Notes under the pieces: generated by a model
What the model saw: the letters and a program-made list of their open reading frames with translations, nothing else
Databases searched by the model: none
What the model was told of the DNA's origin: nothing
Source of the DNA: Vicia villosa
Lineage: Eukaryota > Streptophyta > Magnoliopsida > Fabales > Fabaceae
Assembly: GCF_029867415.1 (NCBI RefSeq)
Contig: NC_081181.1
Coordinates: forward strand, 124,935,042 to 124,999,041
DNA length: 64,000 bases
Direction of reading: 5' to 3'
Part shown: positions 1 to 64,000 of the stretch, in pieces
Layout: every line of letters begins with the position of its first letter
Position numbering within the stretch: position 1 is the stretch's first letter
Program-made: the position numbers and the translations under genes

Positions 1-1
1 T

Positions 2-244
2 ATCATGTGCGACAACACAAGCGCCATAAACTTGAGTAAAAATCCTGTCTTACACTCACGTACCAAGCATATTGAAATAAGACATCACTTTCTACGAGAT
101 CATGTAGAGAAAGGAGACGTTACTTTTGAACATGTAGAAAGCAAGAAGCAACTAGCTGACATCTTCACCAAACCTCTAGCAACGGAGCAATACTTCAACA
201 TTCGTAGGGAATTAGGGATACTCGATATCTCTAATTTGGGCTAA
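2..244 (+). CDS. Ty1/copia polyprotein, C-terminal end (RNase H), partial
   Basis: This is the last ~80 codons of a copia pol reading frame, open at the left window edge and ending at TAA 242-244. The protein contains the typical end of copia RNase H: a segment reading NPVLHSRTKHIEIRHHF, then DHVEKGDV and the ADIFTKPL motif that closes plant copia polyproteins. RNase H removes the RNA template during reverse transcription. The element runs on the plus strand, and its 3' untranslated region, polypurine tract and LTR follow directly. The visible part is uninterrupted, so the element may be young, but its body lies outside the window. Confidence 0.93.
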   Translation: MMCDNTSAINLSKNPVLHSRTKHIEIRHHFLRDHVEKGDVTFEHVESKKQLADIFTKPLATEQYFNIRRELGILDISNLG

Positions 245-746
245 TTACGTTTGTTCTCTCTTAATATTATTTCTTTACTTTATATATCTATTTTTTGCTA
301 ACATTTCTCTTAGCGTATAGGTAGTTCATCATCAAGCCAGGCGTCATATTGAAAAAGCGGTAACGTGTTTGTTGTTCACTTCCAAAAATATTATTGATAC
401 TATAATATGCTATCAATTAACATGCTTATAGTGACTTCATGCATAAAATTGCTCTTGCTCATATATGTGTCTCATCTTTAATACACTTTTACCTTTTATC
501 TACTATACTATGAATGCTAGCATTTTATCTATGGTTCTCTCGTTACTCTCCTACTCTCTTGTTTTCTCTTTTTGATGTTGACAAAGGGGGAGATAGATGC
601 TGAGTGCTGAGTGTGCGGGGGAGCTTTGTTGAGAGATTGCCTTGTTGAGAGATAGATGCTGGATGTACGGGGGAGCTTTGTTGAGTCTTTATCACTTACT
701 ACCAAAGCTTCGACGAATGGTTTGCCATCATCAAAAAGGGGGAGTA
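245..746 (+). other. 3' untranslated region and polypurine tract of the copia element
   Basis: This is non-coding sequence between the pol stop and the 3' LTR. Purine-rich runs ending in GGGGGAG occur near 585-592 and at 733-744. The second is directly followed by the LTR start and is the likely plus-strand primer. A short segment ending in CGGGGGAGCTTTGTTGAG is duplicated at about 592-633 and 650-685, so polypurine-like copies are repeated before the functional one. Confidence 0.6.
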
Positions 747-2290
747 TGTGAATACAAGATTACACTCAAAGATGTTTTTGATTCATGGCAAACTCAAATA
801 AGCATTCAAACAACAAGGCGGAAGCAGAAAACTCAAAGAAAAGCAAGCATTGATCACTCATGATAGTGCAGGTTGATCCATTATACTTATAGGTCGACTC
901 AACACAATCAGATCAAGAAGAATGCAGAAAACCAGCAGTTAGGTCGACCTACTGTCAACCCAGGTCGACCTAAAATGGAGAAAAATCCATATACTTCTGC
1001 TAGGTCGACTCACACATCATCTAGGTCGACCTAAATTGATGAAATTTACATACCAGTCTGCTAGGTCGACCTACACAACGACTAGGTCGACCTAATCTGA
1101 GAAAATGTCCCCAGAATGCATTTGAAGAAGATTCTGGTCGACCTACTCCTTAAACAGGTCGACCTAACTAGGAGCAAAATTCTGCAAGCTCTGCTAGGTC
1201 GACCTAAGCACTACAAGAGGTCGACCTAACTGATCAAGAATGCCAAAAATTTTGTTTCTCTCATCTCCAACTGATAAGCTATCATATATATTGTCCAAGG
1301 TTAATTATTCAAGGAAACACCAACGACTGAAAGATACACAAACGCTTCTCATCTTCGTTCTTCATCATCTCCAACACAACTACACATAATCATTCTTGCG
1401 TTGCGGGTTAGTGATGAGTTCGATAACGTCCATGGAACGGAATTGAAGATTCCTAGTGGGTGAAGGTTTGTGGGGTTTGTTGGTGAATAAAATCTGCGGG
1501 TTTTGTCCTCCACGACGGGTGGTTCTTGGGGGTTTTTATCAAGAGGCGTTCATTGAGGATTCGGCTGAGTGTAACGATTGAGGAACGGGGAGTTCAAGGA
1601 ATCAAGACACTGCAGAAGGGAATCAAAGTGAAGCTCTTGGATAACCTTGATCTTGCTCAAGATTAAGGGGGAAGAAGATTCAAAGGATCGACATAATTGG
1701 TTTATCGTTTATCGCTTTGTTATCTTCTTTGTATATACTACTTTCAACATTAATGAAAGATTACCCAATTTCAATTTGGAATTGGGGGCAGACGTAGTCG
1801 TAGCGAGGACGATCGACGAACTGCCTAAACAAATATCGTGTTCTTGTCGCTTTTACTTTTTCATTTACATTCTGTTCATATTTGGTTATAATAGCAAATT
1901 GATCAACGATTCGAGTGTTAAGATTGTGAACTAAGAACTTACATAAACATCACAATCCACCACACATTGAATCACCTTCAATTTGATCATTATCACCAAG
2001 TGTTTGTATATTTGTTTCTATCAATCTTACTGCATTGCAAACATTGTCCATCATACAAGAAGTTAATCTGATTTTCAATTAGAGCAACGATTTGATTCTG
2101 CAACGTATACTCTTATCACTTATCTCAAGTCTTTGACTGGTTTTTTAAACACATATATAATCGTTTCGATAGTGGTTCGGAATAGACGCGAGTCGATTCA
2201 GAATCACTTCCGCTGAAAAGTCGTTTAACTCCGTAAAACTGTGAACGATCTATTCACCCCCCCTCTAGATCCTAAGGCCAGCGTCTAACA
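747..2290 (+). repeat. 3' LTR of Ty1/copia element (SIRE/Maximus-like length)
   Basis: The sequence starts with TGTGAATACAAG directly after the polypurine tract and ends near TCTAACA at 2290, after a C-rich stretch (CTATTCACCCCCCC) common at the 3' end of large legume copia LTRs. Its length is about 1.54 kb. A possible TATA box (ATCATATATATTG) lies near 1283-1295, so transcription would begin in the middle of the LTR. The exact right boundary is an estimate, because the other LTR copy lies outside the window. An array of AGGTCGACCT palindromes sits in the region upstream of the TATA box. Confidence 0.75.
891..1227. repeat. Array of about 12 AGGTCGACCT palindromes in the copia LTR
   Basis: Copies of the perfect 10-bp palindrome AGGTCGACCT, or one-base variants, occur at 891, 941, 962, 1001, 1023, 1063, 1084, 1135, 1156, 1196 and 1218, mostly inside the longer TAGGTCGACCTA. 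Spacing is irregular (about 20-60 bp) and spacer sequence differs, so this is not a simple tandem repeat. The array lies upstream of the probable TATA box, where enhancer-like elements of LTRs usually sit. Confidence 0.9.
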
Positions 2291-2499
2291 TAAGTATCAC
2301 ATATATTATTAAAATTGATATTGAATATCATGTAATATATGTTCATAAAAATAAAATGGACCCGAAGATCCATTCTTTAGACATCTAAAGTTAATTATGA
2401 GATCATCAATTATAAATTATATATTTAAAACACTCAAAGTATGATATTAAGTTATTTATTCGCATTAAGCCAACAAGATACTATATCTTAGTCCTCCCT

Positions 2500-4440
2500 A
2501 ATTTATTCTAATATTCTCATATAAGTGAACATTTGGATATGTTGGAATCGCTCCAATATAATACATTAAAATGAGTAATGAAAGAATATTGGAAAAATAT
2601 AATTAATATGAATATCAATTTTGGGGATATTATTTGAGCAAATAATCAAATACTTGAATGCAGCCCAGTAGGCTGATTATCACTTGATAAATTAATTTTC
2701 CCAATATTAGGGGGATGAAATAAGCAGCTGAAATCATGAACAAGAAGTTCAAATGAACAATTTAAAATAATTTGTTGTCTTGATCCTCGTACAAATCAAT
2801 ATGAACCAAAAGTTTAAAATATTATTCATTTGCAAAGTTTATGAAATAAATTATCAGCTGATAATACTCCACTCAAAGTGGATTCTCTTATTGGATAAAA
2901 TAATATTGCAAATGAGTTGTTATTGCGCCTGAAGCGTAGTATGAATGTTGGTTCCAATGTTAAAACCTTTACTAAGAAAAGAGACTAAAGATGACCCAAG
3001 TGAGAATATGAAAATGCTAAGAGCACTTTGACCTAATTTAATTTTCAGTTCCAGAAGAACAAATCAAGTACTTGAAATATGAAATAAAGAGATATCGATA
3101 AATTATGTCATGGATGAAATGAAATGGAACCAAAATTGAGATAACCAAATAAAGTCAATATTGACAATGTCTTTGTATACAATATAGTGCTAAAAGTGAT
3201 CAATGATAACGAGGATCGTGAGTCAAAGTCTATTAAAGATTGTAGACTAATTGAGAATTGGCCAAAATAAATATATTCAATTGAAGAAGAATTAAACTCA
3301 CTTTACAAGTGACTCACTTTTGGACCTGTAGTCCGAACACCTCAAGGTGTGAAACCAATTGGATATAAATGAGTTTTTATGAAAAAGAAAAATAAGAATG
3401 GTATAAAGATTGATTTATTGCTCAATGATTTTTACAAAGACCTATGATTGATTTTGATAAAACATACCTACATGTAGTGGATTCAATCGATATTTAATTA
3501 GCCTTGTAGAACATGAAGGGCTTAACTTGAACATGATGAATGTTATGACACTTACATGAAACCTCTTGAAATCTTCAATATACTAGAGGCACGTAATTTT
3601 GGATCTTGAGAAAACTACTCCTTCAAATTGAACAAGTTTCACTATGGGTTGAAACAATCTGGATGCATGTGGTATAATCACCTCAGTGACTATTTACTTA
3701 AGGATGGGTATACAAATAACTTAATTTGTCATTGTATTTTCATAAAATAATGTGAAAAATGATTTGCAATAATAGTTGTCTATGTGGATGGCATAAATAT
3801 TATTGGAACTCCTGAAGAGCTTCCAAAAGCTATAAATTGCTTAAATAAAAAATTTGAGATCACAAACCTAGAAAAGACAAAATATGTCTAGGTTTACAAA
3901 TTGAGCATTTGAACAAAGAAATATTTGTACATCAAGAAGGCTATATAGAAAAGTGTTAAAATGCTTCTATATGGACAAATGTCACATGTTGCCTACTTCA
4001 ATATGGTTGTTAGATCATTAGATATGGAGAAAGATCTTTTCAAGCCTCGAGAAAAGGATAAAAAATTGTTTGGTCCTGAAGTACCATATCTCAGTTCAAT
4101 TAGAGCACTAATGCACCTTACTAATTATATACGTCTTGATATATCATTTGCGGTTAATCTATTAGCAAGATACAATTATTCACCTACACGAAGACATTGG
4201 AACAGAGGCAAACATATACTTTGATATCTTAGAGATGCAGGTTACTTGTCAGATTCTCATAATGGTGGATCAGAAACAAGTTATTTATTTATATGTGATG
4301 GTACATCCATTTCATGGAGATCAATAAAACAAATCATGGAAACAACTTCATAAAATCCTGCATAACAATTAGCACTGCATGAAGTCACTTCGTAGAAAAC
4401 ATTTTAAGTTACTACTACAAAAAATATTGTCTCACATATA
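2500..4440 (+). pseudogene. Decayed Ty1/copia pol (integrase end, RT, RNase H start)
   Basis: Frame-shifted, stop-ridden remains of a second copia element. Recognisable blocks in order are a segment like HIRTFGYVGIAPI (integrase/RT linker), LDPRTNQYEPKVQ near 2770, LLLRLKRSMNVGSN near 2920, an RT start like RTPQGVKPIGYK near 3340, and a VVRSLDMEKDLFKPREKD block at 3997-4060 followed by YLSSIRALMHLTNYIRLDISFAVNLLARYN. The order is that of plant copia pol on the plus strand. Many frameshifts show it has been dead for a long time. 2291-2500 is AT-rich and probably belongs to the same remnant. Confidence 0.82.
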
Positions 4441-4690
4441 ATTGGATGTGTGAGGGGGGGAAATAAATATTTTTTGCACTCTTTTTCCCTTCACCATGAT
4501 TTTGTGCCACTGGGTTTTCTGGTAAGGTTTTTATCTCCTTTTGATCCTATAAATAGAAGACCCACATTGCAATGTAAAAAACACTTGAAAGAAGATAATG
4601 TAATATTGCTTTCTCTTTTCTCTATCTCTCTTTCTTTGATTTCTATAGTTTTATTTAGTTTTATAACAGATATAAAGTTCTATTCAAAAT
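4441..4690 (+). repeat. LTR remnant of the decayed copia element
   Basis: The stretch following the pol remnant has the layout of a short copia LTR. It contains a CACTGGGTTTTCTGGTAAGG block often found just after copia pol, then a TATA box (CTATAAATAG at 4547-4556) and a pyrimidine-rich leader with CTCTTTTCTCTATCTCTC. No second LTR copy is in the window, so boundaries are approximate. Confidence 0.55.
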
Positions 4691-4707
4691 AAAAATAATT
4701 ACTTATT

Positions 4708-4973
4708 GGCTCTGTTTGGTAAAACTAGCTGATAGCTGGTAGCTTTTAGCTGGTAGCTGATGGTTGATAAGCTAATGTGAGTGTTTGGTAAATTAGTTGT
4801 TTCATTAGCTGATAGATACAAAATGACATTTTAATTAATGAGGGTAATAATATATTTTAGTTAAAATAATAAGGATATTAATGGAAGAAAAACTCACAAG
4901 CTAAAAACTACAAGCTCAAAAGCTACTTCAAATAGCTTTTGAAAAAAAACTAAAAGCTAGTAAAATGCGCATC
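4708..4973. mobile_element. Truncated hAT-like MITE (AGCT-rich)
   Basis: It begins GGCTCTGTTTGGTAAAACTAG and is full of AGCTGATAGCTGGTAGCT-type repeats, with a complementary AGCTACAAGC / AAAAGCTA half near 4895-4970. This looks like a common legume non-autonomous DNA transposon. The expected inverted copy of the start is missing at the right side, where unique sequence begins, so the element is truncated. It ends only about 50 bp before the DVL-type start codon and may contribute promoter sequence to that gene. Confidence 0.55.
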
Positions 4974-5021
4974 ATATCAAGCTGTTCTGTATATTTGATT
5001 CAATTATTGTGATATAAGTGA

Positions 5022-5198
5022 ATGGGACAATGCGCATCATCACGTAGAAAAATCCACCGCGAAGAGTTCAGTGATGATGGAGGATCTGTTGATTCACAAA
5101 GGCATGGATGCTTTGTTATGGTAAAGGAGCAGAAGTCCAGATTCTATATTGTTAGAAAATGTATAATGATGCTAATTTGTTGGCATAAATATGATTAG
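5022..5198 (+). CDS. DVL/RTFL (DEVIL/ROTUNDIFOLIA) small peptide, 58 aa
   Basis: A complete 58-codon reading frame from ATG 5022 to TAG 5196-5198. The C-terminal half holds the signature of the DVL/ROTUNDIFOLIA-four-like plant peptides: a Cys, then VKEQKSRFYIVRKC and MLICWH close to the end. The N-terminal half is short, polar and variable (RRKIHREEFSDDGG), as usual in the family. Known members are membrane-associated regulators of polar cell proliferation in leaves and fruits; overexpression shortens organs. The gene has no intron, also usual. A decayed MITE ends immediately upstream, and the 10-mer TGCGCATCAT occurs both just upstream (about 4976) and inside the first codons (5031-5040). 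Expression cannot be judged from sequence. Convergent with BBD, which starts its 3' end about 450 bp downstream. Confidence 0.85.
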   Translation: MGQCASSRRKIHREEFSDDGGSVDSQRHGCFVMVKEQKSRFYIVRKCIMMLICWHKYD

Positions 5199-5652
5199 GG
5201 TTGACTGTTGAGATTCTTGTAATCACTAATAATCTTTTCATAATTTCATTTAATGATCATCATGTCAAAGATTGCAAACATACTCAATTGTGTTGCAATT
5301 CTCTCAAGTATCGGTGGAAGTAACAATCTTCCACAGATTTTAGGCCTTAATACATTTGATTATATGTACAAAAACTAAGGTTAAGGACTCTAATTCACAG
5401 CTGTACAACACACAATTTTGCTTCATTTCTGTAACTTACACTTAAATTTATTCCTGTTGAAAAATTATCAGGAAAAGATAATCTTACACTTTCCTCTTCA
5501 GAACTTACCCTTCATCACCACCTGAAAATTTTCGAAACATAATTAGACAACTATACAGTGGAATCAAGTAGACATGGAATTTTGTTTACTGATTTGTTTT
5601 GATGTAAGATTTCAACTATTGAAGTGGCCAGGACAATTTTGGATGTACCTAA
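5199..5652. other. Intergenic, likely 3' UTRs of the DVL gene and BBD
   Basis: AT-rich, no coding potential seen on either strand. It separates the convergent DVL-type gene and the BBD gene, so it should hold both transcript ends. Confidence 0.4.
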
Positions 5653-8292
5653 TTAGTGCTCCTGAGATGATTTACGAATATTTTCAAGTTTGTCTCTCCA
5701 TATAGCTGCAAAATTCAACAAACAAGCTTAGGTTTGAAACTGTCAAGATTTAGGTATTCCAGCTTGCAGAAGGCATACCCAAATGATATTTTACCTGCGT
5801 CTTTGAATCTTTCATGTTTGATGGCTAAATGCATATTATGCATCATACTTAGTTCTTGAGCTACCGAATCTGGACCATCTACGGGACTGTAGCAAATGAA
5901 AGAAGTTAGGCTAAAATGATATACCAATAATGTAAAGGAGGAAACTTGCACATAGGATCTATGGTGCCAAGGATGTTATATATGACAAAGTAAGACATAG
6001 TAACTATACAATACCTGTCAAGTAATACATCATAAATAGCCTTTTTATTTTGCACTCTTCCCATTCCATAGCCGAGTCTTATAGCATCTGTGAAAACAAT
6101 TTCTTTACTTACATATATTGGAGCCTGCACAAATCAAATATAAAATCATACAAGAGGGTTTGTCTAACTTATTGGCACAAAATGCATATTACTAGGTTTT
6201 CTAAATAAGAGCACTGATGTTATAGTCTCTTCATAGATTCTATCTTCAAAATTAAAAACTTCTCAACAAATATTAGCAGGGTTACCATAGAATTCATACC
6301 TTGCATTTATTTGCAACATTAATGGCATCTGAGGGACGTAAATCCACACTAATAATATCACCTTTCCCTGGCTGAAGGAATTATAGACTTTGATGAACAT
6401 TTTTATAAATGAAAAAGCATACCATGAAGGCATTTATCATTTAGAATTGAAAAGTTGTTAATACCTGACTAAGGTACAATCTGGCAAAGTAAGTACTGAC
6501 TACTCTCTCTGTAATTCTCACCATTACCACCTGAAAGAGTAAAATGACGGAAAAACATCTTAATAAATTATTTGACACCCAATATATTGTTATTGCTTTA
6601 AAACTTTAAAGCAAGAATAAAGACGGGAAGACTGCTATCGAAATAACTTTATTCAAATTGTACTTTTTAACGACCAATAGTTATTTCATTTTAGTATGAT
6701 ACTTCTCAAACACAAACATTCAATAGGCACTAATGCTATGAACTCACACGATTTCCTTGACGGGAATTAACAATGCAATTAGACCAAATAAAGGACATTC
6801 ACAATTGAGTACTAACATAGAATATATTTGGATTTATTCTTTGAAATAATAGGTGGGTAAATTATGATTTGACAATGGATGTTGAATATTGAAATGAGAG
6901 ATTAATATTATAGCTTTTTTTTAGAAGGTTCTCATAAAGATAGCATTTCTTTGTCAAGAAGAATTCATAAAAATCAAAAGTTCCAAGAATATGGCATAAT
7001 ATAGTGAAATACTTTTGTTGCTGCTGTATACATAAATATTAGGATCCGGATTCCCTGCCTTTGAGCCGGGAAAGGCAGGTAACTTTCAAGCAACTTGGTC
7101 CGTTTGATAAATAAAATGGGGAATCCGGGTCCTAAATATTACTACCTAAACAGAACCTAACAGATAAGCAACAGAGTAAACAAAAGATATTAACATAACG
7201 CAAAAACACAAAAATGAAGTTAATTGAATGAATATCCATTAGCATCAATACAAAATGGAATATGCTTAGCTCCATACTTCATGATCTAGTCTTTCAACTA
7301 GATTTTTCACAAACTGGAACTGATCCGGAAAATCCTGCAATATCACCACCGTTTTATAAGGACCAGTCACAAACAAAAATAAAAAATCTCAAGTCCACAA
7401 ACATTGGAATACAGGTTAAAAACCTACCCCACTTTCATCTTCAACTTCAGCATCTATAAGCTTTTCAATAGCAATCTTTCCTGCATCAACAAAGAATCAA
7501 AGTTAACAAAACAAAATATTCCTAGAAAAAACCAAGAAAAGAATAACTCAAATTATAGAACACTAGCCCACATACCTACAACAATGGGAAGGACATAGTC
7601 TCCATCACAAGAAATCTTGAGAAAAATGGTGGGATTCTGAAAATTCTTTAGAACTTCTCGTCTTAACAAACTATTATCCGTTCTTGAGGTATGTTGTGGA
7701 AATGATGAGACGGGTGATTTCCATTGAAACTCATCTTGAAAACGGTGTCTCCACATACCATAGTGTGTTGTTGTTTCTGCGCTAGTTTAAGTAATTTAAA
7801 ATTTCAGCGATTCATACACATGATGGATAGTTACCTAAATGATCAAAAAACCACAGTTACTACTATAATACACACACTACTACTGTAACACCATTTCCAA
7901 AAACGAATGCTTCATTGTATATATTTATTTGATAATTTATGAATTTATGGTGAACAGTGTAAATGACCTAGAAAGAAAGAGGGGAAATAGTGAGGACCTG
8001 AGAGAAGGAGGGAAGCTTCGAGAAAATCGGTGTCGTTGTGGTTGTGGTGATGATCGCCGGAGCTGGATCTGATGGGAGATGAATTACAGGAAATGAGGAA
8101 GGATTTGGGTTTAGAGAAGCGGAAGCGGCGGGAGCGGAGGAGAGGGAGGTGAATGGGGGAGAAATCGAAGGAGATGAAGTGAGGGAGGGAGCGGGAGGTG
8201 GCGGCATTTGTGTGATCGGCGGTGATGGAGGTGACGGTGGTGATTGGGTGGATGCGGAGACGAGATCCGATCATTTTTATGATGAAGCTCAA
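5653..8292 (-). CDS. BBD: Bifunctional nuclease (BBD-type), nine exons, 332 aa
   Basis: Exons in transcript order: 8292-7998, 7776-7576, 7480-7428, 7334-7278, 6530-6465, 6371-6300, 6124-6015, 5886-5795, 5705-5653. They sum to 999 nt (332 codons plus TAA) with matching phases and GT/AG ends. The protein has a Ser/His-rich N-terminus, then DFLEASLLLS, the block FQNPTIFLKISCDGDYVLPI, DQFQFVKNLVERL, VRITERVVSTYFARLY, DLRPSDAINVANKCK and APIYVSKEIVFTDAIRLGYG. This is the BFN/DNase-RNase domain of plant bifunctional nucleases in basal defense. The C-terminus (residues about 290-325, ELSMMHNMHLAIKHERFKDAA) is a UVR motif. Family members degrade DNA and RNA and are linked to ABA-dependent callose deposition. 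Length fits Arabidopsis BBD1 (about 325 aa). The N-terminus (residues 1-70) is Ser/Arg-rich and could be a targeting signal; this is inference. A hAT-type MITE lies in the fourth intron. Confidence 0.93.
7041..7132. mobile_element. 92-bp hAT-type MITE in BBD intron 4
   Basis: The ends are inverted repeats: AGGATCCGGATTCCC on the left and the complement of AGGACCCGGATTCCC on the right. Both sides are flanked by the identical 8-bp TAAATATT (7033-7040 and 7133-7140), the duplication length of hAT transposases. Inside is a second hairpin, CCTGCCTTT ... AAAGGCAGG. No coding capacity. It lies in the intron between exon 4 (7278-7334) and exon 5 (6465-6530), away from the splice sites. Confidence 0.85.
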
Positions 8293-9000
8293 AGGAGGAA
8301 GATGAGGAAGATGAAGATCTGAGAAAGGTTGGTGATTGATTTGATTTTAATATGTGAAATGAAATGTAAATGATGAGAATGCCAGAAAGAGAGAGATTAA
8401 TGTTTATAATGTTTTTCTGCTTTTTGAAAAATGTTTTTAATGTTTTTTATGAAGGTTTTGTGTAGCATGAAATGAATGACCTGGTTGATTCGTTTATAAT
8501 AATATTGCAAAAGATGGTATGAACAAAAAATATATATGTTTATGTAACCACGCTTTAAATTGTTTTATAATTGTATTCAAATTAAATATTGTTGAATGTG
8601 TTTGATAGGCTGATTATAAAATAAGTTTAAACTAACATCCCATAAATTAAGTGTATTTCAATAAATTATTTATATTAAGATTAGTTTAATAACATAGAGA
8701 GTTAAATTTTTTATTGGATAATATTATAAAATTAGTTTTTCATGTTAATTAAGTTTATATTTTAATAAAAATTATTCAAGTTTAATAAAAAAAAAAAATT
8801 TAAACTAAACCAAATTACATACATACATTATATTCTAAGCTAAATTACACTTTTAACATCTATTTTGTTTGATTTACGAAATTAGTTTTTATGTTATAAA
8901 TGAGAAAATCTTTCATCTCTTAAATCTCTTAGTTATCAGACAAAATTTCAATTATTTCTCTTGCTTCCGTAAATGCATATCTGAAAATATTTTTTTAAAA
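8293..9000. other. BBD 5' flank and AT-rich intergenic sequence
   Basis: 8293-8400 is likely the BBD 5' UTR and core promoter (GA-rich on the plus strand, so pyrimidine-rich in the transcript). 8400-9000 is very AT-rich with no gene or repeat that I recognise. Confidence 0.35.
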
Positions 9001-9003
9001 AAA

Positions 9004-9965
9004 ATGTTTCTTTCTATAGGTGCATCTACGGAACGTGCTAAAACAGAATGTTTCGTAGATGCACATATAGAACAGTCTGCTATATTTTCAAATGACACAT
9101 TTTACTCTAAAACTCATTTTTTAAAACAACAATGAAAAATCCAATTACACTAAATTAAAGTAATGCAATTTAAAGGCAATAGTAAATGGTACACCAAAAA
9201 AATTCATCGTATAAATCGTCGGCCAATAATGTCGACTACATATATCAAAACCTCGTACATAAAAGACATCAAAATAAATATATCAAATAAATCATAAACA
9301 TCACTACTGTGTGTGCCAGACATCATCATGCACCTCTCTGCTGCCTTTGACCCCGCCTTTGTATTTGCGTCCACGGCGCCGTCTGCAGGCTACTCTGCCT
9401 GTACAGTCGAGTGCCCCAACGTTCCACTCTTCCGTAGATGCATCTACGAAAGGTTCTGAAACCTCCAAAACACAACAATGGCGTCTGGTCACTGTTGCAG
9501 AGCATTAAAAACCTCGTTTTAATAGATTGATCGTCCATTTTACACATGAAACAATACTTACATTATCTCTAAACCATATTTCTTACACTACTCAATCATT
9601 TCTACACCTAAAAATCGAATTCAATCTCTATTTCAAAAACTCTAAAATAACTCGAAACGTCGAAAACTTACCGATTAAATGGAGTTTGAAATTTGTTGGA
9701 ATGTGTTGGTAGTTGATGTTAACGTTATCGGCCGAACTCGAGAGGAAGAAAACAACTTCGGTGGAAGTTTGATTTTTAAGGTTGAGAGAAAGTGAGAGTT
9801 TTGAAACGAGAAAGTGGAGAATTGGGAGAGAAAGAGTCTGACGCGAATATAACATCAAATGGTTCCGTAGATACATTTACGAAAGTTTTCGTATGTACAT
9901 CTACGGAACAAAACAACGTTAAACAAAAAATGATATCTCTGGAGGTACATCTACGGAAGCAATAA
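9004..9965. repeat. Unclassified repeat edged by CCGTAGATGCATCTACGG-type palindromes
   Basis: The motif TTCCGTAGATGCATCTACGAA and variants occur at 9021-9032, 9051-9065, 9430-9450, 9863-9884, 9886-9909 and 9944-9960. The clusters at both ends bracket about 0.8 kb. Read on the minus strand, the right part resembles a promoter and leader: TATATTCGCG, then a CTCTTTCTCTCCC pyrimidine run, then a possible donor CGGTAAGT near 9670. On the same strand an Arg-rich segment (GRVACRRRRGRKYK) lies near 9400. I do not recognise the family; it could be a gene-like DNA transposon fragment. Confidence 0.5.
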
Positions 9966-10042
9966 GGCATTTTAGGCAACTCATATGGTGTGTGAGATAT
10001 CCAAGGGATGTGATAAGATATTCTCTTATAAATTGAAACAGT

Positions 10043-10250
10043 TTTGATCTTTTTATTTTAAATTCAAATAATTATTGTCTCCTCTCATATTTTTCATAGA
10101 AAATCAATGAAATTTTTTATTTTTTAACGTATATTCTTAACTACAAAATAAGAAATTATCATCTTAAAAAAATCTTTAATTTTAAGGTTAAAAATATGAG
10201 AGGGGCCAAAACAATTTAAATTTAAAAATAGAGAGACTAAAATTGTATAA
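10043..10250. repeat. AT-rich foldback (imperfect inverted repeat)
   Basis: The arm at 10043-10094, containing CTCCTCTCATATTTTT, is answered by 10190-10250, containing AAAAATATGAGAGG, with an AT-rich loop. The arms are imperfect. It looks like an old MITE-type foldback; no target duplication was found. The surrounding 9970-10680 is otherwise plain AT-rich intergenic sequence. Confidence 0.45.
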
Positions 10251-10682
10251 ATTTAAAATAAGAGATCAATTTTATAAATTAAATAAAATAAAAGATCAAA
10301 ATTGTAGTTGAGCTTTTATTATATTATCTAATTATTTATTCATTTATTTGTTAGCATGATATATTCTACTAATCTATCATTTGTCGATTTTAATTTTTTA
10401 ATAATATTTATTAATTTAATTGAATTACTTACTATAGTTATATTTAAATAAAATTGATCATTTCCGTAAAATTAACTTTATTATTTATATGTTATACTTC
10501 GCACATATATTTAATTATTTCCTCTAAAACATTATTCAAATAATTGCCATAAAAAACATCTATATTATTCAAATAATTTTCATCATCTCTCCTCTAAACA
10601 TTAAAATTGTAATTTTATAAGATCAAACTATGGTTTTATCTATTTTGTGATTTTATTTCAAAATTAAATGTTATAAGGTAAA

Positions 10683-11028
10683 ATTTGAGGGTCAATAGTA
10701 GGATGAAAATAGGTTAGACCGATAACAAGAGCCTACAGGCTCAAGCCAGGCCACACATATTTTTTTAAATAAAAAATACTTTTGTTTTTTTTATAAGTTT
10801 ATTTAATTAAAAAAGATTAGGCATCAGGCTCCCAAAAAAGTCTTTTAAGCCTATCAGACCGACCTATTTAAATAAATATAAATATTTTTTTACTATCATT
10901 ATGTTATATTTTATACTTTTAATTAAAATACTTAAATAAAACTTGATTATCTTGAAGAACTTGTGAAAATAAGATGAGAACACTTGATGAACATTGTTTT
11001 CATAAATTCTCTTAAACAAATAGTCTCC
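10683..11028 (-). mobile_element. Old hAT-type element, first half (split by LINE)
   Basis: This stretch is similar, in inverted orientation, to the right half of the intact element at 23747-24397: GGCCTAC/CAGGCTCAAGCCAGGCC blocks, TTTATTTAAT, then AAGCCTATCAGACC. It stops within a segment like AAACAAATAG that continues, with homologous sequence, at 18641 on the far side of the LINE. The terminal inverted repeat itself is eroded. Confidence 0.65.
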
Positions 11029-12582
11029 TAGAGTGAGGTGGGATCGTGAAAGATCGCAGTGAGGCTACGAGAAAGATGTGGTTGAATATGAAGTTAAAGG
11101 AGAATATGTTGCTGCAAAAGTCCAAAGTGATGTGGGATCGTGAAGGGGATCTGAACAGCAAGTATTTCCATAATATCTTGAAAGCTAGGAGGCGGCGTAA
11201 CTTTATCGGTAGTTTATCAATTGATAGAGGTGAATTAGAGAAAGTGAGTTCAATAAAAGAGGAAGTTAGGAGGCATTATGAGGAGAAGTTTTCGGAGTCT
11301 GAAGTTGTGCGTCTTTCGCTTGAAGGTCCTCTTTTTAAGTCTATTTCTTCGGTAGACAAGAGGGTTGTGGAAGAATCGTTTTCGGAGGAGGAAATCAAAG
11401 AGGCAGTGTGGGGGTGCGAAGGGACGAGAAGCCCGAGTCCGGATGGCTATAATTTCGACTTCATTAGAAGGTGTTGGAGTTTTATGAAGAAGGATTTTTC
11501 CTTATATTTCAATGATTTTTATGCTTACGGTATTTTGTCTAAGGAGATTGTCTCTTCGTTCATAACTTTGATCCCTAAAAAGGAGTGCCCTAGGAGACTT
11601 GATGACTACATGCCCATATGTTTGCCTTGGTGGGTCGCCTTTATAAAGCCTTATCCAAGCTTCTTGCTGCTAGTCTGAAGAGGGTTTTGGACTCAGTGAT
11701 ATCGGAGGTCCAAAGTGCTTTCGTTCCTGGTAGGAATCTCTTGGATGGGGTTTTGGTTGCTAATGAGATTATGGATTATGCAGTCAAGGAGAAGAAAGGT
11801 TGTTTGTCATTTAAGGTCGACTTCGAAAAGGCGTATGATAGAGTTAATTGGGTTTTTCTCAAGTTTATGTTGAAGACATTGGGGTTTGGAGATCGTTGGG
11901 TTTCTTGGATGGAGGCGCTAGTTTGTTCGAGTTGGATGTCAGTTCTTGTTAATGGTAGCCCTTCGAAAGACTTCAAGGTCGGTAGAGGGCTTAGACAGGG
12001 AAACCCTTTGTTGCCTTTTCTGTTTGTGTTAATCAGTGAAGGTTTGAGTGGGATGGTTAGAAAGGCAATAGAGGTTCACGAATTTACTGCTTTCAACATT
12101 AAGGGTCGGTGTGACGTGAGTATTTTCCAGTTTTCCAACGACACTCTGATGATAGATAATGGTGATTGGCATCAGGTTTGGGCGTTAAAGGTTTTTCTAA
12201 GAGGCTTCAAATTGATTTTGAGGCTGGGAGTTAACTTTCATAAGAGTCGTCTTATCGAAATTAATTTGAATCATCATTTTGTCTATGCAGCGACTAATTT
12301 TTTGAACGACAGGATTCAATGTAACTCTTTTGATTTCTTCGGCTTTCACTTGGGAGTCAATCATAGATCTGTTTCTTGGTGGGATCCCTTGCTGAAGAAA
12401 TTTAAGGATCGGCTAGGTTTGTGGAGAGGCGGGATTCTTTCATTGGGTGGTCGAATTTCATTAATAAAATCAGTGTTTTCTAGTCTTGCCATCTTTCAGC
12501 TCTCTTTCTTTAAAGCTCCGAGTCATATTATCAAAGAGATTGAGAGAATTCAGAGCAACTTTTTATGGGGAAATAGCGTTGG
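11029..12582 (+). pseudogene. LINE (L1-type) ORF2 reverse transcriptase, first part, 5'-truncated
   Basis: This is coding sequence of a plant L1-like non-LTR retrotransposon. 11046-11678 carries the start of the RT domain (WDREGDLNSKYFH, SPSPDGYNFDF, SFITLIPKKECP). A frameshift near 11625 passes into 11618-12582, which holds SAFVPGRNLLDGVLVANEI, KVDFEKAYDRVNW, LRQGNPLLPFLF and FLWG. The catalytic FADD motif is degraded to FSND near 12130, so this copy is inactive. The 5' part (endonuclease, ORF1) is absent, as is normal for truncated LINE insertions. The frame is cut at 12582 by an LTR element and resumes at 17343. Confidence 0.9.
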
Positions 12583-13879
12583 TGTTGAATGCAGTATAGG
12601 GCAAGCAACAAACAAGATTTGGAAATATTGATCCGGGATTTATCGTCCTCAGAGATGGAGAGATGCCATTCAACAGTTTCTACGGTTTCGAGCTTCGGTT
12701 TGAATGAGCAAAAAGTAAACAAAGATATAGACAGGAAAGAATAACAAACACATTCTTAGAAGAGAAAGAACTTATCAGGAATGTAAATATATTCACTCTT
12801 CACAAACATACACTTACCAACCCATTATATTCAACCTACGATACTCGTCTATGTCATCACGTATCTCTCACATAAGCGTCCATCTCTGGAGCACAAACGA
12901 GATCATCTCACAACTAAGGTTATCTCTAACGCGAAGTCACGAGAACATCCGTATTCTCGCGTCGACGATCTCTCGCGCGCCGCTCAAACACGAAAGCATT
13001 AAGAACAGATACCCACAGTGAATGCTAGCTCTAAATCTATCTCTAGAGTTCAGAACCAACAGATTATCATCCTAGATAAGGATTCAAGAAGTTTATCTCT
13101 AAAGCAACTCAAATCTCCAGCACAGAGCAAAAATCCAGAACAATATCAACACAGATTTGTAAAGCAAGTTAAACATAACATTATAATCGGTAAATATACA
13201 TAAGATTCAAGTATCTATACAAACAAACCCAACACAAAAGAAATACACAAAGAATAGAAGAGATAAACCAAACATCTCGCGGGTTGTCAGCTCCGGTTGA
13301 TGAGAAATCCACCTCCGATCTTCCAAGTGCATGACCCGGTGTTGTTTTCTAAGCTAATCCTACTCTAAGAATGAAAATGATGGAGTTGGAACCAAAAACT
13401 CTCCAAAACCATACCCTAGAAATGTTACAAATGAAGAAATATAAACACAATTTCTGCTACGGCCGCTTAGCGGCCAAACCTCGCTGAGCGGACTACACGT
13501 ATTACAAAAATATCTAGAACAGTAAACAGGGCTCCGCTTAGCGGCCAGAGTCACCGCTTAGCGGCCAGAGAAATTTGGTTCGCCCCTGGAAAGCGCGCTT
13601 ACACGCCGCTCAGCGGCGCTCTCTGCACAAATCTTGCTTATTTGATCCAAAATCGCGCAATCGGAGCCGTGCCTTCGACACTTTATTCCTCGAGGCTCCA
13701 ATAAGCATGAATACCTATAAAAACAAAGGAAAAACTATTAAACGGTATATAAAACATATAAAAACTAAATAATGTGAATATATACACAAAAGTGGGGATT
13801 TTATTACAAAATTAGAATGAATAGAATCGATAAGTGCCACAATTATATACTCAAAATAACAACATTTTGGCACTTATCA
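12583..13879 (-). repeat. LTR (3' LTR in element orientation)
   Basis: Bounded by TGTTGAATGC and CACTTATCA on the plus strand (TG...CA). It holds a cluster of CCGCTTAGCGG-type palindromes at 13461-13475, 13482-13491, 13534-13544, 13554-13564 and 13604-13618. Short reading frames inside it occur identically in the other LTR and are not genes. Confidence 0.92.
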
Positions 13880-16040
13880 AACTCTCCCCAACTTAAAACT
13901 TTGTTTGTCCTCAAACAATGTCAAATAAATCAAAGAATCAAAAGCAATAAACCAAAGAATTGTGAATCAACAAGTTTTGAAAACCAAAAACAAATGTATG
14001 GTTCGACACAAAAACGTATAAACAAAGTAAGTACTTACCACTATCCTACAACGACAGCATGTAAATGAAACGAATCATAAGCACAAAAAGCATACAAAAC
14101 ATTCTAACACAATACATGCTCACATCATGAATCACACCTAGCAAAATTTCATCAATGGATGAAGAACACACAAAGATGAAGGACTTTTAACACTCATCCA
14201 ACAATCTTGCAAACAAAATATTAAATTATGCATTCATCTAAAAATCACATTGAAATTAAAAAAAGCAAGAATCACAAGGGCTTTTCAAGGTTGTAATGTG
14301 GCTTGGTTAACAAACAAGGGATATGTCCTAAGGCTAATCGAAACAAAAACTTGCCTAAACCTAAGGGAGTGATCAATCCACAAAGTTCTAAGCAACAAAA
14401 TCTCGATTAAACTTCTTCCATAATCACAAGTTTCTCAAACCAATCACAATACTTATTAGCACAATTATTAGCTTCTCTTTTCTTTTTGTTTTTCAAAACT
14501 TTTTCTCTTTTTTTTTTCTTTCTTTTTCTTTTCTTTTCTTTTCACATTTTTTTCTTTTTTTTTTCTTTCTTTTCAACCTCATATCAACAAACACATAAGT
14601 AGCAACCATTTCTCTCCCCAACTTGAATTCAACCACACCATCATATGAATACTCCCTACTTTCTAAGGCAAGGTAAAAATTCATAACAAAAATCATGGTT
14701 GAGGGTTCAAGAAAACAAAGAATCAATCATCCATGCAAAAATGAGAACTAAACACTCAAAGATAAGCATTTAGCAAAAACAACATGGACATTGACAAAAA
14801 GGCTCAAAAGGGTTAACAAATGATCACACACTCACAAGGTGAATTGACTATTTGGTTTTGGTGGTTGTGCTCAAAATGAAACGAAATGCCTTGATCCTTT
14901 TCATGCTTTCATAAAATCAACATAAACAAAAGATTAAGCATAATAAAATCCAGTTAAAATAAAGATTGTGTCCTCCAGCATATATGAACAATGGAAAGCT
15001 TCCTCACATTTATGGTTTGGGAACTAAAGTGATTCAATCAACAAGCAAGTAATGTAAAAGAATGAATGGTATGGTAATTGTACAAATGAAAAGTTTCCTG
15101 AACATGCTATGCTGTAGAAAGCGATAAATAAGTACCTTGAATGATACGACTTCAAAAATAATATCCTACCATACATCCGCAAGTTGAAACACTCAAGCTT
15201 TGAAAAATCACCTCAAAAATCTTCGAATTACCGACAAAATTTGAGTACAAACAACCAATAAAAGAATTAGAAAAACAAAACTATTATCTACTACTAATTA
15301 GCCTTGGTGAAAGTGGAAAAAAAAAGTGAACCAAGTGGAATAGGAACCCCACTGGTACAGAGCAGGAAAACAAAATTCTGCTATGCTCGCTTAGCGGAGC
15401 TGAGCTCGCTAAGCGATGACAGTAAAATTCAGAAAAACCAGAACAGAATTAGGTGTTCCAGCCCTCTCCACTTCACCTAAACACCTCATAAACATAAAAA
15501 TAACCAAAACTTTACAACCATTGGGGTGCCTCCCAACAAGCGCTTGTTTTACGTCATTAGCTCGACGCCTTTATTGTTTCGGTGTTTGGAAAGTAGCTTC
15601 CTCCCGTCATGCCATGGTGACGTCTCACCGCACAAGCCTAAAGAAAGTGTCCTAACCAACCACTCAACAAACGTTACGGGTACAAATATATACAACAATT
15701 AAACGAACTTAAAAATGAAAGTATACAACTATATACACAAACAAACACATATGTACAAGTATGGAACACAAACAACTATTATCATACAAAAAGGAAAAAT
15801 TGGTGAATATAAACAAGTAAACATATACAAGAGAAACTATAAAAATATATATGTTATATACAAAAGTATAATTATATGTAATTATAAACAAGTAAGCTAA
15901 ATTGGTGAACATAAACAAGTAAACATGTACAAGTAAATATATACACGTGAAACTATACAATATATACGATATATACAAAGCTCAAAACCACGGAAACTAA
16001 TGCGATGCAATCACAACCATCCCCCGCAACGGCGCCATTT
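13880..16040 (-). other. Internal region of the non-autonomous element, no coding
   Basis: A-rich on the plus strand with a long polypyrimidine run at 14470-14575. Two further palindromes of the LTR type, CGCTTAGCG and CGCTAAGCG, lie at 15388-15415. Several blocks recur in the same order in the element at 34562-40176, for example TTGTAATGTGG, TACTTTCTAAGG and GTGCCTCCCAACAAG. The primer binding site is at 16020-16037. No reading frame resembling gag or pol was found. Confidence 0.75.
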
Positions 16041-17337
16041 TGTTGAATGCAGTATAGGGCAAGCAACAAACAAGATTTGGAAATATTGATCCGGGATTTA
16101 TCGTCCTCAGAGATGGAGAGATGCCATTCAACAGTTTCTACGGTTTCGAGCTTGGGTTTGAATGAGAAAAAAGTAAACAAAGATATAGACAGGAAAGAAT
16201 AACAAACACATTCTTAGAAGAGAAAGAACTTATCAGGAATGTAAATATATTCACTCTTCACAAACATACACTTACCAACCCATTATATTCAACCTACGAT
16301 ACTCGTCTATGTCATCACGTATCTCTCACATAAGCGTCCATCTCTGGAGCACAAACGAGATCATCTCACAACTAAGGTTATCTCTAACGCGAAGTCACGA
16401 GAACATCCGTATTCTCGCGTCGGCGATCTCTCGCGCGCCGCTCAAACACGAAAGCATTAAGAACAGATACCCACAGTGAATGCTAGCTCTAAATCTATCT
16501 CTAGAGTTCAGAACCAACAGATTATCATCCTAGATAAGGATTCAAGAAGTTTATCTCTAAAGCAACTCAAATCTCCAGCACAGAGCAAAAATCCAGAACA
16601 ATATCAACACAGATTTGTAAAGCAAGTTAAACATAACATTATAATCGGTAAATATACATAAGATTCAAGTATCTATACAAACAAACCCAACACAAAAGAA
16701 ATACACAAAGAATAGAAGAGATAAACCAAACATCTCGCGGGTTGTCAGCTCCGGTTGATGAGAAATCCACCTCCGATCTTCCAAGTGCATGACCCGGTGT
16801 TGTTTTCTAAGCTAATCCTACTCTAAGAATGAAAATGATGGAGTTGGAACCAAAAACTCTCCAAAACCATACCCTAGAAATGTTACAAATGAAGAAATAT
16901 AAACACAATTTCTGCTACGGCCGCTTAGCGGCCAAACCTCGCTGAGCGGACTACACGTATTACAAAAATATCTAGAACAGTAAACAGGGCCCCGCTTAGC
17001 GGCCAGAGTCACCGCTTAGCGGCCAGAGAAATTTGGTTCGCCCCTGGAAAGCGCGCTTACACGCCGCTCAGCGGCGCTCTCTGCACAAATCTTGCTTATT
17101 TGATCCAAAATCGCGCAATCGGAGCCGTGCCTTCGACACTTTATTCCTCGAGGCTCCAATAAGCATGAATACCTATAAAAACAAAGGAAAAACTATTAAA
17201 CGGTATATAAAACATATAAAAACTAAATAATGTGAATATATACACAAAAGTGGGGATTTTATTACAAAATTAGAATGAATAGAATCGATAAGTGCCACAA
17301 TTATATACTCAAAATAACAACATTTTGGCACTTATCA
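16041..17337 (-). repeat. LTR (5' LTR in element orientation)
   Basis: Same length (1297 bp) and almost the same sequence as 12583-13879, including the five-palindrome cluster shifted by 3458 bp. Differences noted include C/G and C/A changes near 16155-16167, A/G near 16423 and T/C near 16990. Confidence 0.92.
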
Positions 17338-17342
17338 GTTGG

Positions 17343-18640
17343 CAAGAGGAAGATTGTTTGGATCAAATGGGAGTATTTATGTTTGTCGAAGGAGCACCGG
17401 GAATTGGGTTTTAAGAGTTTTAGGGAATTCAATGCTCCCCTTCTTTTCAAATGGAATTGGCGCTTGATGCTAGGGTCTGATGCACTTTAGACGAAAGTTT
17501 TGGAGGCGAGGTACGGTAACGTGAAGCATTGTGTTTTATCAACAGGAGTCAGGAGTGAGTTTAAGTCAAGATCAGCTTGGTGGTCTGATTTGTTGAGTTC
17601 CGAATCTAAGTTTCCTAGTTTAATTCTGTCAAATAACTGTGTGTTTGTTTTGGGCAATGGTATCGACATCCCGTTTTGGAGTGAAAATTGGCTGAACGTG
17701 GGAAGGTTATTGGATATTTTTCCAACGCTGTTTAAGGCTAGTACAGCTAAAGGCGGAAGTGTGAATTTGATGGGGGTCAAGTTAGGATCTGATTGGGTTT
17801 GGGGCAACTTCGGTATCGATTCGAGTAATCCAGCCTTATCGCATGAGGTGTTGGCGTTGCGAGTCTTAATCGCTAGTGCGATTCCTTCGGTGTCTAGTTC
17901 AGATCAATTATAGTGGTTAAAAGATAAGGAGAAAGGATACTCTACTAAGTCAGGTTATACGACTTTGTTTGGATTGTGGGATGTTCTGCCGTTGGAGGAT
18001 TCAGTCAGTCACTGTCTATCGGCGTGTTGGAAGGCTTTGGTTCCTTTTAGAACAAATGCTTTTGGTTGGAGATGTTTGATTGATAGATTGCCTTTAAAGA
18101 ATTCGTTGATTAGAAGAGGCGTTAATGTGGATAGCAGGTGTGTTTTCTGTCTCGTGGGTGACAAAAATGTTCGCCATCTCTTTAAGGCTTGCATCTTTTC
18201 TAAACACGTGTGGACTGATATAAGTACTTAGTTGGGTTTTGAGGCGGATTTGGAAGGAACTGTTACGGATGGATTACTGGTGTGGATGAAGGATTGTAGA
18301 AAAGTGGGTATTAGTAAGGACATTGCATGTGGTATTTGGCTTACGGTTTCGTGGTGTGTTTGGAGGTATCAGAACGATATAATTTTTAACGGAATGTTGC
18401 CCTCTATCTCTGGTTTGGTTTGGAATATAAGGATTAAATTGTGGAAATCGATGAGTATATGCAATATTTCTTTATCGAAGTGTAACTTTTATGATTTTTG
18501 TAAAAATCCGGTGGAAAATCTAGGATAAGTTTCAGTTGGTGGGAAATCTTCCTTTTTCGAGTTTCGTCATCGGTTTTTGTAAGCGGATTCGAGTATCCCT
18601 AGTGCTCGTTTAGTAATGAATTTTGCTTATAAAAAAAAGG
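17343..18640 (+). pseudogene. LINE ORF2, second part, and 3' end
   Basis: Continuation of the LINE frame from 12582: GKRKIVWIKWEYLCLSKE, FREFNAPLLFKWNWR, then after an in-frame stop (TAG 17488-17490) ARYGNVKHCVLSTG, FWSENWLNVGRLLDIFP, and a zf-RVT-like end with WKALVPFRTNAFGWRC, DRLPLKNSL and CVFCLVGDKNVRHLF. This zinc-binding reverse transcriptase region is usual at the C-terminus of plant L1-like ORF2. Further stops occur near 17911 and 18229. The 3' end is TTGCTTATAAAAAAAA near 18620-18638, the short A-tail of the insertion. Confidence 0.9.
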
Positions 18641-18925
18641 TAAGTTAAAACAAGTCAATGTAAACAAATTTTTAGTCTCTTGTTCTTTTAGTTAGTTAAT
18701 CTATTTAAACATTATTTTAATTGCTTATTTACATGTTTAAAACAAATAGTCTTTTATGTAGGATAACAGGCTAACCAGACTTTCGAAAAGATCAGACTCA
18801 AATCTAAAAATAAGGCTACGACATACTACAGGTCAAACTTAAATTTCAATTTTTTTAATAGACCAAACTTAAAGTTGATAAAGCCTAACTCGATTGAGTT
18901 TATTTCCACCCATAATCATCGGTAA
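18641..18925 (-). mobile_element. Old hAT-type element, second half
   Basis: Similar, in inverted orientation, to the left half of 23747-24397: CTTTTAGTTAGTTAATCTAT, GCTTATTTACATG, AAATAGTCTTTTATGTAGG and AACAGGCTAACCAGACTTTC. It ends with TTTCCACCC near 18912, which corresponds to the terminal repeat. Together with 10683-11028 it reconstructs one element interrupted by the LINE. Confidence 0.65.
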
Positions 18926-19028
18926 CTACTAAGTAGTTAGTATTTGTATCCTCATATACCAATAATCAAAGTCCAACTACAATTAACAGAAATTATGAAT
19001 ACACATTACTCACTCACATAGATATTTA

Positions 19029-19245
19029 GGGCCTGTTTGAAAGGCTTTTTAAAAACTCTATTTTAGTTTTTGAAAATTTAAAAACTAAAAGCTTGTTTGA
19101 ATATAATAATTTACAAATGTGTTTTTAAAAACTCTTCACAATTTTTCAGTTTTTAAAAGTAAAAAACTGAAATAGCTAAATTGTGTTTTGATTTTTACTT
19201 TTCAGTTTTTAAAAACTAAAAACAAAAACTATTTCAAACAGACTC
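19029..19245. mobile_element. Tourist-like (PIF/Harbinger) MITE, 217 bp
   Basis: The left end GGGCCTGTTTGAAA and the right end (complement GAGTCTGTTTGAAA) form a 14-bp terminal inverted repeat with two mismatches. TTA flanks both sides (19026-19028, 19246-19248), the target duplication of PIF/Harbinger transposases. The inside is AT-rich with repeated TTTTTAAAAACT. Confidence 0.8.
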
Positions 19246-21400
19246 TTAGACTTCTTGATGTTGATGTTTCTTTTTCCTACTGGTTTCCACGTAAGATGAT
19301 TTAATTATCGTTTTTACCAAACAATTTGTGACCTGCATTTTTTAATATAATTATCATTTATTAGTTGTTATAGTAGACTTTACAAAAGAGAGATGACTAG
19401 GCAAGATAAGACGCAAACAAGATTCGTTTCGTGGCCTTCGCTTTTATGGCACTTCTACGCAAACTTATTGCTTTTTTTTAGTATAATAATAAATCGTAAG
19501 GAATTAAAATATGTGAATATTAATAACTACTTTCTTCTTGTAGATTGAAAGATATACATATACTATACCATAATGAAACAAGGAACAAAAATGATTTACA
19601 AACATTGTGAGTTGTTTGTAAAAGATAATAATGCTATAAGACGCGTACACGTTAAACAACAACCATTATTAACACATAAAGTTGAAGTAGAAACTATTGT
19701 CTGTGTCGGTATTGTTTTTGAAGACAAAAATAAGTGCCAATAGTCCAACTCCAACAACCAATGTAGCAACGAAAGATACTTTGATGCAATAATAATCACA
19801 AAGATGTTTCCACTCTCGTGATGCTGATCTTTCGTTTTCCTATTGGCTTCCACCTAGAATTATCTAATTACATCATGTTACAAAAAAACAAGCATGTGGC
19901 CTTTGTTTTTATCACTTACTAGATTAGGTTTTACTATTTGAAATTTGGATGCATTTAAACTTATGAGTCAATGAAGATAATGATGTCTTTTCAAATTTCA
20001 AAAAGAATTTGAAGATAAACATGAGTGTAGGTGGAATCACTAATGACTTTTACTTGAAAATAGTAGTACAAATTAGTTGGAAGAAACTAGTTTAAATTTT
20101 GTTGGAAGCAATTATTTGTTAAAGTTTATTTATCTCATTCGAATTCTGAATTATCCAAGTCCTTCTAAAATCCAAATGGTTAAGAGACAAAAATGAGTCG
20201 TGACATATTATAAACAAATTCAATGTTTTCTTGCTTCTTAAGAATCTAACCATTAATATTAATCTATAAAGTAAATATATTGTTTTGTCCGTTTTTCTTT
20301 TGTACGTATCAAAAGATTATAACCTTGCACGCTTTAATATGTCTATTTCGCTCTACTCTGTATTTTCGTGAACTTTTGCGGACATGGACATTAACATAAT
20401 TTTTTTCAATTTTTAGGTTAAAAATGTTTAATGCCCGCAAGTCTCTTTCGCTCAACTTTCATTTTTTCGTGAGGTGGGTCGAAGTTTTACATCTGCACCC
20501 TCAACAATACTCGTTTGTCCTATCCTATTTTTTCGGATTTTTGTAGGAGCTGACGTGTCAGTTTTCCACCTCTAATTTAAACACTAATCAGACATACTTA
20601 CTCTCTTTACGATAATTATATAATTATTTAGTAGTGTTGGTCACTAAGTCAATGCAATTTGTGCATCTCTTCTCTTGTTCATGTTTTTAATTGTAGTGTT
20701 TTATCCTTTAACTTAATCTCAAAATTAATTTTGGTTCTATAATTTTTTTAAAAAAAAATCCTTCAATTGTTCAAAACAGATCAGATATATTCTTTTTGTT
20801 TAATTGTCTAATATGTTAGTTAAAGTTAATGAGGTAGTCTATGTAACACTAATGTGAATTGTGTAATTTTATTTTTGATAAGGTGTAAGTCACATATATT
20901 CCAACCTGTATATTAAAAAAAAAAGGCACCATGTATCATAACCATGCATTTTATAGGGAAATACGAATAATTGAAGAAAACACATTGATGAAAGAGACAC
21001 ACATACAACAAAAGCACGATGACACGAACGAACGATTAAACACGAGCAGGAAGAATGTGTACTTCATTTTAGATAAATATGTTTTTTATTTTTCGGGTAT
21101 TTGATTGTGATTGTTGTATCAAGTTTAGACTTTATTCTTTAGGATTATGAATCGATTAGGATTTACAATAGGATTAAGTTTAAATTGTGATTGTTATGAA
21201 ATAGTGTGTTAAAAACTTAAAATGATCTCTATGGCTCATATCAATTAAGGTTACAGTAGGGGATTTTTGGAATAATTTAGGATACATGTCATATGTTCAT
21301 GTATCATTTAGTATTTTTGAATCATTTAGGATTATGATGTTATTAGCGCATCAATGAGAAAATTTGTTTGTTTTTTGACATTGTGGATGGTCATTTGTAG
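19246..21400. other. AT-rich intergenic region, no gene seen
   Basis: No supported gene. A diverged direct repeat is visible: GATGTTTCTTTTTCCTACTGG... near 19260 and GATCTTTCGTTTTCCTATTGG... near 19825, each followed by a GTGGCCTT(C/T)G block (about 19430 and 19895). It could be remains of a small element. 20440-20560 contains TTTCGTGAGGTGGGTCG-type sequence of unknown nature. Confidence 0.35.
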
Positions 21401-21834
21401 GCAAATAAATGTCTAAGTATAAAGGGAAAGTATTTGTTCTAAAATGTAATCCTGATAAATGAAGTATTTTTTAAATGGTAGACATTGTGAATGTATTGTG
21501 ATATAAATAATTGGGAAAAGTGCTCAAGACATTGTTGAATTATCTAAGGTGATTTGTCACAACCTAAGGTCTTTGATGAACTTATAGTGGAAGAAGTTGT
21601 GAAAGTTGCAATTCCTGATTAAAAAAATTTCATTTCCAAATTATATGAATAAGTTGTCATGAATGATCAAGAAGTTGAAATCAATATCGATCATAACTGA
21701 GTTATATGGATGATCAAGAAGTTGAAGTGAATAAAAAGACATATGTTGAAACTGAATGAATTAATGATAAAAAAGTCTTGTTCCTTTTTGGATTGGCTAC
21801 ATCATGCAAAACAACAATATGGAGAAGTGTTCAA
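21400..21834 (+). pseudogene. MULE transposase gene, N-terminal remnant
   Basis: Weak coding traces such as DDQEVEVN(K) and IDHN repeats near 21660-21740 fit the acidic N-terminal leader of plant MULE (MuDR-family) transposases. The frame is broken and then interrupted by an LTR. The assignment rests mainly on continuity with the clearer piece at 22800-23430. Confidence 0.35.
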
Positions 21835-22735
21835 GATTGTTCAGTTGTGTTAAGTTGTTTTTCTGGTGATGAAGGGACACGCGTTGGACACGATGTCCCA
21901 GCATGTGGGTATGACATGTGGGCCTTGCTCAACAGGCCAGAGTGCTGCGTTTTGGATGTTTTTATAATTAAGATTCAATCATATTTTATTGCTTTTATTT
22001 AGCAATATGATTATATGATTTGTTGGACAGCTACGAAGATCAAATCATATTTAAATGAAGATTTAAATTTGAATTTGAAACAAATCAAATCATATATTTT
22101 AGTTTGAGAGATTTATGGAACAACTCATATCCAACTGATTGTGCAACTATTTTGGAGGAAATATAATCAAATAACCAAGGAAAAAATCCCAGAATACTTT
22201 TTCTATATAAGGGGCTCAAACCTACATTGGAAAACAAGCAATACATTGAAGATCTTTAGAGTGTTAGAGTTTATTTGAGTCCTTGTTATTGATTTTGTGT
22301 ACACCATTATGTTTCAGTAACTTGGCATAGTTGCTTTGGCTTGGTTAAGTTGTAATATTCAACATTATTCATTGAGTTGTAAACACCAATCACGAGTTGT
22401 GTGATTGATAAGAAAGTGAGTATGTTTTCATATTTAGGAGGAGTTCTTAAATAGAAAGTCACTAGGATTAGGAAGAGGTTTAGAACAACATAGGGTTTGT
22501 TGGTTCTTGTAAGACTAAAGGTACTAATTCCAAGTAGTGAATTTCATTTCTTCGGTAAAGTGCCCTACAGATGTAGGTGTTGTTTGCACCGAACTAGATT
22601 ACCAATCTCTTGTGTTTTTATTGCTTTTCTGCTTCATCATCTTGTGTAAGTTAGATTGTGTTAATTCTGGTGATTCTGGTTTAACTTGTCAAACCAGTTG
22701 TCCAGGACATCATGTTCGACATTTGTTCCCTTAAA
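21835..22735 (+). repeat. Solo copia-type LTR within the MULE remnant
   Basis: LTR-like layout: a GGACACGATGTCCCAGC segment at the start, a TATA box (CTATATAAGGGG near 22203-22215), and a long leader ending in GGACATCATGTTCGACA near 22718. The GATGTCC/GGACATC pair near the two ends resembles legume SIRE/Maximus-like LTRs. No internal coding is attached, so it is probably a solo LTR. Boundaries are approximate. Confidence 0.5.
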
Positions 22736-22799
22736 ATAAGAATTTCAAGAAGTTGTTTTATCTCAAGTTAAAAAATAAACAAAATATAAAATGCAGACA

Positions 22800-23435
22800 T
22801 AAATTATCTATAAAATGTTTTCAGTGATGTAGAAAATGATGTGAATAATGAAGAGGTTGAGGATGGTATTGAAATTATTGATGATAATGAAGAGTGAGTT
22901 ATAATTATGATAGTGCAATGGATGTAGGATTTGAAGACTTAAATGAATGCAATGATGAATTTTTAGAAGATGAAATTGAAAATATCTTAGATGTTGTTCC
23001 GAAGGCAAAGGGACCCATTAAAAATATAAGTATGTGAGGATTTAAATGAGAGTGAAGCTGAAAGTGGCAAATTGGACAGTCATTATCCAACTCATGAGTC
23101 ATGAGGATTTTGGACCAACTAAAGAGAAATATCCAATTTTTAAGTTGTAGTAAAATATGACAGATTACAAGTGAAAAATAGGAACCTATTTTGGTACAAA
23201 TGCCAATTTTAAGGAAATTATAGCAACATATAAATACAGTCGGGAAGAAATCTAAAATTCTAAAAAAAAGTCAAAACAAAAAAAGGTGAAGGTGATTTGT
23301 AAAGAAGGATGTGAGTGAAATGTTTATTATGGAAAATTACCATATAAAAATACATGACAACTGAAAAAGGTGGTGGGCATTCACAATTTCGGTAGAGATT
23401 ATGATGTTAAAATGCTAAATACTGTTGGGTGAGAA
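22800..23435 (+). pseudogene. MULE (MuDR-family) transposase remnant, N-terminal domain
   Basis: Acidic segment (DVENDVNNEEVEDGIEIIDDNEE), then broken traces of the MuDR N-terminal DNA-binding domain: KIGTYFGTNANFKEIIATYKYS, a Lys-rich stretch, then CKEGC and WQL(K)KV. The order and motifs fit plant Mutator-like transposases, but several frameshifts and stops make it non-functional. A copia LTR inserted at about 23440. Confidence 0.6.
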
Positions 23436-23746
23436 AATGGCAATAGAAAATAGTCTATGGGGAGTGAATAGACTTTTAAAATCAAAACCAATCAATTCTT
23501 CAAATGAGAATAACCAGAGGTTTTTTAGAGTTTGCGCGCGAAAGTTTATAGAGCGAAAATGTGAAAATATACTCGATTAATAATTATAGAGTAACAACTC
23601 AAATCAATTTACAAATATCATAATGTATAGATGAAGAAACACAGTGTATGCAATTGAATTAATTGGATCACGAGATGTGGTTAAGCAATTAATCAATAAG
23701 GAGATTTCTAAAAGCTGGATGTTTCTCAGATTTTAGTCACCACTGT

Positions 23747-24397
23747 TAGGGGTGGGAATATGCTGGGCCGAGCTAGGCTTCGCCAAGCCTGAGCCTGGCC
23801 TGCTATAATATTCAGAGCCTAAGCCTGGCCTATAGCCTATCATAGGCTATTTTTTTTTGCCTGGGCCCGGCCTTTTTGAAGGCCTGATTGGCCTATTAGC
23901 CTACTTAAAAGCCTATTTCATTTGAACATTTGTAAATAAGTCATTCAACTCGTCTTTATATAGACTAACAAATTAAAAGATCAGTGAGATTAAATGTTTG
24001 TTTGCATTAGTTTATTTAAGTTTACCTAGTAGCTTAAATTTTGTGATATTATTTGTTTGAAAGAACTTATCGAAACAACTTATGACATTGTTCATAAGAT
24101 TCTTTTCATCTTATTTTCATAATTTCTTCAAGATAACTAAAATTTATTTTTATATTTTTAATTCAAAGTAAAAAATATAATATAATATTAATAAAATTAT
24201 TCATATTTATTTAAATAGGCCGGCCTCTTAGGGTTAAAAGGCTTTTTATGTGGCCTGTGACCTAGCCTTTTTTAGCTAAATAGGCTTATAAAAAAGCCTA
24301 GGCCTTTTCTATTTAACTAAAAAGCCTGACCTGACCTAGGCCTATGTAGGCTGGGCCGTAGGCCCCTGTTAGTCGGCCTGGCCTATTCCCACCCCTA
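23747..24397. mobile_element. Non-autonomous hAT-type element, 651 bp
   Basis: Terminal inverted repeat TAGGGGTGGGAATA with its complement at 24384-24397. The identical 8-bp target duplication ACCACTGT flanks both ends (23739-23746, 24398-24405). The subterminal regions are packed with GGCCT/AGGCC and AAGCCTA motifs in both orientations, a likely transposase-binding landscape; the centre is AT-rich. No transposase coding. Confidence 0.9.
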
Positions 24398-25320
24398 ACC
24401 ACTGTAGCTCTTGATAGGTTTCCAATTCCAACAAAACCTAATTTTATCAAATAAATCGTGACTACCAAAATTAAATCTAAGCATGCATGTTCTACGAAAT
24501 TTAAATTCAATAGTAAGGGATAGAGAGATGACACCGGAATTTATAGTGGTTCGACTTTGTCGTCCTTGCGTGAGTCTACGTCCACTTTAATATCTTGAGA
24601 ATATATACAATCACCAATCCACAATAATGTTGAAGAAAAATAAAAAAAATAAAATCTCCAATCTGAATCTTGACTTGTATATGGCCAAATGTGAAACTCT
24701 TCTGCGCAATTTTTACTTGATCAACGCTTACAATCTTCCAATATCACCAATTCTGCTTCAGGCCTTCGTGTGTAGCAATCAACCCCTTGATCCACCGATT
24801 CTTTGAGCGGTAAATTGCGCGAAGATGTAAAAAATAACTTTTCCTTATTTGTAGCCTTCCGCACACTCACTACTAAGGCAATTCTTGAGAGAATGCCTTC
24901 TTCTTTTCACTGGAATTTGTCAGCACTAATGACAATAACTCCAATCTTACAAGAACCTGGAAATGTTTTATCCGATCCTCAAGAACGATTAGTTTCAAGA
25001 CAGTGTCTCCCTCAATCAATTAACAATCACTCATGATTAAGAAATGAACTTGAAACTAAGGTTGAAGATGAAAGAAATTCAATGCAAGAGTTTCAAAGGA
25101 GGTGGTTAATTTTTCACAGAAAATTCACATAAATATGGAGATCCACTTGAATTCTCTTGTTTGAAAAGTGTCGACAAAAACTTATATGTGTGCATGAGAT
25201 GAAGCCCAAAAAAAGACTTAAAAAGATTGACTAAATTTGAATCAAAGTCAATGCATGTAATGATTTAAGTGAGCAAGTGAATGGAATAAAAAAGATTCAT
25301 AGTTTTGACCATTTTTGCAA

Positions 25321-25513
25321 TTGATTCGAATCAAGTGCAATGTGTGATTCGAATTATAGGCCATGTGATTTGAATCATGTGCAATATTTGATTTGAATCA
25401 ATTGATTCAGGAACTTTGAAAAATGCTAAGAAGTTGTGTGATTCGAATCATGTGCAAAGTGTGATTCGAATTAAATTGGGCAGAGGTGACATGAAATTGT
25501 CTAATTCGAATAA
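25321..25513. repeat. Array of GATTCGAATC palindromes
   Basis: TTGATTCGAATCAA at 25321-25334 is followed by close variants at about 25345, 25366, 25389, 25440, 25462 and 25502. Each is palindromic or near-palindromic, with 10-40 bp of unrelated spacer between copies. Confidence 0.85.
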
Positions 25514-25677
25514 TTTTAATTAAAAATATTTTCTTAAAAAAAATGTTCGTTTAGGGTAGGTAGCCTTCAATCTGTCTAGGGTGAGACTCGGTTAATATAG
25601 TTTGAGATCATATTATAATAAATTTTTTGTCCCGACCATATAAAGTATGAAACACATTAGGATTGGTTTGTTACGGA

Positions 25678-26099
25678 CAGGGACGAACCCAGAAAATTTA
25701 TTAAGTGGAGGCAAAAATCATATAAATAAATTTATAACACTCAAAATTTAATATATTATTTCTTAAAATATAAATATATATCGTAATTTTTTCCAATTAA
25801 TTTTATAGTTTTGAAGTAAGAGATCCTTTGTTTCATTTTTATCACTCTCATATAAAGTTTAAAATTATTAAATTACCAACATATTTGCGAATGATGGTTA
25901 TAAGTTATAACTAATTACTATGCTAACATATTATATCGCAATATTTAAGAGCTTTTAAATAACATTCAATATTAATATTAATATTGATATATAATGCAAA
26001 ACATATATCACTCACACTAGAATTATTTTCAAAAAAAAACAATTTGAGATTTTAGTGGGGTCCTGTGTCCACATAGTTATAAGAGTAGGTCCGTTCCTG
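25678..26099. mobile_element. hAT-type MITE, 422 bp
   Basis: Ends CAGGGACGAACCCA and TAGGTCCGTTCCTG are an imperfect inverted repeat of the CAGGG(A/G)CG hAT type. The 8-bp duplication GTTACGGA flanks both sides (25670-25677 and 26100-26107). AT-rich and non-coding. It splits the C-terminal part of the MULE remnant. Confidence 0.85.
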
Positions 26100-26107
26100 G
26101 TTACGGA

Positions 26108-26700
26108 CATTTATAAAAATGCACAATATCAAACGGACTATAACCCGATTATTCATCCTTTTAATGGTTCTAATTATGAATCAAAACAACTTATCATTAT
26201 GTGCAACCACCATTTACAAGATTTCAAGAAGACCCAAAAAGAAAAGGAATCTAGAACGTTATGAGATTGATATATATGATTATAACATGAGGATGACAGA
26301 TTTCAAGTTAAGTGTAGTAGGTGAAAATGGCAATAACACGTCAACATGCAATATTCCAGCACCGTCTCAAGCTATTGATGGTGCATAATTACAAGGTTAA
26401 GAAATTGATGGTGTAGAGTCAAGAGGAAATGCTCACTCAACTAATAGAATACGGTCAGAAGATACAAACACTACAAATGACTACAAATGGTACACTATCA
26501 CAAGCTCATACATAGGTTACATGGGCAACAAATGAGACTTATACTACAAAAGTGACAAAATTGGACATTAAGAGAGTCACAACAAATGCAAGACTTACGA
26601 GACCAACGACGAGACTAAATGCATCAATAACAAGCAGGCTATGTTCAAGACCTACAACTGACTTATGCATTAGATTTCATCTCAGCAAAGTGCGTCCATT
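26108..26700 (+). pseudogene. MULE transposase remnant, C-terminal end
   Basis: Traces of the C-terminus of a plant MULE transposase: a segment equivalent to Y-P-I-hydrophobic-P (IHPFNGSNYESKQ), then IYKISRRPKKKRN, which matches the usual GRPKKxRxx tail. Broken by frameshifts. The part after 26390 (ANDETYTTKVTK...) may be the rest of the gene but is too decayed to assign. Confidence 0.5.
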
Positions 26701-28051
26701 CAGAAGAAAACACCAATAAAATATAAAACATCGACAAAGATGAAAACCCTGAAAAAGAATAAAAATTAATATTTTATTAGGTTGATATTTAGAGTGTTTG
26801 ATCGCGTATTATGAGTCACTTAAATTAGTATTTTGTTAATTTTTTTACTTTTAAATATTGTTTAGAAAAACATATTGATTTATTTTATTTACATGTTATT
26901 TTAATGAATGTTCTAAAAGGTCTAGTTAATCAATGGTTTTTAATTGATGTTGCTTTGTAAATTTTTTCTATAAACACATAAAATATGGGTACCAACGAAT
27001 TCGATGTTATTATGTACAACACGAATAAAAGAATACTATTTTGCATCACATGTACAAAGAAATTTGAGAATTTTTCTTTAAAAAAATGATAAGATTTATA
27101 AATATCAACAACTTATTTACAACATTATATAGATATAAATAAATATTATTCTTAGATTTGAGCTCTGAATTAGCTGATTACGGTTATCTAACTCAACTAT
27201 CACATATTAGTTGAAGTGTCCCACCCACCCTTTAGATATTTCTTTGAGTTTTCTATTATGTTTTTTAACAAAACTTCATCATTATATCATTTCATTAAAA
27301 TTCATAATTCTTCCAAATGATATAGACATTCCACAAGGCACACAATTTTATCATGCAATTATACAATTAATTGATCAAATGTATTTGAATGAGATGATAA
27401 AAAATCTCCTTCAACTTAATCAGAAATCCTGAATTCGATCTCGGCCTTGAACACGCAACAGTATTAAATTCTTTTAAGGGAGAATTTCGCCATCTATTGC
27501 GGCCCCCATTAACTTGTACTACATTAAAACCAGATAACTACAAAATATAAATTCCTCCATATAAATTAATTCGCATTAATTTGAATCAAACATTATTTTA
27601 AAAATGTGTCGTCAAAATCAAGCTGTATGTAATTTTATTTTTAAACCGGATACTTTAAAAACGATTCAAATTACACCACAAATGCTAGTAAATACTCCAG
27701 CGAAAGTAAAATTTAAGCAAAAACTGTATCTAAAAATTTGATATGAAGGTTAATTTTTAACCAGATACACTAACTTTTCAGATACAATAATTTCTCTTCA
27801 TGTTTTATTCTGGATAGAGTATTTAATTAGCTTTAGCCATGTTTTCTGCTAAACCAAAGCCAATGTGGTTTCATTGGATTAGCTTGATGAAAATATTTTC
27901 CTTCTCATGAAAACATTTCTACTTTCCTGTCATATTTTGTATACAATGTTGAATACAATACAATAACATACTTGTCCTAAAATTTCCATATGCTGAAGGG
28001 CTATGATGCAAAACATGGCAATGTCTACTCTTCAATAGTTAGTCCAAGTCT
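26700..28051. other. AT-rich intergenic and AKRP 3' flank
   Basis: No coding feature is supported. 27420-27530 contains a GATCTCGG...AACACGC...TTAAGGGAGAATTTC block that resembles part of a dispersed legume repeat, unidentified. 27900-28051 is the likely AKRP 3' UTR. Confidence 0.35.
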
Positions 28052-30827
28052 CTAAGAGACGTATTCTTTCTTTCGAGTATTTCTAAAGCGTCTTGGAGGC
28101 TGTTTCAACAACTTGATCAACTCATATGTTCTGATACTTTGACCAGAGTAGAGGCAAAGGTCAAGTGGAGTTAAACCATCCTGAGACAAACAAAAGAAAA
28201 ATTGAAATAAAAAAATTTCAATGTAAAAGAAATCGCCACTCTTAGGTTGTTACACAAGTGGCTCCATTTAATTACTTTCGTTTTCAAATTATAACTAGTG
28301 TTTGTGTATCAAGTGTTTGTGTATTAGAGTCATGTCTGATGTCTGGTGTTTGTGTCAGTGTCTATATTAAAATACAATTACCTTGTTTTTTAATGTCTTA
28401 TCAGCGCCTTTAATCAGCAGAAGCTTTACTACATCATTTCTCTGAGTTTGAACTGCAAGATGTAATGGTGTCCAGCCATCCTAAGACAGAGCAAATGAAT
28501 TAAGTTCTCAAACACTGCTCCACAAAAGTATAAGAAATAGATAAGCTAAGTGTTGGAACAATTAACCATACATTGTCCTGAAGATTTATATCCACATTAT
28601 ACAACAAAAGCACTTTAATTGTTGGGACAGAAGCTGTTTGTACAGCATAATGCATTAAGGAGGCTCCATCCTGTTTCAAGCACAAACAACAAAGCCTGAG
28701 ATGTAATGATATCGGCGATGAGTTTTCGGTAGGGATAGGAAAGAGCACAAAATATAAACCACAGAAGAAAACCAACAAATAAAGGCTCACGTATGCAACT
28801 TTCAACGACACGGTCCCCAAATAAGTAACTTTTTTTACTCACATTATCTTGTACAAAAGGATTGGCCGAGTTTCGTAGGAGATGATTGGTTATGGCATGC
28901 TTTCTTCCAATTATCGATTTGTTGAGAGCGGTCAAACCATCCTAAAAAAAAGTAAAACAAATCACAATAGTTTGAATAGAGGATTCCACGCATTCTAATC
29001 TTCTGGGTAAAATTTTGTTTTCGCGTACCTTATCCATAGCATTAATATCAACCCCATGCTTCAACAAAGTTTCTAAGAGGAAAGATTCTGCGCTAGCAGC
29101 AAAAGTGTGCAGAGGAAGCCATTTATCCTATAAATAACAAGTATTGGGCTATTAGCCATTAAAAAAATAAATGTAAAGATTATTCACCAAAGGCAACAAT
29201 GTTTCTTAGTCCTAACATTTTAAAAAAAACGCAACAATGTTTTAGTCCCAAACATGGATATCAAATCGAGATTCAGATCATGAATTGGACAACCTATTTT
29301 CCAATTCATGAATCAAAATTTATTACGAGTCATAAGATCTGTATCAGTTGAGTTCAGTTTAGTATTGAATCGAAATATGACTTGCATGCATCCTAAGATA
29401 CTGATAACCATGGTCCAAGATATCAGCCCAACAAGACTAACAACATGAGCAACTAATGCAACTACTCAACATCGAAATGAAGGAAAACAAGAAAGTTCTT
29501 ATTTTCCGACAAAGTAAGAATACTTACTGAAGTAGCAACTGACAAGTCTGGCTTATTCATACTCAACAAAGCCTTCTCCTCCTTCGTAAACAACTTAGGA
29601 CGACCTATTCACACAACCACAAAAGAATGAAAATGAAAATCCCAACACTTAAAAACCATATTTGAAAAACTATGAGAAGCAACAGTGATCAAGATAAAGA
29701 TTTTCTCGAATTCAACAATCACCGAATAAAATGACACACTTCATCATAATTAAATTACTCCGTCTATATCATCATCAATGAAATGCCATGAGGTCTAATG
29801 TAGCACTAATTTAAGAGCCATTTTGGATAAACTTCATCAATCATAATCTATGAAGCCCCGACACAGACCCAATACTTAATACTATATACGAGTATAACAC
29901 TAACACTGACACGTAGACACTGGTAGTAATTTAAAAAATGGAAGTGATAGAAGTTAACTCTCAAACATGTATTCAATATGAAGCCATCAAGTACAAGTAA
30001 TACTCCTCAACAACATCCACACAAAATCAAAACCAAAACCAAAAAGAAAAGGTAGATAGATACCAATTACCTTCAGTTTTCTGAACAGCAAGTTCATAAC
30101 TTGGACTATTCAAAAACTCATTGACATCCTCCAAACCTCTCCCATAAACAGCCCACCTAGGATTCTTAGGCTCAACACGTTCTTCCCTAAACCCATCATT
30201 CAATTCATCTTCCAACTCTTCCTCCTCCTCCTCCTCTTTCTCAGCAAAACTAAAACTTGGAGGCTTATCAAGAACCATAGGTTTCAACTTAGCCAACATA
30301 GCTTCTTTATAAGCTCTATAGTCCTCCAAATTCATGTCCCTCAAAGGAACCAACCCTATTTTCTTCTTCAAAACCTTACTATTGAACTCAATCTCCTGAG
30401 CTATCTTACGTCCCTCTTTCTTCGTTATGTTTAACTCTGCTTGCACTTCTCTCCACTTGTCAGGGACCAAATTCTCCGACTTAATTGTTACCTTTTTTTT
30501 CTTCTTCGAAGTGGGTTTTGGTTTTTTGTTGTCTACGAGGTTGTCGGAGGAAGTGGGAAAAATGGGGTCTTCGAAAATGCCTTCCTCGAAGACGAGACAG
30601 TCTCCGATTACATGTTCTTCGTCGTTGTCGTTTTGGAAGGATGAGGAGAGGGAATTGTGGAGGTTAGAGTTTGTGGGGAGTTTGAGAGAGTGAAATTTGC
30701 GGGGCGTGGGAGAAGAAGGGGAGAATGGGAAGGGAGAGAAGAAGAGTGTGTTGGATTGAGGATTTTGCACTAGTGTGGAGAAATTGAACATTGTTGTTGT
30801 TGATGCTGCTCTTGCAATTGGTAACAT
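28052..30827 (-). CDS. AKRP: Plastid ankyrin-repeat protein, AKRP-like, seven exons, 452 aa
   Basis: Exons in transcript order: 30827-30071, 29604-29528, 29127-29029, 28941-28843, 28670-28572, 28480-28382, 28180-28052; total 1359 nt including TAG. The N-terminus (residues 1-75) is Ser/Pro/Phe-rich without acidic residues, like a chloroplast transit peptide. Then follow a Lys-rich [12 protein letters not shown], the block [20 protein letters not shown], an acidic [12 protein letters not shown] and [17 protein letters not shown]. Residues 279-452 carry five ankyrin repeats ([45 protein letters not shown]). Length and order fit Arabidopsis AKRP, which with its partner EMB506 is required for plastid differentiation and embryo development. 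EMB506 itself is shorter, so AKRP is the better match. Intact; start chosen as the first ATG upstream of the transit-like segment. Confidence 0.93.
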
Positions 30828-30839
30828 TCATTCATTCAT

Positions 30840-31331
30840 TCCCCAAAACTTCTCTATTTCTTAAAAATAGATTTTTCTTCTCATCTATCTTATAAAAAAT
30901 AGGTTTTAATTATAAAACATTTTTAAAAAATAAACAGTATAAACACATTATAACTATTAAAGAAATTAGTACCGATAAGGCAATTCTATTGAAAACTGTA
31001 TAGCGATATTAGATGGATGTGAGTTCGAACTCTAGAGTATGGTTACATGAATATCATATCAAAATTGAAAAATTCAAATTGAATTTAGGAATATTTAAGT
31101 TTAAACGGATGACTTCTACCACGTCAAAGTGAATCTCTACCATTGAGTCATACCCCCTTCTGTTTTTTTTTTTATTCAAAAAATAACTCATTAATCCTAA
31201 GTCAAAAGGTCGAGAAATTTAAAGCAACTATTTTTTTAAAAAAACTTGAGTTTGGACCTTCTTTTCACACTCTTACATTAGGGGAAATTGGACTCAATAT
31301 TCATTTTCTTCTATCAAAAAATATGATTGAT
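30840..31331. other. AKRP 5' flank; possible tRNA-derived repeat
   Basis: AT-rich promoter region. On the minus strand TATGACTCAATGGTAGAG (near 31140-31155) looks like a tRNA A box, and GAGTTCGAACTC (31020-31035) like a B box, about 110 bp further on. This could be an old tRNA-derived SINE, but the spacing is too long for a plain SINE. Confidence 0.3.
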
Positions 31332-31711
31332 TAATAGAATCAACTTAGTATTTAGGGAAAACAATAACCAAGTACACAGAAGTAGCTAAGAAAGAAATGG
31401 AATTTACTGAGTACTAGAGTTTAAATGGGATCTAATAATACATAAAATGTAAAAATTAATAAAGTGGAAAGCTGCAAAAGAGGCAATTCGAAATGCCTTA
31501 TCTCTCTTAGGAGGATTTCTCCACTCAATTCATGCATACCAATAATGGGTCCCTCTCACAGAATTTATTCTCCTAGATTTAGATTCTCTCTCCATACAAC
31601 TGTAGCCACTTGGCGTAATCATGTGCAGATCTAACAGAATTTGTTTTATGAGTGAATCATTCATTTCTCTCTCTTCCTACGTGTCCTCTCATAAAACTTC
31701 TCATATCTCCA
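31332..31711 (-). repeat. 3' LTR of the chromovirus
   Basis: 380 bp, similar to 41803-42164 at the other end. In element orientation it begins TGGAGATATGAGAAG after the polypurine tract AAGGGGAGATAAT (complement of 31712-31724). The outer end has decayed from CA to TA. The flanking TTGAT (31327-31331) matches the flank at 42165-42169. Confidence 0.88.
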
Positions 31712-31724
31712 ATTATCTCCCCTT

Positions 31725-32100
31725 CAAGACTCTCTTTGACCTTAAGGAGATTTGTTGGAAATTTTGTCCTCATCTTGTCTCTTAATTCCCAAGAATTTTC
31801 AAAATATGGTAGATTTTTCCACTTCACTAAAATCTCTACCTCCCCCTGCTCATGCTTCCTAACACCCATCACCTTCTCAAGGGTAGGTTCAAGGCACCAC
31901 TCCTCATTCATACAAGTTGGCAGTGGTTGAGGTTCCATAGAAGGTGTGGTAGCTTTCTTTAAAAGAGATGCATGGAAAACTGGGTGTACTCTCGTGTGTT
32001 CTGACAATTTCAACTTGTATGCCACTGCCCCTATTTATTGTAGTATCTCATAAGGTCCATAATACCTAGGACTTAATTTCTTATTCACCCTCTTAGCTAA
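31725..32100 (-). pseudogene. Chromovirus integrase C-terminus and chromodomain
   Basis: Segment with YKLKLSEHTRVHPVFHAS, the usual GPY/F-like end of gypsy integrase, followed by VEILVKWKNLPYFENSWE, the chromodomain core with its aromatic cage residues. The chromodomain guides integration into marked chromatin in chromoviruses. Upstream frames toward 32150 are broken. Confidence 0.88.
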
Positions 32101-32182
32101 TTTCTTCATCTTGTAAGGTTGGATCTTCAAAAAAAAACATCTCTCCCACCTCATAGTCCACTTCTCTTCTATGCTTATTGGC

Positions 32183-33145
32183 TTAGCTCCTCATAACATC
32201 CCGAGCCTTAAGCAACTGCTCCTGCAATTTTTTAAGCATCACATTTCTTTCAGCAGTCATCTTGTTGACCTCATATATTGTTGAAAAAAGTGTGTCTCCT
32301 TTGACTAACACAAGAGGTGCTCTCCCATACAGAGCCTCTAAAGGTATAGTCTTCAATGAAGGGTGGTAATTGGTGTTATACCAATATTCTGCCCAAGCTA
32401 ACCACTTAGGCCACTGCTTGAGTTTCATGTCAGTCACACACCTTAAATAGGTTTCTAAGCATATATTCACCACTTCAGTTTGCCCATCCGATTGAGGGTG
32501 ATATGCACTGCTATATTTTAACTCAGTCCTTGACTGTTTAAACAATTCATATCAGAAATTGCTTAAGAAAACTTTATCTCTGTCAGATACTATAGATCTA
32601 TGAAATCCATGTAATCTGACCACTTCCTGAGTGAACAACTCGACAATGTCTTTGGTTGTGTAAGGGTGGTTGTCAGGAAGGAAATGAGCATATTTTGTTA
32701 GCCTGTCCACAACTACGATCACTGGATCTACTCCTTGTACTTTAGGCAATCCTCCAATGAAATCCATTGATATATCACTCCATATCAGTGTTGGTATTGG
32801 TAAAGGTTAGATCAACCCTCCAGGTGTCAATGTCTGATATTTGTTTCTCGGGCACACTTCACAAGCCTGCACATACTCTTGAATTTTCTTTATCATTCCT
32901 TCCTAATACACCACACTAGTAATTCTTTTGTAAGTCCTTAAGTGTCCAAAATTTCCTCCTACATTTGTATCATGAAATTCATTTAAAATCCAAGCCACTC
33001 TTAGTGAGTTCTTTGGAATTACTACTCTACCATCATGATATAACCTCCCCCCTTTAAGCCAGAACCCTTTATGGCTATAAGGGTCTGAAACTAATGACTG
33101 CGCAATAGCTCTCAGCTTATCATCCTTATGAATTTCCTCTTCCAA
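32183..33145 (-). pseudogene. Chromovirus integrase (zinc finger and catalytic core), broken
   Basis: Three frame pieces. 33145-32903 has the N-terminal region with the HH part of the zinc-binding domain (LNEFHDTNVGGNFGHLRTYKRI); the CC part is frame-broken. 32767-32552 has the core start MDFIGGLPKVQG...VDRLTKYAHF and IVSDRDKVF, carrying two catalytic Asp. 32545-32183 has the Glu segment in YHPQSDGQTEVVN. Stops separate the pieces, so no functional enzyme is made. Confidence 0.88.
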
Positions 33146-33307
33146 TCCTTCCCAGGCTTCACACTAAATTGTGGTGATGTGGGCATACTGCATCTGCCTT
33201 GATAAAGAATTTGTAGCATTATTTTCCCTTCCTGGTTTATACTTAACCTCAAAGTCAAACCCTAGAAGTTTAGATAACCACTTATGTTGTTCTTCCCCCA
33301 TAATTCT

Positions 33308-34348
33308 CTATTGGGTGATGAACTTGAGACTTTTCTGGTTAATATGAACCTTGAAGTGCCTGCTAAGTAAGTAGGGTCGCCATTTTTGAATGGCAATCAT
33401 AATAGCCATGAGTTCCCTCTCATAAACTAACTTTTGTTGGGCCTTGTCAAGTAAAGTATGACTCATATAACAAATAGGTTTTCCTCCTTTCATGAGGACA
33501 TCCCCTATTCCCCTACCTGAAGCATCAGTTTCCAGCACAATTTTTTTTTCAATGTCTGGCATGGCTAAAACAGGGATAGTGGTCATAGCTATTTTTAACC
33601 CCTAAAATGCGACTTAAACTTCATTATTCCAATGGAAGATGTCCTTCTTCAGTAGTTGGGTTAGAGGCTAATCAATTTTCCCATAATTTCTCACAAACTT
33701 CCTATAGTGTCCAGTTAGACCTAAGAATCCCCTTAGCCCCTTCACATCCTTAGGTCTAGGCCATTTTAGCATACCATCTATCTTTTTTGGGGTCAACTGA
33801 TACTTCTTGTCAGAAAATGATATGCCCCAAATACTCAACCTCTTCTTGCCCAAAAGAACACTTCTTCTCGTTAGCATATAATTTCTGATCTTGGAGCACC
33901 TTTAAAACCATAGTGAGATTTTCCTTATGTTCCTCCCTACTCTTGATATAGATCAATATGTCATCAAAGAAAACCAAGCAGGATTTTTTAAATAAAGACC
34001 TCAAAACTTCATTCATGAGAGCTTGGAATGTTGATGAGGCATTTGTCAATCCAAAAGGCATCACTAGATACTCATAGTGACCCTCATGGGTTCTAAATGT
34101 TGTTTTGGCTATATCCTTCTCCTTCATCTTGATTTAATGGTATCCAAATTTCAAATTTAGCTTAGAGAAAATAGTAACACCTCCTCAATGACAAGTATGG
34201 GAAATTTGATAGGAATGGTAACCTTATTCAAAGCCCTATAATCAGTATAGAATCTCCATCCCCCGTCTTTTTTCTTTACCAACAAAACTGGGCTTGAAAA
34301 AGGACTAGTGTTATGTCTTATGATGCCAGCTTGCAGTATATCTCTCAC
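33308..34348 (-). pseudogene. Chromovirus reverse transcriptase and RNase H, broken
   Basis: 34348-34157: RT start with [20 protein letters not shown] and DYRALNKVT. 34127-33810: palm with MPFGLTNASSTFQALMN and the intact FDDIL catalytic motif. 33877-33668: thumb with [15 protein letters not shown]. 33586-33308: RNase H with VLETDASGRGIGDVL and YERELMAIM. Frames change between each piece. 34349-34561 is coding remains upstream of RT up to the nested element. Confidence 0.88.
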
Positions 34349-34561
34349 TATTTTCTCAATTCCATTCTTCTAGTAGAATAGATACTTATATGGCCTAAGA
34401 TTAGGTATAATAGCTTAAGCCTTAAGCCTAATAGCATGATAATGCTCCCTCATGGGAGGTAATCATGTAGGCAAATGGAACACATCTTCAAAAGGACCCA
34501 ATACTTCCCCCCATCCTGTCAACTGATTTGGAGAAGCACATGTGTCAGTATTCAAGGTCTG

Positions 34562-35733
34562 TGTTGAAAGTATTTGTGGGTAAATATTTTCGGTAATATA
34601 TCGTATCCACAGGGATTGGTTAATATCACTGCCGTTCTATAGTTAATTATTTTGAGTTAGAAAAAGTAATTGAATTTATTTTATGATTATGATACTATCA
34701 AATTTAAACAATAATTTAACTGCAAATAATGAACGTTTGTTAACGATTAAGGAGATATGTTGAGCTTTAGGGTTCATCAACCTATTCCTATACAACTTAT
34801 CAATTAATTCACAATTGAACAATCATTTGAATTACTATCTTCACTTATCCTCAAATATGATTCCATGTCTGCAAATCAAATTAGATAAACTTTTACCGGT
34901 ATGAGATTCGATCTCTCCAAATATCAATATCGATAATAGTAATAAGGAACGATAATTATGAAAACTCAATCACAATTCCATCTCTGCAAATTGAGATTGA
35001 ATCAATATAGTAACCTAGGGCAAAAGTTAAAATCCTTTCTTTCGATCAAAGATTCAACAATGGTGTAAAGTAAAAACAAGGTTTCTTATTGATAATAAAT
35101 TCAAACAATTGTTCATAGGAAATAATTAATGGCATTGCATATTCATATGTTAACTACTACCTTAAACTCAACAAGAGGAATTTAGCTCTCCATAGACATG
35201 AAGAACACACAAGAATTAATGGAGGGATTCATCTTCATCAATGGAATGTCTTCGATTGGTAAAGAATTGGCCTTCAATTGTTGTTCTTGACTGCAAACTC
35301 AGAATGCTCTCCTAATTTCGCTCACAAAAGATCTGTTTTTCACTTGGAAGCTAGGGCTTCTATTTATAAGTTTTGGGCTTTTAACGCCGAGGCCGCGGCG
35401 CGGCAACGGATGTGCGCGACGCGATCCCAAACAGAGACTTTGGCGCGGCGCTGGCTAGAACTCCCGCGGCGCGCCCTTGTCAAACTTCATCTTTTTGCTT
35501 TGCCTTTGAGACTTCCAGCTTCCTTTCCTCTTCATGTTTTCCTAAAGCTCCAGTTCAGCTCTAAACCTGCATCAATAATACCCACAAGTGATTCGATTTG
35601 CTTTACACATGAACTAAACCTTTTCAGTTCAATTCTCACTAAAAACCTATGGATCTATCACAATTTGCATTAGTTTAGAGAAGAAATTACTTATATTTTA
35701 ACACATGAATTTACCATTAATTCACTCCTAACA
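34562..35733 (-). repeat. LTR of nested element (3' LTR in element orientation)
   Basis: Bounded by TGTTGAAAG and CCTAACA. A GC-rich island at about 35385-35480 (GGCCGCGGCGCGGC, GGCGCGGCGC, CCGCGGCGCG) stands out from the AT-rich surroundings. The frame at 35278-35673 is an LTR shadow repeated in part at 39885-40118. Confidence 0.92.
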
Positions 35734-37369
35734 AACTCTCCCCAACTTAGAGCTTTGTTTGTCCCTAAACAAAATTACTTACCTCCAACTAAACATACCG
35801 ACAATCATGCAACAAGTTTTTCAAAAAGGTTTTTTCAAGTGGTTCAATTCAGTAACCAAGTCAAATACTCCTCCTCTTCCTGCAAGCTCAGAACATATAC
35901 ACGAAACAAATTTTGAAAGCAAATTACCTCCAGAAGTTCAAAACACTACACAATTGAAATTGAATCAGCACTAATCACTCTCATTAAAAAGTATGATGAA
36001 TAAAAGAGGGGTTAAACACTCATCCAATCAATTAAATCAACAAAGATCCATATCATACGTTCACCAAATTGTTAGCATCAAGTCTTGTGGAATATGAGAA
36101 TCAGAAGGTCTTTCTAAGGTTGTAATGTGGTTTAGATTCAAAGAAAAGAAGATAATCAAGGGTTGTTCCTAATCTAGGGAAGCATCCGAATCATAACTCA
36201 TTCCTCCTTCTCTATAACTTTTGCTTTCTCACCCGGTCATCTTTTCTCATTCGTAGCTCGGTTTTTCTTTTTCTCTCTATTTTTTCCAACAACCGTTATA
36301 TTCAAATGTTGTTCTTTTTTTTTTCATATATAATTTTTTTTTCCGAGCTACGAATTTCTTTTGTCCTTCACCGCTTACCACTTGTACTTACTTTTCTTCG
36401 GATTGTGATTCTCCCCAACTTGGAGATCAACCTGTACTTAGATTGTGTGAATGCTCCCCTACTTTCTAAGAAAGGTCAAAGAGAAAACACATCACCAAAT
36501 TTTATGGTTGATGGTTCGAAACAAAACTTTTTTATTGAGATCAAAACTCACCAGGTATTTTCCTTGGTGCATATTATGATGCTTATCTTGACCTCAGGCT
36601 CAAAGAATGGTTAGCAAAGGATCACACTCTCACAGAAGAAAATAAGTTTTACATTGGAATTGGTTAAAAGAACTCTCAGATTCAAACAAGTGCCTAAATC
36701 ACTTTCACAGATTTCCACAAACGATGCAACAAACGGTTTAGCATGATACAAACAAGTCAAAACAATTGATGGTCTCCTGCATATAGTAAACAATGGAAGG
36801 CTTTCCTCACAATGGTTAAGGCTAAACCGATCCAATAAAATAGTGTACCATAAAGAACTTCTGTTAAGTATTTACTAACAACCTAAGTTTCATGCACACA
36901 TTAGGAGTTTGAGTTCAAAAATCCATACCTGCTTTGTCACTTTATTGAAAAATTAAGTGAACTAAAAAAATTTTCAAAAATTTTCACTTCACTCACTACC
37001 ACTTTCACGCATGTTGCTCCGTTGTTGGTACTTTGCTTGAGATTTTCATTATGCTATGGGACTACTCATTCTAAACTGGGGACAAATAACAAACATAAAA
37101 GCATAAAATTGAAAAATGCAAAAGAGTAAATCCACCCCCAAACTTGAACTAAACATTGACCTCAATGTTTCAGAACAAGCCCGAGAGGGTTGACTCACAA
37201 AGGGTATTGCCATATCAATTGATTCTTCCTAGCTTTCACCAGAAAGGTCCCCTTATTATTTCCTGAAATAAAAAAAAAACAAAACAAAATAAAACATTAG
37301 AAGTGTGGGTTACCTCCCACGAAGTGCCTCGTTTAACGTCGCATGGCTTGACGGTTCATGGTTGAATCA
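35734..37369 (-). other. Non-coding 3' part of the nested element
   Basis: Polypyrimidine tract near 36250-36345 and blocks shared in order with the element at 12583-17337 (TTGTAATGTGG, CTACTTTCTAAG, GGTTACCTCCCACGAAGTGCC). No coding frame is convincing. Confidence 0.6.
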
Positions 37370-38440
37370 TCAACCATTGTCTCTTTTCCTTGGTACTTTT
37401 CTTACCAATGTGAAGCCCCAAAAGTATTTAAAGTTTGCTTGTTTGATTTCTTCATCCTTAATTCTTACCACTTCAACTCGCGATCTCTCTTCCTTCATTT
37501 TTATTTTCCTCTCCTCAAGAGAGATAACCTTCTTATCCGTTAATTTCTTCATCGGTGAGAACCTATCCTTGATGAATTTGACAAATTTTGGCTTTAACTC
37601 TAAACCATCTAAAGATGGGATGGTGATTTGCAAACGGCTAAACATTTTCATTGGCCGAAAGTAATGACTCTCATTCCCTTCTTTATTAGGAACTTTTATA
37701 GGAAGTAATTCCAATGAGAGTTTATGCTCCTTTGCATTACTACTCTTCTTCAACTCTAAGTCCACCATATTCTCTTTTGAAAAAGTTTCAACTTTTGAAG
37801 TTTCTAACTCATTCACGACTTCTTTGATTATATCCTCCTTTTTTGTTCCTTCGACAAACACATCATCTCCTTTTTTTGGAGGTCTTGGATAAGGTAGCTT
37901 TATTGAGAGCTCATACTCACTTTCTATATTTTTCTTGATGTTTACATGATCTATATTATCCTTTTCAACAACATCTTCCTTGTCATCATCATTGTTTTCA
38001 ACTTCCTCATCAATCACTTTTACACTCCTTATAGAAGTAGCATTGCAGGTTTCTACACAAGTCATAGGGTTTTGAAAAGTTGAGACTTGACTTACGTTTT
38101 GCTCGGTGAAGAATTTGGTAAGTTGAATATCTTGCGTTTCCCGGTTTTGTTGAATGCTTAAAGAGAATTGCATGAATTGATTCATGGTTTCCTCTAACTC
38201 AGTGGGTCCTCTTTGATAACCTTGATTATAGTGTGAAATCCCTTGTTGTTGGTATTCATGGTTAGCCATCTGATACTCCATCGCATCTTCCGGTATGCCC
38301 CATCCGATATCATGAAACTCACTAACTTGAGGTGTGAACTGTGACACACTTTGAAAGAGATACTCCATTTGTTGAAAAAGGATCTCGTTTTGAGCATGGA
38401 TTGCGTCATTTGTATTTGGGTCAAACATTCTGACAAACAA
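37370..38440 (-). CDS. Gag-like protein of the non-autonomous element, 356 aa
   Basis: Uninterrupted 356-codon frame, the only long one in the element. The N-terminal 140 residues are Gln/Tyr-rich (EYQQQGISHYNQGYQRG, LEETMNQFMQFSLSIQQNRETQ) and resemble the helical Gln-rich parts of legume non-autonomous Athila/Tat gag regions. Residues about 140-200 are strongly acidic (ENNDDDKEDVVEKDN). The rest is Lys/Glu-rich with LPYPRPPKKGDD and ISLEERKIKMKEE. No CCHC knuckle, protease or RT motif is present. An intact frame in an otherwise non-coding element suggests selection or youth. The ATG at 38440 is the first in frame; true initiation is unknown. Confidence 0.65.
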   Translation of the reverse strand: MFVRMFDPNTNDAIHAQNEILFQQMEYLFQSVSQFTPQVSEFHDIGWGIPEDAMEYQMANHEYQQQGISHYNQGYQRGPTELEETMNQFMQFSLSIQQNRETQDIQLTKFFTEQNVSQVSTFQNPMTCVETCNATSIRSVKVIDEEVENNDDDKEDVVEKDNIDHVNIKKNIESEYELSIKLPYPRPPKKGDDVFVEGTKKEDIIKEVVNELETSKVETFSKENMVDLELKKSSNAKEHKLSLELLPIKVPNKEGNESHYFRPMKMFSRLQITIPSLDGLELKPKFVKFIKDRFSPMKKLTDKKVISLEERKIKMKEERSRVEVVRIKDEEIKQANFKYFWGFTLVRKVPRKRDNG

Positions 38441-39005
38441 ACATCTACAAAACTAGCAAACAAGTGAAATAACAAGATAAAAAAAATTATACAAAAATCA
38501 AAATTAAAAGACTATTGCAATAACAAAATCTAAAATAATGTAATTAACTAAAAATCTAAAATAAAGGAGCTAAACTAAAAAAATCTAAAATAGAGTAACT
38601 AACTAAAAATCTAAAATTAAGTAGCTAAACAAAAAAAAAATCTAAAATTAAGTACTAATCAAAAATTCTAAAATTAAGGACTAAACAAAAAAATCTAAAA
38701 GAAAGGAACTAAACTAAAAATCTAAAATTAAGTAACTAAACAAAAAAAATCTAAAATTAAGTAAATAACTAAAAAAATCTAAAATTGAGTAAATAACTAA
38801 AAATAGTAGTGTGTGTTCCTCTCCTAGCGGTCCTCTCGATCTCGGGATCAAAAAGAAGTTGATTGCCGGAAACTTTGTCGCGCATACACTAAATCTGCAA
38901 AAACTAACAAATACGTGAAACAACCAGAAAAATAAAAATAACTCAAAATAAAAACTATTGCAATGCGAGCAATATTGACACCAATCCCCGGCAACGGTGC
39001 CAATT

Positions 39006-40176
39006 TGTTGAAAGTATTTGTGGGTAAATATTTTCGGTAATATATCGTATCCACAGGGATTGGTTAATATCACTGCCGTTCTATAGTTAATTATTTTGAG
39101 TTAGAAAAAGTAATTGAATTTATTTTATGATTATGATACTATCAAATTTAAACAATAATTTAATTGCAAATAATGAACGTTTGTTAACAATTAAGGAGAT
39201 ATGTTGAGCTTTAGGGTTCATCAACCTATTCCTATACAACTTATCAATTAATTCACAATTGAACAATCATTTGAATTACTAACTTCACTTATCCTCAAAT
39301 ATGATTCCATGTCTGCAAATCAAATTAGATAAACTTTTACCGGTATGAGATTCGATCTCTCTCCAAATATCAATATCGATAATAGTAATAAGGAACGATA
39401 ATTATGAAAACTCAATCACAATTCCATCTCTGCAATTGAGATTGAATCAATATAGTAACCTAGGGCAAAAGTTAAAATCCTTTCTTTCGATCAAAGATTC
39501 AACAATGGTGTAAAGTAAAAACAAGGTTTCTTATTGATAATAAATTCAAACAATTGTTCATAGGAAATAATTAATGGCATTGCATATTCATAGGTTAACT
39601 ACTACCTTAAACTCAACAAGAGGAATTTAGCTCTCCATAGACATGAAGAACACACAAGAATTAATGGAGGGATTCATCTTCATCAATGGAATGTCTTCGA
39701 TTGGTAAAGAATTGGCCTTCAATTGTTGTTCTTGACTGCAAACTCAGAATGCTCTCCTAATTTCGCTCACAAAAGATCTGTTTTTCACTTGGAAGCTAGG
39801 GCTTCTATTTATAAGTTTTGGGCTTTTAACGCCGAGGCCGCGGCGCGGCAACGGATGTGCGCGGCGCGATCCTAAACAGAGACTTTGGCGCGGCGCTGGC
39901 TAGAACTCCCGCGGCGCGCCCTTGTCAAACTTCATCTTTTTGCTTTGCCTTTGAGACTTCCAGCTTCCTTTCCTCTTCATGTTTTCCTAAAGCTCCAGTT
40001 CAGCTCTAAACCTGCATCAATAATACCCACAAGTGATTCGATTTGCTTTACACATGAACTAAACCTTTTCAGTTCAATTCTCACTAAAAACCTATGGATC
40101 TATCACAATTTGCATTAGTTTAGAGAAGAAATTACTTATATTAACACATGAATTTACCATTAATTCACTCCTAACA
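39006..40176 (-). repeat. LTR of nested element (5' LTR in element orientation)
   Basis: Matches 34562-35733 with few differences (for example CTCTCTCC versus CTCTCC near 39357, and a T/C change near 39164). Primer binding site directly left at 38985-39002. Confidence 0.92.
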
Positions 40177-40183
40177 GTCTGCA

Positions 40184-40440
40184 GGTAGAACCTAACTCCT
40201 TCATCAGTTAAGGCTTTAACTATTACTTTCCGAGATGCTTGTCTGGTGCACAAAGCAGGATCCCCTTGGATCTTGTATTTCTGGCCCTTCCACTCCCAAT
40301 TCAAACATAAATCCCCAAAGTTAGCCTCGTTGTTTCCCAGGCTAGCCAACCAATCTATTCCTAGTACCATATCCGAGCCTCCCAACTCCATCAATAAGAA
40401 ATGTTGATTACATTCCACTCCTTGCATCTAGAATATTAAT
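40184..40440 (-). pseudogene. Chromovirus protease region, interrupted
   Basis: Frame with LLMELGGSDMVLGIDWLASLG, the typical second half of the gypsy aspartic protease region, then LNWEWKGQKYKIQG. It is cut at 40182 by the nested element. 40440-40758 probably holds the first half, but stops obscure it. Confidence 0.8.
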
Positions 40441-40758
40441 CCTTCACAAATCCCTTGATTTTTGACTTTTTCTTCATTACCCACCTCAATCACATAAGTA
40501 TATGGGTCTCAACCACTTTCAACCCTAACTCCTCCACCAACCTAGAGTCAATAAAGTTGTTGGTGGCTTCTGAGTCAATTAGAGTTAATAACTCCCTATT
40601 CTTCACTGTCACTCACACTTTGAAATACTTATTGGAAGTGAAGTCCTCCTTACTTTGCATAGAGAGTTGTAAAGTCTGCATTTCCTCCACCTTTCCCCCC
40701 CATCTTCTCTTGTTGAGCTCCCTTATCCACTTCTATTTCTTCTCCCTCACTACTATCT

Positions 40759-41711
40759 TCACACAATTTTAAACACATGTTCTCTATTCCATTTGTCTCC
40801 ACATTTGACACAAAGCCCTTTTTTACTTCTCTCCTCCAATTCAGCAGGATTCAATCTTCTTCCCTTAAACTTCTCATTCCCCCCATTATTAGCCTTATCA
40901 CTCTCCTTAAAACTCCCAAAACCTCCAGGATCCTTCATCCTCAGAATCCCCCCCTTTCTATCTCTCAAAGAACCCCCCTTTTTAGTGAGAACCTCATTCT
41001 TTTCCTCGATAAGTAAAGCTCTATCCATGAGTTCAGCTAAGCTCTGAATCTCATGTAGCTTCAATTCTGCTTGAATCTCCTCCTTCAATCCATTTAGAAA
41101 AATGGAATCCAACATGCTTTTCTCCTCCGTTCGCAAATGGGCTACCATCATTTCAAACTTCTCCATGTATTCCACCACTGTCCCATTTTGTCTCAAACTC
41201 CGCAAAGGTCCCATCGAGTTGTGTAGAAGACCCGATTGAAACCTCCCAACTTTAATTCATCCTAGGTTCTCAAAGTTTCTTGTTCTTCCCACCACTGATA
41301 TCAGTTCAATGCCTTGTCCTCCATATCTAGCATCATTGCCTCCAACTTATCATGCACCCTCACTCCATTCAGGTGGAAATATCTTTCAATATGCATTATC
41401 CACCCATATGCATCCTCACCCTTGAATACTGGAATTTCCAATCGTTTACTTCTAAAAAATTGGGATCCACATTCGCCTCCGCGACGATGATGACGTGGTC
41501 GCGACTCCCGCGAAAAAATACTCTGGTCACTCCCTTCATCGTATTCTTCTTGCTCATATCCCCTTCCACATGGTCGTCCATTTCGCCCATGATTCCGAGC
41601 CGGTTTCTCTTGAATCAGGTGTCGAATCTGTTCCACTGTTACTTGCGGTCGTGATTGTTGCTCCATCACTAGCTGACGAATTTTTTCCATCGTCCCTTCA
41701 AAGTTATCCAT
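40759..41711 (-). pseudogene. Chromovirus gag, frame-shifted
   Basis: 41711-41301 encodes the gag start (Gln/Arg-rich, then LEIPVFKGEDAYGWIMHIERYF). 41214-40759 continues with LRQNGTVVEYMEKFEMMVAH and a partial zinc knuckle, LCVKCGDKWNREHVF, in which the final Cys is replaced by Phe. The gap between the two frames contains stops. Gag would form the particle; this copy cannot. Confidence 0.88.
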
Positions 41712-41802
41712 CCTCTATTCGATTGTGTCAACTCTATTTTCCATGATTCTTCATGTCAGGACCATTCATAAGGTGGCGTAATCACGACTCTATATACCAA
41801 AT

Positions 41803-42164
41803 TGATAGAATTAACTTAGTATTTAGGGAAAACAGTAAACAAGTACACAGAAGTAGCTAGGAAAGAAATGGAATTTATTTAGTACTAAAGTTCAAATGGG
41901 ATATAGTAGTACAGAAAATGCAGAAATTAATAAAGTGTAAACCTGCAAAAGAGACACTTCGAGATGCCTTATCTCTCCTTATCATGCATATCCATAATGG
42001 GTCCTTCTCACAGAATTTATTCTCCTAGATTTAGATTTTCTCTCCATACAATTATAGCCACTTGGCAGAGCCATGTGCAGCCCTAACAGAATTTGTTTTA
42101 TGTGTGAATCATTTCTTTCTCTCTCTTCCTACGCATTCTCCCATAAACCTTCTCATATCTACCA
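41803..42164 (-). repeat. 5' LTR of the chromovirus
   Basis: 362 bp, TGGTAGATATGAGAAG to AATTCTATCA in element orientation. Flanked outside by TTGAT (42165-42169), the same five bases as beside the other LTR. Confidence 0.9.
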
Positions 42165-42306
42165 TTGATTATGGATTTGAATAATATCATATAATTTTAT
42201 TTCATAAAACTGTGATTTTTCTTTATCTAAAATGTTAAAATGATATGATTAATAGTTGAGTGTATCCATGATCTCATCAATTGAATCTTTTCGTTCATTT
42301 ACATAA

Positions 42307-43496
42307 GGGTAAATAGTTTTTTCGCCCCCTGCCATATAGGCGAGTTTTGAACCCCCCCCCCCCCCCCCCCCCCCCCGTAAAAAAAAGTCGCATGGATTGC
42401 CCTAACATTTCCAAAATATTTTAATTTTAACCTTAAGCAGGACACATCATCAAAAATGTTGATGTGGCTTCGTTTTTTAATTAAACCAAATGCTACATGT
42501 GTTTATTTTTTATGAACTTACCAAAATGCCCTCTTTATTAGGGATAAGAATCTTGTTTCCTCTCTCATGCCCTAGCCACCGCCTTCTTCGTTTCTTCGTT
42601 CCTCCCTGTTGTTCGTCGCTCTTGCACCATCGTTTCTTCATCTTTTTCTTCGCCAACTCCTGAAACATGACTAACCCAGTTTGCTCCAACTCAAGCATTT
42701 CTTCAAACCCCAGAGCACGACAACAACGTTCAAAACTCATCACCAACAACGTTCGCGACCTTCGTCCGCGACCTACACCCTCATTAACATGAAGCTCCAT
42801 CAGAACTGATCCGCTTACATCCATTTAAAACTCAACATCAACATCTGAACGACTTTAACACCTCATCCACGCGACACAACAACAACTCTCCTTCAACCGC
42901 TTAACAACATCGAAACGCGGTCTACTCGAATTCGCAGTAGAAGAAGAGAAGTTCAAGCTGAGAGTTGAAGTAGAAGAAATTGTTTTCTTCAATTGTTTTT
43001 TGTCGATTACACTTTCTTTTTTCTTCAATTGTGTTCGAATTAGGAATCTAGGTTTTCACCATGAATGTTTGTGTTATGTTGATTTGTTGATTTCTGTAGT
43101 TTGTTATTTAGCCATGAGAAGAACAGAAGCAGAACAAAAGAAGATTTACAAAAGAATAAGCATGAAAAGAAATTTGCAAAGGAGAAATTTGACAAGAGAG
43201 GAACAGGGTGTGGTCAAGTTGGAAAGAAGAAGTGGATTCCATCTCTATGTGTGTTTTTGTGGTTTTATGTACAAGGGCAAATTGTACTTTTCAATAGGAA
43301 ATGAACACATCTGGCATAACTTCAAAATTAAAAATAATAAAAAAAAATGAAGTCACATCAGCATTTTTGATGATGTGTCAGGCTTAAGGTTAAAATTAAA
43401 ATATTTTGAAAATGTTAGGACAATCCATACAACTTTTTTTTTACGGAGAGTTTTCAAAACTTGCCTATATATCGGGGGCGAAAAAACTATTTACCC
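42307..43496. mobile_element. Mutator-like element with long inverted repeats, 1190 bp
   Basis: Terminal inverted repeats of about 180 bp: GGGTAAATAGTTTTTTCGCCCCC at the left (first 20 bases conserved) and its complement at the right, continuing through GTCGCATGGATTG-type, TTTTAACCTTAAGC and ATCATCAAAAATG blocks. The 9-bp flanks TTTACATAA (42298-42306) and TTTACAGAA (43497-43505) differ by one base, the duplication length of Mutator. The left repeat contains a run of about 25 C (42352-42376). The interior holds short frames, for example a Lys/Arg-rich one at 43101-43304, which I cannot assign; captured host sequence is possible. Confidence 0.85.
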
Positions 43497-43505
43497 TTTA
43501 CAGAA

Positions 43506-44576
43506 TAACTTATTAGAATTGATATATCTTATATGGCTAGTTTGATATTATTAGAATTGATATATCTTATATGGCTAGTATGATATTGAATACGTAAATA
43601 TCTCCCCTAGATGGAAACAAATTATTTTTAAATAGTAGTTTGTTAAACGATGGTGTATCTTTGTAGATGTTTCTCTTTCTAACCATACAATTGCTAAAAT
43701 AGAATCAAAATCGCTACAAGTATTCATAGAATTTGATAGACCTCTTTAAAAGATTTCAATCAAAAATAGAAATTTGCTTTTTAGACTTTAATTTAATTGT
43801 ATCAATTATAAAAAAACCTTAATAATATAATATTGGATTTTTGAAATACGTTCGTAACTTATTTTTCCAAAGTTTATTAATTGTAAAATTGTGAATTGAT
43901 TGGTGAAAAAATATAGATCCTTTATTTTCTATTTGTGTTGGTCACTATTTGAATATCCCTCGATGAATTAGTATCATAAACATGATCTTCACAACCTTGT
44001 TGGTTCTAAGCCTTGCCACTTACACTGAAAAATTGCTTTGCAATTAGAAGGGTTAAATAGCTTCTATAATGACTAAGCTATTTGTAGAGCAAAAACAAAA
44101 GAAATGTTGTTAAACTTTAGATGGAAAAGAGTTTTGGTTCTAGCATTGTTACCAGTTTTTCTTTTTGAAACCCCCAAATGATCACGCTGCACTTTGGTTA
44201 TTTATCACAATAAAATAGTATAAGATTTCAAATGCAAGGGCCAACAAGCTTTGAAGTTAAAAACCCTTAGCTTTGGAATTGTTGTTTGACCTAATATAAT
44301 ATCAGACTACTGCAGAATATTTGACTTATTCGAAAGAATATAATAGAAAAGGTTGAAAAATATACTAAAACTTAATAAGTTTCACTATATAGTGATAACA
44401 TAACTCCAATGTCACCAACAAACGACTATTAAGGATACATCAATAATAGCTGCAGAGTGCAAATCACTTCAAAACGCACATACATCACATATAGGCACAA
44501 TCTGACAGTCAAAATACAGTTCTTACCTTCCTTCTTCAAACTTCAGACATATACCAAAATAAACTTTTCTAAGATA
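43506..44576. other. AT-rich intergenic; 38-bp direct duplication; SR gene 3' flank
   Basis: A 38-bp unit beginning ATTAGAATTGATATATC is present twice in tandem at 43512-43587. The rest is AT-rich without recognised genes. 44400-44576 is the likely 3' UTR of the SR protein gene. Confidence 0.5.
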
Positions 44577-46938
44577 TCACCTAGGCCCCCGAGCATACCT
44601 CCTATCTGGGCTGCCATATGGAGCATAAGGTGACCTAGACCTCTCCCTCCTATACCTTCCACCACCATAGGGAGAGTGCCTTGGTGGTGAATAATCCCTG
44701 CCACCTCGATATGGTGAGTGCCTTGGAGACCGGCGATATGGATAATCATCACGACCATATCCACCCCGATACCTTCCTCCACCTCCACGATCATCACGAT
44801 ATCCTTGAGACCAACAAAAGATGAAGTTCAATAAGATTTCATAAAACAAGCAATAAATTAGGTTCAACATTTAGAGAAGTGTCTCAAACTTACCAATTTC
44901 TCTAGTGTTTTTCAGCCCAAGATAGTGCCCGGGTGTGGGAGTTCTTGGCCGCTTTCTCTTTGACTGAAACAAAATAGAGAAACTGAATCCTTAGAATTTA
45001 GTTTATATAAAACAATTATGCACCAATCGTCCATGTAACATTTTGAACATAAAACAGTTTAAATCATCTGATATATCCATCGCGTCATATTAAATTGTAA
45101 AAAGCAAACACTTTTTGACTGAAATAAAATAGAGAAACTGAATCCTTAGAATTTTGTTGATATAAAACAATTATGCACCAATCGTCCATGTAACATTTTG
45201 AACATAAAACAGATTAAATCATCTGGTATATCCATCGCGTCATATTAAATTGTAAAAAGAAAACACTTGGAATTTTTTTAGTAAGAGCCCTTTAAAAGTT
45301 TCATTAAGAAAAACAGTCTAGAAAAGTTTCATTAAGAAAAAGAGTCTAGTTTATATTTATGATATTAGTGAAAAAAATATATCCACACACTAATGATCAA
45401 TGCCAGGTGTGAGATACCATAAAAGACTGATTAGAAAGTTGTTGATAATGTCCGTTGATTAGTTGAGTTGAAAGTGAATGCTGAAGTTGTAAAGTTGTTG
45501 AACATTATAGGTGTTGCTAATGTTAAGTTGATCAGAAGCATTTGATTAGCTGTTTAGGCTTTTGCCAATGATCATGTTGTTTCAATAAAGTTGAAATGGA
45601 TGAACTGGTCATCTTTGATTGCTGCCAACATAGCTGATGTAATGCATTCTGAACGTAAGCACAAAACCTTCCGGTCAAGAAGAAAGAAAAACATAGGTGT
45701 TTTATCAACTAGTAGTTAATTAAAAAACACATTACCCGCTCAACAGTGATATAGCGACCCTCTAAAACAGATTGATTCAGGTACTTGATACAGCGGTTTG
45801 CATCCTCAACAGAATCCATAGTAACAAACGCAAAACCACGAGATATACGTGTACGGGGCTCCACCACAAGGAAACATGAAGCAACCTAATCAAGTAAATA
45901 ACCCACAACAGCCATTCAGAGATTAGAGTATCACCACCAAGGGAAATTCTGATGATTATTCAGTAAACTAGAACAGAGAATCAATATAATACTCACCTTT
46001 CCTTCCTTAGAGAAATGTTCCTCTAAGTCTCTCTCAGTGACCCTTGAAGATAGGCCAGTCACATAGAGTGTATCCCCACCATTCCTAACACAAACAAAAT
46101 CACAAAACCAAATTACATAAACAAAGTTGTTTCTATCAGAAATACTCAAAAAGGTAGAGTTAGTATTCCAATCAAAGGATTGTAACCACTTGCAGGTAAA
46201 ATTGACTAACCTATCAGGAGGACTTCTTGATCTTGATCTGTCAGTAAATAAACAATGAAGACATCAAGCACTATAGAAGGGATAAATTGGAAAAACAATG
46301 ATTAAATGCTAAACAATGACTAACCTTCCACGACCTCGCGAGGGAGATCTAGGCCTTTGCATATCAGGAGATCTTGACCGAGACCTAAGCCTCGGCTTTT
46401 CAAGAGACCTTGACCGAGATCTAGGCCTCTGCATATCAAGAGGCCTTGATTGAGACCCAGGCCTTTGCATTTCAAGAGACCTTGACCGAGACCTAGGCCT
46501 TTGCATTTCGATAGACCGAGACCTGGGCCTGTGCCTCTCAAGAGACCTTGCCGGAGACCTAGACCTAGATCTTGATTGACCCCTCCATGGAGAAGGGGAC
46601 CTTGAAAGCCTAAAATATTCCATCATAACCAGATAAACAAATAGGTTCACAAGGAGCACAGTTATCAAAGATGATCAAAATCCAAAAACAGATCAAAATA
46701 GTTAACATTAACCTAAAATCTAAAAAGTGATCAATTTTTACCAATTACAAACACATAAACGAAGATAATCGGATCAAAAAGTACTATATAATCATAATTT
46801 CCATAATCAAAGAGATTTCTAGGGTTACCTTCTTACAGGAGAATCCGCCTGCAAAATAATTGAGAAATAACAAGAAATCGTTAAATAGGGTTTGAGAAGA
46901 ATCAAAATGGGTATAGATCCAGATGGAAAACTTACCAT
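44577..46938 (-). CDS. SR45A: SR45a/Tra2-like serine/arginine-rich splicing factor, 289 aa
   Basis: Coding exons in transcript order: 46938-46936 (ATG only), 46848-46829, 46609-46325, 46237-46211, 46084-45997, 45885-45736, 44963-44894, 44803-44577; total 870 nt including TGA. The protein starts MADSPVRRLSRSPSPWRGQ, then an RS domain (residues about 10-110), an RRM at about 115-195 with RNP2 (TLYVTGL) and RNP1 (SRGFAFVTM), the linker RPRTPTPGHYLGLKN conserved in this family, and a C-terminal Gly/Arg/Tyr/Ser-rich RS region. Members bind pre-mRNA with U1-70K and U2AF and change splicing under light and stress. The start codon is the last triplet of exon 1. The N-terminal RS domain is built from 12-residue repeats, and an intron carries a 155-bp duplication that copies a splice acceptor. 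Confidence 0.93.
44961..45264. repeat. 155-bp tandem duplication copying a 3' splice site in the SR gene
   Basis: 44961-45107 and 45116-45264 are near-identical, offset 155 bp. The duplicated block begins with the complement of the acceptor TTTCAG plus the first bases (TCAAA) of the exon at 44894-44963. The upstream copy thus carries a second AG acceptor followed by a few exon-like bases, then intron sequence again. Confidence 0.9.
46345..46550. repeat. 36-bp minisatellite encoding the SR protein RS repeats
   Basis: A 36-bp unit recurs about five to six times (units near 46358, 46394, 46430, 46466, 46502) and encodes 12-residue repeats of the RPRSRSRSLEMQ type. Copies vary by a few bases, and one unit is partly deleted near 46525. 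Confidence 0.85.
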
Positions 46939-46985
46939 TTCCACAAGCGACGAACAACGATGAAGAAAAAAGCGGCAGCGACGAA

Positions 46986-47590
46986 GAGTTTGGGTTTTTC
47001 ACGTTTTTGTGAGAGCGCACTTTTGATTTAGGAGATGTAACGAATGCTGTTTTGTTGTTGCTGAAGATGTTTTTTTCATATTACAAATTCTTTATTTTTC
47101 ATATCAAAAATAAGATCGAAAAAAATTCTTTATTACACTTTTTTTACTTTTTCATATTAAAAATAAATTCTTCAATTATAACAAAAATTAGATCGACAAA
47201 TAACTATAACAAAATATGATTGATTCATGTTAATATGTGTACTAAGGGTATAAATTAATAAATCATTTATAAATTTTGTTTTAAAATGTGTATATTCAAT
47301 TTTTTAAAATTATAAATATTAATTATTTTTTTAAAATTTTTTTAATCGGAACTTTTTTTTAAATTATTTTTATTATGTAACATGAAAAAAAAATTAATAA
47401 AGAGTATTGTTGAATTTGGAATATATCTATATCTATAATATAAGAAAACAATGTACATGGTTAAGTCATTTTTGTCCTTTGCTCTAAATTTGACACCTAT
47501 TACTTTCAAGGTTATTTTTTGTCCAAAAAGAACTTTTTTCTGACTAATACATGCTTTTGACGAATAAGACCACACCTTTTTTGCTTTTTC
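46986..47590. other. SR gene promoter side and AT-rich intergenic
   Basis: 46939-46990 is probable 5' UTR with pyrimidine-rich transcript sequence. Beyond it the sequence is AT-rich, with several T and A runs. No further gene is supported. Confidence 0.35.
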
Positions 47591-47599
47591 ATTCATCCA

Positions 47600-48171
47600 A
47601 TTGGTTGTCAAAAATTTTTTTTTTTTGCAACTTTTCTTTTCTGTACCAACTACACGATAAACTCATGTGTGGTTGTATGTGTAGAGAATAGTTATGTTTT
47701 GCATCTTCCCAAGAAACACCTTTTATAAAAGTTACTTCTTGGTATCTCTCCAACAAGTACTTGTGAGAAGTTTGATGAGGAAACAAACTCTTGGAGATTT
47801 TCTCTTTATTTGAGATATTGTCCAAAATCACAATTGAGATCAGTTTCGCAATTTATACATCCGAAATGAGGGGAAGTTGTTTACCTTTTTCTAAGTATCA
47901 GAACTTAGTTAAAGAAGATGGATTGCGCATTTTGCATTGCCATCCATTCACCAGAATCCGCATAACATATTTCTACAGGAGTTTGTCTCCCTATCCTCCG
48001 CTGAGTGCGACAACGGGATCGAGTCATGCACAAGGATTTTATTATCGCTGCAACATCTCAGGAACGCCCAAAATTCGGGCATTCTTTGATATTTAAGTCT
48101 CTTTCCCGCAGGAGAGATCAAGATGTCAATCTTTCTCCCTCCAGATGAAAGAAACTTAAATAGGGGCATCT
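47600..48171 (+). mobile_element. 3' internal end of a Tat/Ogre-type element with polypurine tract
   Basis: Broken sequence ending in TTTAAGTCTCTTTCCCGCAGGAG, then CTTAAATAGGGGCATC immediately before TGTCATACCC. In legume Tat/Ogre-like elements this order (CTTTCCCGCA block, A/G-rich tract with GGGGCATC, LTR start TGTCATACCCTAATTTTG) marks the polypurine tract and the start of the 3' LTR. No readable pol domain remains here. Confidence 0.55.
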
Positions 48172-48720
48172 GTCATACCCTAATTTTGACCCCCTGAGAT
48201 GTTACACCTCCAGACATTCATCAGCTCAAGACAGGTATACAGAGCAGTCACCTATTTATTTGTTACTCAATCGAGGATGTGCAAGAGCAAAGGGAGTTCA
48301 GGAAAAGGATGAATCAATATGAGAATAACCTCTAAGACAATCACAAGACTCAAATGATTTATTCATTCACCTATGATTGATTAGACACCAGTCATCAAGA
48401 CTCAGGTTTGCTCAGATCACCAGACTAGGGTTTTGAGCCCATCAAGGACTGAAATCAGGGACCACATTTGGGAAACCTTAAAAAAAGCTCCAAGACATCA
48501 CTCAAAGGATTCAGATTCATGCCTCCAATTCAATGTGTTGAGGAATCAACTTGACGGTAGACAAACCACTTGTGGGTGAAGACAGATGAAATGAGTCTTT
48601 TGTTGACAACTTGAATGTATGAATGCAGATGCATGATTTATTTTTTATTTTTTACATGCAGGAATGATGCAATGTCATATGATATGGAATGCAACACGAT
48701 GCTATACATAGACTGAATTA
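48172..48720 (+). repeat. Tat/Ogre LTR start, plus orientation, truncated
   Basis: Begins TGTCATACCCTAATTTTGACCCC directly after the polypurine tract (first 20 bases TGTCATACCCTAATTTTGAC). Non-coding. Around 48700-48730 it gives way to sequence that reads as the leader of an Ogre element in the opposite orientation, so the LTR is cut. Confidence 0.5.
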
Positions 48721-49440
48721 AAATGATAAATGTAAATGGATAACAGAACCTACTGAGGAAAGCTTCTTATAATAAGACAGTTCTATGTTCTTTTACCCAA
48801 GAATCCCCTCACAAGGTTAGCTCTAGAGTTTTTGGATATAACGGTTCCTAGAGGCATCCGAGCATGATCAGAATTTCATCATGCGATAGGTGAACCATCT
48901 TATGACAAATTTCATGAATATGCATCCTCTAGGTGAGGTTATCGTACCAATCATACAAGGAGTGCACCTTGGGGATCAATACATAACCTCTATATATTAA
49001 ACAGGTTCTAAAGGTCCTTGGAGTTAACGACGAAATCAGATTTTTGTCATGCGACGGGCGAACCATCTTATGACAAATTTCATGAATAAGTCTCCTCCAA
49101 GTGGGGTCTTCGCATTAGCCATTCAAGGTGTTCACCTTGGGGACTAACACTACACAACCACCTCCTAACTTATGTTTTTCTCTTGTTTTTCAAAAGCTCG
49201 GGTTGAGAGCTTCACTCAAATATCATTCCCATACTCATAAATAAGTATATACATAAATAAATAAATAAAAAGCGGTAAAGCAAGAGTAAAGAAACATAAA
49301 TAATACAAGAATGAATTTAAAGAACATAAGCATAAAAAACAAAAGAATAAACAAACAAAAGCAAACACTCAAACATAAAACAAACTAAACTAGGGTTGAC
49401 CCTCTTAGGATTGTATGTCCCCAGCAGAGTCGCCACTTTC
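48721..49440 (-). mobile_element. Ogre-type leader and tRNA-Arg primer binding site
   Basis: The complement of 49418-49435 reads TGGCGACTCTGCTGGGGA, which matches the 3' end of a plant tRNA-Arg, the primer of Ogre elements. It lies five bases from the LTR end at 49441. The leader beyond contains a degenerate direct repeat: CATCTTATGACAAATTTCATGAATA occurs near 48895 and 49070 (20-base core identical), each followed by a CCTTGGGGA block. Confidence 0.7.
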
Positions 49441-50245
49441 TGTAGCGGTAAAAAAATACTCGACGTGTTCACTCACTCGAAATACAACAGAGTCGCCACC
49501 AAATTTTATTTATTCCAAAAGGAAAGGGAAAATATCGATAAAACCCACAAAGAGAAAAGAAAATGATAAGATGGTCATCGCAACCAAATTAGGGTTCGGG
49601 AGTCGGTTAAGCAAGGGGAAGGTATTAGCACCCCTCACCTCCATCGTACTCGATGGGACCCATTTAGTTAGCTTTGTGTTTAAGTGTTTAGCGTAATGTT
49701 TGCGTTCTTTTGCTTATTAATCGAGAAAAGATAAAAGAAAAGGTTTTTAGGGTTTTATTTATTGGGAAGAAAAATAAAATATTTTTTATTATTATGCTCG
49801 CCAAGACGTTTGTATCTTGTGCCTACGTATTCCCTCGTGCAATGGGAAAGTCAGAGCAATCGTAGTTCGGGCTAGGAACCACGAAAGTTTTGTTGTGTTG
49901 ATTTTAGCGAGAGGTACTCGATCGCTTTCAAATGGAAACAATACTACGCGCACATGGATATGGGATCACTACAAGAATGGATGACTAAATCAAGAGTAAG
50001 ACAAGATTTTGGCCATCATCGCATTCGAGTGGAAGATATTCGATCTTCACATGTGGAAGTATGTTCACATATAAAATTGACTAAGTGTCTCATTTATGAA
50101 AAGAGTTTTAAGATGGTAAGGAGATATTTGCGGATGTTTAGTAAAGGATTGAGCATAGGTGTGCACCTAGCGCGTCTTTACCCAAGGTATTCAACAGGAG
50201 CGAGCCCCATTGTTACTTGTTGTCTTTGTTAATTAATTTGTTTTG

Positions 50246-50615
50246 ATTCAAAGGATCAAGGTATTCAAGATGTGTTCACTTCTTGTCACTTGATCACTTT
50301 GATTTGATTAATGTATTTTAATTCAAAAGATCAAGGTATTCAAGAGGTGTTCACCTCTTGTCACTTGATCACTTTGATTTGATTAATGTATTTTAATTCA
50401 AAAGATCAAGGTATTCGAGAGGTGTTCACTTCTTGTCACTTGATCACTTTGATTTGATTAATGTATTTTAATTCAAAAGATCAAGGTATTCAAGAGGTGT
50501 TCACTTCTTGTCACTTGATCACTTTGATTTGATTAAGAAAGGTTTTAAAAAAAAGGTGTTAATCCAAAAGAATCGAGGTGTTCAAGAGGTGTACACTTCT
50601 TGTCACTCGATCTTT
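50246..50615. repeat. 75-bp tandem repeat in the Ogre LTR
   Basis: Units start at 50246, 50321, 50396 and 50471 (exact 75-bp period), each with ATTCAAAAGATCAAGG and TTCTTGTCACTTGATC. A fifth diverged unit follows near 50555. GATCAAG and CTTGATC form a small inverted pair within each unit. Confidence 0.92.
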
Positions 50616-51324
50616 CAGTATGGTTTAAAGAAAGTTTTTAAAAGAAGAAACTCAATGTTGGATCGAGAAATTATTTGACGACTTGGCGTTGGACCAAGGT
50701 TTATTGATTTTTGGATCGAAGAATTAATCTAATATTTTTTTTGAGATTTTTTAAATGGAAAACAAAACTAACATATTTTTGATGTTTTGATATTAAAATA
50801 AAGTATTTTTGTATTTTTTTGAAATATTTATAAAACTAAAAAAAAAAGGTTAAAGGAATACTAACAATTAAAAGAAATAGTAAAATGGGGTGTAAATAAA
50901 AGAAATGTTGGCCCAAGGTTGAGGCCCAAAGAAAAGAAGGGAGTCTACCAGCATGGTGTATTGTTGGAACAAGGTGCTGCATAGAAAGCAATTCGGTTGG
51001 GCTCAACAGGATACAGGCCTAAATAAATTTAACAATGAAAAATAAAACAAGACATCTTGGGGCAGACCGGGTCAAACCCGGATCCGATTCTCTTTCATCT
51101 TCTATGAAAAACAACCCTGGCCTCCTTTTGTGTTATCTTTTTTTTTTCTTTCACAAAAATGCGTTTCCAGAAAGAAAACAAAACTCCTCTGTTCATCTAT
51201 CTCTCTCGCGCTCTCTCTCTATCACGGTAACTCTCTGTTCGATCTCACTCGGTTTCAACGCGTTCTCTCTGCTCTCATCTCAATCTCGCTATTCTCTCTC
51301 TCTCGTGAAAACTGACAGTGACAA

Positions 51325-53832
51325 TGTTAGGAAGTTGATTTGGAACCCTAACAAAACTAGAGAAAGACTAATAAAAGCTGTAAAATAAAAGACAATAAAA
51401 ACTAACTAGAAAAATTAAATTTCATTTCACTTCTTTGATATCTCAAATGTGTCAAAGACAAAACATTATATAATGTCACAAATGGATAATCTAACAAAAG
51501 GCCTAAACACTAAAAGGCCACTTGATTGATAATTAAAAAGCCCAACTAAAATGTAATAAAAATACCACTAATAAACTAACTTAAATAATACTAATTATTA
51601 TATTAAAATACTATCTAAATATTTAACTAATATTTAATAACCACTCTCTATCATTGTCGTCGGGTTCACTTGAACCTTGTCCTCAAGGTTCTAAAATAAA
51701 CATCATGACATATTAAAATTTTCCAACAAAATTTAGCCATTTAGCACATAATGTCTCTAGAATATTCTATAGTGGGAGAAAATAATTGTGTCACTTAGCT
51801 AGCTACTATAGGCTGAATATGTGGAAAAATATAGAATACATCACATGATTTATTTAGTGGGTCAAAAGTTAACCGTAATAAGTGGAAAGGGAAGAGTAAT
51901 GCAGCATAGTGAAATGATGACAACATAGAGAATCACGTGAGGGCAGAGAAAAAAAAACTTGGCGTTTTCAAAAGGACTTGGCTTTTTACCAACATTCTAG
52001 CAAGTGGGATTTCACAACAAAGAGTTTAGGGTTGGTATTAAAAAAGTTTAGATGACATAATGGTTTTTTTTTGTGTGAGGTTAAAAAAAAACACATTAAT
52101 AATAGCCAAAAAGTACGAAATTCCAACTTTATCAACCTTTACCTCACTTTCAATAACCCAACTTATCTCAGTTTCATATCCAGCAAGTGAAAAAAAATTC
52201 TCTTTTCTCCTTCAAATTTTCCCTTTTTCCATTGCTTGTAGCATTCATTTCTGCTTTGTTTTTCAGTTTTGGACTTCTTTCACAGTACCACCATTTACAT
52301 TTGCTTTGTTTCTCTTTAGTAGTGTTTACCTCTTCGTTCATATTTGCTTCAATAAATCCATTTTGAACACTTGAATCTGGTGGTTTCGGTGATGGTCTTT
52401 TCAGATCTAATAGCTTTGCCAATAAAAGTTGTAGATCTGGAGGTTTGGCCGGAGGCAGTTGCAAATCGGAAAATTTCGTCGAAAGAGATACCGAAGTTGA
52501 CAACAGAAGCGTCACCGAAGTTTTCACCCGAAATGATGTTGGATTTGTCTTTGGAAGAGTCGTCGGAGGTGCTGTCAGAATTTTCACCGGAGAAAACACC
52601 GCCGGAAGTTTCGCCGGAGAAGGTGCCGGAATTTTCGCCGGAGTTGTTGCCGGAGATATCACCGAGGATGATATTTGTGAAACAAAAACTTTTTTGATTC
52701 TTTTGTTTTCTTCCTCCATATGTTTTTTCATAGTACTCAGAACATATTTCTCTTTCCATTTTTCTTGTGTTTTTTTTAATGAATTAGAAAGATTTTGAAG
52801 TTGTTCTTTCAACTCCTCTCTAGATCTGTTAGAGATTTCATGAGTTTCGGTTATATATTGTTTTAGAGTTTTTACTTGTGAATAGAAATCTTGAGGTGAA
52901 GGTGTTGAAATATGGTTAGGTGATGAAGGTGTTGTGTGTGTGACAATGGACTCATGAGGATAAGAGAAGGTGAAGGGTGGTTGTTGATCTGGATCAGAAA
53001 TGATGTGGTGTTGTTGGTATGGAATGAAGGTTGAAAATGGAGGATTTGTGGATGGGTAATAACATGTAGGATATTGGTTTACGGATGGAGGAATGAAGGT
53101 GTTGTGTTGTTGTTGGTATGGAATGTATTAAGAATATGCCATAAAAGAGGTTGAGTGGAAGAATGAAAGCACCAATGTTAGGATGTTAATTCTAAACCCT
53201 AACAAACTAGAGAAAAGCTATAAAATAAAAGAGACAATAAAAGTTAACTAATAAAAATAAACTTCATTTCTTTCTTTGATATCTCAAATGTGTCAAAGAC
53301 GCTACATTATATAATGTCACAAATGGATAATCTAACAAAAGGCATAAACACTAAAAGCCCACTTGATTGATAATTAAAAAGCCCAACTAAAATGTAATAA
53401 AAATACCACTAATAAACTAACTTAAATAATACTAATTATTATATTAAAATACTAACTAAATATCTAACTAATATTTAATAACCACTCTCAATGAAAGCAC
53501 CAATGTTAGAAAGTTGATTTGGAACCCTAACAAAACTAGAGAAAGACTAATAAAAGTTGTAAAATAAAAGACAATAAAAACTAACTAGAAAAATTAAACT
53601 TCATTTCATTTCTTTGATATCTCAAATGTGTCAAAGACAATACATTATATAATGTCACAAATGGATAATCTAACAAAAGGCCTAAACACTAAAAGCCCAC
53701 TTGATTGATAATTAAAAAGCCCAACTAAAATGTAATAAAAATACCACTAATAAACTAACTTAAATAATACTAATTATTATATTAAAATACTAACTAAATA
53801 TCTAACTAATATTTAATAACCACTCTCTATCA
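51325..53832 (-). mobile_element. Non-autonomous LTR element with three LTRs
   Basis: Three LTR copies: 51325-51653 (329 bp), 53176-53490 (315 bp) and 53504-53832 (329 bp). The last two are separated only by ATGAAAGCACCAA, whose complement TTGGTGCTTTCAT is the primer-site segment that also borders 53176 on its internal side. Target duplication GACAA at 51320-51324 and 53833-53837 frames the whole unit. Structure in element orientation: LTR, primer site, LTR, primer site, internal 1.5 kb, LTR. Such a duplicated LTR can arise by recombination or abnormal reverse transcription. Confidence 0.9.
52174..53155 (-). pseudogene. Internal coding remnant of the three-LTR element
   Basis: The frame begins with MAYS followed by a stop, then a Tyr/Pro/Gln/His-rich segment (PYQQQHNTFIPPSVNQYPT, PSTNPPFSTFIPYQQHH), then SREELKEQLQNLSNSLKK and a Pro/Ala/Thr-rich repeat stretch (KIPAPSPAKLPAVFSPVK). 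The longest piece is 52812-52174. The layout, a Y/P/H-rich start directly after the TTGGTGCTTTCAT primer site, is the same as in the frame at 62444. No pol motifs. Confidence 0.6.
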
Positions 53833-56141
53833 GACAAAGAGTGGCCTCACTCGGTTTCTCTCAGTCAATCTCTCAACTCGTCTACACTCTCTCTCGAACC
53901 TCAGTGATTCAGAAATTGAACAAATTGGCATGAACAAAACGCAAAACAACATCAAACATACAACAACAATAATTTCAAATCACATAGATACAAATGAGCA
54001 AAATAGAGCTTGAAGGTACCAAATCGGATGTCTAACGCGAACTAGAAATGAATACCTTCGGAGAAATTACTCCGGTGACGATCCCGAAACTGAGAGGTAT
54101 GATACTTGAATCTTTCTTCTCGATAAACGTTCCCTCTTCGTCTAATTTTCATCCGGTCCGTGCATAATCGGTGGTGGAAGCCGCTGTGTTGTTGTTGTAT
54201 TCAGTGAGTGTGTTTTTGTTGGTTGTTATGTGTGTCTGACTTTGCTATGTGTTTGGTTTTGCTGAAGGTTTTTGTGTAAGTGGTATGTTGAATGGTATGA
54301 GTATGGTTTTTTTGGTGAAGAGATGAGTTTTGGTTTTCAGAGAGTTTGTGTGTTGGAGATGATGTTGTATGAAGGTTTAGGCATAGGTTTTATTCTCATT
54401 TTTTGGTCGTTTTTCCCTCCTCCTCTCCGTGTGTCCTGGCCCTCTGTTTATAATCCCAGCCCTTTGATCTTTGGGGGGAAAATCAAAAGGTTTTTAAACA
54501 ATTGTGGTTGACTGATTTTTATGCTTTCTCTTGCAGGTTATGTGTTGACCATTTTGGTGAAGATTTTGGAGTTTTGTATGCAGCAAAAATGCAGGGTATT
54601 AGGACCACAAGAGTGCAGATTTTTGGACAGTTGTAGCAGGATAGTGGAAGAGGTGATGGTGATGGTGCAAGGACCAACTTTGAATCAAAAAGAAAACGTG
54701 AAAAGAAAGAAAAACCATTTTGGACCTAAAATTAAATGGGCCTTACACTAATAGACTATATTCTATCCTATAAAAAAATAGTAATAATAATAATACTAAC
54801 TAAATGACCAAATTAAACTAAATTATTAAAACACAAATTGATATATTTTTTATTTAAAAAAGATAATAATAAAAAAATTAAAGTCTATGAAAAATAAAAA
54901 CTCGGATAAATGGTAACTAGAATAAAGAATATGCAAAGATGAAAAGATGCAAAATGAAAACTATTTTTGTTGACTTATTAAAAGTCTATTTCATTTCAAA
55001 AATATGCAGAATATGCGACAACTAAATTAAATGAAATACAGATGCGACATGACCAAGAATGAAATACGCGGGTCAAAAATTTGGGTATGACAATGGGGAG
55101 CTAGCTCGAATTTGCAATGATTACATTTTGGAGATTCTTTGAATTTCTTCATGGCCAAGAAACCAAAGTGACTTCATTAAGGAAACTCACTCCTCCAATT
55201 TGTACTGAGCTCTATGCCTATAGATAGAAGTGTCTTCCTCAGTAATAAACACACCAAAGCAACTCCAATTCTTGCTTTCTCCTTCTTCCTCTCACACTTA
55301 GGTTTTTCAAAGGTTCTTTGGCAAGAAGACTCGATTTTTTCAAACCAGAGCTCTTCCTTTGAAAATAAGTGTTCAAACCTCTAAAGGGGGTCCATTAGAA
55401 GTGATCCAAACACCTGGAAAACTTCTGTAAGTGCAAGAACACCATCTTCATTTTCAATTTGGAGCAAAGTCAGTTGGAGGTCTGTAGAACCATTCAGAGG
55501 GTGTCAAGCAAGTCCAAGCATTCAGACACATTCCTTAGTGCAGAATCACCATCTTCCATTTCTACTTGAAGCTCAAGTAGGAGGGGTCGAGTAGATTAAT
55601 GCAGAGGTATTCAAAGCAATCTAAGTGCACAGATAGCATCAACAAGGTCCCAGGAAGCTTTTGCAATCATTCATTCAAAGCCAGAAGCTCTCCACCATCA
55701 CCACGACCTTCAGTTTCAGAGGTAAGTTTTTGAACTCCACCTCTTTAATTTGTGCACTTATTTTGTTAAAACTCAATATCATCTCACTCAGCATCATCAG
55801 AGGATTAAAAACCCTCTATCATCATTCATTTATTCATCGTATCCATCATTTAATTTCAAATTTAGGGTTTATGTGTTCTTAGAGTTCATGCTGAAATTCT
55901 TTAGATACCTTTAAAATAAATGAATTCTGAGCCCATAATCATGTTCCTCGTTTAAAAACGAGCAAGTTTGATGTTTGGATCATTCAAAATGGTTGAGAAT
56001 TGAGAGAGTTCAGAAATTCAAAATGGGAGAGCTTAAGGTTGAAGACGATGATGGTGATGGCGCTATTTTTTCAAATCCTTAGGCCCGGATTTAAAATATA
56101 TTTAGTGGTGTGTGTGTTACTTACGAATTCATCGTAATGTG

Positions 56142-56210
56142 ACTAATGTCCCAATGGTTACAGCGCTCGTCCTAACTCTCTTGCCTTGCCTCAGGTCTGG
56201 GGTTCGATCC
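56142..56210 (+). other. tRNA-like A/B box pair 1
   Basis: TAATGTCCCAATGG (degenerate A box, about 56144-56157) and GGTTCGATCC (perfect B box, 56201-56210). No cloverleaf, so not a tRNA gene; possibly a tRNA-derived fragment inside the LTR. Confidence 0.4.
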
Positions 56211-56310
56211 CCCCCTCAGACCTTTTGGTTTGTTTTATTTTTCAAAACATTTTCAATACTTGTTTTCATATATTATCACATGCCTGCCATATACTATCAG
56301 TCCACACGCG

Positions 56311-56364
56311 TGGCTCAATTGGTTGTTATTTTGATTGGCAACTTCAAGGGCGTGGGTTCAAACC
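56311..56364 (+). other. tRNA-like A/B box pair 2
   Basis: TGGCTCAATTGG (56311-56322) fits the RNA polymerase III A-box consensus exactly, and GGTTCAAACC (56355-56364) is a good B box, at normal tRNA spacing. The stem regions do not pair well, so a functional tRNA is unlikely. Confidence 0.5.
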
Positions 56365-57193
56365 ATGGTGGAGACAAAAACCTTTTTTTTTACCACTTGT
56401 TTATTCCATTTTCTTCACAACTTCACACAATTAATTCACCTATCAAATTAAATCATTTTCTCTTGATTTTTCACACACTTCTCATTTAATATATCTATTT
56501 TGAGAATATCCAAAAAAATCACAAAAAATAGATTATTTCAATATATTTTAATTAGGTTTAAAATCACATATTTTAAGTATGTTTTAATACTTTAAAATAT
56601 AATTTTCATTTGATTTTCAAAACCTAATCTCTTGTAAATAGTGTTGTGATAAAACCCTAATTATTTAGGTCTTAATTAGATATAGACTTTGTCTTTATCC
56701 TAATTAAGTTGACGTTTGTCAATTTTTAAACTGTTTTCAAACTTCGATTAAACAGACAATTAAGGTTTTCAGACAACAAAACCTTGTACAATTTCAAATC
56801 ATCTTTAACTTTTTTTCATAAACAATAAATCAATTTCAATGGGCCTCTAATAGAGTGTAAGACCCAACACCTTCTTTCTTTTCATAGTTTGTTTTTCAAA
56901 ACTGTATTTACAAATTCTCCTCATCTGTTTTCAAAACATTCTTCTGGTATTTGAAGGGCATTATTCCCGGTGAAACTCTTCAGATACCTATGTGACCTAG
57001 TGTCCATCTTCACTTCTTTTGTTTTAAATAAAATATTCAACTGTTTACAATTCAACCTTCAACTGTTGCCAATAAATAATAAAGCTACTGGTAAGGCTTT
57101 GTACATACATCTTCAAAGGCCTCCACTCCATCCAGGTTAGGCTTTACAAGCTTTCAATTTACAGTCTTCATTTAAATTCCTGTCAAATATAAA

Positions 57194-57196
<3 letters not shown>

Positions 57197-57275
<79 letters not shown>
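57197..57275. repeat. (TA)n microsatellite, about 39 units
   Basis: Uninterrupted alternating TA from 57197 to 57275. A shorter TATATATATAT stretch lies at 57319 and again, through duplication, at 58660. Confidence 0.97.
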
Positions 57276-57279
<4 letters not shown>

Positions 57280-57304
57280 TAGAACTCTGTCTGAGTACAA
57301 CCTT

Positions 57305-59986
57305 AGGACAAATAAACTATATATATATATTATAGGACTATGGCCTAGGATTGAGAATGTCTTCCCAGTAAAGGCTCTTTCCTAATTAGAGATCTTTATT
57401 TCAAACCTCAAGATGAACTATTCCCGGTGAAACATCTTGAAAAAAAGCCTTTGAACAAAAATAGGATACATCCACCCAAGAGGAATTATTCCCGGTGAAA
57501 CCTCTTACCCATTTGCTTAGAGCAAAAATAAGTTCAAAACCACATAGCTTTCTCTTGTGCTATAACAAGGACCCTCGATTAGCCTCCTCTTGGGCTTTGT
57601 ACAAGGACCCACAGGCTTCTTAAAAGCATTCTCAGCTTCCTCTTGAGCTTGTATACAAGGACCCATCAGGTTTCTTATAAACATATGAACAAGTCTTTAG
57701 TCACCTTTTAGCCCACCCTACTGAGTTTCTTCTATTCTTAAAACCAGACTTTAAACAAGCTAAGAATGTCTCAATCTCAGCATTGAGTTCACCTTTTGGA
57801 ATGAGAGACATGGACAGTCTCTGTCACCTTTATCTTCAATAGTTTTGCTCCTTAGCGGAGTCTAGGTCTCAATCTGTCTATCCTCAGTCAGAGTCAGCCT
57901 TAATCTTGGGCTTTAAACAAGAAGTTTCAAATAATTAATCAGTCCTTTAAAGTCATAATTCCCTGGAAAGGGTCGGCCTCCATTAATTCATTCATTTTAA
58001 TAAAAACCCCTGGAAAGGGTTAGCCTCCAAAATCAGTCCTTTAGAGTCATAATTCCCTGGAAAGGGTTAGCCTCCAAAATCAGTCCTTTAAAGTCATAAT
58101 TCCTTGGAAAGGTTTAGCTTCCAAAAATTCAACTTTTAAAAGATAATCTCACCAGTTGAGTCCCACCTAGGTCAGTCTCAGTCAATAAAAACCAATTCCC
58201 CGGTAGAGTCTACTTTAGGTCAATCACTCAAACAATCTCTGCTTAACAAAAGCACAATCATCAGTAGGGTCAACCTTTAGTTCCTAAACAATAGGATAAT
58301 CCTCAACAGAGTCAAAAAATCCCCTCTGAGTTAAAAGATCCCACATTGGTAGATCTTTCCCCATTTAAAAGTCAGCCTCAACCTTGGGCTTTGTACAAGG
58401 CACATACTCCCCTTAGAGTCAGAACCCTCCTCATAGGTATTCCCCTAGAGAGTCCGCCACAACCTTGGGCTTTGTACAAGGCAGATAATAGAGTCTCCAC
58501 AGTGAATCATTCCCCATCAAGTAGCCAGAACCTTGGGCTTTGTACAAGGCAGATAAACCACATTTCCTGTGTCAAAAGATTCCTAACCTTCAGGATCTTT
58601 TCCCCAAAGAGTCATCCATACTCAGTTTCCTCTACAGTCAGCCACAGGACAAATAAACTATATATATATATTATAGGACTATGGCCTAGGATTGAGAATG
58701 TCTTCCCAGTAAAGGCTCTTTCCTAATTAGAGATCTTTATTTCAAACCTCAAGATGAACTATTCCCGGTGAAACATCTTGAAAAAAAGCCTTTGAACAAA
58801 AATAGGATACATCCACCCAAGAGGAATTATTCCCGGTGAAACCTCTTACCCATTTGCTTAGAGCAAAAATAAGTTCAAAACCACATAGCTTTCTCTTGTG
58901 CTATAACAAGGACCCTCGATTAGCCTCCTCTTGGGCTTTGTACAAGGACCCACAGGCTTCTTAAAAGCATTCTCAGCTTCCTCTTGAGCTTGTATACAAG
59001 GACCCATCAGGTTTCTTATAAACATATGAACAAGTCTTTAGTCACCTTTTAGCCCACCCTAGTGAGTTTCTTCTATTCTTAAAACCAGACTTTAAACAAG
59101 CTAAGAATGTCTCAATCTCAGCATTGAGTTCACCTTTTGGAATGAGAGACATGGACAGTCTCTGTCACCTTTATCTTCAATAGTTTTGCTCCTTAGCGGA
59201 GTCTAGGTCTCAATCTGTCTATCCTCAGTCAGAGTCAGCCTTAATCTTGGGCTTTAAACAAGAAGTTTCAAATAATTAATCAGTCCTTTAAAGTCATAAT
59301 TCCCTGGAAAGGGTCGGCCTCCATTAATTCATTCATTTTAATAAAAACCCCTGGAAAGGGTTAGCCTCCAAAATCAGTCCTTTAGAGTCATAATTCCCTG
59401 GAAAGGGTTAGCCTCCAAAATCAGTCCTTTAAAGTCATAATTCCTTGGAAAGGTTTAGCTTCCAAAAATTCAACTTTTAAAAGATAATCTCACCAGTTGA
59501 GTCCCACCTAGGTCAGTCTCAGTCAATAAAAACCAATTCCCCGGTAGAGTCTACTTTAGGTCAATCACTCAAACAATCTCTGCTTAACAAAAGCACAATC
59601 ATCAGTAGGGTCAACCTTTAGTTCCTAAACAATAGGATAATCCTCAACAGAGTCAAAAAATCCCCTCTGAGTTAAAAGATCCCACATTGGTAGATCTTTC
59701 CCCATTTAAAAGTCAGCCTCAACCTTGGGCTTTGTACAAGGCACATACTCCCCTTAGAGTCAGAACCCTCCTCATAGGTATTCCCCTAGAGAGTCCGCCA
59801 CAACCTTGGGCTTTGTACAAGGCAGATAATAGAGTCTCCACAGTGAATCATTCCCCATCAAGTAGCCAGAACCTTGGGCTTTGTACAAGGCAGATAAACC
59901 ACATTTCCTGTGTCAAAAGATTCCTAACCTTCAGGATCTTTTCCCCAAAGAGTCATCCATACTCAGTTTCCTCTACAGTCAGCCAC
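57305..59986. repeat. 1341-bp tandem duplication
   Basis: 57305-58645 and 58646-59986 are the same sequence in direct tandem. I saw one base difference (C/G near 57711 and 59052). Each copy contains smaller repeats: ACCTTGGGCTTTGTACAAGG and relatives, and CCTGGAAAGGGTTAGCCTCC blocks. The frames at 58346-58726 and 59687-60127 are the same translated repeat (QPWALYKA) and are not genes. Confidence 0.95.
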
Positions 59987-60300
59987 AACCTTGGGCTTCA
60001 TACAAGGCAGAAAATAATAACTTCCCTAGCTAAAAGTCAACCACAACCTTGGGCTTCATACAAGGCACAAAATAGAGTCTCCCTAGGTAGAGTCAGCCAC
60101 AATTCTGGGCTTTGTACAAAACACTAAATAAACCTTTCAATCATAAAACAAAATAAACACTCTCCAACTAGAGTCAGCCTCAATTCTGGGCTTTGTGCAA
60201 AATACAAAATTTCTTAGTTTAAGTTGATTTCCAGTGGAGTCATCTCCCAGAGTCAATAAAATCAATCAAAAAGCCTCAAGCTTGGGCCTCATACAAGCCA
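59987..60300. repeat. Further ACCTTGGGCTTNNTACAAGGC units
   Basis: At least five more copies of the 20-24-bp unit follow the duplication (near 59988, 60042, 60100, 60185 and 60270), increasingly diverged (ATTCTGGGCTTTGTACAAAAC). Confidence 0.8.
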
Positions 60301-61272
60301 GCTAAAATCAAATCTTTCATACAGTAGATAGACATAGCTTATCTCTATAGAGAGATATTTCTCCTATCTCACCACATTCAAACAAACAAATAAACATTTC
60401 ACTTTTAATCATTCTCCCATTTAGGATTTTGAAAGACATGCTCTGGCAAGTTAACCTAGGCATGTGTAACTTTCCCTAATTTGGTTGAGAAATCCTTCTT
60501 TCATTCAAGAGACATTTGACTGGTATACTTGCACATACACAAGTAAGGTCCTTCTCTTAATGAAATGAATTCAGCTTTTCTGCCACTTTAAATGTTTGTG
60601 GTGGAATAGTAGAAATACCTCTCTGTAAAGATGATTTCATGTCTCTATACTGTAAACAGAGATTTAATTCAAGCTTCAACCTTGAGCTTCAAGCAGGGCA
60701 TCAAAAATAATTAATTTCCCTAATTAGTTCCCCGAACTACAAAAAGCTCTGACTTCCATTAGGGATATGTAGGCATGAGGTTCACAAGGAATCTCAGTGA
60801 GTTAATAAAAAACCAAAAATAGTCAGTCTGTCTGTCTTTCATTTAATTCAATTCAATTCTCTCTCCTAATACAAAGGAGAAACTTTCCCAATCAGTTAGC
60901 AACAAACACAAACACATAGACACAGAGAAGGTTCCCGTAGAGTACAACGGATATGTAGGGTGCTTAAAACCTTCCCTATGTATAACCGACCTCCCGGACT
61001 CCAGAATTTCTAGTCTAGGTGAATCCCCACACTTAGCAAACTCATAGGGTTTATTTGAGATCTTTTTCCCCTTCCTCCTCGTAGGATAATTAAAAAGTTC
61101 ATGTGCTATCGTAGGAAGAACTAGAATAAAATTCATCCCACAAGGGCACTTCTCTCCTTCCAAATTTCGCGTGAAGGGTTTAGCGTGCCGTCCTCTCAAG
61201 TGAAACGGGAAGGTAAAAAAAACGACACCACACAATGTGTCAGATGTATGATCAAATGTTTGTTTTATGTAG

Positions 61273-62147
61273 GAAAATATCCTCTATCTGTTACAAACAC
61301 TTACAATGTGACCAAAGTGGCAATAAATGAGGAATTGGACGTTATAAAACAATTTGCCAAAAGGTTTTATAATTTTTGTATTCTGATATTTCAAACTATT
61401 ATATGTTGGGTCACTTTTCAATGGTTTTTTTATTTTGTTGTTTAGAATAACAAAGGAAACTATGATGGAGCTGTCTAACCATCGAAGTTCACAATCTCAA
61501 GTGTGGTTCCAAAACTGTTATGGTTCTCAACAATCTCCTTACCATAAGTTGATGTCAAAATCTGTGGTACTTCCTCTCGTGGAAATTATTAACCTGCCTG
61601 AGGTACTCTTTAGCAACAATCTATTAGGCCGTTTATAATAATTTTTCTATTTAATGTTTGAAAATATAATCCTAGTGGTGTCCTATAACTATTGTCAGAT
61701 AACTTTTTGTGCAATTGTTGCAACCACTAAGAAACTCATTGAGTTGTGTGTTGTTCATGGTGGCACAAAATGCAACTTTGTATTATTGGACAAAGAAAGT
61801 GAGCAACTTTTAGGTGTGTCTGCTGCACACATGCGCACCACGATGATTGAGGTATTTGCAATGACTTTTCAAACTTTATTCACAAATACAAATGTTCCTT
61901 CCAAATTATTAGTTTTAATTTTTACATACTTTGATAGCGTGGAATAAATGATCATCTTGAATTTCTGCTTGCACTTGACGAAATGTTGGATTTAGAGATT
62001 GCCTTAAAGGTAAAGTGGCAACCAGACTGGAAGAATTATTCTGTTGTCATGTTACTTCGAGAAAAAGCTATTATTAATCAATTGAAAGCCCCTTGGGGTC
62101 CTGAAATTTCACCCTTTTCCCAGCCAATTGACACACCTGCATTACAG
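61273..62147 (+). pseudogene. RPA70-like (replication factor A) gene fragment, four exons
   Basis: Exons 61273-61363, 61446-61602, 61699-61851 and 61938-62147, with GT/AG junctions and consistent phases, encode about 170 residues. Motifs: TNTYNVTKVAINEELDVI, SSQSQVWFQN, VVLPLVEIINLPE, ITFCAIVATTKKL, CNFVLLDKESEQLLGVSA and KVKWQPDWKN. These resemble the C-terminal OB-fold part of plant RPA70-like proteins, which bind single-stranded DNA; the same domain is also carried by some plant Helitrons. The 5' part is missing where LTR sequence begins, and an LTR element inserted just after the last visible donor site. Identity is from recall of the family and moderate. It could be a fragment of a host gene or of a Helitron. 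Confidence 0.5.
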
Positions 62148-62156
62148 GTTTGATAT

Positions 62157-62427
62157 TGATAGAATATGAAATTGAGCTTTAAGTTATTTAAAATAGTTTA
62201 TGTTAGTTGGGCTTGTCTTAGATATTATTTAGTTGGTCTTTTAGTTATTGGGCCTTTATTTTACTACCCACTATTGTTATCACTATATATGTACTCTTAT
62301 TGAGAAAGTGGAAATCAATCAATGAAATCCAAGTTTATTTTATCTTTTATTCTCTTAGCTTGTAGTGTTCTTCCCCTTTAGTGTAGAAAACCCTAATTTT
62401 GTAGTCTTGATAGGAATCTTCCTATCA
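62157..62427 (+). repeat. 5' LTR of a small LTR element
   Basis: TGATAGAATATG to CTTCCTATCA (271 bp), with a TATA box (ACTATATATGTAC, about 62281-62293). Directly after it comes ATTGGTGCTTTCAT, the same primer-site segment as in the element at 51325-53832. The 3' LTR is beyond the window, so the boundaries rest on the TG/CA ends and the primer site. Confidence 0.75.
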
Positions 62428-62443
62428 ATTGGTGCTTTCATCC

Positions 62444-64000
62444 ATGTACTCAAATCCTCCTATGGATTATGCTTATCATACACCTTCATCTCATCAATGG
62501 AGCATTCCTCCAACCTATTCCACACCCACACCAACACCTTCATTTCCATCATTCCCATGGGAACTCTTCACACCTTACTACACTCATGGATCTTCATCAC
62601 CAAAATTTTATCTAAATCATGGATATTCACCTCATACACCTACCTCATATCCACCACCACCTAACTCATATTCATCATCTCATTATCCATTCTACTACAA
62701 TAATCATCATCAACCACTGCAATCAACAAAAACCTATCACACATTTAAAAAAGATTTTGAGAAGCATTTAGAAGTGTCTAACCCTTGTTTTAAGAAAAGA
62801 TCCAAAAGAACCTCTCAAAAAACCCAGTTTCGCAATTCCAACAGTGATGTTGAAAGATCCCAATTCCATAACATTTTGGAACATGAAGTTGGGAATAGGG
62901 GTTCGGGTGAACCCGAGAGGCATTCAATTCTTACAACTGAACAAAAAATGGAACCTTCACCGCAGAAGAACAAGAAGAAGAAAACCTCGAAGCAATGTGT
63001 CGCCGAACTCAAAACCCTGGGTAACGAATTTCTATCACCAGCCTCAAACATCAACAACCTCCACTCTTCTTCTACCTGTTTCGTTTCTACGGAACCAGAG
63101 AATCTCCAGATTCCCGAAGCCATTCTCTACACCACTCTCACTCCACTTGCTCTCGCCGCTGAGGAATCCCTAAATTCCGACAACCACGGACAATACTCCG
63201 TTTTTCGTAATGAAATCCCTGTCAACACGCCTCAATTCGAATTCGTTCATTCTACTACCCAAGACGAATTCTCCCTCGATGCCGCCGGAGAAGCCGAAGA
63301 CAAAGACACCCTCCGTGAGCCTACGACGCTAGCGCTTGGGAAATCGATTCAACCACGACCTTCTCCACTTCTTGAGCCACCTGATTCACTCACGGTAAAC
63401 CTTTCTTGTGATTCTAAAAGTCCTTTGCTTGAGATTTTGCTTAAGACTGCATCGTTAATTGACGCCGCTGCTACGTCGGCACCTCCACCACCTTTGGAGA
63501 ACCTGCGTCAACTGTTTGAGTCACAAAAATTATGTTGTAGTTTATTTTACTTGTTGAATTTTCAAGACCTCCCTGAGTTATTTGAGAATCATATGAGGGA
63601 ATGGACCACGTTTCGAAAGAAGCAATTGTGTTACATACTTGCATGCCATGGAATCACTTTTGAGCTTGATGAGGAAATGGGTAATGATGACGCAGACCGA
63701 GAAGTGTTGCAGGATATCATAAACAATTCTAAGCTAAGTGAAGAATATCTGACTCTGGCTCGTGATATTGAAGTCATGGAGCCCAAGTCCCATGGAGATA
63801 TATACAAGGCACATTTGCTTGGTGCAGAGGTTTTATCAGCATGTTTCATGTCATCTGCTATGATAGGAAATGAAAATGGCGATGAGGCAGATCATCATGG
63901 GAAGTCTATTCTTATGAACTCAGTATTGAAACCTGGGCATAATTCTGTTCAATTACTGGTTCTAAATTTTAAGGGGAACAATCTGATTTTGTGTGCCAAA
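62444..64000 (+). CDS. Chimeric retrotransposon ORF with CAS/exportin-2 and RPN1 segments, partial
   Basis: The frame is open from ATG 62444 (just after the primer site) to the window end, 519 codons without a stop. Residues 1-95 are Tyr/Pro/Ser/His-rich, as in the related element at 51325-53832. Residues about 96-180 are basic ([20 protein letters not shown]). Residues about 326-388 resemble the plant nuclear export receptor CAS/exportin-2: [39 protein letters not shown]. Residues about 390-459 resemble the 26S proteasome subunit RPN1: [48 protein letters not shown]. Residues 460-519 are unassigned. A weak match to the start of NOC4-like nucleolar proteins ([10 protein letters not shown]...INNL) lies near 190-215. 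The segments look like spliced host cDNA joined in frame in a retrotransposon. No gag or pol motif is visible. The function of a product, if any, is unknown. Confidence 0.75.

Follow-up and report, generated by a model that had tools for sequence, protein, structure and literature searches.

The window analysed here is a 64,000-nt stretch of the Vicia villosa genome (C2:124935042-124999041), at the right-hand edge of which lies the 5' part of a complete LTR element, L031 (C2:124997198-125000891; 3,694 bp). The first-pass annotation, made from the letters of the window alone, had described a 271-bp LTR and its primer site, and both were found in place (Table 1). When the contig was extended past the window, a 3' LTR of 271 bp was recovered at C2:125000621-125000891 with no difference from the 5' copy (0/271, 100% identity), and the 5-bp sequence GATAT was present on each side of the element. 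The primer site reads TGGTGCTTTCATCC and was also read on the full element as ATTGGTGCTTTCATCC, while a polypurine tract, GAAGGGGTTGGTAA, stands immediately 5' of the 3' LTR. Paired LTRs with TG...CA ends, a primer site, a polypurine tract and a short target duplication identify L031 as an LTR retrotransposon; a host gene with a nearby solo LTR was considered and rejected on account of the 3' LTR and the GATAT duplication. Pack-MULEs end in terminal inverted repeats with a ~9-bp duplication and Helitrons have ends of their own; L031 has neither type of end, but LTRs and a 5-bp duplication instead. At a substitution rate of 1.3e-8 per site per year, the absence of differences between the LTRs indicates that the insertion is probably younger than ~0.4 million years.

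Table 1. Features of L031 inside the window and downstream of it (positions are those of the window; residues are counted from the ATG at 62444)
Feature	Residues	Position	Strand	Basis or remark
Target-site duplication GATAT, 5' copy		62152..62156		5 bp; 3' copy after the 3' LTR, beyond the window
5' LTR		62157..62427	+	271 bp, TGATAG...CTATCA
Primer binding site		62430..62443	+	ATG at 62444 directly after
Mosaic frame, window part		62444..64000	+	Part of the 1,053-codon frame
Pro/Tyr-rich leader	1-122	62444..62809	+	In many siblings, not all
Stretch with no assigned Pfam match	123-168	62810..62947	+	
NOC4 piece	169-206	62948..63061	+	Parent N-terminus; best E 1.0e-3, 90% over ~21 aa, alignment
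Poly(A)-RNA-polymerase-like nucleotidyltransferase, 5' end	207-295	63062..63328	+	Protein matches, alignment
Stretch with no assigned source	296-325	63329..63418	+	
CAS/exportin-2 (Cse1) piece	326-388	63419..63607	+	Pfam PF08506, E 2.1e-12
RPN1 piece	389-460	63608..63823	+	PF17781, E 2.9e-17; Rpn1 chain 8amz_Z, E 2.3e-25
Short piece common to L031 and L057		63824..63888	+	Putative template switch at GGC 63886-63888
RRP5-like piece	from ~481	63889..64000	+	Continues past the window; candidate parents on C281 and C473
ClpB-type AAA piece	~560-627		+	Pfam/protein match on full frame
HSP70 piece	~657-692		+	36 profile positions
Formamidase piece	~702-850		+	Pfam/protein match on full frame
MCM piece, best-named match MCM4	~845-908		+	Pfam/protein match on full frame
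SF3B3 piece	~929-1003		+	Pfam/protein match on full frame
3' module	last ~39		+	...KQWDPG...TLRTRLFLKGLVMIE...; ~105 nt, spans the polypurine tract into the 3' LTR

The internal region of L031 is filled by one open frame of 1,063 codons from stop to stop, or 1,053 from the ATG after the primer site, whose stop codon has its last base at position 26 of the 3' LTR (L031:4147 = C2:125000646). Inside the window the frame measures 529 codons from the last stop to the edge and 519 from the ATG; the first-pass annotation had picked it out as still open at the edge and as the longest of the window, rightly so, the next-longest frame having 360 codons. In 50 mononucleotide shuffles of the window, the longest frame had at most 165 codons. 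Neither a polymerase nor an integrase domain was present among the eight Pfam families matched by the full 1,063-codon frame, and L031 has no gag-pol with reverse transcriptase and integrase of the kind that defines an autonomous Ty3/gypsy or Ty1/copia element. TRIM and LARD elements are non-autonomous LTR elements with a primer site and a polypurine tract but without polymerase, the internal region of LARDs being non-coding. L031 resembles them in its LTRs, primer site, polypurine tract and lack of polymerase, and differs in that its internal region is not a long non-coding stretch but a single long frame of host pieces.

Sequence matches indicate that this frame is stitched from about ten unrelated plant genes. 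Protein-database matches (120 listed among 224, with nine proteins compared in full), Pfam and PDB name nine of the host pieces. The CAS/exportin-2 and RPN1 blocks, recognised by eye in the first-pass annotation at residues ~326-388 and ~390-459, were both recovered by profile, and RPN1 also by chain 8amz_Z, which we take to be a spinach-type Rpn1; as had been described, the two lie almost end to end, adjoining at residues ~388-391. The suggestion of a third and perhaps a fourth captured piece proved to be an understatement, since besides the nine named pieces a tenth was matched to intron-bearing genes of the V. villosa genome. The protein database, Pfam and PDB all gave nothing for this tenth piece, which starts at residue ~481, and its candidate parents came from a genome search only; by gene name and S1 domains the piece is presumably RRP5. 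Residues ~461-481, just before it, also occur in the siblings L057 and L060. The ten pieces match as protein in one frame; therefore each is in sense orientation and in the frame of its own parent.

Comparison with parent loci addresses the form in which the host sequence was taken up. The RPN1 parent on C5 matches at C5:124423992-124424168 with 83% over query residues 14-72, and the open stretch there is only 59 codons long. At this locus exons A and B are separated by a 227-nt intron (GTAAGTCC...GCATTCAG; GTAAGT...CAG), and exons B and C by one of 660 nt (GTGTGTTT...TCTCCTAG; GTGTGT...TAG). The RPN1 piece of L031 runs through exons A-B-C with 11 differences from the parent in 69 codons, and both introns are exactly missing; therefore its source was spliced RNA. 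In the RRP5-like candidate parents, found on C281 and C473, ADHHG is followed by an intron and an exon closes with ...LLVL; L031 runs straight through the first position and continues beyond the second. The poly(A)-polymerase-like piece matches the V. faba model P0003 and begins upstream of the annotated start in Lathyrus P0021, a beginning that fits the 5' end of an mRNA. As the intron comparison for RPN1 and the RRP5-like piece establishes, the L031 mosaic is at least partly copied from spliced mRNA. Capture through RNA had been judged likely in the first-pass annotation from the absence of visible introns; that judgement stands, and for RPN1 two missing introns now show it directly.

Two further observations concern introns. 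A different repeat family (L066-L080, 15 loci, with L068-L070 nearly or fully identical to one another) also carries an RPN1 fragment. Its matches hold 1-3 stops each, and the longest frames span 87-146 codons. Two RPN1 exons are still ~220 nt apart in 14 of these 15 loci, and in this family RPN1 was apparently captured at the DNA level. Given an intron-sized gap at 14 loci and none in L031, it seems that capture of RPN1 has taken place in the V. villosa genome both with and without its intron. In addition, the poly(A)-polymerase and CAS pieces of L054 (928-1008) and L055 are separated by an in-frame segment of 81 nt that begins with GT and finishes with AG. This segment is absent from L031 (site 63395) and from L056 and may be an intron that was removed when element RNA was reverse transcribed.

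A DNA search of the V. villosa genome with the LTR revealed a family of such elements. At least 44 matches were obtained (40 of 1,026 candidates scored), from which 18 stretches were taken; the 12 with full paired LTRs were measured, leaving aside L041 (partial LTR matches) and five single-LTR stretches (L044-L048). The two LTRs are identical in five of the 12 elements and differ at 1-3 positions in five more and at 6 and 15 in the remaining two, and identical 5-nt target duplications flank seven (L031, L033, L034, L038, L039, L040 and L042). All 12 carry a sense frame of at least 444 codons: the longest ones measure 1063 (L031), 819, 844, 641, 688, 1006, 517, 904, 808, 795, 444 and 736 codons (median 801.5), as against 86-170 codons for the longest antisense frames. 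Six elements (L031, L034, L037, L039, L040 and L042) have 93.5-100% of their internal region within the frame; in the other six, which are split, the share is 47.6-77%. Outside this set, L041 has a frame of 1,081 codons, L044 of 913, L046 of 293 and L047 of 341, with none of at least 150 in L045 and L048. A search with the 62-aa RRP5-like piece gave 17 matches, namely 15 elements including L031, with frames of 467-1,063 codons, and the two candidate parent exons, with 79.

When the other 11 paired-LTR elements were compared with L031, eight matched the first ~400 nt of its internal region and seven matched its 3' end over at least 60 nt. Between these ends most of them differ from L031; the exceptions are the near-copy L033 (99.1%) and a part of L032. 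Examples among the Pfam matches of sibling frames include ion-channel, cNMP-binding, ankyrin and NOP5NT families in L037, CTP synthase in L039, PPR and Nup85 in L034, NOP5NT and ANTH in L040, TIMELESS in L036, JmjC in L042, and HSP70 and amidase in L041. The comparison suggests a common plan, in which a 5' module (leader or gag-like) is followed by host mRNA fragments in their own frames and by the ~105-nt 3' module. The leader is absent from L035, L036 and L042. A gag-like 5' module takes its place in L036 and L042 (Retrotrans_gag E 0.005-0.01, below the cut-off) and, by eye, in L057, which may hint at the ancestor of the family. L035 (C4:15435300-15439200) and L036 (C4:15264500-15268400) are almost identical and share their flanking sequence, ~170 kb apart and in opposite orientation; they are probably one element counted twice, through a segmental or assembly duplicate, and are therefore not independent copies. 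At C6:11228408-11242673, two family LTRs stand ~14 kb apart, one with a 98.9% leader match and the other with a match to the 3' end. This suspected ~14-kb member was a candidate for the autonomous partner, but no frame of at least 150 codons occurred in 2.5 kb from its middle, and neither that stretch nor the sibling frames examined contained a gag-pol partner for the family. Among viral contigs, 16 pattern matches were obtained, none of them a relative.

The siblings also appear to have exchanged parts with one another. L057 and L031 have frame positions 513-1449 in common at 98.3%, and L044 and L032 share positions 1443-2708 with L031 at ~97%. L031 agrees with L057 as far as ...GATGAGGC and with L044 from GGCAGATCATCAT onward, with the frame kept; therefore the switch falls within the GGC at 63886-63888. 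L054-L056 have the poly(A)-polymerase/CAS and RRP5-like pieces and lack RPN1. L031 thus appears to be a recombinant between an L057-like and an L044/L032-like sibling type, and the joint matches the pattern expected of copy-choice in reverse transcription, a step that we infer from the pattern.

We examined how the frame has changed among siblings. Five captured blocks showed 222 changes distributed 80/71/71 over the codon positions (chi-square P 0.69), counts that partly overlap, as blocks A/C and B/D2 share L031. No stop was observed in the captured blocks, in comparison to 6.53 expected by random substitution when transitions are taken as four times as likely as each transversion (Poisson P 0.0015). 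Length changes in the blocks amount to a 1-nt insertion in L033 and, in L032, 1-nt and 3-nt insertions and a 12-nt deletion; a longer alignment of L032 to L031 has gaps of 3, 3, 2, 3, 1, 6, 12, 39 and 12 nt, two of the nine not being multiples of three. Broken copies include L033, with its 1-nt insertion, L032, with a stop, and L050, with a stop at residue 46. The RRP5-like/ClpB block is ~12% diverged, yet free of stops and frame-breaking gaps. The leader behaves differently over its first part, with changes of 34/24/49 by codon position in residues 1-70 (P 0.012) and a dN/dS of 0.31-0.64 in 10 of 11 pairs examined (of 28 computed) and of 0, with no amino-acid change, for L031-L040; in residues 71-122 the skew (46/38/55) was not significant (P 0.21). 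Captured stretches of at least 100 codons gave dN/dS values of 0.36 to ~1.2 against L031. Residues 481-903 gave 1.23 (L032), 0.69 (L044) and 0.91 (the near-copy L033), residues 900-1054, which include the 3' module, 0.36 and 0.48, the CAS block 0.42-0.48 and residues 481-514 0.42. Compared with its parent gene, the RPN1 piece has a dN/dS of ~0.46, on 11 changes. Because dN/dS is well below 1 in some captured blocks, amino-acid constraint may act there. With changes so evenly distributed over codon positions, we do not favour protein-level selection as the only cause of the open frame. Selection in the family has likely acted on the openness of the frame and not on a particular protein; this is likely and not proven, because the block counts overlap through L031 and broken copies exist. 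The first-pass annotation had offered recent origin or selection as the reason why the frame stayed open, and it may well be both, with a young copy and family data that point to selection on frame openness.

We consider it very probable that L031 is a complete, young, non-autonomous LTR element belonging to a family that captures host mRNA by template switching and keeps an open frame. An autonomous partner would supply the enzymes and package element RNA together with host mRNAs, and reverse transcriptase would switch templates at short matches, both from host mRNA to element and from element to element. Only sense, in-frame products would persist, and insertions that break translation would be lost, because, as we propose, the RNA must be translatable along its whole length. 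Escape from nonsense-mediated decay and translation-coupled packaging are candidate reasons for such a demand, and the chimeric protein would be largely incidental, the leader excepted. That selection maintains the translatability of the whole RNA and hardly its content, with spliced host pieces fused continuously as in an exon-shuffling machine, is a more specific proposition, to which we give an even chance.

The same element and the same RNA capture may also have operated with no selection on the frame, so that young master copies account for the intact frames and in-frame captures are simply those that get noticed. L031 was indeed picked for its long frame, 10 of the 12 copies have 0-3 LTR mismatches and half of the copies are split, all of which suits this explanation. 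However, the siblings came from searches with LTR DNA or with a 62-aa piece, neither of which requires frames of hundreds of codons, and captured sequence as diverged as the RRP5-like/ClpB block has acquired no stop or frame-breaking gap; we therefore regard an account without frame selection as possible but rather unlikely. It is less likely still that the mosaic protein is functional and kept for its sequence, whether as a domesticated chimeric gene or as an element protein that uses host domains. The low dN/dS of the leader and the values of 0.36-0.48 in some captured blocks would agree with a function, but the captured parts change evenly by codon position, the pieces vary between siblings, and they are cut inside domains (~70 residues of RPN1, 36 profile positions of HSP70).

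DNA-level capture, in the manner of Pack-MULEs or Helitrons or by break repair, with later tidying, has an apparent precedent in the intron-sized gap kept by 14 of the 15 loci of the other RPN1-bearing family. For L031 it is scarcely credible: two introns of RPN1 and one of the RRP5-like gene are precisely missing, which refutes it for both pieces, the named pieces are all sense and in their own frame, and the element has LTRs with a 5-bp target duplication.

The closest known system to L031 is maize Bs1, as the first-pass annotation had proposed in principle, and the likeness holds, with several host-gene segments in one frame between LTRs and source introns absent where compared, that is, in the RPN1 and RRP5-like pieces. 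Bs1 is an LTR retroelement with transduced segments of H+-ATPase, xylan endohydrolase and beta-1,3-glucanase that form a chimeric gene, and it is the plant case that a review presents first (PMC13317346). Both are LTR elements carrying several fused host-gene segments; however, Bs1 has three, whereas L031 has about ten in one 1,053-codon frame filling its internal region and is known from genome sequence alone. The L031 family further differs in carrying many distinct mosaics and in the junction where two sibling types meet. In rice and sorghum, 672 and 1,343 LTR-captured genes have been reported and Bs1-type chimeras are mentioned (PMC3726574); host genes lie between LTRs there, as in L031, while the accessible portion of that paper does not describe serial in-frame fusion of many fragments. 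The review also notes these counts and abnormal template switching in LTR elements, and treats TRIM elements (PMC13317346). Transduced sequences are usually in gag-pol sense, according to another source (PMC7264820). Pack-MULEs and Helitrons capture and amplify gene fragments, some of which occur in chimeric transcripts, as the review reports (PMC13317346); they are DNA transposons, in contrast to L031 with its LTRs and, for RPN1 and the RRP5-like piece, spliced sources. A limited check of the literature, which reached some sources in part, found no description of a family that fuses many host pieces in frame and no publication on gene-capturing retrotransposons of Vicia villosa.

Judged from its members, the L031 family seems to be a naturally occurring system for shuffling genes in frame. 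A family that fuses many pieces in frame, taken from spliced RNA in the two cases compared, would, if borne out, make in-frame LTR-driven gene shuffling a recurring process open to statistics, and it raises the directly testable question of why captured sequence stays in frame although its amino acids look nearly unconstrained. If selection acts on the frame only, host-derived cargo would be a by-product of carrying an open frame, for example one that evades nonsense-mediated decay.

The leader of L031 is shared, wholly or partly, by five V. villosa models annotated as 'uncharacterized protein' (P0001, P0002 and P0121-P0123; e.g., LOC131631143). Three of them have matches to several host proteins: P0001 to plasma-membrane H+-ATPase, a GH3 glucan hydrolase and DNMT1; P0002 to HSP70, a dipeptide epimerase, GH3 and an arginine decarboxylase; and P0123 to amidophosphoribosyltransferase, an EngC GTPase and a kinase of the calcium-dependent type. 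Pfam gave nothing for P0121 and P0122. All five look like element proteins, which can mislead gene-family and domain-fusion studies.

The window holds two further retroelement features. A reverse transcriptase frame at 11606-12628 on the plus strand (PF00078, E 3e-19) is probably a LINE remnant. A second complete LTR element lies on the minus strand at 51325-53832, with LTRs related to those of L031 and the same primer-site core. It is flanked on both sides by the target duplication TTGTC, its 5' LTR is duplicated (a-b-internal-c), and its frame of 317 codons resembles V. villosa P0122.
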